Shown piece after piece: positions 1 to 64,000 of a DNA stretch of 64,000 bases (position 1 is the stretch's first letter; each line of letters starts with the position of its first letter). The notes below the pieces were generated by a model that saw only the letters and a program-made list of their open reading frames with translations, ran no database searches and was not told where the DNA came from. The translations under genes and the position numbers were made by a program. The DNA lies in assembly GCA_024280835.1 (NCBI GenBank), contig JAJRPJ010000010.1, positions 372,001 to 436,000 of the forward strand, in the 5' to 3' direction. This DNA is from Candidatus Zixiibacteriota bacterium. GTDB lineage: Bacteria; Zixibacteria; MSB-5A5; GN15; JACZUZ01.

Positions 1-14
1 ATATTGAGAATTCC

Positions 15-1286
15 ATGAATATTGAACTACATAGATTAGATATTCCGCGTCGATTGGTTAACGGAATTCGACGTAGGGTCAATAGCGCCAAAATTGAAAG
101 CGCTTTCCGCGCTCGTAGTCATAGAGCCGATGTGGCGATTCCAGAGTCTTCTCGCGCGGAGGTAATCGTTATTGGCGCCGGAATCTCTGGTTTGGCAACG
201 GCTTATCTATTGCGTCAAGGTGGTCATCGGGTTACAGTCCTAGAAGCTGGAGCGCAAATTGGTGGTCGCGCTGATTCTGTCCGCAGTCCATTCCGCTCTG
301 GGCTTTGCGCAGATGCTGGTGGGTTTCGTTTTGCCGCTGATCACTATCGAGTTCGTGAATACCTCAATGAGTTCAACCTGCCCTATACCAATTTCTACAA
401 CACTCAAGGCGACATGTTGGTTTACTTGGGGGGCGCATTATTTCGCCGAAAGTTTGGAGAGCGAGTGCGGCCTAGCTGGATTCCTCGGGTTCTGACAAAC
501 GAAGAGAGTTGGATGTTTGATCAAGAAAATGAAATTGAAATGTTTCGAGTTAGCGGCGGTGTGGATACTTTTGCCAAAGCGTTTGCATCGCACATCTCAG
601 ATAGTATTTCATTACATTCCGAAGTTCGCAAAATTACACAGACATCGTCGGGCGCTTTGGTTGAATATGTTTCCGACGGAGAGATCAAGACTCAATTCGC
701 GGACTATGTTGTCTCGGCGATTCCGTATAGTGTTTTGAAAGATATGACCTTCGCGCCGACTTTGAAAAGTGACAAAGCTGAGATGATTTCTGGACTTGAG
801 TATCGGCCAGGACTTTTGGTGTATTTTGAGATACCGACTGAATACTGGCAGACTCAAGGATTGAGTGGCTTCGCTGTGACAGACACTGTTGGCGAGCTTT
901 GGAGTCCTGGGTTAGATTTTACTCGCGATACGGCAATCACTATTTCGTATACCAAGGATGAAGATGCGCAAGAGTTGATGGCTTTGCCACAAGAGGAACG
1001 CATCGCGACAATCGCTAAGCGAATTGAGGAGTTCTTGCCTGACTTCCGTGAGTTTATACAGTGTAGTGTCTCACTGTGTTGGGATGAAGATCGATTGATT
1101 CGCGGTTCGCGCTCGATGGCACAGTTTCTCAGTCAAGACCAAATGGCATTGATTCGTCGCACAGAAGGCAAAATACATTTCGCTGGAGAGCATACAGCGT
1201 CACTTCGCTTGGGCTGGATGGAAGGCGCGCTGGAGTCAGCAGAGCGAGTTGCTTCCGAAATAAATGCCATTTGTACAAGCGGATAA
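15..1286 (+). CDS. FAD-dependent amine oxidase / protoporphyrinogen oxidase-like flavoprotein
   Basis: Cytosolic flavoprotein of the flavin amine oxidase superfamily (monoamine oxidase, phytoene desaturase and related). Seen: a dinucleotide-binding beta-alpha-beta fold with GAGISG at residues 54-59 and the acidic ribose-binding E at about 77 (VTVLEAG), followed by GGRADS; near the C-terminus IHFAGEHT (about 387-394) is the second FAD-contacting motif of this family. Length (423 aa) is normal. About 45 residues precede the Rossmann fold, longer than usual, and the window starts only 14 bases upstream, so the true start could differ. It converges on the minus-strand PHP/PaaK/HisC-like operon. 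Substrate cannot be read from the sequence. Confidence 0.85.
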   Translation: MNIELHRLDIPRRLVNGIRRRVNSAKIESAFRARSHRADVAIPESSRAEVIVIGAGISGLATAYLLRQGGHRVTVLEAGAQIGGRADSVRSPFRSGLCADAGGFRFAADHYRVREYLNEFNLPYTNFYNTQGDMLVYLGGALFRRKFGERVRPSWIPRVLTNEESWMFDQENEIEMFRVSGGVDTFAKAFASHISDSISLHSEVRKITQTSSGALVEYVSDGEIKTQFADYVVSAIPYSVLKDMTFAPTLKSDKAEMISGLEYRPGLLVYFEIPTEYWQTQGLSGFAVTDTVGELWSPGLDFTRDTAITISYTKDEDAQELMALPQEERIATIAKRIEEFLPDFREFIQCSVSLCWDEDRLIRGSRSMAQFLSQDQMALIRRTEGKIHFAGEHTASLRLGWMEGALESAERVASEINAICTSG

Positions 1287-1330
1287 TCCTTTTTCGCTTC
1301 TGTTCCTACCCAAAAACAACTACTTACTCA

Positions 1331-2593
1331 TCAAGCTTGTTTCATCGAGAGCGCTTTTTCGGGACTGCGCCTGAGTGTTACTTTGATTCCGTTTCTGATT
1401 TTGACTTCCACTGAAGTATCAATTTTTGATTTTTGATAATACTCGGCGGGCATTTCTCGGAATGCTTGCGCGACTCTTTCGGTTCTGATGTTGTCTCCGA
1501 TAGTGATACGGATGAACCCCGCCAATTGTGGCATGGCGCTACGGTTACGGACATAGATGTCGCGGCTGTTTAGAAACTCAATTACGGTCTCTGGTTGACT
1601 GACATTGAGCATAATGAAATTAGCTGGAGTAGTGACGACATCGACACCCATAGCGCCGAGTGTTTGTGAGAGCTTGTCCATATTGTCTCTGACTGTTTGG
1701 ACGTATTTCTTGATATTATCAATGTCCTTCAGCGCAGCGATTGCGCCAACTTGCGCAGGCGCCGACAGGTTTTTGCCCACACGTATGAGATTCAATGAAG
1801 CGATATTGCGTGGATCGGTCAGTACATAGCCACAGCGCAAAGACGCCAAGCCGAAGGCTTTCGAGAAACTTCGAGAAACCAAAAGATTGGGATATTCAAG
1901 AGTGAGCGCTGAATGAGTAAAACCACAAAACTCAAAGTAGGCTTCGTCGGCGATTACCAAGGCTTCTGGCGCCGCTCCTAGAACGCTTCGCATGTCTTGC
2001 TCAGAGAAAATAGTTCCAGTTGGGTTGTTGGGTGTGACGATGTAGATAATTTTTGTTTTTTTAGTAATGGCCGTGATGAGACCTGCGGCGTCTGCTTCAA
2101 ATGGCGAAGGCCCAAGGTGAGTGACAACGTCTGCGCCACAGCTTTCAGCATAAATACGAAAATTATCATAAGTCGGTCCTGCCATGAGGACTTCATCGCC
2201 AGAGTTTAGAAATGTTCTGCATGTGTATTCAAGCGCTGCGTCCGAGCCTGGGAAGGTTTGGATATAATCTTTGGGGATGTCAGTGTATTTCACTAGTTCA
2301 TGGATTAGTTCATAACTGTTGACATCAGGATACCATTGCATCGAGCCGTCACTAAGTGAGGCGATGACCGCGTCAGTGACTGCTTGCGAGGCTTTTTGTG
2401 TTGACTCGTTCCAGTCAAGCTTTGAGGCGACACTGGGGTCATCCAAAAAGAGGGCTTGTTGATTTACTGTGGCATAAGGCTTGAGCCGCGATATGGCGTC
2501 ACTAGGCGCAGGAGCGCTAGCGAGTCGTGAGTTAGATTTGACTTTGCCGTTTAGACGATTGACTGTGACAGTTGCAGTTTTGTTAGCGCTCAT
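1331..2593 (-). CDS. Class I/II PLP aminotransferase, histidinol-phosphate aminotransferase-like
   Basis: Fold-type I PLP enzyme of the HisC-like branch. Seen: NNPTG at 189-193, DEAY at 216-219 (Asp contacts the PLP ring nitrogen), SRSFSKAFGLASLRCGY with Schiff-base Lys245, and a C-terminal VRNRSAMPQLAGFIRITIG segment typical of HisC-like enzymes. The first ~35 residues and last ~25 extend beyond the family core. Its start overlaps the end of the adenylate-forming gene by 11 bp, so it is the last gene of a three-gene operon. No other his genes are nearby; similar enzymes act on phosphonate, threonine-phosphate or natural-product intermediates, so the substrate is unknown. Histidine synthesis is possible but not supported by context. 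Confidence 0.85.
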   Translation of the reverse strand: MSANKTATVTVNRLNGKVKSNSRLASAPAPSDAISRLKPYATVNQQALFLDDPSVASKLDWNESTQKASQAVTDAVIASLSDGSMQWYPDVNSYELIHELVKYTDIPKDYIQTFPGSDAALEYTCRTFLNSGDEVLMAGPTYDNFRIYAESCGADVVTHLGPSPFEADAAGLITAITKKTKIIYIVTPNNPTGTIFSEQDMRSVLGAAPEALVIADEAYFEFCGFTHSALTLEYPNLLVSRSFSKAFGLASLRCGYVLTDPRNIASLNLIRVGKNLSAPAQVGAIAALKDIDNIKKYVQTVRDNMDKLSQTLGAMGVDVVTTPANFIMLNVSQPETVIEFLNSRDIYVRNRSAMPQLAGFIRITIGDNIRTERVAQAFREMPAEYYQKSKIDTSVEVKIRNGIKVTLRRSPEKALSMKQA

Positions 2594-3983
2594 TGGTTAC
2601 ACCTGTATCTATTTTTGTTATGGATGTCGTTGAATCTTCGGTTGATTGTGTCTGTGATGATTCACTCAGGCCGATTAGTGAGAGCACAGGACGGCGTTTG
2701 CCGACTGAGTTCATGAGGAACTCGCCAGTGCGTTTTAGTTCGATTTTCATTCCTGCGCCAAGGCGTTCATGGAGTTCCTTCTTGAGTGACTCGCTGTCTG
2801 CGGCGCTGAGTTCATCGGCGACATAACGCAGTTCGACACGCTCAGTTTCATGCTGTATTAGCTGGAAACGTTTGACAGAGTCGTACTCGCGAAATAGTGA
2901 GTAGAAATTCACGGATGGCACAGCTATACCACCGATTGCGGTGAGCAAGTCGTCCTTGCGTCCACGGATTTGTTTGATAAGCGGTAATGTGCGGCCACAT
3001 GAGCAAGTTGTTTTGCCGTTTTCATGAACAACTGCAATGTCACCTGTTTCATAGCGTACCAGTGGCATGCAGTGATTGCGAAGGTTGGTGCCAACAATCA
3101 TACGTTCATTGTCATTGAGGTATGGGCGCTTTTCAAGTTCCCAGAGACCGTATTCGGAGTTCAGGTGCATGCCTTGATGTGCTCCGCATTCGTTGGCAGA
3201 GACAACTTGCTCGGCGAGGCCGTACCAGTCAAAGACACGTGCGTCGAAAACTTTTTCGAGCTTGACACGTTGGGCGTCGGTGAGAGTTTCGCTGGCAGTA
3301 AAGAAACCTTTGAGGCGAGGGAACTTGGCTCCCATGCGTTCGGCGGTATCTGCCAAGATTTCCAGAGAAGACGGATACCCGCGCAAATAATGTGGTGACC
3401 ATTTGAGCATGTCACGGACATACATTTCGGTGTTTTCATCATCCATATGATAGGCGCTATAAAATCGAAAATTGCGCAGTGGGTCGTCCTTGATCAATGG
3501 CTGTCCGTCTGTGGGGATGTAGCTACGGACTGTGGCGACATTGTCGCGGAACTGATAGCCTGACCATTTCCAGTGACGCCAGACAGCGGCTTTTTCCATC
3601 GCCATTTGGGTATAGGCGATATGTTCGACGAATGGTTCACCAGTTGAACCAGAGGTGCGCTCGATGATATGCGGGATGTTCTTGCGTTCATTGCGCAAGT
3701 CCGTGCCCAGTGTGCGGGCATGCGGTTTGGTCATCAGTGGTAGTTGTGAAAAATCTGATAGTTTGCGTAGGTCGGTTTTGGGATCAAAATCTAGTGATTT
3801 GAATAGGCGACGATAATAGGGGACGTTGGCCGCAGATTCAGTCAGCAGGTTGCGCAACATTTCCAGTTGGTAGCGCTCCATCTCTTCGGCGCTCCAGTAT
3901 TGGCTTTTTTCTAATAGTCGTAATTGCAAAACACGGCCACGTGTGGTTTGCTTGAGGTCAAAAATGCGGCGACTAATATCCAT
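2583..3983 (-). CDS. PaaK/CapK-family adenylate-forming enzyme (phenylacetate-CoA ligase-like)
   Basis: Member of the ANL adenylate-forming superfamily closest to PaaK/CapK/coenzyme F390 synthetase proteins. Seen: phosphate-binding loop SGSTGEP at 111-117, a DWYGLAEQ motif mid-protein, YETGDIA for ribose binding, then CSCGRTLPLI and a RGRKDDLL hinge leading to a small C-terminal domain. Length 466 aa is usual. It would activate a carboxylate as an acyl-adenylate, possibly for transfer to CoA or an amine. Its ATG overlaps the stop of the PHP gene in a TAATG arrangement (1 bp), implying translational coupling. CapK-like members sit in polysaccharide and natural-product loci; the substrate here is not recognisable. 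Confidence 0.85.
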   Translation of the reverse strand: MDISRRIFDLKQTTRGRVLQLRLLEKSQYWSAEEMERYQLEMLRNLLTESAANVPYYRRLFKSLDFDPKTDLRKLSDFSQLPLMTKPHARTLGTDLRNERKNIPHIIERTSGSTGEPFVEHIAYTQMAMEKAAVWRHWKWSGYQFRDNVATVRSYIPTDGQPLIKDDPLRNFRFYSAYHMDDENTEMYVRDMLKWSPHYLRGYPSSLEILADTAERMGAKFPRLKGFFTASETLTDAQRVKLEKVFDARVFDWYGLAEQVVSANECGAHQGMHLNSEYGLWELEKRPYLNDNERMIVGTNLRNHCMPLVRYETGDIAVVHENGKTTCSCGRTLPLIKQIRGRKDDLLTAIGGIAVPSVNFYSLFREYDSVKRFQLIQHETERVELRYVADELSAADSESLKKELHERLGAGMKIELKRTGEFLMNSVGKRRPVLSLIGLSESSQTQSTEDSTTSITKIDTGVTNER

Positions 3984-4861
3984 TAGAGAACTTTCTCTTT
4001 TGATTTACGATTACTTTGGAGAGACTTCAATTCATTGTTGACTTTGACAGCTCCTGTTGAACGCATATAGACCGAGCGCATTCTATGCCAAACGCCAGTT
4101 GGGATTAACGATTTGGAGAGTTCTAGCGTTTTGCGTGCGCCTTCAATTACTGAGAGAGTCAATGTTTCGGCGGAGCCTAGTTCCTGAATTGTCTCGCGAA
4201 TAATTTCTCGTTGATTGTTGAGCAATGCGATCTTGAGTTCATCGTCGGTCATTGTGGTCGCATCAGCGTTGGCGACAGTCAGTCGCAGACGAGCGCGTCC
4301 GACTTCATAGGGCTGGTGCGCATCAGAGCCCGCTGTGTGTATTTTATGGGCGTACTTTGTTTTGAATTGTTCTGTTTTGTTTCTGTCAGAATCAGAGCAT
4401 TTGGCGTTTAGACCTTCGATTAGATCGACGGCTTCAATTATTTGAGCGACTTCGTCAGAAGTGTAGAGGTTTTTGATCTCTTGATTGTAGATCAAGCCTG
4501 TGTCACTGCGGTAGGGGTGCGGCAATGAACAAATGCCACCGCGATCATGTATTTCATCGATGACATCGAGAATGTCTTTTGAGATGATTGGCTCAGTGAT
4601 GAAATAGCCTAGCAAATGTGTGCCGAGTTTGGTTGTGACTTCGACACCTGGAATTACACGTACTTTTGACTCAATTGATTGAGCCTCAAGATAGGCGGTG
4701 ACCAGATCGTGATCAGTCACAGCGATAACATCCAGCTCCTTGGTTTCCGCCCAGCGGAGAACTTCGGCTACTGGCGATTCGCAATCGAATGAATGATTGG
4801 TGTGTAGGTGTAGATCGCAGTCTATCGTTGACTTCTTCAATTGCCTTTGCCTCCCTGGCAT
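3983..4861 (-). CDS. PHP-domain metal-dependent phosphoesterase
   Basis: PHP-family hydrolase (polymerase and histidinol phosphatase fold) expected to bind two or three metal ions and cleave phosphoester bonds in the cytosol. Seen: CDLHLHTNHS with the HxH pair at 18/20, VTDHD at 48-52, PGVEV, SLPHPYR and GSDAH, i.e. all metal-ligand motifs in order. A C-terminal region of about 70 residues after the PHP core is basic and helical. It is the first gene of the three-gene minus-strand operon and is coupled by TAATG to the adenylate-forming enzyme. A PHP phosphatase next to a HisC-like aminotransferase resembles histidinol-phosphate chemistry, but short stand-alone PHP proteins have many substrates. 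Confidence 0.85.
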   Translation of the reverse strand: MPGRQRQLKKSTIDCDLHLHTNHSFDCESPVAEVLRWAETKELDVIAVTDHDLVTAYLEAQSIESKVRVIPGVEVTTKLGTHLLGYFITEPIISKDILDVIDEIHDRGGICSLPHPYRSDTGLIYNQEIKNLYTSDEVAQIIEAVDLIEGLNAKCSDSDRNKTEQFKTKYAHKIHTAGSDAHQPYEVGRARLRLTVANADATTMTDDELKIALLNNQREIIRETIQELGSAETLTLSVIEGARKTLELSKSLIPTGVWHRMRSVYMRSTGAVKVNNELKSLQSNRKSKEKVL

Positions 4862-5263
4862 TTCGGCGTGATTGACAGCTATGGAAATACAAGAAGTGTT
4901 ACCACAAAATGTGTTGCCATAGAATCAAGGCGAAGTGGCCATTGGCGGCTTCGCCCATTGAACGCAAGCGAGACATTGCAAATCTAGCGCCAAGGTTGGG
5001 GCGTTTGCGTGCAGGCGTAACGCTATGTCTTATATGACGTTACCTGTCCGTGTGCGCGAAGACTTGGCGCTAGAGAGAGGCAGATGGCAAAATATTCCAC
5101 CGTGGCGGAAGAAATTGACCGAAACAAGGTTTTCAAGGTTATTGTTGAAGTGTACAATGTCTGTGCGGCATTTGAAGTGATTCTATGATATGGTACATAT
5201 TAAGTCATCGCCAATATTGAGTCACGAACAACCAGAATATTATTAGATACAGGAGTTTAAGGA
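4862..5263. other. 402-bp divergent intergenic region with structured element
   Basis: Lies between the minus-strand PHP operon and the plus-strand UPF0173 gene. It contains no credible open frame. A self-complementary stretch fills 4914-5090 (listed separately). A TTGACA at 4872-4877 lies about 36 nt before position 4908, so it could be the -35 box for an RNA starting just ahead of the element, though the matching -10 is poor. Near the right end TTGAAG (5172-5177) and TACATA (5194-5199), 16 nt apart, may be the promoter of the UPF0173 gene, whose SD (AGGAG) is at 5251-5255. Confidence 0.5.
4914..5090. ncRNA. Candidate structured RNA, 177 nt, closed by terminal stem
   Basis: Nested complementarity seen directly: TTGCCAT (4914-4920) pairs perfectly with ATGGCAA (5084-5090); GGCGAAG (4929-4935) with CTTCGCC (4949-4955); TCTAGCGCCAAG (4983-4994) with CTTGGCGCTAGA (5063-5074), a perfect 12-bp arm; inside it TTTGCGTGC (5004-5012) with GTGCGCGAA (5052-5060) allowing G-U pairs; and GTAACG (5017-5022) with CGTTAC (5038-5043). 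The result is a closing stem, a side hairpin and one long broken hairpin. Overall size and shape recall 6S RNA, but I do not recognise conserved 6S, SRP, tmRNA or RNase P sequence. No U-tract follows. Strand is undecided. Confidence 0.4.
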
Positions 5264-5947
5264 ATGGAAGCGACATTTTTGGGACATTCTGCTGTGCGTT
5301 TGAGTGATGGCCAAACGACTATTTTGATAGATCCGTTTTTGACAGGGAATCCGCAGGCCACGCTCAAGCCTGAAGAAGTTGACGCCGACTACATTGTCCT
5401 AACTCATGGGCATGGTGATCATGTTGGTGACACCGTGGCTATCGCCTTGCGTACGAAAGCTATTTGTGTGGCGACTTATGAATTGGCCTTGTGGTTGCAG
5501 AGTCAGGGATGTGAAGTACATCCGATGGGGATAGGTGGGGCTTCTGATTTTCCATTTGGCTCAGTTCGTTACACTATCGCGCATCACAGCTCGGGGGCTG
5601 GTGAGCTAGGTGATCGTTATGTTGGTAACCCTGCTGGAGTGATTATTGATCTTGGCGCCAAATTGATTCATCACGCCGGTGATACTGCTCTGACCTATGA
5701 TATGAAACTTATTGCCGAACGGTTTGAGATTGATCTGGCATTTTTGCCGATTGGTAGTAATTTTACAATGGACATTGATGATGCGGTTACGGCCACAGGT
5801 TTTATTCAGCCGAAGCGTGTTGTGCCAGTGCATTACAATACATGGCCACCGATTGCCGCTGACCCAGAAGAGTTCGCCGAGAAAGTTCGGGCGCGAACAA
5901 AGGCTGAGCCAGTTGTTTTGGCTCCAATGGAATCAATTAAGATATAG
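5264..5947 (+). CDS. UPF0173 family metal-dependent hydrolase (metallo-beta-lactamase fold)
   Basis: Small cytosolic metallo-beta-lactamase-fold hydrolase of the UPF0173/YtkL type. Seen: an N-terminal MEATFLGHSAVRL strand typical of the family, LIDPFLTGNP, the metal motif HGHGDH at 48-53, HHSSGAG, a DTALTYD segment holding the later Asp ligand and a final PVHYNTWP. Length of 227 aa is exactly the usual. SD AGGAG at 5251-5255 with 8 nt spacing supports this start. The physiological substrate of the family is not established. It may have its own promoter (TTGAAG/TACATA, 5172-5199). Confidence 0.92.
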   Translation: MEATFLGHSAVRLSDGQTTILIDPFLTGNPQATLKPEEVDADYIVLTHGHGDHVGDTVAIALRTKAICVATYELALWLQSQGCEVHPMGIGGASDFPFGSVRYTIAHHSSGAGELGDRYVGNPAGVIIDLGAKLIHHAGDTALTYDMKLIAERFEIDLAFLPIGSNFTMDIDDAVTATGFIQPKRVVPVHYNTWPPIAADPEEFAEKVRARTKAEPVVLAPMESIKI

Positions 5948-6015
5948 TTTTCAAAAGAGCTAACTTAGCAAAAGAGACAATTTAGTAATAAATAAACATT
6001 GAAATTTGTGAGTGC

Positions 6016-8256
6016 ATGTTGAATATGAAACTTAAGAAACCGCTTCTCTGGATTGTTGGCTCATTGGTGTCGGTAGGTGTGTTAGGTGCAATTGCAGTGG
6101 CGCTTTTCTTTCCAGCGGAAAAATTGCGCTTGATGATAGAGGAACGAGCGACTGCTGAATTGCAGCGCCCAGTGAGTATTGGATCGGTGGGAGTTTCTTT
6201 TTGGGGTGGGCTGGGCGCCTCCGTTGCGGATATACAAGTTGGAGACACTACAGACAGTATTGATAAGCAAAGCGTTGATGATGGCCTCTATGCTAGTGTC
6301 GAGTCGGTTGATATCAAAGTGCAATTCTGGCCATTGTTCAGTGGGCAGTATGTCATAGATAGACTGATAGTGAATCAGCCTCTGATCCGAATTAGTAATC
6401 AGGGAGAGGGTAATAGCCATTCGCAGAGCGTTGATGGAAGTTCGGTTAAGAGTGTTACTAAGGCCGATGTGACAGGCGCTAAGCTGGCGTTGGGTGGTTT
6501 GAGTTTTGGAAACTTGGAGATTCGTGATGGGTCTATTGAGCGCTTTGAGGCTGCTTCTGGTTCGAGAGTTACAATCAGTGGTTTTGATTTCAAAGGGAAT
6601 CTTTCTGGATTGAATGATTCTAGCCAATCTGGGATGTATCAAAGTGTTGGAACTATGAGTTTTGATTCAATCGCATTTGGCTCTGAGAATGACATGATGT
6701 CGGTTGTACTACCCAGCATCGCGATGGCCTATGACATTATATACAACTCTGTGGAAGAGCGCCTGTCGCTCAAAGAAGGCCAAATAACATTTGTAGGCGC
6801 AGGTGGCTCCGAAGGTAGTTTGAATGTTAAAGGTGAGTTTCCTTTCTCAGATGAGCAGTGGAATTCAGGGCTATTGAGTGTCAGCGGGAAGGCGCCATTT
6901 GCATTATTGGCCAGCGTCATGCCGAACGCTGGCAAATCGGATTACTCGGGAGAGGTTGAGCTTGACTTGACTATCAAAGGAGCGCTGTGGGCTTTCGAGA
7001 CAGCAAAGGTCGAGGGACGGTTGGCAATTATTGATGGGGGGATGGCGGTCGAGCAGTCGGAAGCTGTGGCAGCGGCTACCGAACGGCTCGAAAAGCTGAA
7101 CGCTGAGTTTTTGATTTATCCGAGTCGGATTGAAATCAAGACTTTGGCTTTCGAGTTTAGCGAGTCGGACCTAGAGCTTTCTGGAGTAATCACTAATCCG
7201 TTTCCATATATGCTACCCGTTTCTCAATGGGTCAGAGATCAATCGACTGGTCCGTATTTGCAATTTGAAGCGCTGTCAAAGCGACTCAATATTGATCGTC
7301 TTTTCCCTGAAGCGACCCCTGGCGGTTCATCTGGTCGAGGCGCTGGCGATTCTACGGATGAGGCTGTGGTAATAGAACAGGCGTTGCCGCCGATTTTTCT
7401 GCCAGAGATGAAGGGCAGTGGTACAGTTAAGATTGATACGCTGATTTATACTGAGATCGAGTTTAGTAGCGTGCAACTAGATGTGCGCATTGAGCGTCGC
7501 AGAATATTTTGCGAGAATGCACGTGGGTTAGTTTTCGAGGGAGAATTCGACGGCAAGGCTTTGATTGATTTAACTGACTTGCAAAAACCGCATTATTCGG
7601 GGAGTTATTCGGCTCACAATCTCAATATGCAAAAATTCGTGGGTCGCTTTGCGCCTTGGGATGGCGCTGGAATTTTAAGTGGAGAGATGTCCGCTAGTGG
7701 TTCCTATGCCGCCAGTGGTTGGCAAAAGGAAGAGTTCATATCGGGTCTGACAATGGACATCCTTTCTAACGCCGATAGTTTGCAATTCACCAGCGAGGTT
7801 CTCTCTCAATCGTTGGTCTCGTCAATTAAGCGTCTTTCGGGTAAAGAGTTGGCCAACGACAAATACAAGACGCTGGATTTGCGATCTTTTACCAGTAGCT
7901 TGCGATTCGTCAACGGAAAACTTCAGGTGGACACTTTGCGAGGATTTAGTTCTGAAATTGGACAATGGAATCTACAGGGGACGATTGATCTTGATGGTGT
8001 GCTGTCGCTCTCTGGGATTCTGGTTCCAACCAAGTCAACCATTCGCGTTTTGACCCCCAAGAATAATGCCTTAGCTGGAGCTTTGGCAGGGTTTCTAAGC
8101 TCAATGCCTGAGGGGTCGGTTAGAGTACCGTTTACAGTTTCTGGCACTATCGCCAAGCCCGTTCCAGCATTCAATATTGATGCGATCAACAAAGCTCTCG
8201 CTAAAACCCTCAAAGAGCAGGGCGCCAATTTCCTGAAAGGACTCTTTGGGAATTGA
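6016..8256 (+). CDS. AsmA-like envelope protein
   Basis: Large AsmA/TamB-type repeating beta-groove protein anchored by one N-terminal membrane segment (about residues 9-30, LLWIVGSLVSVGVLGAIAVALFF) with the bulk in the periplasm. Seen: an AsmA-like N-terminal domain (LRLMIEERATAELQRPVSIGSVGVSFWGG), amphipathic strand-rich middle, and a C-terminal AsmA_2-type domain (SLRFVNGKLQVDTLRGFSSEIGQWNLQGTIDLDGVLSLSGIL followed by PVPAFNIDAI) shown here as two parts. Members are thought to aid outer-membrane lipid transport or assembly. 746 aa is within the family range. The gene stands alone; its SD is not obvious. Confidence 0.8.
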   Translation: MLNMKLKKPLLWIVGSLVSVGVLGAIAVALFFPAEKLRLMIEERATAELQRPVSIGSVGVSFWGGLGASVADIQVGDTTDSIDKQSVDDGLYASVESVDIKVQFWPLFSGQYVIDRLIVNQPLIRISNQGEGNSHSQSVDGSSVKSVTKADVTGAKLALGGLSFGNLEIRDGSIERFEAASGSRVTISGFDFKGNLSGLNDSSQSGMYQSVGTMSFDSIAFGSENDMMSVVLPSIAMAYDIIYNSVEERLSLKEGQITFVGAGGSEGSLNVKGEFPFSDEQWNSGLLSVSGKAPFALLASVMPNAGKSDYSGEVELDLTIKGALWAFETAKVEGRLAIIDGGMAVEQSEAVAAATERLEKLNAEFLIYPSRIEIKTLAFEFSESDLELSGVITNPFPYMLPVSQWVRDQSTGPYLQFEALSKRLNIDRLFPEATPGGSSGRGAGDSTDEAVVIEQALPPIFLPEMKGSGTVKIDTLIYTEIEFSSVQLDVRIERRRIFCENARGLVFEGEFDGKALIDLTDLQKPHYSGSYSAHNLNMQKFVGRFAPWDGAGILSGEMSASGSYAASGWQKEEFISGLTMDILSNADSLQFTSEVLSQSLVSSIKRLSGKELANDKYKTLDLRSFTSSLRFVNGKLQVDTLRGFSSEIGQWNLQGTIDLDGVLSLSGILVPTKSTIRVLTPKNNALAGALAGFLSSMPEGSVRVPFTVSGTIAKPVPAFNIDAINKALAKTLKEQGANFLKGLFGN

Positions 8257-8363
8257 TAGTAACGATAGTTTGAGCCAGTCTTGTTAATCCTACTTCTGAA
8301 ATAGCCGATAAACTATAACAAGCTCTAGCTTGGCTGAAGGCTTGGCACAGAGCGCAATTTGGT

Positions 8364-9191
8364 GTGCGCCTTTGGGAGTACGGCGCTGGGCATTCAATAC
8401 AGAAACTATCCGATGTAGAGTTGATGGTCATGACAAATTTGAAATTATCTAATCGAGCAGAAACTTTGATTTGCTGTTGTGGACTCGATGATGATACTCT
8501 GGTTTCTTTAGAGCGAGCATTGTCAATCAATGTGCCAGAGGCAGAGGTCGTGTATTGCCAACAACTCAACGATGTTTCAGCAACTGTGCTTGGTCGTCAA
8601 TATTTCTTGCTCTTTGTAGCCGATGAGAATGAATGGTCGGAAGATGACCATCTCGGGAAAAGGGTATTGTCCGACAAGTCTAGTCTCGGGTCTTTTGCTT
8701 TAACTGATTCGGCGGACATAGACTTCTTGCGCAGATTGTTTGAGAGCGGTGTGGATGATTATTACCTCAATGTTCCGGCTGGATGGAGCGCCGCTTTGGC
8801 GCGCATAGCTCGTGAATCACAAAAACATTTCCTTAGTCAGGGGCCGAGTAGCCCCATAGCCAAAGGCGAATCATTGGCGGAGAGAGTGCGCAGAGTAACA
8901 TTCCGAGAGACTGTCGCGACTATTAATCATCAAATCAACAATCCCCTCAGTGAGATTCTGGCGACAGTCGAAATGCTTTGTGCGCAAGAAACTGAATTAA
9001 GCGCTAGCGCCAAAACCAGATTGCTGGAAATCCAAAAGAGCGCTCGCCGTATCGGATATGTGACCGACCAGTTATTGGACTTGGTAAATCCGGAGTCGTA
9101 TCTAACCCCTGCTGGAAAGATGATTGAGCTACCAACGGAATCAAGTAGGAAGTATCAATCGCGCATGCAGAACGAGAGCGCTTTGGATTGA
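8364..9191 (+). CDS. Histidine-kinase-like protein with dimerisation domain but no ATPase domain
   Basis: About 275 aa. The N-terminal 150 residues look like a degenerate receiver-like alpha/beta domain (ETLICCCGLDDDTLVSLERAL, then FLLFVADENEW) without the phosphoacceptor pattern. Residues about 185-255 match a HisKA dimerisation helix pair, with an H-box VATINHQINNPLSEIL and a second helix LLEIQKSARRIGYVTDQLLDLV. The protein stops about 25 residues later, so the catalytic HATPase_c domain is absent. It could be a phosphotransfer/scaffold partner, or an orphan signalling remnant. The longest frame begins at a GTG; ATGs at 8424 and 8430 are equally plausible starts and none has a clear SD. Confidence 0.6.
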   Translation: MRLWEYGAGHSIQKLSDVELMVMTNLKLSNRAETLICCCGLDDDTLVSLERALSINVPEAEVVYCQQLNDVSATVLGRQYFLLFVADENEWSEDDHLGKRVLSDKSSLGSFALTDSADIDFLRRLFESGVDDYYLNVPAGWSAALARIARESQKHFLSQGPSSPIAKGESLAERVRRVTFRETVATINHQINNPLSEILATVEMLCAQETELSASAKTRLLEIQKSARRIGYVTDQLLDLVNPESYLTPAGKMIELPTESSRKYQSRMQNESALD

Positions 9192-9288
9192 CCACGAGGA
9201 TGATACTCCATAGACAGTCTTTCACATAAAGACAATGTCTCTTATATAGATAATGTTTCACATTTAGCTGGATGTCGCAGTCATTGAT

Positions 9289-9317
9289 TTGACATCTGCT
9301 CTGGCTTGGCCTAATCT
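9289..9317 (+). promoter_or_regulatory. Sigma70-type promoter upstream of yicC
   Basis: TTGACA at 9289-9294 and TAATCT at 9312-9317, separated by exactly 17 nt, about 110 nt before the yicC start. It fits the promoter pattern repeated through this window. Confidence 0.5.
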
Positions 9318-9427
9318 TAGTTCTTGATTCATGGCAGAGATTCGTTAGGGCGCCAGAGTGTAGGTAATCAAAGGGCAGAGTTGCAAACAGCTCTGAAAAG
9401 AGAGATGCAAATAGGGATGCAATCAAT

Positions 9428-10303
9428 ATGAAATCAATGACTGGCTTTGGAAGGGCAGAGGCAAAGACTTCTGGTGGAGTGTATAGTGTCGAGGTCAGCG
9501 CCGTTAATAATCGTTTTCTCGATGTCTCATTTCGTATGCCTCGACATCTTGCCGCAAATGAAGGTAAGATTCGAGCTTTGATTCAAAAGTCTCTTGAGCG
9601 CGGCAAGGTAAATATTTTGGTCAACTTTGAGCGCAGCCATTCTGGCGCTGGGCAGTCACTGTTCAATGAAGACGCGGCTTTGGCCTATCTCAAGCAAATT
9701 CGCGCATTTCAACGAAAACATAAACTCTCTGGTGACATTAATGTAACTGACCTGTTGGCTATCCCCGAAGTTGTGCGGGGCGGGCAGGAAAGTCGCAATG
9801 ACAATGATTTGTGGAAGCTATTATCTCCTGCTTTGGAGAAGGCTTTGGCCGGACTCAGGACAATGCGTGAGCGAGAGGGTAAGCGGCTAAAGAGCGATAT
9901 GTTAGGGCGACTTAAGAAAATTGTCACTGGCGTCAAGCGCATAGATAAGAAGTCAGACAAGGTGATGGTTGAATACCGCCAGCGGATGGAGCGTCGCTTG
10001 CACGAGTTACTCAACGGCGCGCAATTGGATAAACGACGTTTGGAAGAAGAAGTCGCTCTTTTAGCTGAGAAGTCAGATATTTGTGAAGAGATTACACGAC
10101 TTAATTCCCATATCGATGAGTTTACTGATGCAGCAAAGTCTTCAAAGCCAATTGGTAAACGTCTTAACTTTATCTTACAGGAAATGAACCGCGAGGTTAA
10201 CACTATTGGTTCAAAGTCTGCCAGTGGGATGATTTCATCGGAAGTGATTCAATTGAAAGAAGAAATAGAACGTATTCGCGAGCAGGTACAAAATGTCGAG
10301 TAG
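9428..10303 (+). CDS. yicC: YicC/YloC family protein (endoribonuclease-associated)
   Basis: YicC/YloC family; members have been linked to stationary-phase fitness and to RNA cleavage or decay of small RNAs. Seen: the signature start MKSMTGFGRAEA, the RMPRHLAANEGKIRALIQKSLERGKVNI segment (described in two parts by the family), and the C-terminal DUF1732-type region with FILQEMNREVNTIGSKS. Length 291 aa is normal. It overlaps gmk by 11 bp, the classical yicC-gmk order, so the two are co-transcribed and probably translationally coupled. A good promoter lies at 9289-9317. No anomalies. Confidence 0.93.
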   Translation: MKSMTGFGRAEAKTSGGVYSVEVSAVNNRFLDVSFRMPRHLAANEGKIRALIQKSLERGKVNILVNFERSHSGAGQSLFNEDAALAYLKQIRAFQRKHKLSGDINVTDLLAIPEVVRGGQESRNDNDLWKLLSPALEKALAGLRTMREREGKRLKSDMLGRLKKIVTGVKRIDKKSDKVMVEYRQRMERRLHELLNGAQLDKRRLEEEVALLAEKSDICEEITRLNSHIDEFTDAAKSSKPIGKRLNFILQEMNREVNTIGSKSASGMISSEVIQLKEEIERIREQVQNVE

Positions 10304-10919
10304 TTCGCATGACTCGGGGCGGATTGTTATTCTCTCATCGCCCTCGGGAGGCGGGAAAACCTCGCTGACCAGAAACCTGCTTGCGCTACATAAGAAAGAT
10401 GGCTGGACGTTTTCGATTTCAGTAACTACTCGACCAAAGCGCCCTAATGAGCGTGAAGGTCGCGAGTATTATTTTCGCAGTCGTGAGCAATTTGCTGAAA
10501 TTCGCAGTCAGGGGCGATTCGCGGAGTCGTGTAAGGTGCATGGGCACTTGTATGGGACGCCCCGAGATTCGATAGAGAGTGTTTGCAAGGCAGGTGGGGT
10601 TATCTTGTTGGATGTCGATGTCAAAGGGGCTTTTAAGATTAAAAAAGCTTTTCCTCAGGCGGTGTCGATATTTATCCTACCACCTTCGAAAGTCGAATTG
10701 CGCCGCAGACTTAAGTCGCGCGGAACCGAGACCAGAGAGCAGTTGGGGATTCGCTTGGACCGCTCTTTGGCGGAAATGAAGCTCTACAAGCGCTTTGATT
10801 ATACAGTAATCAATGATAATCTGGATGTGGCGACAAAGCTTGTGGATAGCATTATTCACTCATTTAAGGCCAGAAAGAAGAGTTCGGACTTCAAGCGAAT
10901 AGATAGGATTATCGGTTAA
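10293..10919 (+). CDS. gmk: Guanylate kinase
   Basis: Phosphorylates GMP to GDP with ATP, in the cytosol. Seen: P-loop SSPSGGGKTS at residues 15-24, the GMP-binding stretch SVTTRPKRPNEREGREYYF, DVDVKGA with the catalytic-site acidic residues, and LKSRGTETREQLGIRL forming the lid. 208 aa is typical. The start overlaps the end of yicC by 11 bp. The gene order yicC-gmk-rpoZ is widely conserved; here a separate promoter and a roughly 300-nt leader separate rpoZ. Confidence 0.95.
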   Translation: MSSSSHDSGRIVILSSPSGGGKTSLTRNLLALHKKDGWTFSISVTTRPKRPNEREGREYYFRSREQFAEIRSQGRFAESCKVHGHLYGTPRDSIESVCKAGGVILLDVDVKGAFKIKKAFPQAVSIFILPPSKVELRRRLKSRGTETREQLGIRLDRSLAEMKLYKRFDYTVINDNLDVATKLVDSIIHSFKARKKSSDFKRIDRIIG

Positions 10920-11299
10920 GTCTATGTATTTCAGGAGGTTGTGTTTTTTGATAAAAAGAGTGTTTGACTCTCGGGTACTGGCGCCCTAGTATTGTCCGCC
11001 GACATGGAACTGCTATGGTCGGCAAAGTGTTGAGTATTTGTCTGGCGGTTCCTATGGTTAGAGCGCTGTCGGACGTTCTATTATATAGAGTATCAGTAAT
11101 TATGGTGGTCTCAAACGTGAGAGACTATGTGCTGAATATTGTTTAAGTAGGAGCTTCGGGAGATGTTTAGGAATTGATTTTTTCGGAGCTGATTTTTGAA
11201 GAGTATTGATTGAGTTGGATTGTATGAGATTGTAAGAAATCGTATGACTGGCTTGGAAGACTGGTAGGCGCTAAACGGCGTCCTTGATGGAGAGCAACA
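10920..11299. other. 380-bp gmk-rpoZ gap with promoter and long leader
   Basis: Contains the promoter at 10964-10992 and then about 300 nt of apparent untranslated leader before rpoZ. Within the leader, GCCGAC (about 11000-11005) can pair with GTCGGC about 13 nt on. A consensus AGGAGG at 10933-10938 lies 9 nt ahead of a TTG-initiated 13-codon frame (TTG at 10948, stop TAG at 10987), which may be chance. The longer open frame here overlaps the promoter and has no SD, so I do not call it a gene. Confidence 0.4.
10964..10992 (+). promoter_or_regulatory. Sigma70-type promoter for rpoZ
   Basis: TTGACT (10964-10969) and TAGTAT (10987-10992) with a 17-nt spacer. Transcription would begin near 11000, giving a leader of about 300 nt before rpoZ. 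Confidence 0.5.
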
Positions 11300-11548
11300 A
11301 TGGTATTCTTAATTGCAGATGGCATGTCTAAGCAAACAAAGAACGGCTATGAGGCCGTAATTGTAACTTCGCGACGCGCTCGCGAAATTAATACTCATCG
11401 TCTGAAATTACTAGAGATGATGATGGAAGATTCTGAAATCGAAATTGACGGAACGAAGATTACTACTCTAGCGCTAAATGATGTTCTCGACGGTAAAGTC
11501 AAATTTGGTTACGGTCCTGAGAAATCAGACGGCAAAGATACCGAGTAA
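11300..11548 (+). CDS. rpoZ: RNA polymerase omega subunit
   Basis: Small RNA polymerase subunit that clamps the beta-prime C-terminus and helps assembly. Seen: KNGYEAVIVTSRRAREINTH (residues 14-33), the omega signature in which the family normally has RFxLxxxAxxRARQL; the helix that follows and the acidic C-terminus also fit. 82 aa is normal. The signature is divergent and the position after gmk is the strongest support. GGAG at 11288-11291 serves as SD; ATG at 11324 (residue 9) is an alternative start. Confidence 0.8.
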   Translation: MVFLIADGMSKQTKNGYEAVIVTSRRAREINTHRLKLLEMMMEDSEIEIDGTKITTLALNDVLDGKVKFGYGPEKSDGKDTE

Positions 11549-11855
11549 TAGCTCAAAAAGAATCTTGTAGTATCTGACAGGTTTTTTCTCCCTCCGCCTG
11601 TCTGCGCGCTGTGGCCATAGATATTGTGTTTGGTATTGTCTTGGGCTGGGCGCTTAGCTCATTATTAGTAGGAATTGAAACACCCAATTGGCCTTGAAAC
11701 GCTAAAGTGATAGGCTGGTTTGTCGAATAAAGAAAAAGTTGCACTTGGCTCGCTTGCGCTGTTGATGAGCTGAGAAAGCACAAGAGATATATCTTTTGCA
11801 AAGCTCAAAAGAAAACTACGAACAACGCTAATCAGAAAACAGTCACCAACGATCG
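11549..11855. other. 307-bp rpoZ-topA gap
   Basis: No gene, terminator with U-tract or clear promoter could be identified. A short T-run occurs at 11582-11587 without a preceding stem. Open frames on the minus strand here lack start signals and family resemblance. Confidence 0.3.
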
Positions 11856-14582
11856 ATGGCAAAACATCTTGTAATAGTCGAATCACCCGCTAAGGCGAAG
11901 ACAATCTCAAAGTATCTCGGCAAAGATTATATTGTCGAGGCCTCAATTGGTCATATCCGTGATCTGCCAGGTAGCGCCGCCGAAATTCCCGCGAAGCTCA
12001 AAAGTGAAAAGTGGGCGCGTCTGGGTGTTAATATAGATGAAGATTGTGAACCGCTGTATGTTATCCCTTCTGAGAAGAAGGCTCAAGTCAAAAAACTCAA
12101 AGACCAACTGAAAAAAGTTGACCATCTCTACTTGGCGACAGACGAAGATCGCGAAGGAGAAGCTATTAGTTGGCACCTCAAAGAGTCTTTGAATCCCAAG
12201 AGCTATTCGCGGTTGGTTTTTCATGAAATCACTAAACGCGCAATAACCGAAGCTCTGGAAAACACACGCGAAATTGATTTCAATCTAGTGCAGGCGCAGG
12301 AAACTCGTCGAGTGTTGGATCGTCTCTATGGCTATCAGATTTCACCGCTGTTGTGGAAAAAAGTCGCGCCGAAACTCTCGGCTGGTCGTGTGCAATCGGT
12401 TTCGATAAAAATTATCGTCGATAGAGAAAAAGAGCGCGGAGCATTTGTTTCAGCAGAATACTGGGACTTAAAAGCTACTTTACAGAACTCCTCAGGCGCT
12501 AGTTTTCCAGCGACTCTAAAAGAAGTTGGCGGCAAGAAACTAGCCACAGGCAAAGACTTCAATGCTGACACTGGTAAGCTTGCAGACGATAAGTTGGTCT
12601 GTTTTGACGAGCGTGGTATCAAGAAGCTGCAAGAGAAACTCGACGACGCCAATTGGGAAGTTGCCGAGGCGACTTCAAAGCCAGTCAAGCAGTCACCGTC
12701 GGCGCCGTTCACAACCAGCTCTCTACAACAGAATGCTAATAACCGTTTAGGTATGAGCGCACGCGAAACTATGCGTGTGGCGCAATCGCTATATGAGAAT
12801 GGTTACATTACATATATGCGTACTGATTCAATCTCAATCGCCTCTGAAGCGTTGTCTGGAATTAGAAAGAAAATCGAAAAAGATTATGGCGCAGAGTATT
12901 TGCCAAAAGCGCCAAGGCAGTTTAAATCCAAAGTTAAAAACGCCCAAGAGGCGCATGAGGCGATTCGTCCCGCTGGATTCCAATTCCCTGATCCGCAGAC
13001 GTTGCGCTCGGCTTTGAATCCTCGTGAGTTCAAACTCTATGAGATGATTTGGAAACGGACTGTGGCTTCACAAATGGCGGACGCGCGGATTCAGCAAACA
13101 GTTGTAAATATTTCTGCCAAAGATACGCGCTTTCGCGCCACTGGACGGGTTATTGAATTCGATGGCTTCTTGAAAGTTTATAGCCGGACCTTGCCGAAGG
13201 TCAATGGCGAGAGCGCCAATGGCGATGATGAGACAGTGACATTGCCAAAGCTGGCAGTTGGTGACAAGCTGACCGCTGAGTCGCTTGAGGCCTTGGGGCA
13301 TACCACCAAGCCACCAGCGAGATTCACAGAGGCGACTTTAATTAAAGAACTTGAAGCGCGTGGTATCGGTCGACCGTCCACCTATGCGGCGATTATCGAC
13401 ACTATTTTGCGTCGTGACTATGTTTTCAAAAAAGGCTCGGCGCTAGTGCCGACTTTTGTGGCTTATGCAGTTGTCAAACTGATGGAAAGTCACTTTGATC
13501 GTTTGGTCAATCCAGAGTTTACCGCCAGCATGGAAGATGATCTCGATGCGATAAGTCGCGGTGAGCTAGAGCGCACTCCATATTTGGAGCGTTTCTATCA
13601 TGGCGGCGATTCCTGGGAAGGTTTAGCTAAGTTAATTGAGCAAGAAATAGATGCGCGCAGTATGTGCACTATCGGACTTGGCGCCAATGATCTTGGTGAG
13701 GCGGTTGATATTCGAGTCGGCAAATATGGTCCGTTTGTGGAATGTGGCGAAAAACGCGCCAGTATTCCTGCGGGGACTCCTCCTGATGAACTGACATTAG
13801 CTTATGCGCTCGATTTGCTGACCAATGATCCTGGTGGTCCACAAGAGTTAGGCAAAAGCAGTGAAACTGATGAATCGGTCTATTTGATACATGGTCGCTT
13901 TGGCCCCTATGTCCAACTTAGTGAACGAGCCGAAGGCAAAGGCGCCGCCAAGCCGAAGCAAAAAGGTTTGCCGCCAGGTGTTGAGCCATCGGCTGTGACA
14001 CTTGAAATGGCCGAAAAGATTTTGTCTTTGCCACGTGAGTTGGGTGATAATCCGACGACTGGCGAGATGATTGTCGCTGACCTTGGACGCTATGGTCCCT
14101 ATCTGAAATCGGGTACCGATAGCCGAACTCTAGCCGGTGAGGACGATGTCCTGACTATCACTCTTGAGCGAGCCATCGAAATCTACAAGGAAGAAAAGAA
14201 GCGTGGGAAATTCTCTCGCACGCCGAAATCGCTTAAAGAGTTCGGTGAGCATCCTGATAGAGAAGGTGTCATGCTCAAAGTTCTTGATGGTCGTTTTGGG
14301 CCGTATATCACAGACGGTAAAGTCAATGTCTCGGTACCCAAAGGTACCCCGATTGATGATTTGTCGCTCGAAGAAGCAGTTTCGCTCTATGAGAGAAAAC
14401 TACTCAGCGGTGGTGGCAAGGCCAAAAAGAAAACTGCGCGCAAGAAGACGGCCAAGAAAAAGGTTGCCAAGAGAAAGACAGCCAAGAAGAAGACTGTTGC
14501 TAAGAAGACTACCGCCAAGAAAAAGACAGCCAAAAAGGCAGTCAAGAAGAAGACTACTGCAAAGTCTTCAGCAGCGGCCTAA
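11856..14582 (+). CDS. topA: DNA topoisomerase I with lysine-rich tail
   Basis: Type IA topoisomerase that relaxes negative supercoils. Seen: TOPRIM domain with Glu9 (LVIVESPAKAKTI) and TDEDREGE at 96-102; YGYQISPLLWKKV and SAGRVQS; active-site Tyr320 in GYITYMRTDS; EAHEAIRP. After the core, four C-terminal topoisomerase repeats with (K/R)xGPY/F cores lie at roughly 620-830 (KYGPFVE, RFGPYVQ, RYGPYLK, RFGPYIT). The last ~55 residues are histone-H1-like Lys/Ala/Thr repeats. I see no Cys4 zinc fingers. 908 aa is long but within the family. It precedes xerC/D, a common order. Confidence 0.96.
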   Translation: MAKHLVIVESPAKAKTISKYLGKDYIVEASIGHIRDLPGSAAEIPAKLKSEKWARLGVNIDEDCEPLYVIPSEKKAQVKKLKDQLKKVDHLYLATDEDREGEAISWHLKESLNPKSYSRLVFHEITKRAITEALENTREIDFNLVQAQETRRVLDRLYGYQISPLLWKKVAPKLSAGRVQSVSIKIIVDREKERGAFVSAEYWDLKATLQNSSGASFPATLKEVGGKKLATGKDFNADTGKLADDKLVCFDERGIKKLQEKLDDANWEVAEATSKPVKQSPSAPFTTSSLQQNANNRLGMSARETMRVAQSLYENGYITYMRTDSISIASEALSGIRKKIEKDYGAEYLPKAPRQFKSKVKNAQEAHEAIRPAGFQFPDPQTLRSALNPREFKLYEMIWKRTVASQMADARIQQTVVNISAKDTRFRATGRVIEFDGFLKVYSRTLPKVNGESANGDDETVTLPKLAVGDKLTAESLEALGHTTKPPARFTEATLIKELEARGIGRPSTYAAIIDTILRRDYVFKKGSALVPTFVAYAVVKLMESHFDRLVNPEFTASMEDDLDAISRGELERTPYLERFYHGGDSWEGLAKLIEQEIDARSMCTIGLGANDLGEAVDIRVGKYGPFVECGEKRASIPAGTPPDELTLAYALDLLTNDPGGPQELGKSSETDESVYLIHGRFGPYVQLSERAEGKGAAKPKQKGLPPGVEPSAVTLEMAEKILSLPRELGDNPTTGEMIVADLGRYGPYLKSGTDSRTLAGEDDVLTITLERAIEIYKEEKKRGKFSRTPKSLKEFGEHPDREGVMLKVLDGRFGPYITDGKVNVSVPKGTPIDDLSLEEAVSLYERKLLSGGGKAKKKTARKKTAKKKVAKRKTAKKKTVAKKTTAKKKTAKKAVKKKTTAKSSAAA

Positions 14583-14690
14583 GTTAATTACTATTCCAAT
14601 TTCAATTCGCGGTATTATTTTGAATAACCCATGTTCTTTCGGGGAGATATTAAACTTGTCTCTCTGATAGTGTGGGACGTATGTTGTGAT

Positions 14691-15614
14691 ATGTCACCAG
14701 AAAAACTCTTCGAAAAATATCGTCTTTCACTTGAAAATGACTTGGGACTTGCATCCCATACCAAGTCGGCTTATTTGCGTGACATAGCGCCATGGGTGGC
14801 GCATTTGCAGGAGAATCTCGGTGGTTTCTCAAAAGCCGAGCCAGTCATACTGCGCACTTATCTTGGCCAGCGGCGGCGTGACGGTATTAGCGCTCGTTCA
14901 CTGGCAAGATTTCTGTCTTCTCTGCGCCATTTTCAATCTTTCCTAAAAGACGTCTCAGCCCCGAGCCGTTTCATTTTCTCAATTACACGTTTGAAGTTCA
15001 GCGAGAAACTTCCCGAAGGGCTAACAGTTGCTGAAGCGCGCGAGTTGGTGTCACGTCAATCACCAACCGCTTTAATGCAAACCGTCCCCCAAAATAATTT
15101 TCTTGCCCTTCGAGATTATTTGTTGGCGCTAATTCTTTATGTCACAGGGCTTCGCAGGCAGGAAGTTGCCTCGCTAAAACTACGAGATATTGAACGCGGC
15201 CGAGAAATCGCTGAGGTCAAAGGCAAAGGTAGTAAGGTGCGTTTTGTGCCTCTAACTGAAGCGGTCAAAGGTGTGATGGGCGAGTATATTGTCGCTCGTC
15301 GACAGTTTATTGATTCAAAGGATTTGCGCGCCAAAGATGAGGGTTGGTTGCTGGTCAACAATCGTGGTGGGGGGCTTTCCACTCGTTCAATCGATAGAAT
15401 AATTCTGCAATTAGGTAGGGTGCGGCTCGGTCGGCGAGTAACACCGCATATGCTCAGGCATTCATTCGCTACCCACCTTTTGGACGCTGGCGCTGACTTA
15501 ATGGCTATCAAAGAATTGCTCGGCCACTCCTCATTGGCCACCACCCAAAAATACACAAAAGTCTCCAGCGCCCGCCTCAAAGAGGCCTACGAAAAAGCCC
15601 ACCCCCGAGCCTAA
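14691..15614 (+). CDS. Tyrosine recombinase, XerC/XerD type
   Basis: Site-specific recombinase that resolves chromosome dimers, expected to act at dif with a partner. Seen: an N-terminal SAM-like core-binding domain (about 1-95) and a catalytic domain with Arg in TGLRRQEVASL, Lys in VKGKGSKVR, HMLRHS (HxxR), LLGHSS and nucleophile Tyr in TTQKYTKVS. This is the full R-K-H-R-H-Y set. Start chosen at ATG 14691, giving 307 aa, the normal size; the frame continues 20 codons upstream without resembling the family. Its position after topA and before hslVU matches the widespread topA-xer-hslVU order, supporting a housekeeping Xer rather than a mobile integrase. XerC versus XerD is not decided. Confidence 0.9.
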   Translation: MSPEKLFEKYRLSLENDLGLASHTKSAYLRDIAPWVAHLQENLGGFSKAEPVILRTYLGQRRRDGISARSLARFLSSLRHFQSFLKDVSAPSRFIFSITRLKFSEKLPEGLTVAEARELVSRQSPTALMQTVPQNNFLALRDYLLALILYVTGLRRQEVASLKLRDIERGREIAEVKGKGSKVRFVPLTEAVKGVMGEYIVARRQFIDSKDLRAKDEGWLLVNNRGGGLSTRSIDRIILQLGRVRLGRRVTPHMLRHSFATHLLDAGADLMAIKELLGHSSLATTQKYTKVSSARLKEAYEKAHPRA

Positions 15615-15815
15615 TCATTAGGAATCCCTAGGTTGCGCCAGAGCCTTGGCAGGTGTATCATAGCCGCTGTATATCCAGTGGGCTCTGCGTTTGCCGAACT
15701 TGTTCACTGGCTCACTGGTTAACTGGCAAGAATAGCCCAAAGTGGCTCAACTGGATTTGAACGAAATTGTGCGTTTCGGGGTATATGAAGCACAGCCATG
15801 ATAAAGGATGATTCG

Positions 15816-16358
15816 ATGAAAACAGAAAGAGTGCGCTCGACAACAGTTATTTGCGTGCGTCACAATCAGCAGGTTGCGATGGCTGGCGATGGACAGATAA
15901 CTTTTGGCGAGACAGTGATGAAGGCCAAGGCGCGCAAAGTGCGCCGAATGTATGACGACCAAATAATCACAGGTTTCGCTGGATCAGCGGCGGATGCTCT
16001 AACGCTCTTTGGGCGTTTTGAAGGCAAGATTGAGGAGTACGCTGGAAACCTAGCGCGATCGGCAGTAGAGTTGGCCAAAGATTGGCGTACAGATAAGTAT
16101 TTGCAAAAACTAGAAGCTTTGCTAATTGTTGCTGATAAAGGAAGTACATTTTTGCTTTCGGGGTCAGGGGATGTTTTTGAACCAGACGATGGCATTCTGG
16201 CTATTGGTTCTGGCGGCTCTTATGCTTTGGCTGCCGCTCGGGCGCTGATAGCCGAGGCGCCGAAAATGTCGGCTGAGAAAATTGCTCTGCGGTCAATGGA
16301 AATCGCTTCAGAGATTTGTGTTTATACCAATGCTAACATCAATGTAGAAACATTATAG
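15816..16358 (+). CDS. hslV: ATP-dependent protease peptidase subunit HslV
   Basis: Threonine peptidase of the HslUV proteasome-like complex. Seen: [20 protein letters not shown], with Thr9 the likely mature N-terminal nucleophile, [48 protein letters not shown] and [11 protein letters not shown] near the end. Start chosen at ATG 15816 because AAGGA sits 9 nt before it; an in-frame ATG at 15798 would add six residues. Either way about eight residues precede the catalytic Thr, so a short propeptide must be removed, unlike E. coli where only Met is lost. hslU follows after 7 bp. Confidence 0.93.
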
Positions 16359-16365
16359 AGTTATT

Positions 16366-18036
16366 ATGACGAAGAAGAACTCGCAAGAGTTAGACAGAAT
16401 ACCAGTGTTCAGCGCTGCAAGTAAAACAGGCGAGAAAGACACACCTGTAAAAAAAACCAAGTCAAAATCTAAGGCAGTTTCCAAAGGTACTTCTACGAAG
16501 AACAATGCCAAGATGAAAGAAGTTGAAACCGGTGGCTCTGATGGTTCTGGCGTTGGCAGTAGCGGGCAGAGTGATGAGCAGAATCAGGGTGTGATGGTTA
16601 GTGATGACCGCTATTTGACACCCAAGGAAATCGTTAGGGCGCTTGACCGTCACATCATCGGTCAGGATGGCGCCAAGAAATCAGTGGCGATTGCGCTGAG
16701 AAACCGTTGGCGTCGCAGGCGAGCGCCCGAAGAGATTCGCGATGATATTCTACCAAACAATATAATCATGATTGGCCCGACTGGTGTGGGCAAGACTGAA
16801 ATTGCTCGTCGTCTGGCGGATCTTGTTGGCGCCCCTTTTGTCAAAGTTGAGGCTTCCAAGTTTACTGAGGTAGGCTATGTCGGCCGGGATGTCGAGTCGA
16901 TGGTGCGTGATCTTGTTGATTTGGCTGTCAATATGGTCAAACGTGAGAAAGGTGAGCAGGTTCTCAAGAAGGCCAATGAAAACGCCACTGAGAAGCTACT
17001 TGATTTGCTACTTCCAAAGGCAAAGAAGAAAGCGTCTTCAACTCCGAGTTTCCCCGTGGAGTTGGCGCGTCTGATGCCAGGAGTACTTTCCGACCTCGAC
17101 GTTGATGAGACAAATGGTTCAGCCAAAGAAGAGCCAGAAGAAAAATCTTCAGATGTCAATTCAAAGACACGTGAGAAGTTTCGCAAGATGTTGGAGAGTG
17201 GCAAGCTTGACCATCGTATGGTTGATATTGATGTCACTCAGAGTAATTTCCCTGTCGTGGAAATATTTTCACCGCAAGGCATGGAAGAGTTGGGCGCAAA
17301 CTTTCAGGAGATGTTCTCTGGCCTAATGCCCAAGAAAACCAAGCGCCGCAAGACAACTGTCTCCGAGGCTCGCAAGATTATTGTCGCCGAGGAAATGGCG
17401 CGTTTGGTCAATATGGATGAAGTGATTGGCGAGGCAGTGTCACGTGCTCAGGATTCAGGGATAATTTTTCTCGATGAAATTGATAAAATCTGTGGCGAGA
17501 AATCTAAGTCGGGTCCTGATGTTTCCCGTGAGGGTGTCCAGCGTGATATTCTGCCGATTGTTGAGGGTAGCGCTGTTTCAACAAAATATGGTTTAGTGCA
17601 TACCGACCATGTGCTCTTTATTGCCGCAGGCGCATTTCATTCATCTAGTCCATCCGATTTGATTCCTGAACTACAGGGTCGTTTTCCAATTCGGGTTGAG
17701 CTGGATTCGCTTTCGGCTGAAGATTTTGTGCGGATTCTGACTGAGCCGAAAAGCGCTTTGGTTAAGCAGTATCAGGCGTTGCTTGCGTCCGAAGGAGTCA
17801 AGTTGACCTTCACCGAAGGAGCTTTGAAGAAGCTCGCCGAACTAGCCGAAGCGGTTAATACATCATCTGAGAATATTGGCGCCAGACGTCTACATACGAT
17901 TATGAGCGCTTTGCTTGAAGAGACTATGTTTGAGTCTCCAGGAAAGAAGAAGACTGTCAATGTGACAGGGAAAATGGTTGAAAGCACGCTTAAGGGACTT
18001 GTCGAGGATGAAGACTTGAGTCGTTATATGCTATAA
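16366..18036 (+). CDS. hslU: ATP-dependent protease ATPase subunit HslU with N-terminal extension
   Basis: AAA+ unfoldase that feeds HslV. Seen: LTPKEIVRALDRHIIGQ at about 84-100, Walker A GPTGVGKT at 137-144, VGYVGRDVESMVRDL, Walker B IIFLDEIDKI, the SREGVQRDILPIVEG segment, IAAGAFH, LQGRFPIRVEL, and the C-terminal EDLSRYML that docks into HslV. At 556 aa it exceeds the usual ~445: the first ~78 residues are a Lys/Ser/Gly-rich low-complexity extension and the I-domain is slightly enlarged. An internal ATG at 16594 would remove the extension, but the frame is open back to hslV. Operon partner of hslV. Confidence 0.94.
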   Translation: MTKKNSQELDRIPVFSAASKTGEKDTPVKKTKSKSKAVSKGTSTKNNAKMKEVETGGSDGSGVGSSGQSDEQNQGVMVSDDRYLTPKEIVRALDRHIIGQDGAKKSVAIALRNRWRRRRAPEEIRDDILPNNIIMIGPTGVGKTEIARRLADLVGAPFVKVEASKFTEVGYVGRDVESMVRDLVDLAVNMVKREKGEQVLKKANENATEKLLDLLLPKAKKKASSTPSFPVELARLMPGVLSDLDVDETNGSAKEEPEEKSSDVNSKTREKFRKMLESGKLDHRMVDIDVTQSNFPVVEIFSPQGMEELGANFQEMFSGLMPKKTKRRKTTVSEARKIIVAEEMARLVNMDEVIGEAVSRAQDSGIIFLDEIDKICGEKSKSGPDVSREGVQRDILPIVEGSAVSTKYGLVHTDHVLFIAAGAFHSSSPSDLIPELQGRFPIRVELDSLSAEDFVRILTEPKSALVKQYQALLASEGVKLTFTEGALKKLAELAEAVNTSSENIGARRLHTIMSALLEETMFESPGKKKTVNVTGKMVESTLKGLVEDEDLSRYML

Positions 18037-18066
18037 AAAATATAAGAGATTCTGGCGCTAGGATTG

Positions 18067-18095
18067 TTGAAGTAAATTCAAAGAGAACACATAAT
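18067..18095 (+). promoter_or_regulatory. Sigma70-type promoter for argF
   Basis: TTGAAG (18067-18072), 17-nt spacer, CATAAT (18090-18095). The argF ATG at 18114 follows closely with GGAG at 18100-18103. Confidence 0.45.
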
Positions 18096-18113
18096 TTTTG
18101 GAGTTTAGATATA

Positions 18114-19052
18114 ATGGCAGTTGAAGTAGTTGATCAGGAAGTTGTAGCTCGTTCATTTACTCAGATAACTGATCTGACGGAAGAAGAAGTGTTTTTCATA
18201 ATGCGACTCTGCGCAGATATGAAGAATGGCAGAATCGCGCCTCGTCCATTGGCTGGAAAATCAGTGGCTTGTATTTTTGCCAAACAGTCACTCCGCACAC
18301 GAGTTTCATTTGAAGTTGGAATCCGCGAACTTGGTGGGCAGTCACTTTATATTACCGACGAAGAAATCAAACTCGGTAAGCGCGAAAGTATCAGTGATGT
18401 ATCTCAGGTTCTCTCACGTTTTGTGGGGATGATAATGATTCGTACGTTTAAGCAAAGTGATGTTGATGAGTTAGCGAGATATGCCAGCGTTCCAGTCGTC
18501 AATGGTTTGACAGATTTGGTACATCCATGCCAGATTATGGGTGACTATTTCACTTGTACAGAAAGCCTGCCTAATATCAAGCGTTTCAGAATCGCCTACC
18601 TTGGAGATGGAAACAATATCGCCAATAGCTGGCTGAATTTGGCCTCGATTGTTCCGATGGATTTACGGATCGGAACAGCTGCTAGTTGCCAACCCGATGA
18701 GCAGATTCTAAGCCGTGCCAAAGCCAACCCTGAGTCCTCGATACTTGTGACTGACGACCCTAAAGAAGCTGTTGCTAACGCCGATGTAGTCTATACAGAT
18801 GTCTGGGCTTCTATGGGCCAGAAAGATGAAGCTGAAGCAAAAAGTGAGCTACTAAGAAAATTTCAAATAAATTCAGAATTGCTTGCCGGAGCTAATCCGG
18901 AATGTTTGGTAATGCACTGTTTGCCAGCCGAAAGAGGGCGTGAAATCACGGATGAAGTGATGGATGGGCCAAATTCGGTGGTCTTTGATCAGGCCGAGAA
19001 TCGACTGCATGTCCAAAAAGCCATTATGGCCTTCTTGCTGAAACAACAGTAG
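18114..19052 (+). CDS. argF: Ornithine carbamoyltransferase
   Basis: Arginine biosynthesis: carbamoyl phosphate plus ornithine to citrulline. Seen: carbamoyl-phosphate loop FAKQSLRTRVSFE (SLRTR at 59-63), KRESISDVSQVLSRF, HPCQIMGD (HPCQ at 137-140), GDGNNIANSW, and HCLPAERGREI with the catalytic Cys, then AENRLHVQKAIM. 312 aa is normal. The loop is SLRTR where ornithine carbamoyltransferases usually have STRTR; Leu at this position is better known from acetyl-/succinylornithine transcarbamylases, but HPCQ and HCLPAxRG favour plain OTCase. No other arg gene is adjacent. SD GGAG with 10-nt spacing supports the start. Confidence 0.9.
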   Translation: MAVEVVDQEVVARSFTQITDLTEEEVFFIMRLCADMKNGRIAPRPLAGKSVACIFAKQSLRTRVSFEVGIRELGGQSLYITDEEIKLGKRESISDVSQVLSRFVGMIMIRTFKQSDVDELARYASVPVVNGLTDLVHPCQIMGDYFTCTESLPNIKRFRIAYLGDGNNIANSWLNLASIVPMDLRIGTAASCQPDEQILSRAKANPESSILVTDDPKEAVANADVVYTDVWASMGQKDEAEAKSELLRKFQINSELLAGANPECLVMHCLPAERGREITDEVMDGPNSVVFDQAENRLHVQKAIMAFLLKQQ

Positions 19053-19137
19053 CGAGGGCCAAAGACAGGGGCGACAGATTTGAAGTCGCCCAGTCAGGAT
19101 GGTTCCCGCGAGCGTTCACAGAGAAGGAGTTTCTACT

Positions 19138-20001
19138 ATGAACGCGAATGTATTAAGACGGGGACTATCTGCAGTTGCGCTTTCGGCGCTAATGACGATA
19201 GCGATTGGCTGTGGTTCCGACAATAATCCCGTAGTCGGAGGCGGTTCTTTGACAGACCCTGCTTTTCTTGAAGTTCAACCACAAGTAGATGCTTTCTTTG
19301 ATAGTGTCTTTGTCGCTTTCTCCGCTGGTTTGAGCTCCTACAACCAAGTCCCTATTTCCGATGGTGAGATTAAGTTGTTCTATGGACCTGGCATTCCAGG
19401 GGGAACCAATCAAACGACCTATGAATACACTCCCGAGGGTTGGCATCACATTACAATAGTCGCCAACAACGATTTCGTTATCTTGGGTGTTAATGACTCT
19501 ATCCAGTTTATGACTGGTATGACTGTACAGCAGTCTGCCACTGGCGCGGACGTGCTTGATTATCGGCATCATTGGGCCGTGACCCAGATTAACCAAACCG
19601 CTGATTATGCCAATCTGACTGGCGATGTCGGTTTTGTGTTCTCTGGTTTGAACTCTACTAATGCTGTTATCAATGGCGCCAATGCCAATACCGTTTTCAA
19701 GCGTACAATCGATACTAGCGGAGTCATTACCGATGATAGTTTTGCTTTCTCAAGCGCTGTTTCAGGAGTGACAATTCCTCAGCCAGCGGGTGGTACTTGG
19801 GGAACAGGATGTCCATCAACTGGCACAATAGCTTTTTCACTTAGCCAAGTAAAGATAGTCACCAATGGATCCGCTGTTGATACGACCAGTATTGCTTGGG
19901 ATGGGACAGCCAACTTCAGTGATGGCTCGGCGACTGTTAGCCTCAGCGCTGGCGCCCTAACTTGGAATTATGTCATCGAAGTTTGCGCTCCGGCTTTGTA
20001 A
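19138..20001 (+). CDS. Putative secreted lipoprotein, unknown function
   Basis: 287 aa. The N-terminus MNANVLRRGLSAVALSALMT is a signal peptide ending in the lipobox IAIGC with Cys25, followed by a Gly/Asn-rich linker. The rest is Ser/Thr/Asn-rich and strand-like with two C-terminal Cys (GTGCPSTG and EVCAPAL) that could form a disulphide. I do not recognise a family. Start at ATG 19138 is set by AAGGAG at 19124-19129; the frame's earlier ATG at 19099 has no SD. A strong intrinsic terminator follows at 20037-20070, so it is monocistronic or ends the argF transcript. Confidence 0.75.
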   Translation: MNANVLRRGLSAVALSALMTIAIGCGSDNNPVVGGGSLTDPAFLEVQPQVDAFFDSVFVAFSAGLSSYNQVPISDGEIKLFYGPGIPGGTNQTTYEYTPEGWHHITIVANNDFVILGVNDSIQFMTGMTVQQSATGADVLDYRHHWAVTQINQTADYANLTGDVGFVFSGLNSTNAVINGANANTVFKRTIDTSGVITDDSFAFSSAVSGVTIPQPAGGTWGTGCPSTGTIAFSLSQVKIVTNGSAVDTTSIAWDGTANFSDGSATVSLSAGALTWNYVIEVCAPAL

Positions 20002-20036
20002 GTTGAGAAACGTAACGTAACCTAACCAAGTCTATT

Positions 20037-20070
20037 AAGGCGCCTCGATTATTGTCGAGGCGCCTTTTTT
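20037..20070 (+). terminator. Rho-independent terminator
   Basis: A perfect 12-bp stem (20037-20048 with 20055-20066) built on GGCGCCTCGA, 6-nt loop, followed by T's to 20070. It ends the lipoprotein transcript. Confidence 0.93.
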
Positions 20071-20141
20071 GATTTGTCTCTGAAATACATTTCCCCCAGA
20101 AGTAGGGCCGTGATTTGTGCTCAAATTGCACCGAAGAGCGG

Positions 20142-20170
20142 TTGACATTCATTGGCTACAATCGTAATTT
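20142..20170 (+). promoter_or_regulatory. Sigma70-type promoter for the beta-barrel gene
   Basis: TTGACA (20142-20147), 17-nt spacer, TAATTT (20165-20170), about 55 nt before the ATG at 20225. Confidence 0.55.
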
Positions 20171-20224
20171 CTAAAGTTGCCTAGAAAACGGTGGGAATTA
20201 GGGTAGGCCTTGAAAGGATTTCTG

Positions 20225-20854
20225 ATGAAGACGTTAACAAAAAAGACATTGACAAAGAAGACAGTAACTAAGAGCATGATACTAAGAAGTTCATTATTGC
20301 TGGCTATTGGGCTTTTGATGCTATCTGCTGTTTCAACGGAGGCCTTTGATGGAAAACGCAAAGGTTTTGTTGTTGGTGGTGGGCTTGGAATAGCGGCCAA
20401 TTCCCATTGGGAGATTGAAAACACTCCAGTCAGCGAAGACAAAGCGGGCCTGGGGTTAAATATCCTGATCGGCTACGCTTGGGACGAGCGGAATATGATC
20501 GTCTATGAGGGCAATGTCAGCGCCTATTCATCTGAGGTTGCTTCTTCGGCAGGCGCTTTCTTTGGATTGGGTGACCAAACAATAACGCAGGGTTTTAATG
20601 GCGCCGCATGGTATCACTACTATGGTGATCAGGGAAAGTCTTTCTTTACGGCCTTTGGGCTTGGTGTTTATGTGTTTGATGTTCAGGATTTCGATGCCAA
20701 TGATCCAGGCGCTGGCGTTCTTCTAGGGATTGGTTATGAGTTCGCTCGGCACTGGCAGGCAGCCGTCTATGCGTCGGCGGGAAAGACAACTGACGCTGGA
20801 ATTGATTTCAAGCAATCACACGTGAACGTTGTAATAGATCTAATAGCTTTCTAA
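20225..20854 (+). CDS. Small outer-membrane beta-barrel-like protein
   Basis: 209 aa. Basic N-terminus with a KTLTKKTLTKKTVTK repeat, then signal sequence SSLLLAIGLLMLSAVSTEAF. The mature part alternates hydrophobic and polar residues in strand-sized segments separated by turns (GFVVGGGLGIAAN, LNILIGYAW, FFTAFGLGVYVF, VLLGIGYEF, WQAAVYASAGKT) and ends with VVIDLIAF, a terminal aromatic typical of outer-membrane barrels. This matches an 8-stranded OmpA/OmpW-like barrel. Start ATG 20225 has AAAGGA 7 nt upstream; the frame could open at TTG 20210. Between a terminator and its own promoter. Function unknown. Confidence 0.7.
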   Translation: MKTLTKKTLTKKTVTKSMILRSSLLLAIGLLMLSAVSTEAFDGKRKGFVVGGGLGIAANSHWEIENTPVSEDKAGLGLNILIGYAWDERNMIVYEGNVSAYSSEVASSAGAFFGLGDQTITQGFNGAAWYHYYGDQGKSFFTAFGLGVYVFDVQDFDANDPGAGVLLGIGYEFARHWQAAVYASAGKTTDAGIDFKQSHVNVVIDLIAF

Positions 20855-20895
20855 GAATTCATTGAGTCGGCTGGGGAAGTTCTATCATAACTAGT

Positions 20896-21363
20896 ATGGG
20901 TTCAAACAGGAAAACAGAAGTAGAAGTTGTCGCCTATTCTGGCTGCTTCGTTTGTGGTGACAAAAATGACATCGGCCTCAAACTCAGATTCCTCTGGGAT
21001 GGCGAAGCCTGCCGAACATCGTTTACCGCTACAGAAGAGTTCTGTGGTTACCACAGGCTCCTGCATGGCGGAATACTGGCGACGATTCTTGATGAGGTCA
21101 TGATCAAAGCTATACTGGCGATGGACATTGTTGCTGTCACTGGAGAAATGACGGTCAAGTATTTGGCGCCCGTAAATACCGACGACCGCATTGACTTCGA
21201 AGCTCGTGTGCTCAAACATCGGGGTCGTTTGTTTTTGACTGAGGGAAGCGCTCACAATCAGGTGGGAGTTCTTGTCGCCAGCGCCACAGCAAAATATATC
21301 GAAGTTGCCAAATCTGATTTGCGCGAACAGTTGCTTTCGAGCTTGGATGTGGACAATAAGTAG
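20896..21363 (+). CDS. PaaI-like hotdog-fold thioesterase
   Basis: 155-aa member of the 4HBT/PaaI hotdog superfamily, acting on acyl-CoA or acyl-ACP thioesters in the cytosol. Seen: CFVCGDKNDIGLKLRF at the N-terminus (a CxxCG start common in this subgroup), HRLLHGGILATILDEVM with the catalytic His-Gly-Gly and the Asp/Glu on the hotdog helix, then TGEMTVKYLAPV and the last two strands. Complete. It lies downstream of the barrel gene with a 41-bp gap. Substrate unknown. Confidence 0.85.
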   Translation: MGSNRKTEVEVVAYSGCFVCGDKNDIGLKLRFLWDGEACRTSFTATEEFCGYHRLLHGGILATILDEVMIKAILAMDIVAVTGEMTVKYLAPVNTDDRIDFEARVLKHRGRLFLTEGSAHNQVGVLVASATAKYIEVAKSDLREQLLSSLDVDNK

Positions 21364-21508
21364 TCGGCAATAGCAAAGTGTGCAAACAGCTTCATTTTAC
21401 TCCTCCAGCTTCAATCTTGAGATCAAGAATAATGCAATTACTTATGGCGCGTACGCTCGCCTAAGCTGTTGTGATTGCATGAGTTGTGCTGTCAGTGGGG
21501 AGCCATGT

Positions 21509-21535
21509 GTAGCCAGCTATGCAAAGACTGGCTAC
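21509..21535. repeat. 8-bp inverted repeat (hairpin)
   Basis: GTAGCCAG (21509-21516) pairs with CTGGCTAC (21528-21535) across an 11-nt loop, in the gap between the thioesterase and the next gene. No U-tract follows, so a terminator role is unproven. Confidence 0.5.
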
Positions 21536-21569
21536 TAGTCTTCAAAGAGGCCGATTTCTTGCTCATTGA

Positions 21570-22220
21570 ATGTGTATGAGCAAGAAGAATAAAAAATCAA
21601 CATCGGCATCCTCAGAAGCCCAATCCTCTGTGAATCTCTCCTCGGTGACTCTCCCCTCGGTGACTCTGTATGTAGCGGCTTGGCCAGTCGAGAAATCTGT
21701 CGGTCCGATTTATGATAGTCAGCTAGCCAAGAATCAAAAGACTCTATCTAAGACTTCCAAAGCGCCTTCTGCGGTGAAGGGAGAGGCTATCAAGAGAGAA
21801 GCTATGTTGTTGTCGTTTTCGGCCCCAGACTATGGTATCATGTTTCGCTGTCGGGTGGTTTGTCCCGCCGATGATGGGGTAGCCACTGCAGCTGTTACTG
21901 GCTTACGTTTCTTGGAGGTGACACTACAGGAAATCAGTTTCGAAAAAGTGACACTTTGCATCGATTCGCCGGCATACTACTTTCAAGCAACAGGGCAAAC
22001 TGCAGACACAACTGGCGCCAGGGAAAAGATGCTCAAAAGATATCATGAGAAATACAAACTGGATTTCAAGCTGATTGATAGAGTGAATAATCCAGCTCGT
22101 TATAACTGTCACGGATTGCCGACCACTCCTGAGGATATTAAACCGCCCTTGGTATACAACCCATTGAAGTGGCCCCAGAATGGGAAAATGATGTCCTTGC
22201 AGAATGGTATCAAATTATAG
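21570..22220 (+). CDS. Uncharacterised protein, possibly RNase H-like fold
   Basis: 216 aa, not recognised. A Lys/Ser-rich N-terminus of ~28 residues contains a 15-bp in-frame DNA duplication (SVTLPSVTLY). The core has strand TLYVAAWPVEK, a strand-rich segment MLLSFSAPDYGIMFRCRVVCP, helix TGLRFLEVTLQEISF and strand VTLCIDSPAYYFQ, then a helix MLKRYHEKYKLDFKLIDRVNN. The helix-then-strand ending in an acidic residue (IDS) recalls RNase H-like folds, but the conserved catalytic acidic set is not evident. C-terminal tail is Pro-rich. Alternative ATG at 21576. No SD seen. Codon use resembles neighbours, so it looks real. Confidence 0.55.
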   Translation: MCMSKKNKKSTSASSEAQSSVNLSSVTLPSVTLYVAAWPVEKSVGPIYDSQLAKNQKTLSKTSKAPSAVKGEAIKREAMLLSFSAPDYGIMFRCRVVCPADDGVATAAVTGLRFLEVTLQEISFEKVTLCIDSPAYYFQATGQTADTTGAREKMLKRYHEKYKLDFKLIDRVNNPARYNCHGLPTTPEDIKPPLVYNPLKWPQNGKMMSLQNGIKL

Positions 22221-22284
22221 ACTTATATATTGATTGAAACTGTTTCGGGGTGTGTCAATACTATCATCCTCCTGATGAATTATT

Positions 22285-23478
22285 GTGTATAAGCTTCTAA
22301 TGAAAACTCTAGCTCCTCAATTGACTCGACTGGCGCTTCCTAGATTGCTAGCGCTGGTATTCTGCGCTCTGGGAGTTGTGTTGTTCTCTGGTGGGGAATG
22401 CGAAGGAGCTGTACAGAAGCGTTCGGTATACCCATTTAGTAACACCAGCCAATACGCAGGAAATATCAACGGAGCGTTGTATCTGATTGACAGTCAGGTC
22501 GTCAAACAATTCGATAGGACTGGTCGGGTAAGGCTAACTTTGCCCGTTGGCGCTAATGAGCGCTATTGGTTTTCGCCCAATGGTTTTAACTACCTAGTTT
22601 CAGGATATTCAAAGTCTGAAATTCAAACTAAGAGTGATTCAGAGCTGACTGGAATTAGTGGACTACCAAAGGGGAATAACTACTATGCGCTTTATGATGT
22701 CATGGGGCGTCAAATTCATGTGGGACGCGCCTCGAAAAACGCCAAGTTCTACTTGAGTTCAACAGGGCGGTATTTGATCGCAAATTCGGATGTCGGTTCG
22801 GGAGTAGAAATTGTTGTTTTTGATAGCCTTGGTGTCCAAATTGGTTTGTGCCATGTTGCCTCCTGTGATACAGTTATTTTTGCGCCCAGTGAACGTGGGT
22901 TTCTAGTGGATTCTGGCTCAAAGGGCCTATTCCACTTTTATTTTTCTGGTGATAAACTTGCTTCATATCCTGCCGCAGACTGTTATAACTTTTCGCTTTC
23001 AGGGAGACGGATAGCGACCTTTTCCAGAGGGAGTGTATCGCTTTATAAACTCGACACATTACTTTCGACGCACAAAGTTTCACGACCGACAGCGCTCAAG
23101 ATTATTTATCAAGGTTCCCGAGGGCGCGTGTTTCTGCTGACCAAAACGCATTTGTATAATATCAACACTATCAATGGGACAATAATGATGGACTATCCGA
23201 CATTTGGAGAGGGGCGTGTGTTTACTGATGTGGCCTATTCGCCCGAGTCCGATATGCTAGCGCTGACAATAATCGTCTCAAGAGGTTCGACTGTTAGTAA
23301 GGGAAAACAAATCAGCGGATACGCGTTGCGTGTAATAACCCCTGAGGGTACCGAACAGCCGTATTACAACATCTTGACCAATCTGAGTCGCAAAGGTTTT
23401 CCACTTGTTCAGTTGAAGAAAAATGGTCGAGGGGCGCTGTTTTTGACTCCAGATCAGGCGCACAATGTTGATTGGTAA
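22285..23478 (+). CDS. Exported protein with beta-propeller-like repeats, unknown
   Basis: 397 aa, family not recognised. N-terminal hydrophobic segment (LPRLLALVFCALGVVLFSGG) looks like a signal peptide or anchor. The rest has repeated strand patterns in which an aromatic/Asp motif recurs, such as YLIDSQVVKQFDRTGRVRL, YALYDVMGRQIHVGRASK and IVVFDSLGVQIGLC, each followed by a SPNG/SSTG/SLSG-type turn (FSPNGFNYLVS, LSSTGRYLIA, FSLSGRRIATFS, YSPESDMLAL). That spacing fits 5-7 blades of a WD40/YVTN-like propeller. Frame opens at GTG 22285; ATG 22300 is an alternative. Probably monocistronic and convergent with rpsT. Confidence 0.6.
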   Translation: MYKLLMKTLAPQLTRLALPRLLALVFCALGVVLFSGGECEGAVQKRSVYPFSNTSQYAGNINGALYLIDSQVVKQFDRTGRVRLTLPVGANERYWFSPNGFNYLVSGYSKSEIQTKSDSELTGISGLPKGNNYYALYDVMGRQIHVGRASKNAKFYLSSTGRYLIANSDVGSGVEIVVFDSLGVQIGLCHVASCDTVIFAPSERGFLVDSGSKGLFHFYFSGDKLASYPAADCYNFSLSGRRIATFSRGSVSLYKLDTLLSTHKVSRPTALKIIYQGSRGRVFLLTKTHLYNINTINGTIMMDYPTFGEGRVFTDVAYSPESDMLALTIIVSRGSTVSKGKQISGYALRVITPEGTEQPYYNILTNLSRKGFPLVQLKKNGRGALFLTPDQAHNVDW

Positions 23479-23600
23479 TCTGATGATTATAGCTTGTTGA
23501 TTGGAAGAATCTCGATTTGATAGATTGTTGAAACTGCATTAGCGGCTACGTCGGTAATGCCCAATTCCCAAAAAGTAAATGCCACAAGAATAGATGGCAC

Positions 23601-23629
23601 AAAAAAAGGCGATGAATTTATCATCGCCT
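23601..23629 (-). terminator. Rho-independent terminator of rpsT
   Basis: Read on the minus strand, AGGCGATGA (23629-23621) pairs with TCATCGCCT (23615-23607) over a 5-nt loop, followed by seven T's (complement of A's 23601-23607). Perfect 9-bp stem, 80 bp after the rpsT stop. Confidence 0.92.
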
Positions 23630-23708
23630 GATATTGTAACTTGAAAACAAGTGATTCTATGAATCAAATCTGAGATTCAGATTCATACATCAAATGGGTT
23701 TGAATTAT

Positions 23709-23966
23709 CTAGCCGCGCAATTTTGCGACATGAGCTGTAAGATTTGATTTCTTACGAGCAGCGGCGTTCTTGTGCATGACGGACTTGCCGACAGCTTTAT
23801 CCAATGCGGCATAGGCAGTGGAGAGGCCTGCAGCGGCATCGTCGTGTGATTCGGCGGTAATGACCGCTTTGACAGCGCTGCGTACTAAACCTTTGACTTT
23901 ACGGTTGATTAACCGCGACTTTTCAGAGGTTTTTAGACGTTTCTTACAAGATTTGTGTTGTGGCAA
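23709..23966 (-). CDS. rpsT: 30S ribosomal protein S20, TTG start
   Basis: Small-subunit protein binding the 16S 5' domain. Seen: PQHKSCKKRLKTSEKSRLINR at the N-terminus (basic S20 signature), helix VKGLVRSAVKAVITAE, and KAVGKSVMHKNAAARKKSNL at the end. Start chosen at TTG 23966, giving 85 aa, the usual length, with AAAGGA upstream as SD. The frame extends to a GTG at 24008, but this lies on the promoter -10/+1 region (-10 at 24009-24014), so it cannot be in the mRNA. E. coli rpsT also starts with UUG, where it contributes to autoregulation. Terminator at 23601-23629. Confidence 0.95.
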   Translation of the reverse strand: MPQHKSCKKRLKTSEKSRLINRKVKGLVRSAVKAVITAESHDDAAAGLSTAYAALDKAVGKSVMHKNAAARKKSNLTAHVAKLRG

Positions 23967-24008
23967 CTCTATTTGTTCCTTTCTGATTGCAAACCAACTC
24001 AGCGCCAC

Positions 24009-24036
24009 ACTATACTGATTTGCCGCTGAAAGTCAA
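24009..24036 (-). promoter_or_regulatory. Sigma70-type promoter for rpsT
   Basis: On the minus strand TTGACT (24036-24031), 16-nt spacer, TATAGT (24014-24009). Predicted start of transcription near 24002, about 35 nt before the TTG start codon. Confidence 0.6.
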
Positions 24037-24037
24037 G

Positions 24038-24063
24038 CGATATATTCGTTCGATATATTCGTT
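24038..24063. repeat. 13-bp perfect tandem repeat upstream of rpsT promoter
   Basis: CGATATATTCGTT occurs twice head to tail (24038-24050 and 24051-24063), immediately upstream of the rpsT -35 box. An A/T-rich phased element here could act as an UP-like element or be simple slippage. Confidence 0.85.
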
Positions 24064-24223
24064 CGCTGGCTCTGGTTTTTTGCTCGTCGGGGGTGAATTG
24101 GGCAATTTTGATAATTGTTGTTGAGAATGAGCCAAAAACTGGTAAAGCGCTTGTGTTGCAGATGGTTAATGCAGATAGTAATAAGAAGACGAACCTTACG
24201 TATAGTAGAGTGAAAACGAAATA

Positions 24224-25822
24224 GTGGTTGAAAAGAACAAATCGAGCGATGGCTCTACCCAGAACAAGGGCATGATGGGCTCAGTTTCGGTCGTTAGCGG
24301 CGCTACTGCGATTTCTCGTGTGCTGGGATTAGTCCGGGTTCAGTTGATGGCCAGCTATTTTGGGGCTTCGATGGCCGCTGACGCCTTTTTTGTAGCCTAC
24401 CGAATCCCGAACTTATTCCGTGATTTATTTGCCGAAGGATCGCTTTCGACGGCTTTTGTGCCTGTTTTCAAAAAGACTCTTGTAGCTGAGGGCCAGAAGC
24501 GGGCTAACGAGCTATCGGCTCGCATGTTCACATTGTTGTTTCTGGCTTTAGTGGGAACTGTTGCGCTGGGGATAATATTCTCTTCCACATTTGTCTATTT
24601 GATGGCTGGCGGTTTCGCAGATGTGCCTGGGAAGTTCGAACTAACTGTTGTCCTGACTCGTTGGCTGTTCCCATACTTGTTATTTATTTCACTTTCGGCT
24701 CTGCTGATGGGGATATTGAATTCCTACGGCAAGTTTGGTATTCCTGCTTTGGCCTCATCAATGTTCAATATCGCCATGATTCTTTCAATGGTCTTTCTCT
24801 ATGAGGTTTTTGAAGTTCCTGTCTACTGTTTAATTGTCGGTGTGCTAGTAGGTGGAATCGGTCAATTCGCGATTCAGGTTCCGACTTTGTATCGACTTGG
24901 GAGTTCCTTGCGCTTTGATTTCAATTTCAAAGACAAGGGCCTCAAGGCTGTGGGTAAATTGATGGCTCCGATGATAATCGGACTCAGCGCCACTCGCGTA
25001 AATATCTTTGTGGCAACCTTGTTGGCTTCGATGCAAGGCGGGGGAGCGGTTTCTTATTTGGTCTATGCTTATCAATTGATGCATTTTCCACAAGGTGTGT
25101 TTGCAGTTGCTATCGGTACTGTCGCTTTGCCACGCGCCTCGGAGTTTGTGGCCAATAACGATTTTACAGGGTTGGCCAAGACTGTCCGCTCGGCGACACG
25201 GATGATGCTCTTCCTGATAATCCCTTCGGCAGTGTATTTGGCGTTGTTCAATGAGGATTTGATAAATGCAATTTATTTGCGTGGGGCTTTTAATGCCACT
25301 GACGCTGCGGAAGTTAGTCGGGCTTTGTTCTGGTATTCTCTGGGATTGCCTGCGCTATCGGGAGTGCGTGTTCTCACGCCGATTTTCTACGCTTTTTCTG
25401 ATTCTAAGACACCGATGCGGTATTCTGTGATTTCAGTTGTCGCTAACATAGTCTTGGCGCTGGCTCTAGTTCAAGCGCCTTGGGTTCAGATGGGCTTCGC
25501 AGGACTGGCTGCCGCTACATCGGCGGCGGGGTGGCTCAATTTGATCTTGTTGATTGTTGGTTTGAATAGACGAAAAGTTATTTCAGGCGCAGGGCAATAC
25601 TTGGAGTCTGTTATCAAAACAACTCTGGGCGCTGTGGCGATGGCTTTGGTCATGTACTTCCAGCCATTTGATTTGTCCTTGGGCATGACCGGACTTCTCG
25701 GCAAAGCTACAGGACTCATGCTCACAGTTGGCTCTGGAGCTGTAGTGTATTGGTTGACAACATTAGCTCTGGGACTTTCTGAGGCGCATCGTCCGCTAAA
25801 TTGGCTAAGTCGTAAGTTTTAA
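24224..25822 (+). CDS. murJ: Lipid II flippase MurJ (MviN family)
   Basis: Integral membrane MOP-superfamily flippase that moves lipid II across the inner membrane for peptidoglycan synthesis. Seen: the N-terminal signature VVSGATAISRVLGLVRVQLMASYFGAS, AYRIPNLFRDLFAEGSLSTAFVPVF, and many hydrophobic helices (about 14) with RxxxxxxFPQGVFAVAIGTVALPRAS in the middle. 532 aa is normal. The frame begins at GTG 24224, with ATG 24254/24257 (residues 11-12 region) as possible alternatives; no strong SD. Stands alone between rpsT (divergent) and comEC. Confidence 0.94.
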   Translation: MVEKNKSSDGSTQNKGMMGSVSVVSGATAISRVLGLVRVQLMASYFGASMAADAFFVAYRIPNLFRDLFAEGSLSTAFVPVFKKTLVAEGQKRANELSARMFTLLFLALVGTVALGIIFSSTFVYLMAGGFADVPGKFELTVVLTRWLFPYLLFISLSALLMGILNSYGKFGIPALASSMFNIAMILSMVFLYEVFEVPVYCLIVGVLVGGIGQFAIQVPTLYRLGSSLRFDFNFKDKGLKAVGKLMAPMIIGLSATRVNIFVATLLASMQGGGAVSYLVYAYQLMHFPQGVFAVAIGTVALPRASEFVANNDFTGLAKTVRSATRMMLFLIIPSAVYLALFNEDLINAIYLRGAFNATDAAEVSRALFWYSLGLPALSGVRVLTPIFYAFSDSKTPMRYSVISVVANIVLALALVQAPWVQMGFAGLAAATSAAGWLNLILLIVGLNRRKVISGAGQYLESVIKTTLGAVAMALVMYFQPFDLSLGMTGLLGKATGLMLTVGSGAVVYWLTTLALGLSEAHRPLNWLSRKF

Positions 25823-25853
25823 TCGCGCCAATAATAAACAGCGCCCGATTTGT

Positions 25854-25882
25854 TTGACAGTTTGCCGTTACAAAGCTATTTT
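25854..25882 (+). promoter_or_regulatory. Sigma70-type promoter for comEC
   Basis: TTGACA (25854-25859), 17-nt spacer, TATTTT (25877-25882), 30 nt before the comEC ATG at 25912; predicted 5' leader is only about 20 nt. Confidence 0.6.
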
Positions 25883-25911
25883 GACTTTCATTGTAAAGTG
25901 AGCCGTGCGGC

Positions 25912-28395
25912 ATGAATGAGCAAGAATCAGAAAAAAACACTCCCAAAGTCACTAGTCCGAAGCCAAGTTCTGCGACAGGGCTCTCCAAACCCTCCAATCT
26001 CTCAGCCCGATTTGCTCCACTGGCTTATCGGCGGCCAGCGTTGTTTGCGCTGGTAGCTATTTGTTCAGGTATAGTTCTTGGGCAATATAATTTACTGACA
26101 TACTGGGCATGGTTAGCGACTGCGCTATTGGCGCTAACAGGCGCTGGAGTTGCGCTCTCTGGCGCACAGCCCTCAAGGGTAAGGTTCAAATCTGGTATAG
26201 CATTGACATTGCTGGGACTATTGGCATTGCTATCTTTTCGAGTTGTCTACTCACGGTCTGGCTCTCCGCCAGATCATATATTACATAGTGTCGATGATGG
26301 TTCACAGTATCGAATCTATGGTAGCATCTCAGACTGGCCAGATGTTCGTGAGCATTCGACTCGCTTGACTGTCAGAATAGACTCGACTGCCAGAGTTGTC
26401 GCGGAGGGGCGCTATGGGAAGACAGCGCCTCGTAGTGGATCGGTGATGGTGTATGTCAACACACAGACCACAGACTTCCAGTATGCGGATCGCATTGTTT
26501 TTTCAGGCAAGTTTGTAAGCGTTCCAGAGAAGAAAAATCCAGGTGGTTTTGACTACGCTCGCTATTTGCGATGGAATGATGTGTTTGCAATGGTCTACTT
26601 GCCACATCACTTTGGAGTTGTTAGAAACCCTGAAACAAGTCTTAGTGTTGGGGGACTGACACGATTTGTTCGGGAATACATACTATCAGTTTTTAGGCAA
26701 GTTCTTCAAGAGCAACCCGCCGCTTTAGCTTCAGGGTTTTTGATAGGTGAGACTACAGGGATAGATGACGATGTCTATCGCCAGTTTCGCCGTAGTGGGA
26801 CGTTGCATTTGTTGGCGGTTTCGGGGTCAAATGTTGCAGTGGCTTTGTTAGTGTTGCGGATGTTCCTTTGGCCTTTTCCAATTGGGCGCCGAAAGCGGTA
26901 TTTTGTTCTCATACTGGGAGCTATTTTCTTTTCGTTCATCTCGCACAATGATCCTTCGGTTGTTCGCGCTAGTGTGATGGTGACTTTGTTTTTGCTCGGT
27001 AGAACATTTGAACGCAAAATAGATTATCACAATATTATTGCCGCTTCGGGGGCAATAATTCTACTGTGGAATCCAAATCAACTTTTTGATGTGGGATTTC
27101 AGTTATCGTTTGTTGTCACTTGGGCGCTGATCCTATTTTTGCCTCCAATTCATCACTATTGCGAACGTTGGCGGCGTGCTCTGTGGTACAAGTTCCTAGC
27201 TCTGCCATTGACTTTTGCTTTTGTCGCCCAATTGAGCTCAATTCCGATTGTCCTCTACTATTTTGGTGTTGCGCCTTTGAACGCCACCATTTCGAATCTG
27301 ATAATTGGCCCAGCAGTCGGAGGAGCGGTGGCTTTGTCATTGATAACTTTGGTGGGCGCATCAGTCCTGCCATTGCTAGGAGCGTTCTTTGGGGCGGCTC
27401 TCAACCTTTGGCTCACTGGTATTCTTTCGGCGTTAAACTATTTGGGTGGGCAGGGCGTGTGGCAATTGCGGACTGATGATTTTTCTGCGCTCTATGCTTT
27501 CGTTGGATTAGCAATTGTGTTTTTGCTAGGGGCTTCACTTACTAGTAGAGTAGCGCGAAGACTGGGCGTCTTTGTCTTAGTAATTGCTCCGATAGTTTTG
27601 TTTGTGTCGCATACTTCACAAAGTATCAGAAGAGACGTTGCCACGACTACTATACTTGCTTCGCGGGGAGGGATTTGTGCGGTTGTCAGCGGCTCGCCGC
27701 CGACGGTGATTCTTTCAGATATTGCCGATAAGCCAGAGAGTCAATTTCAATATGTTGTGGAACCCGCTCTGCGACTAGCCAATGTAAGTGATGAGGTGCA
27801 TTTGGCGCAATTGTCTGCTGATTATCAAACGCTTGTCACTGCGCTAACTATTTGCGATTCGTTTCCACAGTCGGAATTGTCTTTGACGGCCAATGCCGAG
27901 CGTTTGTGGCAAGACTATCGCACACAGTACAAAATCGAGTCTCAGACCTATCAATTGCGATTTAGCTCTGAAATCGATTCGAGTGTTTTGTCACAAGCAT
28001 TACAAAGAATATCTGCGCAAACACCTGTGGACATGCCCAGTCAGGGGAAAGGCTATTCATTGTTTCTTGGATCTACTTTGGCTCTGCAGGTTTCGGGTTC
28101 CCTGAGAGCGCTTTATCTTTCCTCCGCTCCAAGCGCCGTGGAGATGCGAATTATCAAGGGAGTTTTTCGTTCACTCTTAATAAACAATAACCTCTCTCAC
28201 GCTGAATCAAAACTAATTGTCGTTGTCGATAAGCTAGATAGCCCAATTAGTCTCATGCTCAATGATTTCTCACACGTTCTTGAACTGAGAATTATAGCTG
28301 GTCGAAGAAATCATAGTTTGCAATTGACAGCAGACTTTGCGCAACTCATTACTTACATAGAAGATGTTGGGGCTGTCACAATTTCTTCGCATTAG
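25912..28395 (+). CDS. comEC: ComEC/Rec2 family DNA-uptake channel with degenerate C-terminal domain
   Basis: Inner-membrane channel that passes single-stranded DNA in natural transformation. Seen: N-terminal membrane helices, a DUF4131-type soluble OB region with KKNPGGFDYARYLRW (about 203-218), then the competence domain with FLIGETTGIDDDVYRQFRRSG and LLAVSGSNVAVALLV (the conserved HLLAVSG motif) followed by eight or more helices with NDPSVVRASVM. The last ~220 residues occupy the place of the metallo-beta-lactamase domain but I find no HxHxDH; the equivalent stretch reads LAQLSADYQTL. The nuclease-like domain is therefore likely inactive. 827 aa is typical. Own promoter at 25854-25882. Confidence 0.92.
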   Translation: MNEQESEKNTPKVTSPKPSSATGLSKPSNLSARFAPLAYRRPALFALVAICSGIVLGQYNLLTYWAWLATALLALTGAGVALSGAQPSRVRFKSGIALTLLGLLALLSFRVVYSRSGSPPDHILHSVDDGSQYRIYGSISDWPDVREHSTRLTVRIDSTARVVAEGRYGKTAPRSGSVMVYVNTQTTDFQYADRIVFSGKFVSVPEKKNPGGFDYARYLRWNDVFAMVYLPHHFGVVRNPETSLSVGGLTRFVREYILSVFRQVLQEQPAALASGFLIGETTGIDDDVYRQFRRSGTLHLLAVSGSNVAVALLVLRMFLWPFPIGRRKRYFVLILGAIFFSFISHNDPSVVRASVMVTLFLLGRTFERKIDYHNIIAASGAIILLWNPNQLFDVGFQLSFVVTWALILFLPPIHHYCERWRRALWYKFLALPLTFAFVAQLSSIPIVLYYFGVAPLNATISNLIIGPAVGGAVALSLITLVGASVLPLLGAFFGAALNLWLTGILSALNYLGGQGVWQLRTDDFSALYAFVGLAIVFLLGASLTSRVARRLGVFVLVIAPIVLFVSHTSQSIRRDVATTTILASRGGICAVVSGSPPTVILSDIADKPESQFQYVVEPALRLANVSDEVHLAQLSADYQTLVTALTICDSFPQSELSLTANAERLWQDYRTQYKIESQTYQLRFSSEIDSSVLSQALQRISAQTPVDMPSQGKGYSLFLGSTLALQVSGSLRALYLSSAPSAVEMRIIKGVFRSLLINNNLSHAESKLIVVVDKLDSPISLMLNDFSHVLELRIIAGRRNHSLQLTADFAQLITYIEDVGAVTISSH

Positions 28396-28802
28396 AGCTT
28401 TGAGGCCCTAAGGCTTCATGAGAGTGGAATCTTTCTCGAATCCTCCCACGCGCTTTCTCGCAAGTCTGTTCCATTGTAGAATTGTTTCACAATTAACCAA
28501 TCTCATGATCTGGCTACGGCTCAAACCGTTGAGTCACAGGTGTATGTGTAATCTCAGCAATTGCGCTCCATGAAGTCCCCAAAAGCAGTTGCCAGTAAAG
28601 GTAGAGGCTCTCTTGCCCGATATATCAAAGGAGATACTACTGCCAAAGCGTTTCCAATGTTTCTTCAGAATGGGAGCGTCTTTGTGACTTTTCTTGCGAA
28701 AGTCTCTCTTTGTTAGTGTACCTCTTTATGAAAGTACGTTTGTGTGAAACTGTTTATCGTGAACCAATAAATGGCGCCATCGACAAGGCGCTGGGAATTC
28801 GT
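28396..28802. other. 407-bp comEC-DUF4388 gap with possible 48-codon ORF
   Basis: No terminator with a U-tract seen. An ATG at 28570 opens a 48-codon frame (stop TAG 28714-28716) coding a basic peptide beginning MKSPKAVASKGRG, with no SD. Short palindromes occur: AATTGT/ACAATT near 28480 and GACTTT/AAAGTC at about 28687-28705. The DUF4388 frame is open back to TTG 28710 but I place that gene's start at 28803. Confidence 0.3.
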
Positions 28803-30020
28803 ATGAGCTTAGCTGGAAATCTAAAAACCATTTCGTTTGCTGATATTTTGCAATTGCTTTCAGCTGGAAAGAAAACTGGTGTCTTGCAAATTGGTGACGC
28901 CAATCGTTCCAAGGCTGTTGCCTTCCGCGAAGGCGTGATTATTTTTGCCAGCTCTTTGAATAGTTCCGAAGATATGTTGGGCGCCCTGTTGTTGAAGCGC
29001 GGGCAATTGTCCAAGGACGATCTTGAACGCGCTATCGTTCTGCATAAGCAGTCTGGTCGTCCACTCGGTGAGACTCTGGTCGACATGAAAGTTTTCACAA
29101 ACGATGATGTCGCCGAGTGCCTCAAGATGCAAATTGAAGAGATTGTCTATAACCTCTTTAGTTGGCCTGAGGGTGAGTTTGATTTCAAAGATGGCGAAGC
29201 GCCAAAGGATGCGCCGTTTTTGCTAGAATTGCCGACTATGTCAGTGATTATGGAAGGCATGCGTCGTATCGACGAATGGGTAGAAATTCAGAAGGTAATT
29301 CCGAAAGACGATGTACTAATGCGCATGGTTAATATGCCGCAGACTGATTCGGAAGCAATCTCACTAACAATCGATGAGTTTTGTTTGTTGCCGCTTATCA
29401 ATGGTGAACGCACAACTCCTCAGGTGATAGATATGTCGCCAATTGGTGAGTTCCCGAGTTATCGAGCGCTATACAAGTTGATTGTCTCGGGTTATGTCGA
29501 AGGCGCTGGAATGGCGACTAATGTTTCTGTTACAGGAATGGAGAATGAGGAAGAGGTCGTTTTGGGTATCATCTTCCAGCTTTATAACAATTGTTTCTAT
29601 AAGATTCGTCAGGTTGTTGATGAAGTATTTGGAAAAGGTAGTGTGCCTAGCGCTAAGTTCGGCAAGTATGCTACCTCTCCAGATTATGCTAGTATCGCCT
29701 CATATTTTCCTGGGTTTGAGTTTGGCGCAGATGGCAGTCCAGCTTTTGATCGTTTCTACGCTGCGGTGGTCAAGATTCCCGCTCCGATTAGATTGCACTC
29801 TTTGATGAGTTCACTTGAGACCATGCTCACCGACCAGCTTGAGTTGGTCTTCAGATTTGTTGGCTCGCAACAATACCGCAATGCGGTTAGTCGGGTCAAG
29901 AAAGAGATTTCAGAGCCACTGGCGGCGCGCCGTGAACTTGTGAAACGGTACCAAATAGATGAGAATTTTTACACTGCTCTGCATAGGGCTGAACGAATAG
30001 TAAAATCAGCGATTGGATAG
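28803..30020 (+). CDS. DUF4388 (PATAN-like) domain protein
   Basis: 405 aa, cytosolic. The start MSLAGNLKTISFADILQLLS followed by GKKTGVLQI, GVIIFASSL and a DMLGALLLKRGQLS(KD) helix pair is the DUF4388 signature, which almost always begins at the initiator Met; this sets the start at ATG 28803 although the frame is open 31 codons further. A second part (IVYNLFSWPEGEFDFKDGE) is also characteristic. The C-terminal half (about 200-405) is helical and not recognised. Such proteins act in signalling and gliding/pilus regulation in myxobacteria-like systems. It heads the roadblock/MglA cluster, consistent with that role. Confidence 0.8.
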   Translation: MSLAGNLKTISFADILQLLSAGKKTGVLQIGDANRSKAVAFREGVIIFASSLNSSEDMLGALLLKRGQLSKDDLERAIVLHKQSGRPLGETLVDMKVFTNDDVAECLKMQIEEIVYNLFSWPEGEFDFKDGEAPKDAPFLLELPTMSVIMEGMRRIDEWVEIQKVIPKDDVLMRMVNMPQTDSEAISLTIDEFCLLPLINGERTTPQVIDMSPIGEFPSYRALYKLIVSGYVEGAGMATNVSVTGMENEEEVVLGIIFQLYNNCFYKIRQVVDEVFGKGSVPSAKFGKYATSPDYASIASYFPGFEFGADGSPAFDRFYAAVVKIPAPIRLHSLMSSLETMLTDQLELVFRFVGSQQYRNAVSRVKKEISEPLAARRELVKRYQIDENFYTALHRAERIVKSAIG

Positions 30021-30024
30021 AGAG

Positions 30025-30495
30025 ATGTTTAGCAAAAGCATAGTTTCACAGACAGTGAATTCAGGTAGAGACTCTTTGCAAGACTCCTGTAATAGCGTAA
30101 GAAAGAACAACTCGCCTAGTCGGTTGGGAGTGATTTCTAGTGGTGTCTTGTTTGGTGTTCTGTTGATATTGGGAATGCCAGAGGCGGCTAATGCCGCAGA
30201 GATCGCATTGTTGCTGGCTGTGCCATCGCTCTTTGACGGGGCAATTCTGATTGTGGCCACTGTCGCATTATTTGGCGCAATTCGGGTTTACTCGACCGTA
30301 AAAGGAGGGCTGCTGGCCAAGAGTTGGCAGTTTTTTATCATTGGACTCGTATGCTTGGTTGTCGCGCAGCTCTTTCGTTTGGCGGACACCGCTGGATACT
30401 TTCAGTCTCCAGAATTGTTGCGTCCAGTGATATTTACAGCTATGGCGGGGCTATTTTTGCTCGGCGTAATGAAAGCTCGACGCGCATTAAGTTAA
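30025..30495 (+). CDS. Small integral membrane protein, unknown
   Basis: 156 aa; a polar N-terminus of ~30 residues, then hydrophobic helices: LGVISSGVLFGVLLILGM, IALLLAVPSLFDGAILIVATVALFGAI, WQFFIIGLVCLVVAQLFRLA and LRPVIFTAMAGLFLLGVM. Four likely membrane spans and a basic C-terminus. No family recognised. Starts 4 bp after the DUF4388 stop (ATG 30025, GAGAG just ahead), so it is in the same operon and may be a membrane component of the polarity/pilus block. Confidence 0.65.
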   Translation: MFSKSIVSQTVNSGRDSLQDSCNSVRKNNSPSRLGVISSGVLFGVLLILGMPEAANAAEIALLLAVPSLFDGAILIVATVALFGAIRVYSTVKGGLLAKSWQFFIIGLVCLVVAQLFRLADTAGYFQSPELLRPVIFTAMAGLFLLGVMKARRALS

Positions 30496-30610
30496 CAATG
30501 GTTTTTAACTAGTATCAGCCCAAGTATTTGGTTGACTTAAGACATTCGGCGGTTATTAGTTAGCCCCGATAGGCCTATTGTACAAAGTAGGGGTTTTCGC
30601 GAAAGCAAAT

Positions 30611-31576
30611 ATGATTGATCATCACGAAATAGATGAGCGTATCTCCAAGTGTGAGAAGATACTTGGAGCCAACCCAGGCTCACAGATATTCGCCGCACTA
30701 GCTGAGGCACATCGGCGCAAGGGAGACCTTGACACTGCTTTTCAGGTGTGCCAGCAAGGTTTGAAGAGTCATCCGACTTACGGTTCGGCGCATGTTGTCA
30801 TGGCCAAAATTAATCTGGACAAAGGTCTCTTTGATTGGGCTGAGACAGAGGTTGAAAAAGCCGCTAAGCAGGGTGGCAATGTGCATGCTATCGAGCTGAT
30901 TCGATGTGAGATACTGATTGCCAGAGGTGATTTCGAAAAGGCTGAACGACAGATTCGGAAGTTACTTAAGAAAAGTCCGAGTAACTCACAATTACAAAAG
31001 CTATTGGATTCATTGAAATCTCAGGCCGCGCAGGTCGCAAAACCCGAGCAAGTCAAATTCCCAGGTGGATTGGCTGCGGAATTAGCTGGTCGCTCACAGC
31101 GAAAGAAAAGCCCGCCTCTTGGGGCTAATGTGTTAGGAGCAAGCGACTCAGGAGTAAAGGAGCTTGCGACAAAGTCTCCTGAGCCAGTTAAAGCAGTTGT
31201 GCTTTCGGTAGTCGACGTTCTAGAAAAAGGATTGGCCTTAGAGGGAGTTTTCGGCGCATTGCGGCAAGATTGTGATGGAAGCGTCTTTGAGTCTAGGTGG
31301 GAAAACAAAGAATTTGAGGACGAATACTGTTCGGCGGCTTGCGAAACTTACCGTTGTGTCAATGCGACTTTAGAGCGTGTATCTTTTGGGGCTTGTCAGA
31401 CAGTTTTAGTGGAATCCGAGGGTGTTAAGATGTATTTCTTAGATGGCGGAGATGAGCATTTTGTCTTCTTCGCGACCTCAGGGACAAGTACCAATCGTTT
31501 GCGCGGCGCCCTCAATAGAATTTGGAAAGTTTACGAAGGAAATCCTAAGCAGGATACTTCGGTAAAAGGAGTTTAA
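30611..31576 (+). CDS. TPR protein fused to a roadblock/LC7-like domain
   Basis: 321 aa. Residues about 1-135 form three or so TPR-like helix pairs (GSQIFAALAEAHRRKGDLDTAF, SAHVVMAKINLDKGLFDWAE, AIELIRCEILIARGDFEKAE). A variable basic/Pro linker follows (about 140-210). The last ~100 residues fit a roadblock/LC7 fold: GVFGALRQDCDGSVFESRW, a long amphipathic helix, then strands VLVESEGVKMYFLD and HFVFFATSG and a final helix. TPR would supply protein docking. ATG 30611 is chosen; the frame could open at TTG 30578. Next gene begins 4 bp later, so operon. The roadblock assignment rests on pattern only. Confidence 0.65.
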   Translation: MIDHHEIDERISKCEKILGANPGSQIFAALAEAHRRKGDLDTAFQVCQQGLKSHPTYGSAHVVMAKINLDKGLFDWAETEVEKAAKQGGNVHAIELIRCEILIARGDFEKAERQIRKLLKKSPSNSQLQKLLDSLKSQAAQVAKPEQVKFPGGLAAELAGRSQRKKSPPLGANVLGASDSGVKELATKSPEPVKAVVLSVVDVLEKGLALEGVFGALRQDCDGSVFESRWENKEFEDEYCSAACETYRCVNATLERVSFGACQTVLVESEGVKMYFLDGGDEHFVFFATSGTSTNRLRGALNRIWKVYEGNPKQDTSVKGV

Positions 31577-31579
31577 TGC

Positions 31580-32641
31580 GTGAAATCTAAGCAAATTACA
31601 TTTGGTTCTAGCGAAGTCATGCAGATCGTCGTCTTTACGCTCGTCGTTGTGCTCGGCCCGTTGCTTTTTTATCCGCATACCTTTGGCGCGGAATTGTCGT
31701 TTACTTTTTCTACGCTACTAATACTAGAATTGCTCTACTATGTGATAGTCTTTTCGGTATTCAATTCTGGCGTTGGGCTCAAAGCAACGCTCTTGGGCGC
31801 GGTCTTGGCCACGCTCTATCGGTTTACTCTGGCGACTTTGTTTGGACTAATGGTTTTCGCTCCAGGGGGAGTGGAAATTGGTTTTGCGATGCGTCAAGGG
31901 TTTCATGTCTATTTGCCGGGCTTCGCGACATTTGTTCTCTGCAGTCCGTTTGTGATGTTGTCATTTGTGAAGTGGCTCATTGAGCGACTCGATGGCGATG
32001 ATACTGAGGAAGTGTTTTCTGAGAGTCTAGAGGCTAAGGCGGCGGTAGTGTCGAGTAGCCCAAGTTTTAGTGAAACCGCTCCGTCTTCGGATTCAACGGT
32101 TGGTGGCGCTGTTCCTTATTTGCCACACACACAGAATGCCAACGCTTCGGAAGAAGCGCAAGAGGAAGAGTTTGCTTTTGGAGCGGATGCGGATCGTCAA
32201 CGAAATAGCCCTGGGGCTGTCAGTTATTCTGGCAATGGATTTGAAAGAGCTGTCAATTATTTGGCCGAAGACGCTTCGGTGCGAGTTGCAGCTGTTGTTG
32301 ACTTAGATGGGCTAGAGGTCGCGTCATTTTCTCGTGGTGGTTTCGAGACTCAGTCATGGTCGCCGTTTGCCCTGTCGTTAGTCGAAGAGAACACATGGGT
32401 TCTGGAGCGTTTCCAGCAAACCGGCCCGCACCGTGTCATATTACATTACAATGAATTACGAGTTGAATGTCGCTTGGTTGGTCGGCTAATTCTTTTTGTC
32501 GTCTCCGAGGTGCATGATGATGACTTGCTGGGTGTCCGTGTGTCACAGGCAAGTGATATAATTAGCAAATATATATCCGCACGCTACAGCGAAACGCTGT
32601 TTGCAGGCATGGAGGGAAGTAATGTACGAAGCGCTGAGTGA
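31580..32641 (+). CDS. Membrane protein with C-terminal roadblock/LC7-like domain
   Basis: 353 aa. Four predicted membrane helices in the first ~135 residues (VMQIVVFTLVVVLGPLLFY; FSTLLILELLYYVIVFSVF; LGAVLATLYRFTLATLFGLMVF; FATFVLCSPFVMLSFVKWL), an acidic Ser/Glu-rich linker (about 140-215), and a C-terminal roadblock-like unit: RVAAVVDLDGLEVASFSRGG, helix FALSLVEENTWVLERF, strands RVILHYNELRVECRLV and RLILFVVSEVH, closing helix. This would tether a GTPase regulator to the inner membrane. Start is GTG 31580, with AAAGGAG at 31564-31570. Its 3' end overlaps the next roadblock gene by 20 bp. Confidence 0.65.
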   Translation: MKSKQITFGSSEVMQIVVFTLVVVLGPLLFYPHTFGAELSFTFSTLLILELLYYVIVFSVFNSGVGLKATLLGAVLATLYRFTLATLFGLMVFAPGGVEIGFAMRQGFHVYLPGFATFVLCSPFVMLSFVKWLIERLDGDDTEEVFSESLEAKAAVVSSSPSFSETAPSSDSTVGGAVPYLPHTQNANASEEAQEEEFAFGADADRQRNSPGAVSYSGNGFERAVNYLAEDASVRVAAVVDLDGLEVASFSRGGFETQSWSPFALSLVEENTWVLERFQQTGPHRVILHYNELRVECRLVGRLILFVVSEVHDDDLLGVRVSQASDIISKYISARYSETLFAGMEGSNVRSAE

Positions 32642-32963
32642 ATTAAACAAGACCAGTGGTATCACAGGGTCAATGATAGTAGGTGAAGACGGAATCGTTA
32701 TCGCCTCAGATCTCGATAATTCGGTTGAAGAGGAAACTGTGGGCGCGTTGGCGGCGGCAATTTCTTCAAATATCCGTAAGTCGCTAGACCGTTTGAATGC
32801 CACTCCCTTGACTGAAGTGACTGTCGAGGCTCAACATGGCAAGTTGTTCTTAGCCGAAGTTGGTATTGGAATATTGGTTGTGACAACCGAACCAGAGGTC
32901 AATATGGGATTGATTCGGTTGGAAATGAAGAACGCGGCGAGCAAAATCGCTATCGTAGTGTAG
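32622..32963 (+). CDS. Roadblock/LC7 domain protein (free-standing)
   Basis: 113-aa single-domain roadblock protein, the type that dimerises and regulates small GTPases such as MglA. Seen: LSELNKTSGITGSMIVGEDGIVIASDLD shown as helix then two strands, EETVGALAAAISSNIRKSL helix, then strands VTVEAQHGKLFLAEVG and GILVVTTEPEVNMGLIRLEM with a closing helix. Start at ATG 32622 set by GGAGGG at 32611-32616; overlaps the preceding gene by 20 bp. A 20-bp tandem duplication straddles its stop codon. Likely partner of the MglA-like GTPase encoded next. Confidence 0.88.
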   Translation: MYEALSELNKTSGITGSMIVGEDGIVIASDLDNSVEEETVGALAAAISSNIRKSLDRLNATPLTEVTVEAQHGKLFLAEVGIGILVVTTEPEVNMGLIRLEMKNAASKIAIVV

Positions 32964-32994
32964 GACATTACAATGTAGTGTAGGACATTACAAT
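32955..32994. repeat. 20-bp perfect tandem duplication at a stop codon
   Basis: GTAGTGTAGGACATTACAAT is present twice head to tail (32955-32974, 32975-32994). The first copy contains the TAG stop of the roadblock gene, so the second is outside the coding region. Probably a recent slippage duplication. Confidence 0.95.
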
Positions 32995-33075
32995 TCTGAT
33001 AATAGATAACCTCTTATGAAAACTGTTCTGAGTAAGAGTGAAGAATAAGAATAACTGACTGAAAGCGCCTAGATA

Positions 33076-34323
33076 ATGGTATCGATAAATTATGCAACCC
33101 GGGAAGTCTGCTGTAAGATTGTGTATTACGGCCCAGGGTTGTCAGGGAAAACAACTAATCTGCAGGTGGTGCACAACAAAGTGCCCCAGAACACCCGCGG
33201 CAAGTTGATTTCTCTGGCGACTGAGGCCGACCGCACATTGTATTTCGATTTTCTGCCGATCAACATTGGTTCAATAAACGGCTTTGCCGCAAAGTTCCAG
33301 CTCTATACTGTCCCTGGACAAGTGTACTACAATGCGACACGCAGACTTGTCCTACGTGGTGTGGATGGCGTTGTGTTTGTCGCTGATTCACAGGCTGATA
33401 AACATGATGACAATATGGAGTCTCTTTCAAACTTGAAAGAGAACTTGGAAGAGTATGGCTATGACGTCAATGAGTTACCGATAGTCATCCAGTACAACAA
33501 AGCCGATCTACCGACGGCCTTGTCACAAAGTGAACTTGACGAGAAGCTCAATGAGTTCAATTGGCCGAGTTACACAGCTGCTGCTGTTGATGGTGTGGGT
33601 GTTTTTGATACTCTGAAGGCCATTATGAAGCTCGTCCTTGAGAAAGCCAAGAAGGGTGGCTCCAAAGCCAAGTCCAAGCCTAAGTTGATGCCTCAAGAAG
33701 CGCCCCAATCATCAGGTGGTGTAACGCCGACTGAAAGCGTTCCAGCTTCTGCAGCTCCTGTTGCCGCGCAAAGCGCCACTGCTTCGACTGCAGTGTCAGC
33801 GCCAGAGCCAGCGATGGCTGCGGCTCACAATTCGGGTGAGTTGGCCAGAGAAGGTCTTTTGTCGGCTGGCTCGGCCTCGCCAGTTACAGGGTCAGTTACA
33901 GATAAGGTCAAAACCGCTCCCGCAGTGAAAGCTCCAACGGCAGGCGGTGGAGGATTGTTTGGGGCGCCTCGTTCTTCATCGGGACGGTCGCGCCATACTT
34001 CAAATATTGGTTCTGGCGGGATTAGTTCTGGGGCGGTCAGTCCTGAAATTGCCAGCTCTGGTCCGACCCCGTCAGGAGAAATCTCAACTGGTCCCGTTAA
34101 TGCTCCTTCGCCAAGTAATGATTTCTCCGATTCAACGGGAGAGATAGAGACAGTTAGCCCCGAGCAAATACAATCGGGAGCGCTCGCTGATAAAAATGTA
34201 GCAGGTACACAAGAGACAGAGAATAAAGCGGATTTGATTGGGCACGATCCGCTCGAACAGGCGCCACCCAAACCTAAAAAGAAAAAACTCGGATTTTTCC
34301 GCAGATTATTTGGCCGCAAGTAG
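33076..34323 (+). CDS. MglA-like polarity GTPase with long disordered tail
   Basis: Ras-like GTPase of the MglA family, which sets cell polarity and switches gliding or type IV pili. Residues 1-195 are the G domain: P-loop GPGLSGKT at 19-26 with TTNLQ, a RTLYFDFLP switch-I region, TVPGQVYYNATRRLVL (switch II), GVVFVADSQ, and QYNKADL for guanine specificity. MglA normally ends here (~195 aa). This protein adds ~220 residues rich in Ala/Ser/Pro/Gly, presumably disordered, ending with KPKKKKLGFFRRLFGRK, a basic-hydrophobic tail that could bind membrane. MglB-like gene follows after 12 bp. Start lacks a strong SD. Confidence 0.9.
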   Translation: MVSINYATREVCCKIVYYGPGLSGKTTNLQVVHNKVPQNTRGKLISLATEADRTLYFDFLPINIGSINGFAAKFQLYTVPGQVYYNATRRLVLRGVDGVVFVADSQADKHDDNMESLSNLKENLEEYGYDVNELPIVIQYNKADLPTALSQSELDEKLNEFNWPSYTAAAVDGVGVFDTLKAIMKLVLEKAKKGGSKAKSKPKLMPQEAPQSSGGVTPTESVPASAAPVAAQSATASTAVSAPEPAMAAAHNSGELAREGLLSAGSASPVTGSVTDKVKTAPAVKAPTAGGGGLFGAPRSSSGRSRHTSNIGSGGISSGAVSPEIASSGPTPSGEISTGPVNAPSPSNDFSDSTGEIETVSPEQIQSGALADKNVAGTQETENKADLIGHDPLEQAPPKPKKKKLGFFRRLFGRK

Positions 34324-34335
34324 GACGGAGGATAT

Positions 34336-34827
34336 ATGTCAGATCAGGATATGATCATTTATGAAGAAGATGTTGTCAAGATCGAGGCGCTTTTGAGCAA
34401 GACGCTCAAAGGGGCCGAGGCAAGATGTGCTTTGCTAGTTGACAAAGACGGTCATTTGATAACCAAACAAGGATTCACTCATTCGCTCGATACGACTGCA
34501 CTGTCGGCTTTACTAGCGGGTTCATTCGCTTCGACTAAAGAAATCGCACGGCTTGTTGGCGAAAATGAGTTTTCTGTCTTGTTTCATCAAGGTAAGAAAG
34601 ACCACATCCATATGTCATTGATTGGTGATCGCGCCATATTGGCGATAATCTTTGATGACCGTACAACAATAGGAATGGTGCGTTTGTATTCAAAAGAAGT
34701 TGCACAGGAATTGACAAAAATAATAAATGCCATTGGTACCTCTGAGGACTCTGGCGAGGAGCCTGGGTTGGAAGAAGGGTTTGCGGCCTCCGCAGAAGAA
34801 CGTCTTGATGACATCTTCCGCGAGTAG
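34336..34827 (+). CDS. MglB-like roadblock/LC7 protein
   Basis: 163 aa with a roadblock domain (about 10-130): EALLSKTLKGAEARCALLVDKDG as helix-strand, ITKQGF, TALSALLAGSFASTKEIARL helix, FSVLFHQGKKDHIHMSLIG and RAILAIIFDDRTTIGMVRLY. An acidic C-terminal tail (EDSGEEPGLEEGF...ERLDDIFRE). MglB is the GTPase-activating partner of MglA, and the position directly after the MglA-like gene (12-bp gap, SD GGAGG at 34327-34331) supports this role. Fourth roadblock-type protein in this cluster. Confidence 0.88.
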   Translation: MSDQDMIIYEEDVVKIEALLSKTLKGAEARCALLVDKDGHLITKQGFTHSLDTTALSALLAGSFASTKEIARLVGENEFSVLFHQGKKDHIHMSLIGDRAILAIIFDDRTTIGMVRLYSKEVAQELTKIINAIGTSEDSGEEPGLEEGFAASAEERLDDIFRE

Positions 34828-34978
34828 TTCTCTTTTGTTACAAATTGCGAAGAGCCGTGAGGAAGCGGAAACTTTTCACTAAGCGTAAGACTCGGAATGC
34901 TAAGAGGCTCTGAGGGACAAGACTGCGGCTCGGGAAGAAGCTTTCAGAAATTATGGTGGCCCAAAAAGCTACATCTTT

Positions 34979-35007
34979 TTTACATCATTTATTAAACATG
35001 AGATATA
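34979..35007 (+). promoter_or_regulatory. Possible promoter for pilB
   Basis: TTTACA (34979-34984), 17-nt spacer, GATATA (35002-35007), 25 nt before the pilB ATG. A weak stem (AGCTTT near 34940 with AAAGCT near 34965, then T6 at 34975-34980) just upstream may terminate the mglAB transcript. Confidence 0.35.
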
Positions 35008-35031
35008 AGCAAAAGTAGAACTACGGGTAAG

Positions 35032-36723
35032 ATGAAGACAGATCTTGGGACATTGCTGGTTGAGGCTGGCAGAATCACACAGGGACAATATGACAATGCA
35101 GTCTCTTTTGCTGAATCTGGCAAAGGAAAGTTTGAGCAAGGTCTGGTTGATTGTGGGGCTGTTGAATCTGTTGATGATGTCTATAGGTTCGTTGGCAAAC
35201 AACTCAATATGGGAGCTTTGCGGCTTTCGGATGTTGAGCTAAACCCTGAAATTGTCCGTTTGATTCCACTGGACATCGCCCGAAAGTTTAATGTTATCGC
35301 TGTCTCGCGCATCAGGCGTAACTTGATCGTCGCGATTTCCGATCCCAACAATATCTATGTTCTTGATGCGGTGAAATTTATCACTGGTTGCAATATCCAG
35401 CCAGTGATTTCTCCAGAAGAGGCAATCACAAAGGCAATAGATACATACTATGCCGATGCCTCTTCTTTTGCAGAAGCCATCAAAGGTATGGAGGATGACC
35501 CTGACCTCGAGTTAGTCGAAAACGAACAAGGCCCCAGTGAGTCCGAACTGCTCTCAGCTATTCAAGATAAGCCATTAGTCAAACTCGTTGATTCGATCAT
35601 AACAGAAGCGGTTCGCAAAGGCGCGTCGGATATTCACCTTGAAAACTATGAAACTCGTCTACGTGTACGCTATCGTATTGACGGTGATTTGCATGAAATG
35701 GATCCGTTGCCTTTCAAATATCGCGCCGCTTTGATTTCTCGTATCAAAATTATGGCCGAGCTTGATATCTCTGAGAGACGTCTCCCACAGGATGGACGTA
35801 TCAAAATAAAAATTGGTGGTCGTCCGATTGATTTGCGTGTTTCGGTCTTACCGACAATCTTCGGTGAGAAAATCGTTATGCGTATTTTGGATCAGCAAAC
35901 TCTACGCACAGATTTAACCCAGCTTGGATTCGCCAAAAGAGATTTGGTGAAGTTTGAGCATGCTATCAATTTGCCATATGGAATTGTCTTGGTCACTGGG
36001 CCAACAGGTTCAGGTAAAACCAACACGCTTTATTCGGCCTTAAAGCAGTTGAATAGGCCCAAAGTCAACATCATGACCGCCGAAGATCCTGTTGAGTTTA
36101 ACTTCGATGGCATTAACCAAGTGCTGGTTAAATCTGATATCGGTCTGACTTTTGCACAGACTCTACGATCATTCTTGCGACAAGATCCTGATATTATCAT
36201 GCTCGGTGAAATTCGTGATGGTGAAACAGCTGAAATTGCTATTCGCGCTGCGCTGACGGGTCATCTTGTGTTTTCCACTCTGCATACCAATGACGCTCCT
36301 TCGTCAATCAACCGTCTTATCGATATGAATATCCCTGGGTTCTTAGTTTCTTCGGCGACGCGTTTGATTATGGCGCAGCGACTCGGCAGGCGCATGTGTC
36401 CGCACTGCAAAGAGGAAGTCGAAATCACCCAAGAGCAATTCGAGATGATGAGTATTCCAGATGATTGGAAAAAAGGACTGGTCGGTTTTCGCGGCAAAGG
36501 CTGCAATAGTTGCAATGGCACAGGCAACTCTGGGCGAACAGGCATATTTGAAGTTATGCCTATTTCCAAGAAAATCGAGCACTTGATTTTGGCCAAAGCC
36601 ACCGACAATGAGATTCGAGAACAAGCGGTTGAAGAGGGAATGTACACCCTTCAAATGGCTGCGGTTGAAAAAATGCGCGATGGCATGGTCTCTATCGACG
36701 AAGTTTTCAATGTGACGATTTAG
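35032..36723 (+). CDS. pilB: Type IV pilus assembly ATPase PilB
   Basis: Cytoplasmic hexameric ATPase that powers pilus extension. Seen: an N-terminal MshEN/T2SSE_N domain (about 1-150; MshEN domains often bind cyclic-di-GMP), N2 domain SDIHLENYETRLRVRYRIDG, Walker A GPTGSGKT at 323-330, DPVEFNFDGINQV Asp box, LGEIRDGETAEIA Walker B, and HLVFSTLHTNDA His box. A four-Cys zinc motif (CPHC...CNSC) sits at about 460-500. 563 aa is usual. It follows the mglA/mglB-like genes, suggesting polarity control of the pilus motor. pilT and pilC follow. Confidence 0.95.
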   Translation: MKTDLGTLLVEAGRITQGQYDNAVSFAESGKGKFEQGLVDCGAVESVDDVYRFVGKQLNMGALRLSDVELNPEIVRLIPLDIARKFNVIAVSRIRRNLIVAISDPNNIYVLDAVKFITGCNIQPVISPEEAITKAIDTYYADASSFAEAIKGMEDDPDLELVENEQGPSESELLSAIQDKPLVKLVDSIITEAVRKGASDIHLENYETRLRVRYRIDGDLHEMDPLPFKYRAALISRIKIMAELDISERRLPQDGRIKIKIGGRPIDLRVSVLPTIFGEKIVMRILDQQTLRTDLTQLGFAKRDLVKFEHAINLPYGIVLVTGPTGSGKTNTLYSALKQLNRPKVNIMTAEDPVEFNFDGINQVLVKSDIGLTFAQTLRSFLRQDPDIIMLGEIRDGETAEIAIRAALTGHLVFSTLHTNDAPSSINRLIDMNIPGFLVSSATRLIMAQRLGRRMCPHCKEEVEITQEQFEMMSIPDDWKKGLVGFRGKGCNSCNGTGNSGRTGIFEVMPISKKIEHLILAKATDNEIREQAVEEGMYTLQMAAVEKMRDGMVSIDEVFNVTI

Positions 36724-36776
36724 GTTCAACTTTCCATATACTTCTCCATTAAACTAACTCCACGTTGTTCAGGTCT

Positions 36777-36810
36777 AAGCCACTTTAAGGCAATGTCTTA
36801 GGTGGCTTTA
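36777..36810 (+). terminator. Possible terminator after pilB
   Basis: AAGCCAC (36777-36783) pairs with GTGGCTT (36802-36808), and inside it TAAG with CTTA. The T-tract is short. It lies 50 nt after the pilB stop. Confidence 0.4.
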
Positions 36811-36981
36811 GCATTTGAGTTAATAGTTCAAGATTATTCCTAATATAGCCGATACTATAAGAGAGTTTCGCATTGTCCGCGGAACTGTTGTGCAATGCTG
36901 TCGTTAAATTCTGCGCTTGCGTAGTTTTGCGCATAATTCTGAAACATTCAATGGTATCCGAAGAATAGGAAAATCTCAAAG

Positions 36982-38058
36982 ATGGTGACTTTACGCGAAT
37001 TGTTGGAGCAGATGATCGAGGAAAACGCCTCCGACCTACATCTTACTGTTGGAGCTCCGCCTGTAATCCGAGTGGACGGCAAACTTGTGCGTCTTCAGCA
37101 TGACAACTTGTCGCCTGATATGACTAAGAAGTTGGCTTATTCGATTATGAACGAGAAGCAACGTCAGCGCTTTGAGGAGACAAACGAACTCGACTTGTCA
37201 TTTGGAATTGAGCAGTTGAGTCGTTTCCGTTGCAATGTATATATGCAGCGCGGTAATGTGGCTGTGGCCTTACGTACAATTCCCTACAAGGTGAAAACTT
37301 TTGATGAACTTGGATTGCCTAAGTCTATCGGTGAGTTTGCTCATATGCCGCGTGGGTTAGTTTTGGTGACTGGTCCGACTGGCTCTGGTAAGTCGACAAC
37401 CTTGGCTTCGATTATTGATAAGATTAATCGCGAACGCGCCTGTCATATTCTCACAGTCGAGGATCCAATCGAATATCTTCACCGTCATCAGCAGTCGCTA
37501 ATCAATCAACGTGAAGTACAGTCCGACACGCAGTCTTTTGCACTAGCCCTCAAGTATGCGCTACGTGAAGACCCCGATGTGGTTCTGATTGGTGAGATGC
37601 GTGACTTGGAGACAATTGAGTCTGCGTTGACAATTGCCGAAACAGGTCACTTAGCATTCGGAACACTGCACACCAATTCAGCCGCCGAAACAATCAACCG
37701 TATTATTGATGTCTTTCCGGCAGGGCAACAATCGCAAATTCGTGTGACACTGTCTTTCTCGTTGCAGGCAATTGTCTGTCAGTCGTTGTTACCCAAGATT
37801 GGCGGTGGCAGAGCCTTGGCGCTTGAAATATTGATTATCACACCTGCTATTAGAGCCATGATTCGTGATGACAAGACTCAGCAGATTTATAGCATGATCC
37901 AGTCGGGCCAGAAGTATGGCATGAAGACCTTCAATCAGTCATTGCATGACTTGTACAAGAACGGTGAAATCAGTTTGCAAACTGCTCTTGAGCAAAGTCA
38001 CAATCCTGATGAATTAAATGAACTACTCACAAGACAGGTTTCGCCATCGTTCGCATAA
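36982..38058 (+). CDS. pilT: Type IV pilus retraction ATPase PilT
   Basis: Hexameric ATPase that drives pilus retraction and twitching. Seen: the PilT start LRELLEQMIEENASDLHLTVGAPP split by family as N2 domain, Walker A GPTGSGKS at 131-138, EDPIEYLHRHQQSLINQREV, LIGEMRDLETIESAL Walker B, ETGHLAFGTLHTNSA, and AIRAMIRDDKTQQIYSMIQ, the PilT-specific AIRNLIRE-like motif near the C-terminus. 358 aa is normal. It is separated from pilB by 258 bp with a weak hairpin and no convincing promoter. pilC follows 27 bp later. Confidence 0.95.
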   Translation: MVTLRELLEQMIEENASDLHLTVGAPPVIRVDGKLVRLQHDNLSPDMTKKLAYSIMNEKQRQRFEETNELDLSFGIEQLSRFRCNVYMQRGNVAVALRTIPYKVKTFDELGLPKSIGEFAHMPRGLVLVTGPTGSGKSTTLASIIDKINRERACHILTVEDPIEYLHRHQQSLINQREVQSDTQSFALALKYALREDPDVVLIGEMRDLETIESALTIAETGHLAFGTLHTNSAAETINRIIDVFPAGQQSQIRVTLSFSLQAIVCQSLLPKIGGGRALALEILIITPAIRAMIRDDKTQQIYSMIQSGQKYGMKTFNQSLHDLYKNGEISLQTALEQSHNPDELNELLTRQVSPSFA

Positions 38059-38085
38059 AGCGGCCACTTAGATAGAGAGAGTACG

Positions 38086-39282
38086 ATGCCAGTATTTGAA
38101 TACAAAGGTAAATCGGTCGGTGGAGCAGTAGTCACTGGTACATTGAAGACCAAAGATCGCTCCGAGCTTGATAGAGTTCTGCGGCGCAATAGAATCATTG
38201 TTACCAGTGTTAAGAAAAAGCCAACAGAGCTGACAATCAAAATTGGCACGGGTGTCAACAAGCTTGATGTCTCACGCTTTACGCGTCAATTCGCTACGAT
38301 GATTGGCGCTGGTTTACCGATGGTGCAATGCCTTGATATTCTTGGTTCGCAGGCTGACAATAAAGAGTTTGCCAAGATTATCACCAAAGTCAAAGAGTCT
38401 GTCTCTGGTGGTTCGACACTTTCTGAGGCTCTAGCGCGACACCCGAAGATATTTGATACACTTTACACCAATATGGTTGAAGCGGGTGAAATCGGTGGCG
38501 CGTTGGACGTAATTCTCATTCGTTTGGCGAATTATCGCGAAAAAGCTGATGCGCTCACACGCAAAGTCAAGAGCGCGATGGTCTACCCGTCAGTTATCGT
38601 TGTCGTGGCGATGGGTGTGACATTTGCCATGTTGACTTGGATTGTACCAGTCTTTGCAAAGATGTTCGGTGGTCTCAATGCAGAGCTTCCTGAACCGACT
38701 CAAATCGTCATGGGTATTTCAAACTTCCTGCAAACCAATGTTGTCATGATTTTATTGAGTTTGGTAGGGGCTAGTGTGGCGTTCACGTTTTGGGTAAGAA
38801 CCAAAAAAGGACGTCTGATATTCGATAACATTGTCCTAAAGCTCCCAATATTCGGTACGCTAGTTCGCCGTTCTTCGGTCGCGAGATTTACTCGTACGCT
38901 TGGCACATTGCTCTCTTCGGGTGTTTCGATTATCGAAGCGTTGGAAGTCACAGCGAAAACCGCTGGTAATATGGTGATTGCCAATGCTATCAGGAAATCG
39001 GTTATCTCGATTGCCGAAGGTGACACCATTACCGCTCCACTAAAAGCAACTGGTGTGTTTCCTCCTATGGTGACACAGATGATTGCAGTTGGTGAGAAAA
39101 CTGGTGGTCTCGATGAGATGTTGAACAAAATTGCTGATTTCTATGACGAAGAAGTCGATGTTGCCGTTGACGCATTAACATCGATTATCGAGCCAGTCAT
39201 TATCGTATTTATGGGTGTTGTCATCGGTGGTATTCTGGTGGCGATGTATCTTCCAATGTTTGACATCATCGGAAAGATATAG
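38086..39282 (+). CDS. pilC: Type IV pilus inner-membrane platform protein PilC
   Basis: Polytopic inner-membrane protein that connects the PilB/PilT motors to the pilus base (T2SF/GspF family). Seen: an N-terminal MPVFEYKGKSVGG segment, two GspF repeats (each beginning FTRQFATMIGAGLPMVQ at about 67 and FTRTLGTLLSSGVSIIEAL at about 268) and three membrane spans (about 170-190, 222-245, 372-395). 398 aa is normal. Co-transcribed with pilT. A hairpin at 39366-39390 probably ends the transcript. No pilin gene lies in the window. Confidence 0.95.
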   Translation: MPVFEYKGKSVGGAVVTGTLKTKDRSELDRVLRRNRIIVTSVKKKPTELTIKIGTGVNKLDVSRFTRQFATMIGAGLPMVQCLDILGSQADNKEFAKIITKVKESVSGGSTLSEALARHPKIFDTLYTNMVEAGEIGGALDVILIRLANYREKADALTRKVKSAMVYPSVIVVVAMGVTFAMLTWIVPVFAKMFGGLNAELPEPTQIVMGISNFLQTNVVMILLSLVGASVAFTFWVRTKKGRLIFDNIVLKLPIFGTLVRRSSVARFTRTLGTLLSSGVSIIEALEVTAKTAGNMVIANAIRKSVISIAEGDTITAPLKATGVFPPMVTQMIAVGEKTGGLDEMLNKIADFYDEEVDVAVDALTSIIEPVIIVFMGVVIGGILVAMYLPMFDIIGKI

Positions 39283-39365
39283 AGCCCGCAACATATTGAC
39301 GCTCAAATCGTAGCGCTCAAAGAAAATATTTGGCCCATTTGTGGCTTAGGTGATTATGTGCAATT

Positions 39366-39390
39366 GGGCGCTCCGCAGAGAGCGCCCTTT
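39366..39390 (+). terminator. Intrinsic terminator-like hairpin after pilC
   Basis: GGGCGCTC (39366-39373) pairs perfectly with GAGCGCCC (39380-39387), 6-nt loop, followed by TTT. It lies inside the longest frame of the downstream kinase, arguing for a later kinase start. Confidence 0.6.
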
Positions 39391-39436
39391 GCATATCTGG
39401 AATAGCGAGAATAACAGGCACTGGATTATTAGGTTC

Positions 39437-41215
39437 GTGAAGAGCAAGAAGAAAGTATCTCAATGCACAGCGGCGCTGAATTCGCCTATAGTTGGACGGT
39501 GGATAGTCGTATTGCGCCTCTTTACCTATGTGATGGTCATTGGATCTGTGATTGTCACCTTGGGAACTTCCGACTCGTGGCGAGCCCCAATCCTGCTTTA
39601 TTCGGCGCTGACATTGTATTGGCCGATAGCGACGATCTGGAGCCGTATTCGTCTGCCAGAGCCGACGCATCGTTTTATTACTCTCTGTCAGATTATTGTC
39701 GAACTGATAATTGAAGTTGCGATTGTCAATGCCACAGGCGCGGCGGTTTCCCCATTTACTGGCCTATTCTATTTAACCATTATCTCTGGAGCGCTGACTT
39801 TCAACCTAGTCGGAGCTTTAGGGCTGGCTTCGATAGCCGCTTTTGGTCACCTAATCATCAATAGGTTTGGCTACTCACTTCCAGACTTGGCCCAGATAGA
39901 CGGCGGGTTATGGAGCGCTATGAAAACCGCTCCAGATGAGAAGTTCTTCGCGGGGCTATTGAGTGTCTTGAGTTTCTACGTGACCGCATTTGTGGCGGGC
40001 TATTTCTCGGAGCGCTTGCGTAACAAAGACATAGAACTCGCCAGCGCTTCTGTCGCCCTCAGTCGTGTGCGAATGCAAACTGATGAAATCGTCCGTCGGC
40101 TAAGCGCTGGCCTATTGACAGTCGATGGAGCTGGGCAGATTGTCTTATTTAATGAATTCGCTGAATCGATATTCGGAATTTCGGAGGAATCAATTCGAGG
40201 TAGAGATTTCAGAGAGGTCTTCCAAGGAGGATTCTCTGAGTTCGGTCGAGAATTAGCTATAGTCTTTAATACAGCAACAAGCCGTCCGCGGATGGAAGCG
40301 CTCCTAACTCGCGCCGATGGTGTCTCGTTGCCGCTTGGCGTTTCAACCGCAACATTGGACACCGAGAGCGATGAAGCCGCAGGGTTAATAGCGATTTTTC
40401 AGGATATTACTGGCGCCAAAGCCATGGAAGAGAAAGCTCGCCAGAGTGACCGGCTGATGGCTGTAGCCGAACTTTCTGCGGCCATGGCTCACGAAATACG
40501 CAACCCCTTGGCTGCAATAGCTGGGTCGGCACAATTGTTGGCGTCAGAATTACAATTAGGCGGAGAAGAGCAAAAGCTCTTCAACTTAATTCTGAAGGAA
40601 AGCGCTCGACTCAACACTCTTTTGAGTGATTTCCTGAGTTATGCGCGAACCAATCCCGTGGCGTTGAATAAAGTTGAACTTTGCCATAATGTCACTCAGG
40701 CTCTGGAAATGATGCGACAACATCCATCATATTCGCCAGATATTGCCTTAACATTTGAAGCTCACTCCTCGGTAACTTATGTTCTTGGCGCGGAAGGCCC
40801 GATTCGGCAAATCATTTTCAACCTTTTGCTTAACGCTTTCGAGGCTCTTCAAGGGAGTCCCAGCAATGACAAATGCGTAGCTGTTGGAGTCAAACCGGAC
40901 CCCAGTGGAGAGAAGATTATCTTTAGTGTCACCGACAATGGGCATGGTATCCCGCGTGAGAAAGTTAGAGATATTTTCACTCCATTCTATTCCACAAAAC
41001 AAACAGGGACTGGCCTCGGATTGGCTATTGTCCATCGACTCGCAGAAGGCATGTCAGTCGAAATCGATTTGGAGACGGTTGAAAATGTTGGAACGACATT
41101 CTACTTACAATTTAGGGCGTTCAAAGAGGATTCCATGATCAATGATACTTCAGTCCTTATAAATGACCCCAGTAGTCTTCAGAGCACTCCCAAAGCGCCT
41201 ATCCCAGCTCGCTAA
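39437..41215 (+). CDS. PilS-like membrane sensor histidine kinase
   Basis: Two-component sensor kinase. Seen: six hydrophobic helices in the first ~190 residues, a coiled helix, a PAS domain (VRRLSAGLLTVDGAGQIVLFNE) with a PAC-like FQDITGAK end, HisKA H-box AELSAAMAHEIRNPLAAIAG, N-box RQIIFNLLLNAFEAL, G1 VTDNGHGIP and G2 GTGLGLAIVHRL. This layout matches PilS/NtrB-type kinases that control sigma54-dependent pilin genes. No response regulator follows. The frame is open from ATG 39350, but a terminator-like hairpin lies in that stretch, so I use GTG 39437 (592 aa). Start uncertain. Confidence 0.88.
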   Translation: MKSKKKVSQCTAALNSPIVGRWIVVLRLFTYVMVIGSVIVTLGTSDSWRAPILLYSALTLYWPIATIWSRIRLPEPTHRFITLCQIIVELIIEVAIVNATGAAVSPFTGLFYLTIISGALTFNLVGALGLASIAAFGHLIINRFGYSLPDLAQIDGGLWSAMKTAPDEKFFAGLLSVLSFYVTAFVAGYFSERLRNKDIELASASVALSRVRMQTDEIVRRLSAGLLTVDGAGQIVLFNEFAESIFGISEESIRGRDFREVFQGGFSEFGRELAIVFNTATSRPRMEALLTRADGVSLPLGVSTATLDTESDEAAGLIAIFQDITGAKAMEEKARQSDRLMAVAELSAAMAHEIRNPLAAIAGSAQLLASELQLGGEEQKLFNLILKESARLNTLLSDFLSYARTNPVALNKVELCHNVTQALEMMRQHPSYSPDIALTFEAHSSVTYVLGAEGPIRQIIFNLLLNAFEALQGSPSNDKCVAVGVKPDPSGEKIIFSVTDNGHGIPREKVRDIFTPFYSTKQTGTGLGLAIVHRLAEGMSVEIDLETVENVGTTFYLQFRAFKEDSMINDTSVLINDPSSLQSTPKAPIPAR

Positions 41216-41464
41216 GCCTGGGAGTTCTGACACTCTTCTTCTGCAACAGTTCAAATCCTCAATTTAAGATGTCTTTTAGAGCTCTCGTTAGTATTCGAGT
41301 GAGGACGCGCCTAGGAGTTGCGTTCTGGTCTCCATTCAGTACATTATGCGGAACTGGTAGTGTGGCAATTAGCGCTCGAAGTCCGACTGCGCAACCTTGT
41401 CCACAAGATAAAGCCTAGGGTCTCGGGTGTAGTGGGTCATAATAATATTGGGGTGATTTATTCA

Positions 41465-43426
41465 ATGATTGAGGTGTTTCGCAAACTTTGTCCTGTCCAG
41501 CGAAAGGCTGGATTGCAGGAAAAGACACGATCTCGTTTTTTCCTATTTCCAATTGCCACATTAGTTGTAGTCGCTGGGATTGTTTCAGGTGGCTGCGCGA
41601 CTGGGAATTTCCATTGGTATTCTCCACCTGGCGCTGAGACTCCATCTGCCGCACATCATTATGCTGGTGACTCTCCTTACGCATCACAATATCTTTTGCG
41701 CAGAAATATGAACGCGGACGATCCGCTGTTACTTAGCATTGATGATAGTATTCAGATTCATGCCTCGGATTTGTTGTCTCGCTTTGAGCAGAGCTATCTT
41801 TTACGTCTTGGCGGGACTATCAGTTGGGAGCAAGTTGCAGACACCCTTGAATATATGTTGCTTGATACTTTAGTCTCTCTGGCGGCAGATACATTTCAAT
41901 TGCAACAGGATGCTGCAGGGTGGGGCGATCTTTCGTTGGTAAGTGATGCTTCACTTGGGAGAGTTTTCTTAGAGGAAATCATATACGCCCAGACGGAAGT
42001 GGATTCACTAGAAGCGGACAGTTTCTATTTCGCCAGACCTGATATTTTCACATACTTTGCCCAAGTCAACCTTGGGCATATTATACTCTCAAAAGCAGGG
42101 TATCGGACTGGTTCGGATCCTGATGAATATTTGGCAATGTCGGATAAGGACCTTGACTCATTAATTCATCATCGTTTGAATGTTCTCAAGAAGGCAATTA
42201 CCGATTCAGCTAGCTTTGAGGAATTCGCTGATAAATATTCTCAAGATAGACGTACAGGAGCACAAGGTGGTCGGATGGGTTGGGTCGAGCGGTATAATCT
42301 ACATCCCGAGGTTGAAGACGTTCTTTATGATGAGAGCACACCTCTCCACGAAGTGATTGGACCAGTCGATTCTCGTGACGGTGTTCATCTTTTTTATATT
42401 TATGACCGTCATTTTAAGGGCGTGCCACCGATGAATGCTGCAAGGTACAAGCAGGCCTACAATTATGTTCTTGGCTCCCACGCCAGGGTTGTCTATGCCA
42501 GAGTGCGAGACTCATTGCGAGCAGCTCATCCAAGTACTTTCAATGACTCAGCATTGGCGTTAAAGCCAAATAGGACTCACTGGGAAACTCCAGTGGCTTG
42601 GGCAGATGGAATCGATACTGTGCGGTTTGAAACTTATGACCGCGCTAGAAGCATGGTACGTTCGAAAATTCCAGTCAGCACAGTCTTGAGTGTCGAAGTG
42701 TTGCGTTCGATTGCTCAAGAGGCAATTGATGCGCGCTTAACGCTCTTGATGGCCCGTGACCATGGCCTAGATGATAATGTGGCTTATCAAGAAGAAGTCG
42801 AGCGTGAAAGGCAGAACTTTTCCAGAGCGGCAATTCACAGAAAATCACGTGACCCAAATTATCGTCCGACAGATAGAGAAGTCGAACAATATTTCAAAGA
42901 GCACAACTCAGAGTATCGTATCGAAAAGCCTGTGCGCATACAGCAAATTGTCTTTGTGGATTCCGTCGAAGCGGAATTCGTTCGCGCTTTGGCCGAATCA
43001 GGCGAAGACTTTTTGGGTCTCGCAGAAAAATACTACCCGGGTGACACAGCCATAAGACGTGATGTCGCTGATTTGGGATACATCGGGCCACTCGATTTTG
43101 ACAAGAAAATCTTTTCCACGGCAATTCAAGGTAATGCTGGTGATATTACAGCGCCAATCAAAACGCAATACGGCTATCATGTTGTCAAGATTCTGGATGT
43201 CAAACGAGAGGTCTCTCTCGACGAAGCGCGTGGACCGATAATCCTAGAGCTAACACGAATTCATAATGAAGAAGTTAATCGAGAGTGGTATCAAAAGTTA
43301 ATTTCAGGGCATAGAGTCACTATCGAGCCAGTCCGTTATCGAGGAATCGTCATGGGCTCCGACCAAAACCGCTTGAATCTTTCGCCAGAAATCTTGCCCG
43401 ATGATTTTGATGAATCGCAAAACTAA
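41465..43426 (+). CDS. SurA/PrsA-like peptidyl-prolyl isomerase lipoprotein
   Basis: 653 aa from ATG 41465 (GGGGTGA about 8 nt before); the frame continues 49 codons upstream. Signal peptide FFLFPIATLVVVAGIV with lipobox SGGC, Cys44. Two parvulin-type regions: about 185-330 (LGHIILSK ... FADKYSQDRRTGAQGGRMGWV ... IGPVDSRDGVHLFYIYD) and about 490-600 (IEKPVRIQQIVFVDS ... DLGYIGPLDFDKKIF ... GYHVVKILDVK). The order SurA-like chaperone domain plus PPIase suggests an outer-membrane-protein folding factor. Length is greater than SurA (~430) because of the extra N-terminal and middle helical regions. Confidence 0.8.
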   Translation: MIEVFRKLCPVQRKAGLQEKTRSRFFLFPIATLVVVAGIVSGGCATGNFHWYSPPGAETPSAAHHYAGDSPYASQYLLRRNMNADDPLLLSIDDSIQIHASDLLSRFEQSYLLRLGGTISWEQVADTLEYMLLDTLVSLAADTFQLQQDAAGWGDLSLVSDASLGRVFLEEIIYAQTEVDSLEADSFYFARPDIFTYFAQVNLGHIILSKAGYRTGSDPDEYLAMSDKDLDSLIHHRLNVLKKAITDSASFEEFADKYSQDRRTGAQGGRMGWVERYNLHPEVEDVLYDESTPLHEVIGPVDSRDGVHLFYIYDRHFKGVPPMNAARYKQAYNYVLGSHARVVYARVRDSLRAAHPSTFNDSALALKPNRTHWETPVAWADGIDTVRFETYDRARSMVRSKIPVSTVLSVEVLRSIAQEAIDARLTLLMARDHGLDDNVAYQEEVERERQNFSRAAIHRKSRDPNYRPTDREVEQYFKEHNSEYRIEKPVRIQQIVFVDSVEAEFVRALAESGEDFLGLAEKYYPGDTAIRRDVADLGYIGPLDFDKKIFSTAIQGNAGDITAPIKTQYGYHVVKILDVKREVSLDEARGPIILELTRIHNEEVNREWYQKLISGHRVTIEPVRYRGIVMGSDQNRLNLSPEILPDDFDESQN

Positions 43427-43468
43427 GTTTCAACGGCCAAATCAACCGTATAAGTCAAGAATAAATCG

Positions 43469-44140
43469 GTGAAGAAGAGTTCATTTAGTCAAGACGAATC
43501 TCAGCAAATTCCTTTTTCCGCTGAACTACTGCGCAAGGGAACCCACATGGGAGCCTTGGCAATCCCATCCCTATATTTGTGGGGGCTGGACTCAAACAAA
43601 ACTATTGCTTTGTCTATCTTAGTACCGATAGCTTTGTTTATGACTCTGGTTGATGTTTCGCGTTTGAGAAACTGGCCTATGTGGCAACTCTTTCGGCCGC
43701 TGTCTGGTTCGATGGTGCGCAAGCATGAAGAAGAAGGTGATTTTACTGGAGCGTTTTATATTCTCTGGATGTTCTGTTTGGTGATTGCGATATTTGATCC
43801 GATTATCGCTTCGATCAGCGCGTCGTTTATTATCGTCGGTGATACACTCGCGGCGCTGATTGGTCGACGTTATGGGAAACACAGGTTTCGCGGCAAATCA
43901 CTTGAAGGATCATTGGCATGTTTGTTCGGAACATTAGTTGTGGCCTATGTCGGGAGTAGCCTTTTTGCAATACCACTGGCCATAACAGTTATCGGGGCCT
44001 TCGTCGCAACAATTGTCGAGGCGATTCCAGATTTCATTGATGACAATCTGTCGGTTCCGCTAATTAGCGCCTTGGTGATGACTCTAATTGCTCCAATATT
44101 TGGCCTAGATAACTTACACAGCATATGGACTTTGAACTAG
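43469..44140 (+). CDS. CTP-dependent diacylglycerol/polyprenol kinase-like membrane protein
   Basis: 223 aa, 6-7 membrane helices. Seen: LLRKGTHMGALAIP at the start, RLRNWPMWQLFRPLSGSMVRKHEE, GAFYILWMF, and the cytidylyltransferase-like motif FIIVGDTLAALIGRRYGKHRFRGKSLEGSLACL, with DxxAxxxGxxxG and KSLEGS, followed by EAIPDFIDDNLSVPL. These are the hallmarks of the dolichol kinase/phosphatidate cytidylyltransferase group (SEC59/DGK1-like). It probably phosphorylates a lipid alcohol using CTP. Starts at GTG 43469; threonine aldolase gene follows with only one base between. Confidence 0.82.
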   Translation: MKKSSFSQDESQQIPFSAELLRKGTHMGALAIPSLYLWGLDSNKTIALSILVPIALFMTLVDVSRLRNWPMWQLFRPLSGSMVRKHEEEGDFTGAFYILWMFCLVIAIFDPIIASISASFIIVGDTLAALIGRRYGKHRFRGKSLEGSLACLFGTLVVAYVGSSLFAIPLAITVIGAFVATIVEAIPDFIDDNLSVPLISALVMTLIAPIFGLDNLHSIWTLN

Positions 44141-44141
44141 T

Positions 44142-45182
44142 ATGGGCAATTCAGAAATAATTGACTTTCGATCTGACACAGTTACCGCTCCTGATGCAGG
44201 TATGCGCAAAGCAATGGCTGAGGCGCAAGTTGGTGATGATGTTTTTGGCGACGACCCAACGGTAAACCGTTTACAGGATAGAATTGCTGAACTCTTTGGC
44301 AAAGAGGCGGCGCTGTTTACTCCGACTGGAACAATGGCCAATCAAATAGTTTTTAAGACCATTGCTCGCCCTGGCTGGGAGTTACTTTGCGAGCGTGAAT
44401 GTCATATTGCCAACTATGAAGTGGGTGGGCCTGCGGCTCACTCTGGCTTGATGGTTTCGTTTTTGGATAGCGAGCGAGGTTTTTTCAGCGCCGAACAAGT
44501 TCGAGATGCGATACGACCAATAAATGAGCATTGCCCTCTGACAAAAATCGTTGAACTGGAAAACACACACAACCGCCATGGCGGTAGCATTTGTCCTCCA
44601 GAGCAAATCGCCGAAATTGGCGCTGTTTGCGATGAAAACGATTTGCATTTTCATCTCGATGGCGCGCGGATATGGAATGCACATATTGCCAGCGGTGTCT
44701 CGTTAGCTGAATATGCAAAGCCATTTAAGACTCTTGCTGTGTGCCTGTCAAAGGGGCTTGGCGCTCCGATGGGTTCACTGACCCTTGGCTCGCGCGACTT
44801 TATTCACGAGGCGCATAGGATTCGGAAGATGTTTGGTGGTGGTATGCGTCAGGTCGGAATAGTCGCAGCGGCAGGTTTATATGCGCTGGATAATAACCTC
44901 GCCAAACTAAGTGAAGATCACTCCAACGCCCATTTCTTGGCGGAAGGACTCAACTCAATCGATGGCATCGCACTGAATGTTGAGCGGGTTGAAACCAATA
45001 TTGTCATAGCTGATATCGCCGAGACAAAAATTGCGCCACCTGAATTTGTGGAAAGATTGGCAAAGCTAGGTGTTCTTTGCGTCCAATTTGGCAAGACAAC
45101 AGTGCGTTTTGTGACTCATCTGGATGTCAGCGAGGCGCAATGCACAACTGCGCTTGAAAAAATCAAAGATAGTTTTTCTTGA
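44142..45182 (+). CDS. ltaE: Low-specificity L-threonine aldolase
   Basis: PLP enzyme cleaving threonine (and allo-threonine) to glycine and acetaldehyde. Seen: IDFRSDTVTAPDAGMRKAMAEAQVGDDVFGDDPTV (the LtaE N-terminal pattern, in parts), FTPTGTMANQ, GDE-like HLDGARIWNA with Asp173 binding PLP, and CLSKGLGAPMGS with Schiff-base Lys204. 346 aa is normal. It begins one base after the upstream kinase-like gene, implying co-translation. Convergent with sdhB on the opposite strand, with 22 bp between. Confidence 0.93.
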   Translation: MGNSEIIDFRSDTVTAPDAGMRKAMAEAQVGDDVFGDDPTVNRLQDRIAELFGKEAALFTPTGTMANQIVFKTIARPGWELLCERECHIANYEVGGPAAHSGLMVSFLDSERGFFSAEQVRDAIRPINEHCPLTKIVELENTHNRHGGSICPPEQIAEIGAVCDENDLHFHLDGARIWNAHIASGVSLAEYAKPFKTLAVCLSKGLGAPMGSLTLGSRDFIHEAHRIRKMFGGGMRQVGIVAAAGLYALDNNLAKLSEDHSNAHFLAEGLNSIDGIALNVERVETNIVIADIAETKIAPPEFVERLAKLGVLCVQFGKTTVRFVTHLDVSEAQCTTALEKIKDSFS

Positions 45183-45204
45183 AGAGGTTTGGCTGCTAGT
45201 CTTG

Positions 45205-45849
45205 CTAGCTGAGAGTCTTGACAGTCGCGCTGAGGTATTCGCGGTTCATCTTGGCGATGACTGAGACTTTAATGTCTTTAGGGCAGACCGCTTCGCATTC
45301 TGAGTAATTAGAGCAATTCCCAAAACCTTCAGTGTCCATTTGCGCCACCATTGCTTTGGCGCGAGCGGTTTTTTCAGGCTGGCCTTGAGGTAAGTCTGCA
45401 AATTGCGAAACTTTTGCGCCAACAAACAGCATCGCTGAACCATTCTTGCAAGCGGCGACACAAGCGCCACAACCAATACAGGCAGCCGAGTCCATAGCGC
45501 TCTCAGAGGCGGTCTTTGGAATTGCAATCGCATTGGCGTCAGGTGTGCCACCAGTATTAACTGAGACAAAGCCGCCTGCTTGCATGATGCGATCAAATGC
45601 GGAGCGATCGACGATAGTGTCTTTGATGACTGGGAAGGCGCGTGCGCGGAATGGCTCAATATAAATCGCATCGCCATCTTTGAAGCTGCGCATATGAAGT
45701 TGACAGGCAGTTGTTGCCGCTTGTGGGCCATGCGGTACACCATTGATTACTAGTGAGCACATTCCACAGATTCCCTCGCGGCAATCATGGTCAAAATGGA
45801 TTGGCTCAATGTCGGTTTTGGCAAGTTCCTCATTGACGATATCTAACAT
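45205..45849 (-). CDS. sdhB: Succinate dehydrogenase/fumarate reductase iron-sulfur subunit (main part, N-terminus cut by amber codon)
   Basis: 214 aa of SdhB, opening at ATG 45849. Seen: 2Fe-2S ligands in [11 protein letters not shown] and Cys49 of its first helix region, and the C-terminal 4Fe-4S/3Fe-4S motifs [18 protein letters not shown] and [15 protein letters not shown]. The first 34 residues of the normal protein lie upstream in frame (45954-45856) but are cut off by TAG at codon 34 (45855-45853). Family proteins read SFLEMLD at this place; here it is SF-stop-EMLD. Initiation at Met36, two codons after the stop, would lose two strands of the ferredoxin fold. Third gene of sdhCAB. Confidence 0.9.
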
Positions 45850-45852
45850 TTC

Positions 45853-45953
45853 CTAAAATGATGAATCCGCGGAAATATCTTTAGCCTGATAAACTTCCAT
45901 ATGACCGTTGTCGTCGGCGTTCTTCTGGCGCCAGACATGTAATGTAAGATTCA

Positions 45954-45954
<1 letters not shown>
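45853..45954 (-). pseudogene. sdhB: 5' part of sdhB ending at in-frame amber codon
   Basis: ATG at 45954-45952 overlaps the sdhA stop as TAATG, the expected coupled start. The 33 codons that follow read [20 protein letters not shown]... and end ISADSSF, all standard SdhB N-terminal sequence, then TAG at 45855-45853 where the family has Leu (TTG to TAG is one change). The frame then continues unbroken into the main sdhB part. TAG is used as an ordinary stop by many genes here (yicC, hslV, argF, pilB), so general reassignment is excluded. A mutation, a sequencing/assembly error or readthrough remain. Confidence 0.85.
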
Positions 45955-47872
<1,918 letters not shown>

Positions 47873-47876
<4 letters not shown>

Positions 47877-48691
47877 CTGACTCCTCCTGAATCTGTCGAA
47901 ATCTGATTCGGTGATTCTGTGGTCAACGTGTCCAGAGCCTCTTCTGTCGGAATTTCAGAGTTCGGCAGTGGCAATTGATTCGCCAGAACCGCAACAGGTA
48001 CAGCTGCAAAACCGAGGAACAGAACAAGCGCGACCAGGTGGGCGAATTTATGTAACATTTTTGAAGTCGATTTGGTTGTTAGCCCTAGACTTTGGAACAT
48101 GCTATAGAGTCCATGGCTGAGATGGAAACAAAGTAGTCCGACCGCCAGAATATAGAATCCAGAAATCAAGGGACTCTCAAAGCCAAGTATGACCATAGAA
48201 TAAACATCAAATCGGCCAGCTAAATCCAAAGACAATTGCAAGAATCTTGGGTCGGTTATGCGGGCTGTGTAGTGCAAGATATGGAAGATGAAGAAAGCGA
48301 GAATAGTAACACCTGTCCAAATCATAGTCCGTGACGATAGTGAGGCTTTGACAGTCTCGTTGAACTTATAGCCAACTGGTTTAGCGCGCAGATTTTCGGC
48401 TTTTAATTTGACACCGAGAAAAATGTGAAGTACAAAAAAGAAAAGCAAGACTATGCGAATCACCCAAATACCTGCGCCGAGAGCATGCAATGAATGTGCA
48501 TAGGCGTTGATTTGTTCTTGACCGAGGAAGATTTGTAAGTTGCCCAACATGTGCCCAAGAACAAAGCCGAAGGAGACTATACCAGAGAAAGCCATCAAAA
48601 CTTTCTTGCCGATAGAGGCGCTAGTAAATGGAGTACTAGACTGATTCTGTTGGGGTTGTTTTTTTGTGGTTGGCGTTTGTGTTGAAGCCAT
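47873..48691 (-). CDS. sdhC: Succinate dehydrogenase cytochrome b558 subunit
   Basis: Single di-haem b membrane anchor of the b558 type, carrying electrons between the iron-sulfur subunit and quinone. Seen: [30 protein letters not shown] (helix I in part, with His), [27 protein letters not shown] (helix II, His), [38 protein letters not shown] and a last helix [22 protein letters not shown]: five spans with the expected histidines. 272 aa; extra N-terminal polar ~20 residues and C-terminal tail. First gene of sdhCAB with a promoter at 48724-48752. Confidence 0.93.
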
Positions 48692-48723
48692 ATTCGAGGC
48701 CTTTCTTCCGACCGAAGAATCAA

Positions 48724-48752
48724 ACGATAGGCGTTTGAATGACGAATGTCAA
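48724..48752 (-). promoter_or_regulatory. Sigma70-type promoter for sdhCAB
   Basis: On the minus strand TTGACA (48752-48747), 17-nt spacer, TATCGT (48729-48724), about 33 nt before the sdhC ATG. GAAAGG in the leader is a likely SD. Confidence 0.55.
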
Positions 48753-48808
48753 ATAGAGTGACCCAAGTTATCAGATGGCGCTCATTGCTGATTCAAGCCG
48801 AAGTTGAG

Positions 48809-49636
48809 TTAGTGGGCGCTTTCAACTTCGGCTCCTGCGAAGCCCCCGAAAAAAGTATAGGTTTTGGCAAATAGTAGTTTGATTTGTAGGGCCAGACGAA
48901 TAACCTCCGACTTGTCATCAGCATGCAATGCTTCATTAAGCTCTTTCAGTAGAGCGGATTCTTCGACGATCCATTTTTTCAAACGTTTATGCTCGATGGT
49001 TGTCACTTCGTAAAGTGTGGTGTCCAGTGACAATGTGTCCACTATGGCCCACAGCGCTTGCGCTTCGGTGGTGATTGCTTGCAGAGACAAAACAGTTGAA
49101 TCTGTCAGAGTCTCGGCGTTCAGGCCCTTAACAGAAAGAACTATTGCTTCCATCGGTCTACGGAAATCAGTGAGATAGTCACTGAAAAGTTTTAGTTCAT
49201 AGCTTGTGCGCATTTCTCCCAAAATTACACTGACTTCCTCAAGCGCCTCATGTGCCGCTTTGAAGTCGTTGCTAGTGTTCAGCAAACCGTCGGCGCGAGC
49301 GAATAACCCACCGACATGTACGAACGTATTCCGCCAAGCTGAATCGGGGTAATCACGGGAGTTGTTTGAATTGAACTTCTCCCAAATAATTTGCAACTTG
49401 GTGATTGCCTCTCGCGACTTGTTTGTGTCTTCTTGCCTTGTGTACATCAAAGTCGGAATATAGACGCGGTCCAATTCTATCATCTCTTTCTTGATAGAAG
49501 CCTTATCTTGTGAGCAGCTTTGTATTGATAAAGCAACCAACACCATAGTCACTAAAGATACGAATTTTCGAGGCGACTTAAGCATCTTTGGCGCTTGGAC
49601 AGTTGCTGGAGTTATGCTCCTTGAAGTCATATTCAT
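48809..49636 (-). CDS. Putative helical lipoprotein, unknown function
   Basis: 275 aa. Signal sequence KFVSLVTMVLVALSIQSC, lipobox Cys41. The mature part is all-helical with heptad-like patterns (EALEEVSVILGEMRTSYELKL, KRLKKWIVEESALLKELNEAL), rich in Glu/Leu/Lys; no family recognised. The segment DFRRPMEAIV and helical bundle recall periplasmic imelysin- or cytochrome-type bundles, but there is no haem motif. Located downstream of and divergent from the secreted-protein pair and on the same strand as sdhCAB, before sdhC end in order of transcription. The promoter -10 (49644-49649) lies just 8 nt before ATG 49636, so the mRNA may be nearly leaderless; ATG 49630 is an alternative. Confidence 0.65.
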   Translation of the reverse strand: MNMTSRSITPATVQAPKMLKSPRKFVSLVTMVLVALSIQSCSQDKASIKKEMIELDRVYIPTLMYTRQEDTNKSREAITKLQIIWEKFNSNNSRDYPDSAWRNTFVHVGGLFARADGLLNTSNDFKAAHEALEEVSVILGEMRTSYELKLFSDYLTDFRRPMEAIVLSVKGLNAETLTDSTVLSLQAITTEAQALWAIVDTLSLDTTLYEVTTIEHKRLKKWIVEESALLKELNEALHADDKSEVIRLALQIKLLFAKTYTFFGGFAGAEVESAH

Positions 49637-49643
49637 GGAGAAT

Positions 49644-49672
49644 TAAATATGCTGTTTATTTAACAAGGTCAA
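49644..49672 (-). promoter_or_regulatory. Promoter with overlapping inverted repeat for the lipoprotein gene
   Basis: Minus strand TTGACC (49672-49667), 17-nt spacer, TATTTA (49649-49644). The -35 lies inside the palindrome AAGGTC-AAGTC-GACCTT at 49665-49681, a placement typical for a repressor operator. Confidence 0.5.
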
Positions 49673-49749
49673 GTCGACCTTGCAGAGTAGGTTGTAGTTA
49701 GTACATCCGCGCCAGCTAAGCTATTGACAGGCAAGGAGTTATTCTGCCG

Positions 49750-49778
49750 TTGACAATTTACGAACCTTCGCCTATTTT
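49750..49778 (+). promoter_or_regulatory. Sigma70-type promoter for the secreted cohesin-like gene
   Basis: TTGACA (49750-49755), 17-nt spacer, TATTTT (49773-49778); identical boxes to those at comEC. Leader of about 190 nt to ATG 49976. Confidence 0.55.
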
Positions 49779-49927
49779 AGCTGTTTAACTAGAGAGTTCC
49801 AGACGTAGCTCTTTGCTTAAGCCGTTGCGAAGGAGTTCCGATAAGTTTTATAGGTGTTTGGTAGATATAGTTATTGCCCTCAAGAGACAGAAAAGCAACA
49901 TTTTAGAGAAACAGCATTTTGGCCTTG

Positions 49928-49948
49928 TCAGGTCACTATCTGACCTGA
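49928..49948. repeat. 8-bp inverted repeat in the leader
   Basis: TCAGGTCA (49928-49935) and TGACCTGA (49941-49948) around a 5-nt spacer, perfect. Either an operator site or an mRNA hairpin just ahead of the SD (GGGAG near 49965) of the gene at 49976. Confidence 0.75.
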
Positions 49949-49975
49949 AAGATTTAGAATTATAGGGAGTGGAAG

Positions 49976-50668
49976 ATGAATCACAGTTTTTTCAAAAAAT
50001 CAGACTCAAGAAAATCCAGATTGAAGCGTTCAAGAAGAATTTCAAAACTAGCATTTGCTACACTTGTGATTGCTGGCTTCGCTTTTGGTGGAGCTCCAAG
50101 TGTTCAAGCTCAATCTGCGGAGTTTAGAGTTAGTGGTGATGGCGTGATTGGTCAGGATTCGGTGCAGGTTGGAAAAGACTTCTCGCTCGACCTGTATCTC
50201 ACCAACGCGGACTTGGTACTCGGTTTTACTATTGGCTTTGAAATTAATGGCAAAAATGGTCTCAAATCAGTGACTCACCTTCGCCCGAAAGGTTCAGAGG
50301 AGCTTGAGGCCAATATCAGCGCTTACAATGGCTTCGATTCTACATTCTACTGGGATATGGGCAAATTGCAAAAACCAGTTTATAGCTGGGATGGCAAATT
50401 ACCTGATTCAGTGCTCTTCGGTGGTGTCTCCATGAACAAAGGCTGGCCCAAAACAGAGAAGCCGACTCATTATATTTCAATCGCTATGCGAGCCAATCAA
50501 GCGGGTTCTATCTGTCTTGATAGCGCATTCATTCCACCGAGTGGGGCTTGGTTGTTTGCTCCCAAGACTGGTCCAGCGTGGGATGGCGAATATTGTGTTA
50601 CCGCTGTGGCTGGCAACCCCTGCGCCGGAAAAGGCAAGGGTAAGGGTAAGGGCAAAGGCAATAAATAA
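49976..50668 (+). CDS. Secreted cohesin-like protein with Gly-Lys tail
   Basis: 230 aa. Long basic n-region, signal peptide LAFATLVIAGFAFGGAPSVQAQS with AQA/QS cleavage-like site. The mature part resembles a cohesin/carbohydrate-binding beta-sandwich: VQVGKDFSLDLYLTNADLVLGFTIGFEI, LPDSVLFGGVSMN, SICLDSAFIPPSGAWLF, GPAWDGEYCVTAV. It ends AGKGKGKGKGKGNK, an alternating Gly-Lys tail. Cys pair may form a disulphide. SD GGGAG at about 49965-49969. An intrinsic terminator follows. Cell-surface or matrix role is a guess. Confidence 0.65.
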   Translation: MNHSFFKKSDSRKSRLKRSRRISKLAFATLVIAGFAFGGAPSVQAQSAEFRVSGDGVIGQDSVQVGKDFSLDLYLTNADLVLGFTIGFEINGKNGLKSVTHLRPKGSEELEANISAYNGFDSTFYWDMGKLQKPVYSWDGKLPDSVLFGGVSMNKGWPKTEKPTHYISIAMRANQAGSICLDSAFIPPSGAWLFAPKTGPAWDGEYCVTAVAGNPCAGKGKGKGKGKGNK

Positions 50669-50738
50669 GTAGTTGCCGTTTTTCGAAGCGATGTCTAAGA
50701 CGACCGCTTGAAAAAACATCATAATATTATGCTGATTG

Positions 50739-50769
50739 ATGGCCAGACGTGAATACGTCTGGCCATTTT
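50739..50769 (+). terminator. Rho-independent terminator
   Basis: ATGGCCAGACGT (50739-50750) pairs perfectly with ACGTCTGGCCAT (50755-50766) over a 4-nt loop, then TTTT. Ends the secreted-protein transcript. Confidence 0.9.
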
Positions 50770-50883
50770 CTTAGAAATAGTGGCAGTGGAAGTGATGCCC
50801 CCAAAAGCAATTGCCTTACTGGAAGGCCGATTCTCACTTGAAGCATTGGTTGAAACAAAACGAACAATTACTGAGATAAGCTA

Positions 50884-51711
50884 ATGATACTGAATAGATT
50901 GAACGCTATCTCTAACTTGACACTTCTATCGATTGCCTGCGTTTTGTCTTTAAGTGTGATTGGCGCTCCGCTGCCAGTTCTGGCAGAGAACAAACCAATC
51001 CCTACTATCCGTATTCAATCCCATGCCATGCGCACAGAACCAAATGCCGTTGATACTATTTCAATCACTATCAGTCTTAAAGCAGATAGTCTTCAGGTAG
51101 ATGATTCCAGTGGCTATGCTGGTTCTAGTAACTCCTTGATGTCAGGGATTGCTGGATTTGATTTTACTTTAGCCTATGATCGTGAGACATTTGATTTGAT
51201 TGAAGCTTTGCCTGGCGCTTTTCCAGATTCGTGCAATTGGGAGTATTTTGTAGAGCGTGACAATCCCAAATGTCCCAGCCCCTGTCCAAGAGGACTCTTC
51301 AAGATTGTCGGGTTGGTGAAATTCATGGGCTTGGACAGCGTTGAGGTTTGCCAATTGCCACCTACTGGCGGTGAGTTGGTCAAGCTCGTTCTCAAGCGCA
51401 AATCGACCACTAGGCGCAGGACTATTCCTGGGGTTCCATCAGAGCCGCTGCGTTTCTTCTGGATAGACTGCGGAGATAATTCGGTTGCCTCGAATTCCGG
51501 CAACGAGCTCTTTTTAGCTCAGTCAGTTTTTGATGCCGATGGCTCCCAGTTGCCTGAAAACACTTTTGCCCGTTTTCCCAACTACACAGGCCCGACAGGG
51601 GCTTGTTTTGATAGCGGGCGAGAAAACGCTCCTAAGCCTAGGCTGAAGTTTATCAACGCCTTGATAGTCAGCCCCGTGATAGAGCGGATTCCGACTAGAG
51701 ATTCGCTCTAG
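50884..51711 (+). CDS. Second secreted cohesin-like protein
   Basis: 275 aa; signal peptide LTLLSIACVLSLSVIGAPLPVLAEN. The body has IAGFDFTLAYDRETFDLIEALPG, then DSCNWEYFVERDNPKCPSPCPRGLFKIVG, GELVKLVLKRK, LRFFWIDCGDNSVASNSGNELFLAQSVFDADG. The FDFxLxYD start with a later GELxxLxF strand and the Cys-rich SCNWEYF stretch are a recurring layout of cohesin-like exoproteins in FCB-type candidate phyla, as I recall it. Four to six Cys suggest disulphides. Separated from the first by a terminator, so independently transcribed. Function unknown. Confidence 0.6.
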   Translation: MILNRLNAISNLTLLSIACVLSLSVIGAPLPVLAENKPIPTIRIQSHAMRTEPNAVDTISITISLKADSLQVDDSSGYAGSSNSLMSGIAGFDFTLAYDRETFDLIEALPGAFPDSCNWEYFVERDNPKCPSPCPRGLFKIVGLVKFMGLDSVEVCQLPPTGGELVKLVLKRKSTTRRRTIPGVPSEPLRFFWIDCGDNSVASNSGNELFLAQSVFDADGSQLPENTFARFPNYTGPTGACFDSGRENAPKPRLKFINALIVSPVIERIPTRDSL

Positions 51712-51924
51712 CGTTTTTCAAGAAGTTTTACTTCTTTCCCCACATCTTCAGCCTGTTTGTTCTTCCTTGTATTCGCTCGTGAATTAATTCCAACTTCATT
51801 GCCCGCCGACCGACAATTGCGCATACTGGCCGTAATACAGCCCGCCAGAGACGAGTGGGTTGGGTTACCGATTCACCACAGGGGAGCTTTAGTTAGTTCC
51901 GAGAGATATTTATGAAGGATAGTT

Positions 51925-52941
51925 ATGAAAGATAGTGTCTGCGAAAAAGCAGTATATATAGCGCGAGGCAATGGTGTCGAGTCGTTGCACAATGCTACGA
52001 TAGTAGTTCTTGATAGTGCAGGGAAGGTCACTCATTCACTCGGTAACCCTGCGACAGTGACATTCACTCGTTCGTCACTCAAACCGTTTCAAGCCTTACC
52101 GCTAATCACTGAGGGTGTCGCTGACAAGATCGGCATGAGCGAAAAAGAGTTGGCGATTTGTTGCGGTTCGCACAATGGCGCCGATGTTCATCAGGCAACT
52201 GCACTGTCGATTTTGCAAAAAGGCGCCAATAGCTCTGAGGATTTACTGTGTGGGGCGCATTGGCCTTCGTTTATGCGCATGAAGAATATCTATCCGCAAG
52301 ATGGCGAAGACAAAGATCCAACTCGAAATAATTGTTCGGGAAAACATTCAGGTTTTTTGGCGATGGCCAAACATTTTGGTGATGACCTCTCGACTTACTT
52401 AGACCCAAGTTCAAAAACACAGTCGGCAGTTCGCGCAGCGGTAGCCGAGGCGCTGGAGATAGACATCGACAAAGCGCCACACGGTGTCGATGGATGCAGC
52501 GCTCCGAATTTTGCCGCCCCAGTGGACAAACTGGCGTTGGGGTTTTTGAAACTAGCCACCGCCACCGAAGGGCCTCTCGCGAGAATTGCTAAGGCAATGC
52601 GCGCTTACCCAGAGATGATTTCAGGGGAGGGACGATTTGATTTAGCGCTCTCAAAAACCTTCCCGCAAGACGCTCCCAATTCTGTAATCTGCAAAGTAGG
52701 CGCCGAGGCTGTGCAGGCAATGGCTTTCAATAACCCTGCCATTTCGATTGTGATTAAGATTCATGACGGAGGAATTCGCGCCTTGTCTGTTGCAAGTGTT
52801 GAGGTCTTGCGCCAACTTGGATTGCTTGAAGGCGTCGATATGCAACATCTCCAACCGTTCGTAAGACCAATCGTAAAAAACCACCGCGGAACACATGTCG
52901 GAGAAATTCGCGCTGAATTTGAACTAAAGAGTATGACCTAA
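51925..52941 (+). CDS. L-asparaginase II family protein
   Basis: Member of the thermolabile/rhizobial-type asparaginase family (AnsA-unrelated, Pfam asparaginase_II), hydrolysing asparagine to aspartate and ammonia. Seen: YIARGNGVESLHNATIVVLDS, FTRSSLKPFQALPLI, ICCGSHNGADVH, LLCGAHWP, NNCSGKHSGFLAMA and HGVDGCSAPNFAAPVDKLA. These match the family's Ser-Lys-Cys-rich motifs in order. 338 aa is typical. AAGGA lies about 9 nt ahead of the ATG. With the tryptophanase that follows (57 bp gap) it suggests amino-acid fermentation or nitrogen salvage. Confidence 0.9.
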   Translation: MKDSVCEKAVYIARGNGVESLHNATIVVLDSAGKVTHSLGNPATVTFTRSSLKPFQALPLITEGVADKIGMSEKELAICCGSHNGADVHQATALSILQKGANSSEDLLCGAHWPSFMRMKNIYPQDGEDKDPTRNNCSGKHSGFLAMAKHFGDDLSTYLDPSSKTQSAVRAAVAEALEIDIDKAPHGVDGCSAPNFAAPVDKLALGFLKLATATEGPLARIAKAMRAYPEMISGEGRFDLALSKTFPQDAPNSVICKVGAEAVQAMAFNNPAISIVIKIHDGGIRALSVASVEVLRQLGLLEGVDMQHLQPFVRPIVKNHRGTHVGEIRAEFELKSMT

Positions 52942-52998
52942 CAAACTACCTCACAGGATGTTCAGTGAGCTAATACTCACTTTGGAGACAAAATTACC

Positions 52999-54396
52999 AT
53001 GAACAATAAAATACAAGCGCCAGTCGAACCGTTTCGCATAAAATCGATTGAGCCAATTCCGCAACTTGACGCAGCCACGCGCGAAGAAAAAATTAGAGCG
53101 GCGCATTTTAATCTCTTTAAACTTGACGCTGAACATGTTTTTATCGATTTGTTGACCGACTCGGGAACCAACGCCATGTCGGCGCGTCAATGGGCGGCAA
53201 TTATGGAGGGCGACGAATCTTATGCTGGCGCGCGTTCGTTTCGGCGCTTTGAAAAGACTGTCGAAGATATTTTCCGTATGCCATACATCCTGCCAGCGCA
53301 TCAGGGACGTGTCGCCGAGAATATCCTTTTCTCGACAATTCTAAAACCCGGCCAATTCGTTCCCAACAACACTCACTTCGATACAACTCGCGCCAATACC
53401 CTACACAAGGGTGGAGTGCCGCTTGATTTTCCCGTTGATGCTAGTAGCCCAGCGGCTGAAACTTTCTTTCGTGGCAACATGGACATCCCAGCCTTGGAAA
53501 GCTTTGTCAAAGACAAAGGCGCCGAAAATATCCCTGTGATAATTCTAACTGTGACCAATAACTCTGTCGGCGGTTTGCCAGTCTCAATGAAAAACATTCG
53601 GGAGACTGCGGAACTCTGTCGACGATTCGAAATACCACTGTTTTTCGATAGCGCTCGTTTTGCCGAAAATAGCTATTTCATCAAAAAGTATGAGCAAGGG
53701 TTTGAATCACATTCAGTCAAACAAATTGCCCAAGAGATGTTTGAACTTGGTGATGGAGTGATGATGTCGGCCAAGAAAGACGGTCTGGCGAATATTGGCG
53801 GATTCATTGCCACCAAGGACTTAGAGTTGGCGAGGCGCATGCGCGAGTTGTTGATTCTAGTTGAGGGCTATGCAACTTATGGTGGTTTAGCTGGTCGTGA
53901 TTTGGAAGCGCTGGCAACTGGGTTTGAAGAAGTCCTAGCCGAGGACTATCTCGAATACAGAATATCACAAGTGGCCTATCTTGGCTCTTTGCTTGAAGCG
54001 GCGGGTTTGCCAATTGTCAAACCAACTGGCGGTCATGCTGTTTTCATCGACGCGGGCGAGTTCTTGCCACATATCCCGACAGAGCAATTTCCAGGTCAAG
54101 CGCTTGCGGTTGCTTTGTACCGAGAGTGCGGTGTTCGTAGTGTGGAGATTGGCAGTCTGATGTTCGGTGAAGGAGGCGATGAGGAGTCGGTAGATAATTT
54201 TGTCCCAGCGCCACGTGAGTTAGTGCGTTTGGCGATGCCACGTCGAGTTTACACCAACACGCATTACGAGTATATCGCCGCACATGCCGCGAATATCGCT
54301 AAGAAAAAAGAATCACTCAAGGGACTCAAAATTTTAAGTCAGCCAAAATTATTAAGACACTTCATTTGTGACTTAGAAGAGATTAGCCAACAGTAA
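52999..54396 (+). CDS. tnaA: Tryptophanase (tryptophan indole-lyase)
   Basis: PLP-dependent beta-eliminating lyase giving indole, pyruvate and ammonia. Seen: FIDLLTDSGTNAMSARQWAA, GDESYAGARSF, LPAHQGRVAE, TVTNNSVGG, FFDSARFAENSYFIK and Schiff-base Lys260 in MMSAKKDGL. Near the C-terminus VRSVEIGSLMFG matches tryptophanase (ExIGS); tyrosine phenol-lyase has Arg in place of this Ile, so TnaA is favoured. 465 aa is normal. The 3' end is followed after 39 bp by the membrane cytochrome gene. No TnaC-like leader peptide or tnaB transporter is next to it. Confidence 0.92.
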   Translation: MNNKIQAPVEPFRIKSIEPIPQLDAATREEKIRAAHFNLFKLDAEHVFIDLLTDSGTNAMSARQWAAIMEGDESYAGARSFRRFEKTVEDIFRMPYILPAHQGRVAENILFSTILKPGQFVPNNTHFDTTRANTLHKGGVPLDFPVDASSPAAETFFRGNMDIPALESFVKDKGAENIPVIILTVTNNSVGGLPVSMKNIRETAELCRRFEIPLFFDSARFAENSYFIKKYEQGFESHSVKQIAQEMFELGDGVMMSAKKDGLANIGGFIATKDLELARRMRELLILVEGYATYGGLAGRDLEALATGFEEVLAEDYLEYRISQVAYLGSLLEAAGLPIVKPTGGHAVFIDAGEFLPHIPTEQFPGQALAVALYRECGVRSVEIGSLMFGEGGDEESVDNFVPAPRELVRLAMPRRVYTNTHYEYIAAHAANIAKKKESLKGLKILSQPKLLRHFICDLEEISQQ

Positions 54397-54435
54397 ATGT
54401 AGTAGTTGTTAGTACTTGAAAGGGGGGCTTCAAGG

Positions 54436-55932
54436 ATGAACTATCCATTTTGGGACATTTCAATCGGCTATGGCTTGTTTATGGCGGCCGTGGCGGTAAT
54501 TCATGTCTTCGTTTCTCATTTTGCTATTGGCGGCGGGCTGTATCTTGTCGTGACAGAACACTATGCGCGTAAACGTAATGATCTAGAAACACTCGACTAC
54601 TTGCAGCGTTTGAGCAAGTACTTCGTATTGATTACTGTCGTCTTTGGCGCTCTCTCTGGTGTGGGGATTTGGTTTATTATCGGTTTGCTGAATCCTGCGG
54701 CGACACAAATGTTGATACACAATTTCGTTTGGGTCTGGGCTACCGAATGGACATTCTTTGTCGTTGAGATACTGGCTTCGCTACTGTACTACTATGGCTG
54801 GCAAAGAATGTCAGCCAAAGACCATCTCAAACTGGGCTGGATATATTTCATCGCCGCTTGGCTGTCACTCTTTGCCATCAATGGCATCATCACTTTCATG
54901 CTCACACCAGGTGACTGGCTAGTCACTGGTGATTTCTGGGATAGTTTCTTCAATCCAACATTCTGGCCGTCGTTAGTGACACGCACAGGTATTTGCGTGA
55001 TGTTAGGCGGCTTGTACGCGATGTTGGCTATCAATCGTTCGGTCTCACCAGAAGCCAAGAAACGCATTGTGCGTAATAATGCGTTGTGGGGTCTAGTCGG
55101 TGTTGCGATAATTGTACCAGCTTTCATGTGGTATGTGCAGGTCTTACCTGGATCCCTTATGAGCGCTGCACAGGAAGTAATGCCTGGGGTTATTCATTCT
55201 GTTCGATCTACACACTGGCTCGCTGGGGCTATCGCTCTATTGCTAATTGTCTTTGGGTTGGCGAGGCCTAAACGCCAAAACAAAATTGTCACGGTTGTGA
55301 CCATGCTCCTAGCTCTCGGATGGTTCTCTGGGTTTGAATTGTTTCGCGAAGGAATCCGCAAGCCGTATGTGATTCCTGGGTATATGTACGCCAACGCTAT
55401 AGAAGTTGCCAAAATCGATGATTACACTGCCGATGGTTATTTGCCACATATAGCGTTCCGCACTGGTGACGATGGGGCTGATTTGTATCGACGAGCCTGT
55501 CAAAGTTGTCACACTATTGATGGCTATCGCAAACTGAAACCAGCGTTCGACGGCACAGATATTGAGTTTATCGCAGGAGTAGTGCGTGGCTCTGAGGCTG
55601 TCATTGGAGCGATGCCACCTTTCTACGGAACGGTTGAAGAGAGTGAAGCTTTAGCTGAGTATATCCAGCGCTTTACCGACAATCGTCCTCTCGAAGAAGT
55701 CTACGAATTAGCAGGTGTTGAACTAGGCAAGAAAGTCTTTGAAGTACGCTGTGGTGTGTGTCATGAGTTTGGTGGACGCAACGACAACCGCGAATCGCTA
55801 ACAGGACTGTCACCTGACGAATATGACGAAATCCTAGAATACTCTGGCGAATTCGATGATAATATGCCAGCTTTCACAGGCACAACCGCCCAATGGGAAG
55901 CTCTTGTTCTATACTTGCAAACTTTAGAGTAG
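54436..55932 (+). CDS. bd-like membrane cytochrome subunit with two C-terminal haem c sites
   Basis: 498 aa from ATG 54436 (AGGGGGG about 9 nt ahead). Residues 1-300 hold about eight membrane helices with conserved His (AVIHVFVSHFAIGGG) and WATEWTFFVVEI, resembling the CydA-type subunit of the cytochrome bd superfamily, but I find no GRQPW quinol-loop motif. After residue 330 comes a periplasmic tail with CQSCH (355-359) and CGVCH (439-443), each followed by a downstream Met (AMPPFYG, NMPAFTG), i.e. two class I haem c domains. Such CydA-cytochrome c fusions have been grouped as OR-C type bd-like oxidases; whether this one reduces oxygen is unknown. Followed by a polytopic partner. Confidence 0.75.
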   Translation: MNYPFWDISIGYGLFMAAVAVIHVFVSHFAIGGGLYLVVTEHYARKRNDLETLDYLQRLSKYFVLITVVFGALSGVGIWFIIGLLNPAATQMLIHNFVWVWATEWTFFVVEILASLLYYYGWQRMSAKDHLKLGWIYFIAAWLSLFAINGIITFMLTPGDWLVTGDFWDSFFNPTFWPSLVTRTGICVMLGGLYAMLAINRSVSPEAKKRIVRNNALWGLVGVAIIVPAFMWYVQVLPGSLMSAAQEVMPGVIHSVRSTHWLAGAIALLLIVFGLARPKRQNKIVTVVTMLLALGWFSGFELFREGIRKPYVIPGYMYANAIEVAKIDDYTADGYLPHIAFRTGDDGADLYRRACQSCHTIDGYRKLKPAFDGTDIEFIAGVVRGSEAVIGAMPPFYGTVEESEALAEYIQRFTDNRPLEEVYELAGVELGKKVFEVRCGVCHEFGGRNDNRESLTGLSPDEYDEILEYSGEFDDNMPAFTGTTAQWEALVLYLQTLE

Positions 55933-56015
55933 GCAAATACACGAACAGGACAAGTAGCTAAAGAAACAGTATTGAACAATAATTGAAAAGATAGAATCAG
56001 GGAAAAGGGGAAACT

Positions 56016-57029
56016 ATGGAAGATGCCAGCATGAGTTTTTTGTCGGCTCCACTTTGGATAATTGAAGCGCTACATATTGTCACACTAACATTGCACTTCG
56101 CGGCTATGAATTTCTTAGTGGGTGGAATGATTGTTGTTCTATTTGGTAAATTTACCGATCGTTGGAATAATCCTGTCGTTCAGAAGTTCATCAAATTATT
56201 TCCTTCAGCAATGGCGGCGACTATTTCGTTTGGCGTGGCGCCTTTGCTGTTTGTGCAACTTGTCTATGGCGAACAAATCTATTCAGCCTCAATTGTTAGC
56301 GGTTGGTTGTGGTGGTGGATTGTACCGGCGGCGATTGTGGGTTATTATTTTCTCTATGCGGCGTCGTTTGACAAGACTACTGCCTCACGCAAGAAAATAT
56401 TCCTCTCATTAGCGTTAGTGTGCTTTGTATATATATCCTACATCTATAGCGCCGTTTTTTCATTGGCCGAAAACCCGAATCTCTACAAAGAACTCTATGC
56501 TCAAGCGCAGGATGGCATGGTTATCAATCCCGAGATCGGTTCTTACATTTTTCGATGGTTGCATATGCTCCTCGGGGCTGTGACGGTCGGTGGTTTTTTT
56601 GTTGGACTACTTGGACGTGACAATGAGCGGGCCTATGAAGTCGGTAGAAAGTTTTTTCTGCATGGCATGATAGCCGCGTCATTTGTCGGTACGATCTATA
56701 TGATGACCTTCGGTGAGTATCTGAAACCATTCATGCGTAGCTCAGCAATTTGGTGGTTAACAGGTGCAGTAACCTTATCATTTGGCTCTTTACATCTTTT
56801 TGCCAAGAAAAAGTTCATGGCTTCAGGCACTGCCTTGTTTGTGTCTCTCTTGGGGATGGTCGTTGTTCGACATGAAGTTCGTATTCTCCGTCTGGCGGAT
56901 AGTTTTAATCCAGATTCTCTGGCCGTGCAAACTCAGTGGGCGCCCTTGATGATTTTCCTAGTTAGTTTCACAGCCGCAATAGCTGTGATTTGGTATATGG
57001 TGAAGTTGTTCCTACGGAAAACTGACTAA
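56016..57029 (+). CDS. Polytopic membrane subunit partnering the bd-like cytochrome
   Basis: 337 aa with about eight to nine hydrophobic helices (IIEALHIVTLTLHFAAMNFLVGG, MAATISFGVAPLLFVQLVYG, LWWWIVPAAIVGYYFLYAA, IFLSLALVCFVYISYIYSAVF, WLHMLLGAVTVGGFFVGLL, and others). Conserved His in HIVTLTLH and HMLLGA could ligate haem b. No CydB signature is evident; it is about the size and position of a second subunit for the protein encoded 83 bp upstream. AGGGG before ATG 56016 is a good SD. A stable hairpin follows at 57031-57063. Could also be called CydA-like; low sequence certainty. Confidence 0.65.
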   Translation: MEDASMSFLSAPLWIIEALHIVTLTLHFAAMNFLVGGMIVVLFGKFTDRWNNPVVQKFIKLFPSAMAATISFGVAPLLFVQLVYGEQIYSASIVSGWLWWWIVPAAIVGYYFLYAASFDKTTASRKKIFLSLALVCFVYISYIYSAVFSLAENPNLYKELYAQAQDGMVINPEIGSYIFRWLHMLLGAVTVGGFFVGLLGRDNERAYEVGRKFFLHGMIAASFVGTIYMMTFGEYLKPFMRSSAIWWLTGAVTLSFGSLHLFAKKKFMASGTALFVSLLGMVVVRHEVRILRLADSFNPDSLAVQTQWAPLMIFLVSFTAAIAVIWYMVKLFLRKTD

Positions 57030-57030
57030 T

Positions 57031-57063
57031 CCGAGGAGGACGTCTTCGATTGTCCATCCTCGG
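57031..57063 (+). terminator. Stable hairpin directly after the cytochrome operon, no U-tract
   Basis: CCGAGGA (57031-57037) pairs with TCCTCGG (57057-57063) and GGAC (57038-57041) with GTCC (57052-57055), leaving one unpaired base. No T-run follows, so it may be a 3'-end stabiliser or processing site rather than a classical terminator. Confidence 0.5.
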
Positions 57064-57069
57064 TAGCCC

Positions 57070-57098
57070 TTGACCGTATATAGGTCCCTTGCTATCTT
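57070..57098 (+). promoter_or_regulatory. Sigma70-type promoter for the DUF3857 pair
   Basis: TTGACC (57070-57075), 17-nt spacer, TATCTT (57093-57098), about 70 nt before ATG 57168. Confidence 0.5.
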
Positions 57099-57167
57099 CT
57101 ACCCGTGATTGATTCGGTCAAGAAGTAGAAGCCAAGAGATAGTTAGTATCGTTCAACGGAGGGTGGG

Positions 57168-59111
57168 ATGTTGTTTTCTGGATGGAAGTATAGTTGTGCG
57201 CTCAGCATAGTTGTGGCTTTATCGTTAATCTCAGGCTCTGCAATTGGGCAAGGGTTTGGAAAGGACATTAAGAAAAGCCTACTGGTGGAGGCACCAATAA
57301 AGTTTCCCGAAGCCAGCGCCGTCGTGATTTTCGACAGAGGAACAATCGACATTCGCAAGCACGATATACTGCGAACGCGACATATCAGGCTGAAGATTCT
57401 GACCGCCGCTGGCATTGAAGATGTGGGCGAGCGTTCAGTATGGTTTCACAAAACACTAGACAAAATCAAGAACTTCCGCGCACGGACATATACTCTTGAT
57501 GGCGAAAAACACAAAGTTGAGAAGAACGCCATCTTCGACAAAGAGAGTGGCGTCTTCAAAGAGCGGACTTTCACTTTTCCCGCTCTCGAAATCGGATGCG
57601 TAATTGAGTACGAATATGAAATGGTCAGCAAGCGCTTCCGCTATCTAAGTCCTTGGTATTTTCAAGGCGATTTGTACACACTCTATTCCTCTGTGACTGT
57701 TTCTATCCCACCAGGGTTTGAATATGATATCAGCTATCAAAATGTACCTCGCTCAGCGCAAACTGCTGAGAAGTCCACTCTGATGAACTTTGAAAATCCC
57801 AATAGCACGATTGCAGTTTATCAATGGAGCCGCACTGATATGCCGCCGATTACCGATGAACCCTATATGAGCGCGATGGATGATTATCGTTCTTCCATTC
57901 GCTTCCAGCTACTCAAATTCGAAAACCGCAGAAACTATATCGTCTATATCAAAGATTGGGCTACTCTAGGTAACGACTTTCAAGAGTACGCAGACGAATA
58001 TCTCAACAAGAAAAAAGACATCAAGAAACTCGCCCTAGAGATTACTCAGGGCTTGGAAAATGAGTCCGACAAGTCTGAAGCGTTGTATGATTATGTCTCT
58101 TTTGAAATTGAGACATCCGACAAATATGTGAACTACTATTTTGCCAATGAAACAATTAGTGGATTACTAAAAAATCGCCACGGCTCAGGCGAGGAAAAGA
58201 ATCTGCTACTAGCTGAGTTACATCAGGCAGTAGGAATAGAATGCTGGGCGACATTGATTAGCCGTCGCGCCAATGCGAAATTCAACCCAGGGTCACCGAA
58301 TTTGCGTGACTTTGATTATCTGATAGCTCTGGCAAAGTTTTCAAATGGTTGGAAGTTTCTGGATGCGACAGATGAACTCTCACCCTATGGTCTGCTACCT
58401 CCGCAATGTCTAACTGATGGTGGTCTTCTAATCAATGGCAAGCAATCTTCGTTGGTCGGGCTGACGGTTTTGCCAATCAAGTCTGTTCGTATAGACACAA
58501 CTAGAATCTTTCTCGATGAATCTGGCGCGGCGATTTGTAGCCTAAAATGTATATTCACTGGTTATTATGCCGCTAGATATAGTGATTACTATTCTAAGCT
58601 AGAAGCCGAACAGTTTGTCAAAGAGCGTTTTCTCGATAGATCGGGAGTTGATTATTCCCTCGAATCGTATCATTGCGAGCTAGATAGTCTAGAACGCTTC
58701 GTAGTGACAGCTGTCTTTACCACGGACGATATGACAACCGAACTGGATAACAACGTCTTGGTGAAACCAGTCTGCTTTAGTTTCCGTCATAATCCATTCG
58801 AAAGCGAGAAGCGATTCTTCCCTATTGATTTCCTGTATCCGTTTACTTACAAGAATGTTGTCGAGTACAATTTCTATGGCTCGCCTAGGGATTTTTCATT
58901 ACCAAAAAACATTGCCCACAAAATGGATGGAGCTAGTTTCTATCGCGCCTGTGCTCTGACCGACAGTTCAATTTTTGTTCGAACAGAACTAAAAATCAAA
59001 AAACCGCTTTTCGGCCCAGGGCGATACCGTGACGTGAGAGGCTTATTTGACATCATGCAAGTCGCAAGCGAGGACGAAGTAGTAGCGATTTATCCCGAGT
59101 CTTCTGAATAG
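57168..59111 (+). CDS. DUF3857/transglutaminase-like secreted protein, catalytically degenerate
   Basis: 647 aa; signal peptide CALSIVVALSLISGSAIGQG. DUF3857 region about 50-230 (RHIRLKILTAAGIEDVGERS, ALEIGCVIEYEYEMVSKRF), then a transglutaminase-like domain about 285-405 and a strand-rich C-terminal part. Aligning by hand with the next gene, the catalytic Cys site is Gly341 (HGSGEEKNLLL against YGDCKDMSTLL), the His site is Asp383 (DFDYL against GFGHV), and the Asp399 (FLDAT) is kept. So the cysteine-peptidase triad is lost and a binding role is likely. SD GGAGG at about 57160. Forms a pair with the next gene, 42 bp on. Confidence 0.8.
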   Translation: MLFSGWKYSCALSIVVALSLISGSAIGQGFGKDIKKSLLVEAPIKFPEASAVVIFDRGTIDIRKHDILRTRHIRLKILTAAGIEDVGERSVWFHKTLDKIKNFRARTYTLDGEKHKVEKNAIFDKESGVFKERTFTFPALEIGCVIEYEYEMVSKRFRYLSPWYFQGDLYTLYSSVTVSIPPGFEYDISYQNVPRSAQTAEKSTLMNFENPNSTIAVYQWSRTDMPPITDEPYMSAMDDYRSSIRFQLLKFENRRNYIVYIKDWATLGNDFQEYADEYLNKKKDIKKLALEITQGLENESDKSEALYDYVSFEIETSDKYVNYYFANETISGLLKNRHGSGEEKNLLLAELHQAVGIECWATLISRRANAKFNPGSPNLRDFDYLIALAKFSNGWKFLDATDELSPYGLLPPQCLTDGGLLINGKQSSLVGLTVLPIKSVRIDTTRIFLDESGAAICSLKCIFTGYYAARYSDYYSKLEAEQFVKERFLDRSGVDYSLESYHCELDSLERFVVTAVFTTDDMTTELDNNVLVKPVCFSFRHNPFESEKRFFPIDFLYPFTYKNVVEYNFYGSPRDFSLPKNIAHKMDGASFYRACALTDSSIFVRTELKIKKPLFGPGRYRDVRGLFDIMQVASEDEVVAIYPESSE

Positions 59112-59153
59112 AGACTTCTGACTCACTCTTGGGATTATACAAACTGACCACCT

Positions 59154-61046
59154 ATGAAGAGCACAGCAAATATCATCTTAGTCGGAGTAGTTTTGGTACT
59201 TTGCTTATGTTTTCAAGCTGCCGCCGCAGCGGGGACTGGAGCCAAGTATGATTTTCGGACTTGGGAATGTGATATTGATGAGTCAGGATTTAGACTTAAG
59301 GTTCACCACAAAATCACTATCTATGATGAAACCGAAATCGGCTACAAGGAATTGTCGTTCAGCGAAAGCGATTTTGTCAAACTCAAAAATGTGACGATTC
59401 ATGTTCTGGATGCAAATGGCAACGAAATCTACAAGCGAACAAAGAAAGATATGACCAAAGCCTGCGGCTATGCAGGATATTCGCTCTATTCTGATAATTG
59501 TGTTTACTACACAAGTTTGGATGCCCCGCATTTCCCATATTCCATAGAATACGAATATGAGAAGGTGTCGAGTTCGTTGTTCTTCTGGGGGGATGTTGAT
59601 TTCGAGCAATACATTCCAGTTGACTACGCCTCATACACATTGCGCACTCCGCATGACTTCAACTTCCGGCACAAGTTTGAGGGTTTGAAGCATAGTTTTG
59701 ATACGTACGAAGATGGCCCTGATATTGTCTATGTCTGGAACGCTGGGCCAATTCCCAAGAAAGATAGAATCCGTTATGCGCCAGCAGAGTTCAGCGCTTT
59801 AGCTGAATTGACATTTGTTGCGGAAGATTTGAAACTAGGGCGCTTCCGACTTGAAGGTTGCACTTGGGAAAATATCGGTCATTGGTATACCGAGATGTAT
59901 CAGGACAAGTATTTGCCCATTCCTGACGAATCTCTTGTTACAGATACTGCGCTCGAAAAAGATATCCACGAGCAGGTTAAGAGTCACTATGAAGACATCA
60001 CTGCGAATATCCGCTATGTGGCAATCGAAATTGGTGTTGGTGGTTGGCAGCCATATGCCGCATCATTAACTCAAAAACGTGGCTATGGTGATTGCAAAGA
60101 CATGAGTACGTTGCTTGTTTCAAGGTTGCAGAACAATGACATCGAAGCTTTTCAGGTTCTGGTTAGGACTCGGGGTAGTGGTCCACTTTCAGAAGATTTT
60201 GCGGCGCTGGGATTCGGGCATGTCATTTCTGTTTGTGTTGCAGATGAGGACACAGTTTGGATGGATCCCACCTGTGGCAATTGCCCTTTTGGCGAATTAC
60301 CTTGGCAGGACGAAGACATTCAAGTCTTGGTTGTCACTGATAACGGTGGAGAGCTCTGGCGCACCCCAGCCAGTACCCCCAAAGACAATCTCACAGAGAG
60401 AGTCACTCGCTATAGAATCAACGGTGATTTCAAAGCCAACTTTCAAACAACCATGACTGTTCATGGCAATAGGGCAACAGGGTTACGTGGCTATCTGGCC
60501 GGTATTGGAGGCGATGAACTCAGACGCAAGATCAATGATTTGTTTCGTGGCTCAGAGAAGAAGTTCAAAATTGATTCCTTCACAGTCATTAACTTGAATG
60601 ATAAAAACAAACCCATCTCAATCAACATTTCTGCGACTATGTTGCAACACCCCAAAAAAATAGTCAATTCTCTGTATTGTAACCCTTTCATTTTCAGTGG
60701 ACTCAGTCGCCGCGAGAAAGAAGATTTGACCGACAGGGAAGTACCGCTTGACTTAGTCTATCCGAGTCTGACAACTGACATTGTCACCATAATCTGGGAT
60801 TCGACGCTCGCAGTAGATTCAGTCTCCATACCCAAGAATGACAGCCTAAGCTTCCCATTTGGAGAGCTAGGCTATTCAGCAAGTAAGTTTGCAGATGGTG
60901 GTCAAGACAGTGTACAAATCGAGTTCTCAAAGTCTCATGGGTTATATTCTGTCCCGCCTGAATCTTTCCCTGACTTCGAAACCTACCGCAAAAAGTACAA
61001 GAAACTGCTCAAGAAGCACGTTAAGCTGTACCTGAGCGACAACTAA
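59154..61046 (+). CDS. DUF3857/transglutaminase-like secreted protein with intact triad
   Basis: 630 aa; signal peptide ANIILVGVVLVLCLCFQAAAAAG (cut near 26). DUF3857 domain about 30-235 (KELSFSESDFVKLKNVTIHVLDANG, YSIEYEYEKVSS), transglutaminase-like core about 270-380 with GYGDCKDMSTLL (Cys314), FGHVISV (His356) and VWMDPT (Asp371): a complete Cys-His-Asp set. The C-terminal third is strand-rich. Probably periplasmic; substrate unknown. Paralogue of the gene 42 bp upstream, so the two look like a duplicated active/inactive pair in one operon. Confidence 0.85.
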   Translation: MKSTANIILVGVVLVLCLCFQAAAAAGTGAKYDFRTWECDIDESGFRLKVHHKITIYDETEIGYKELSFSESDFVKLKNVTIHVLDANGNEIYKRTKKDMTKACGYAGYSLYSDNCVYYTSLDAPHFPYSIEYEYEKVSSSLFFWGDVDFEQYIPVDYASYTLRTPHDFNFRHKFEGLKHSFDTYEDGPDIVYVWNAGPIPKKDRIRYAPAEFSALAELTFVAEDLKLGRFRLEGCTWENIGHWYTEMYQDKYLPIPDESLVTDTALEKDIHEQVKSHYEDITANIRYVAIEIGVGGWQPYAASLTQKRGYGDCKDMSTLLVSRLQNNDIEAFQVLVRTRGSGPLSEDFAALGFGHVISVCVADEDTVWMDPTCGNCPFGELPWQDEDIQVLVVTDNGGELWRTPASTPKDNLTERVTRYRINGDFKANFQTTMTVHGNRATGLRGYLAGIGGDELRRKINDLFRGSEKKFKIDSFTVINLNDKNKPISINISATMLQHPKKIVNSLYCNPFIFSGLSRREKEDLTDREVPLDLVYPSLTTDIVTIIWDSTLAVDSVSIPKNDSLSFPFGELGYSASKFADGGQDSVQIEFSKSHGLYSVPPESFPDFETYRKKYKKLLKKHVKLYLSDN

Positions 61047-61258
61047 TAAATGCGAGCACTATATTGCAACTTTTCACTTAGTATAGCCCCGAAAGAGACA
61101 TTTGAGGAGCCTTTTCTTCCGCGATAACTAATTTCTGAAATGTCTCGGACTTGTCATTGTGGGCTAAGGTGTTGTTAGGCAATAGCATATGTATGGGGCT
61201 GTGATTGTCAGCAGTTCGGCTTGATTATTGCATAGAATCTTGCTGGCTGGGATTTCCC

Positions 61259-61287
61259 TTGACAGTCAGCTCTCGGGGGAATATATT
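61259..61287 (+). promoter_or_regulatory. Strong sigma70-type promoter for the C25 gene
   Basis: TTGACA (61259-61264), 17-nt spacer, TATATT (61282-61287). Confidence 0.6.
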
Positions 61288-61713
61288 TCTGGCGAGTGAA
61301 GTTAGCTCTAGTAACCTACAGTTTTTCAAAGAGTCTTTAAAAGTGTTTTTTCAAGCTCAACCGTTGGAGAATATCGCATAAGTCATAAGCTAAAGGTATT
61401 GTAGTCCGACCTTATCTATAAGAGAGAGGTTCCGAGGCAGGGATCTTGTTGTATTAAATCTTAAGGGTAGGGTCATCGTTTTTAATATCGCGGTCAGCAA
61501 TAAATGACCGTCTGAGACAAAGCGCGACATAAGTCGTTAATCACACCTTTGTGAAGCACATCGTTTGTGAGAGTTCAGCGCGCGTAATGTCACTGGTTGG
61601 AAACGGAAAAGTATTAAACAGACTTCGATCCTTTGGTTGTGGCGTTCCACATTGTTTTGTAGATGAGTTCTCTTATGAGATGCTTGTCACTACATGCGCC
61701 GCAGTAATCGGAT

Positions 61714-61741
61714 CGGGTCCTAACAGGAGCCCGTTTTTTTT
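61714..61741 (+). promoter_or_regulatory. Terminator/attenuator-like hairpin masking the RBS of the C25 gene
   Basis: CGGGTCC (61714-61720) pairs with GGAGCCCG (61726-61733, one bulged G), followed by eight T's (61734-61741) and then the ATG. The AGGAG that should serve as SD (61725-61729) lies in the 3' arm. The arrangement fits either transcription attenuation or RBS sequestration. Confidence 0.6.
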
Positions 61742-64000
61742 ATGGCGCAAATGCCCACAAATCATCAATCAGATTCGCTAGGCTCTGCAGGCGCAACCAA
61801 TGCGCTAACTCGTTTCTTACGACGATACTGCTCGGTTAGTGTCCTAATTGAAAGCTCCGCTGTCTCCAAAGGACTTATCATTTGTGCTTTGGTTTTGCTG
61901 GTTTTGGCTTTTGCCTTAGTTGCTCTAGCCAAAGGCGCAGTAGGAGCCGATCTTGCCAGTGGCGCCCCAATCTCTGGTATTACAATTTTACAGTCAGACA
62001 ATCAGGCCGTACGTTTTATTTATCACACAGCCAAACGAGCGCAAACACTAGCGGCAGGTTCCAGTAATAAACAAACCAACAACGAAAGTTTTCTGGTTGC
62101 TATTCCATTCGGCTCTACCACACAAATCGGATATGTCAAACCATTCGGTGGCGCCACTGCGACAGCCCTATTGCAAAAACTACAACGTGTCGTAACAACC
62201 ACACGCGGCCCGCAGGCTTTACTTGAACTTGGCGCCGAATCGAATGTCCGTGGTTGGCGCGTGGTTTCATTGAATGTCAGCGCTTTGCAAAACGACATTG
62301 TCTACGATTCGCTTGAAATTGAAATCCAGTTTGTCCCGACAGCGTCGGCAAACTCTGTTGGCTCAAAGACTTCTCGAATCGCTCAACCTGGTGTCTTTGG
62401 AGCAATCTTTGCCGCAACAATGCTGAACTACGCAGAGGCTACAGTCTGGGTAAACTCTGCAATTGCCGCAACTCCACTATATCGTAGCGCAGCTAGTGTC
62501 AATCCGTTTAGTCAAAACAATGAGTGGTACAAGTTAAATGTTACAACTGATGGTCTTGTGCGTGTCAATGGCTCAGACCTCGCGGCCGCAGGGATGGTTA
62601 TCCCAACTAGCTCGGACAGAGTGCGAGTATTTTACAATGGTGGTGAGCCGCTCCCTGATGCCAACCCAACGGATACATTAGTTGCCAGACCGACACTTGA
62701 TGAATTACCGATAAAATTATTTGATGGTGGTGATGGGCGTTTTGACGCTAATGATTATTTTGTTTTCTATGGTGAATCCGCCAACCATTGGCGTTATGTT
62801 GCAAATACCTCCCCAAAGTTTATCCGCAATGTCTTCACTGATGATAATTACTATTGGATGACCGCCAGCGGCACATTTGCGAATCCCGCAGAGCGTATCG
62901 CCCCAGTGGTTGGCGCTCCCAGTGGAAGTGGTTCGGCAATCAGCGCCGCTCGCAAAATTGTTAGTGTCGAGCAGGACAAGGTTGTCAGCAAAGATGGACG
63001 TGGCGATGTCGATAATTACTATGACTGGTTCTGGAGCGGCGAGAATACTATCGCCGCCTCATTCATAGCTGAGAATCCTTCAACAAATACAAATTATGAT
63101 TTGGCGACTTACTGCAAAGCACACGCCATTGCTAGAGATTTTGCATTGATCGTCAACAATCAGTCTGCAACTTCAGTGTCCAATGGACAAAATGAGTTCT
63201 GGTCATTTACGACAGGCGCGCTCAAGAATGGTGTCAATTCGATACGTGTCGACCAAACAAAGTTGTTCTTGCGTGGGCCATATTTGGACTATCTTGAAGT
63301 CGACTACTTAGCCGAATTATCCTATGTTATCAGTGGATTGGATTTCTACATTCCTGATACATCAGGAACCAGAGACATAAGAATCGCTGGAGCTCCATCA
63401 GGCGCTATGGTTTGGGGAATTGATGATACTCGCCAACCGTTTGAAATAACTGGTGGCTTATTACAAGCAGGCGGTTTGAATTTTGCCGCCAATTTGGATA
63501 CCGCAGGACCAAATCGATTCTATATCGCCGATGTGGCCGCTGCTAATTCTCCTGCTTCAATCGAACGCGTCCTGACAGTAGATTTACGTTCTGCGACTGC
63601 CGCTCAAGTAGACTATATCATCGTCACACCGCGAACATGGATTGAAAATCTGTCCAGCTATGTCGCATACCGTTCTGCCGCTTCAAATGTGACTATCAAT
63701 GTCGTTACTGTTGAAGACATTTACAATGAGTTCTCCGCAGGTCGAATTGATCCAACTGCCATTCGTGACTATCTAAAATACGCCTTTGAAAACTCTCCAT
63801 CACCTGCGCCTTCGACTGTTCTGTTTGTCGGTGACGGAACCTATGACTTCCGTAACGTAGGGCCAGGCGCCGCGACAAACAAGATTCCGCCTTATATTCG
63901 TTCCGAACGTGTAGAGAGAGACTATATATCAGATGACACCTATGTCTATTTTGAGGCCTTCGCATTTCTTGATAGCGATGGTAACTATGTCGCAGATTCA
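61742..64000 (+). CDS. C25-family (gingipain/PorU-like) exoprotein, runs off the window
   Basis: Partial, at least 753 aa, in frame to the last base. Residues 1-42 are polar, then an anchor or signal helix (about 44-63, GLIICALVLLVLAFALVAL). An N-terminal propeptide-like beta region follows, with NNEWYKLNVTTDGLVRVNGSDL and FDGGDGRFDANDYFVFYG, as in PorU-type proteins. At about 620-750 comes the start of the caspase-like catalytic domain: VDYIIVTPRTWIENL, VEDIYNEFSAGRIDPTAIRDYLKYAFEN (in parts), STVLFVGDGTYDFRN, SDDTYVYF. The catalytic His and Cys lie beyond the window. Such proteins are secreted proteases or the sortase of type IX secretion. SD is in the hairpin at 61714-61741. Confidence 0.85.
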   Translation, partial: MAQMPTNHQSDSLGSAGATNALTRFLRRYCSVSVLIESSAVSKGLIICALVLLVLAFALVALAKGAVGADLASGAPISGITILQSDNQAVRFIYHTAKRAQTLAAGSSNKQTNNESFLVAIPFGSTTQIGYVKPFGGATATALLQKLQRVVTTTRGPQALLELGAESNVRGWRVVSLNVSALQNDIVYDSLEIEIQFVPTASANSVGSKTSRIAQPGVFGAIFAATMLNYAEATVWVNSAIAATPLYRSAASVNPFSQNNEWYKLNVTTDGLVRVNGSDLAAAGMVIPTSSDRVRVFYNGGEPLPDANPTDTLVARPTLDELPIKLFDGGDGRFDANDYFVFYGESANHWRYVANTSPKFIRNVFTDDNYYWMTASGTFANPAERIAPVVGAPSGSGSAISAARKIVSVEQDKVVSKDGRGDVDNYYDWFWSGENTIAASFIAENPSTNTNYDLATYCKAHAIARDFALIVNNQSATSVSNGQNEFWSFTTGALKNGVNSIRVDQTKLFLRGPYLDYLEVDYLAELSYVISGLDFYIPDTSGTRDIRIAGAPSGAMVWGIDDTRQPFEITGGLLQAGGLNFAANLDTAGPNRFYIADVAAANSPASIERVLTVDLRSATAAQVDYIIVTPRTWIENLSSYVAYRSAASNVTINVVTVEDIYNEFSAGRIDPTAIRDYLKYAFENSPSPAPSTVLFVGDGTYDFRNVGPGAATNKIPPYIRSERVERDYISDDTYVYFEAFAFLDSDGNYVADS

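Follow-up and report, generated by a model that had tools for sequence, protein, structure and literature searches.

In the OR-C branch of the cytochrome bd superfamily, the CydA-type subunit carries a c-type cytochrome domain. Archaeal CydAA' is said to have been shown to use quinol in the 2021 work of Murali. In CydA of Escherichia coli, His19 is one of the liganding and acidic residues at the two-haem active site. In the same protein, His186 and Met393 hold haem b558, Glu445 is a ligand of haem b595, and Glu99 points towards haem d (PMC6853902). The OR-C group has already been named (Murali, Gennis and Hemp 2021, as referred to in PMC10839748, PMC13189123 and PMC11707229) and is widespread. 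A 2021 review (PMC8509429) describes all biochemically characterised bd enzymes as quinol oxidases (qOR) and gives cytochrome c, or possibly a different non-quinol donor, as the electron source of the non-qOR families. An earlier note on the present DNA held that few enzymes of this kind are characterised, which, given that review, is too generous if anything. No OR-C member with measured chemistry was found in the literature examined, to which the 2021 paper of Murali itself does not belong.

The window, the whole stretch of DNA analysed here (64,000 nucleotides from a Candidatus Zixiibacteriota bacterium), contains two genes, A and B, both open reading frames lying where the earlier note had placed them. 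To judge from sequence, the pair most likely belongs to the published OR-C branch. Like OR-C, it has a CydA-type core, a two-haem active site, no quinol site, a c domain and, presumably, a non-quinol donor; unlike all relatives sampled outside the phylum, which have one c-haem domain, it has two. The OR-C-likeness previously suggested for this locus is borne out, as are the bd fold and family, the loss of the Q-loop and the c-haem tail. What is new is modest: the independent demonstration that B is a CydA paralogue, the phylum-specific di-haem tail and the possible sole-oxidase genomes.

Membrane Core and Active Site of Gene A

Gene A (54,436–55,932, + strand) encodes a CydA-type subunit of 498 residues with a C-terminal di-haem c tail. 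The ATG at 54,436 (MNYPFWDI...) is kept in relatives, and the stop lies at 55,932. The CydA-like membrane core read from the sequence earlier is recognised by Pfam (PF01654, E = 2.8e-12, residues 16–230), and PF13442 matches in two stretches (E = 2.4e-14), both families scoring well beyond chance. A profile of gene A matches canonical CydA with an HH probability of 97.1. In the AlphaFold2 (AF2) model (pLDDT 80), eight transmembrane (TM) helices are followed by the c domains. The fold comparison, set beforehand, gave no best match outside the bd family: matches 1–15 in the PDB are all cytochrome bd subunits, with CydA chains on top. Membership of the cytochrome bd superfamily is therefore supported by both sequence and fold. 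The AF2 helices and the K/R count predict an 8-TM core (residues 1–311; 54,436–55,368, + strand) with both termini periplasmic, since the loops carry 14 K/R inside vs. three outside; by this positive-inside rule, the c-haem tail is also predicted to be periplasmic. In effect, the model depicts a CydA without its Q-loop, in which TM9 has been swapped for cytochrome c.

Like CydAB of E. coli (bd-I, 6RX4/6RKO), gene A shows the bd fold and the active-site residues: H19, E99, E107 and E445 of the E. coli protein correspond to H23, E104, E111 and E305. H23 (54,502–54,504, + strand) is invariant in 83/83 and 119/119 sequences; E104 (54,745–54,747, + strand), on the haem d side, and E111, E301 and E305 are likewise invariant across the 119 A-type sequences. 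The absence of bd haem ligands, which had been named as a possible objection, is thus not what is observed at the O2 site. E305 (55,348–55,350, + strand), the counterpart of the haem b595 ligand, belongs to an ExxRKPY motif at the end of TM8 (E305-G-I-R308-K-P-Y), matching E445-Y-G-R448-Q-P-W of E. coli, and the 119 proteins all share its E, R, K and P. The equivalence of E445 and E305 rests on the shared ExxRxP motif, the position at the end of TM8 and matches to PF01654 positions 316–381 in orthologues (e.g., G008), as the aligner's own mapping of E445/GRQPW was misplaced by the Q-loop and the tail.

Unlike CydAB, gene A has no Q-loop, the TM6–TM7 loop being only ~13 residues long in the AF2 model, and no counterparts of H186 and M393, the b558 ligands: among the 119 sequences, an invariant R183 occupies the His186 region, and nothing corresponds to M393. 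Nor were conserved counterparts of K252 and E257 found in the A-type proteins. The earlier description of a core without a GRQPW quinol loop therefore holds for the Q-loop; the literal GRQPW string is absent from gene A, but the motif is modified (to ExxRKPY), not gone. An O2 site that is kept together with a quinol-side haem that is lost is what would be expected if c-haems supply the electrons.

The c-Haem Tail

The two CxxCH domains recognised at first sight are real. Domain 1 (55,465–55,665, + strand; PF13442, residues 344–410) contains CQSCH (55,498–55,512) and, as distal ligand, M393 of gene A's own numbering; domain 2 (55,714–55,929, + strand; PF00034) contains CGVCH (55,750–55,764) and distal M477. 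Each CxxCH is trailed by a Met-Pro, as in His/Met c-haem domains. All sampled A-type proteins have a c tail. In relatives from outside the phylum, which all have one CxxCH, the only c domain aligns with domain 1, and domain 2 is additional: two CxxCH motifs occur in 32 of the 39 sampled phylum proteins, and domain 2 was found in none of those sampled elsewhere. On this sampling, a second c-haem is particular to this phylum.

Gene B Is a Diverged CydA Paralogue

Gene B (56,016–57,029, + strand, 337 residues) is the partner, for which eight or nine spans had been proposed; its AF2 model (pLDDT 92) has nine predicted helices of membrane-spanning length. The sequence gave no meaningful match to Pfam, NCBIfam or the PDB, either singly or as a 40-member profile, and the CydA Pfam family matched none of the 40 tested members of the B family. 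In the fold comparison, matches 1–14 in the PDB are chains of either CydA or CydB, two proteins with a common fold that this search does not separate. Profile comparison does: the HH probability is 95.9 against A and 69.1 against CydA, compared with 0.3 against CydB, and this 0.3% rules out the partner as a CydB. Furthermore, iterated HMMs started from B retrieve A, and the tree resolves A and B as two separate monophyletic groups with strong support, on branches flagged as long by the program. By these three lines of evidence, gene B is a paralogue of CydA (A') and not a CydB.

This differs from CydAB and resembles the archaeal CydAA' and the OR-N CydAA' of nitrite oxidisers, where two CydA-type paralogues make up the enzyme, although A here carries covalent c-haem domains. 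H27 (which aligns with H19), Q81 and R180 are invariant in B, and R285 nearly so; the active-site glutamates are not kept. B may bind one more haem through H27. Proteins of this type are mostly annotated as "hypothetical protein" and are likely to be part of the enzyme.

Distribution of the Pair

The A-B pair has been kept at ~120 loci in many phyla, with the two genes side by side or close to it, and it is common in Zixibacteria. Almost every one of 80 loci, drawn from Zixibacteria, Ignavibacteriota, Bacteroidota, Acidobacteriota, Campylobacterota, Aquificota, Verrucomicrobiota and Pseudomonadota, has both genes. B directly adjoins A at most loci and lies a few genes upstream in Acidobacteriaceae; the two genes are thus inherited together. 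A-B-like pairs are also borne by plasmids of Thermus, Methylosinus and Agrobacterium (L176, L177 and L178), where A is annotated as "cytochrome c" or "c-type cytochrome" and the adjoining gene mostly as "hypothetical protein". In the last two, a probable two-component system follows the pair.

Two tandem copies of A with one B occur in Bacteroidota and Ignavibacteria (L005, 5378–9087; L006, 4698–8416), near an apparent haem-copper oxidase cluster. A deeper-branching c-tailed CydA type, sister to the A group, was found at two loci (L130, 5353–6615, − strand; L131, 6429–7685, + strand); it has ~420 residues, one CxxCH and ExxRKPY, and no B-type partner was detected near it.

Respiratory Gene Content

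The host genome (3.31 Mb, 96% complete) encodes exactly one PF01654 protein, gene A, and no CydB (PF02322). It has one haem-copper oxidase (caa3) beside an apparent alternative complex III cluster (ACIII-caa3), and one bc-type cytochrome b whose gene neighbours encode a Rieske-like protein, multihaem cytochromes and a CcmF-like protein for c-haem maturation; apart from the HMM hits, the names in these clusters were read from sequence by eye. A bc-type complex cluster (L166, G000:C12:225000-234500) includes cytochromes with nine, six and four CxxCH motifs.

Among 132 genomes of the phylum, in sets compiled by hand from tables, the c-tailed type occurs in ~52 (in two of these as the deeper relative), canonical CydA in 51 and both together in 11. 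Eight genomes have the c-tailed type only and no haem-copper oxidase above the cut-off, absence in draft genomes being weak evidence; four of the eight are at least 95% complete. A bc-type cytochrome b is present in all three tested of these four (G020, G045 and G071). As metagenome assemblies, these genomes could be incomplete or belong to anaerobes; they fit a chain running from a bc complex through cytochrome c to bd. Zixibacteria accordingly offer clear test cases, with genomes whose only detected O2 reductase is the pair.

Proposed Enzyme and Alternative Readings

We consider it likely that A and B form a heterodimeric oxygen reductase of the bd superfamily, fed by periplasmic cytochrome c and not by membrane quinol. 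The bd fold, the invariant active site, the missing Q-loop and b558 site, the predicted periplasmic tail, the co-occurrence of A and B, the host's gene content (no CydB, but a bc-type cytochrome b, ACIII-caa3 and a CcmF-like gene), the sole-reductase genomes and the donors given for non-qOR families in the 2021 review all point this way: as the quinol and haem b558 sites are lost and two haem-c domains built in, electrons probably go from cytochrome c to O2. A bc-type complex or alternative complex III would reduce the periplasmic donor, whose electrons would reach the O2 site of A and its two haems (H23/E104/E305) by way of both tail c-haems. There, O2 would be reduced to water, taking up cytoplasmic protons, presumably in a coupled reaction, and B would stand in for CydB as the dimer's structural half. 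The cbb3 and caa3 haem-copper oxidases likewise have an O2 site fed by c-haem domains, fused or associated, but their fold is unrelated, and the pair here has no copper site. If true, a cytochrome c oxidase with a bd fold would add another independent link between cytochrome c and O2, and would account for how organisms lacking CydAB, or lacking haem-copper oxidases altogether, could respire. A more far-reaching version is doubtful: in some Zixibacteria, the di-haem-tailed bd would be the sole terminal oxidase of the bc complex–cytochrome c–bd chain, with a B that bears a haem at H27, in a pseudo-symmetric dimer unlike CydAB.

Part of the GRQPW motif survives in ExxRKPY, and this counts against a cytochrome c-fed enzyme. 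The same relationship would suit a pair that is still a quinol oxidase, its c tail being an accessory electron outlet or inlet; with the Q-loop, the K252/E257 counterparts and the b558 ligands all missing from A, and a c tail on every sampled protein of its type, we find this quite improbable. Somewhat less improbable, yet still unlikely, is that the pair reduces another substrate (NO or peroxide) or scavenges O2 for protection and not for respiration. Detoxifying side roles are known for canonical bd enzymes (PMC10839748), and a host that also has ACIII-caa3 may not need the pair at high O2. However, A has the active-site residues of an O2 reductase, no O2 reductase other than the pair was detected in some near-complete relatives, and the phylum loci show no conserved stress or denitrification neighbours.

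The upstream genes had suggested redox balancing of amino-acid catabolism. They are indeed an asparaginase II (PF06089, E = 2.9e-100) and an enzyme of the tryptophanase/tyrosine phenol-lyase family (52,999–54,396), which scores to the tryptophanase subfamily, below the equivalog cut-offs for tryptophanase (TnaA) and tyrosine phenol-lyase. In the window, only ~40 bp separate the lyase gene from A, as might suit a specialised redox valve tied to these two enzymes. The arrangement is nevertheless confined to the genus (L002/L113), a methyltransferase gene intervenes in the sister species, and it is absent at all other phylum loci searched. This synteny rules out a co-operonic function and makes the valve very improbable; a cytochrome c-fed O2 reductase remains our preferred reading.

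Other Neighbouring Genes

Acetyltransferase-like, thioredoxin-like, DnaE-like and CoaX-like genes recur beside the pair in the phylum, all but the thioredoxin-like one named by eye. They resemble a housekeeping context and were dismissed as a functional clue. In the window, two probably secreted proteins without a Pfam match (49,976–51,711) are kept in the sister species. Downstream of the pair and on the same strand, two successive DUF3857/transglutaminase-like proteins are encoded (57,168–61,046).
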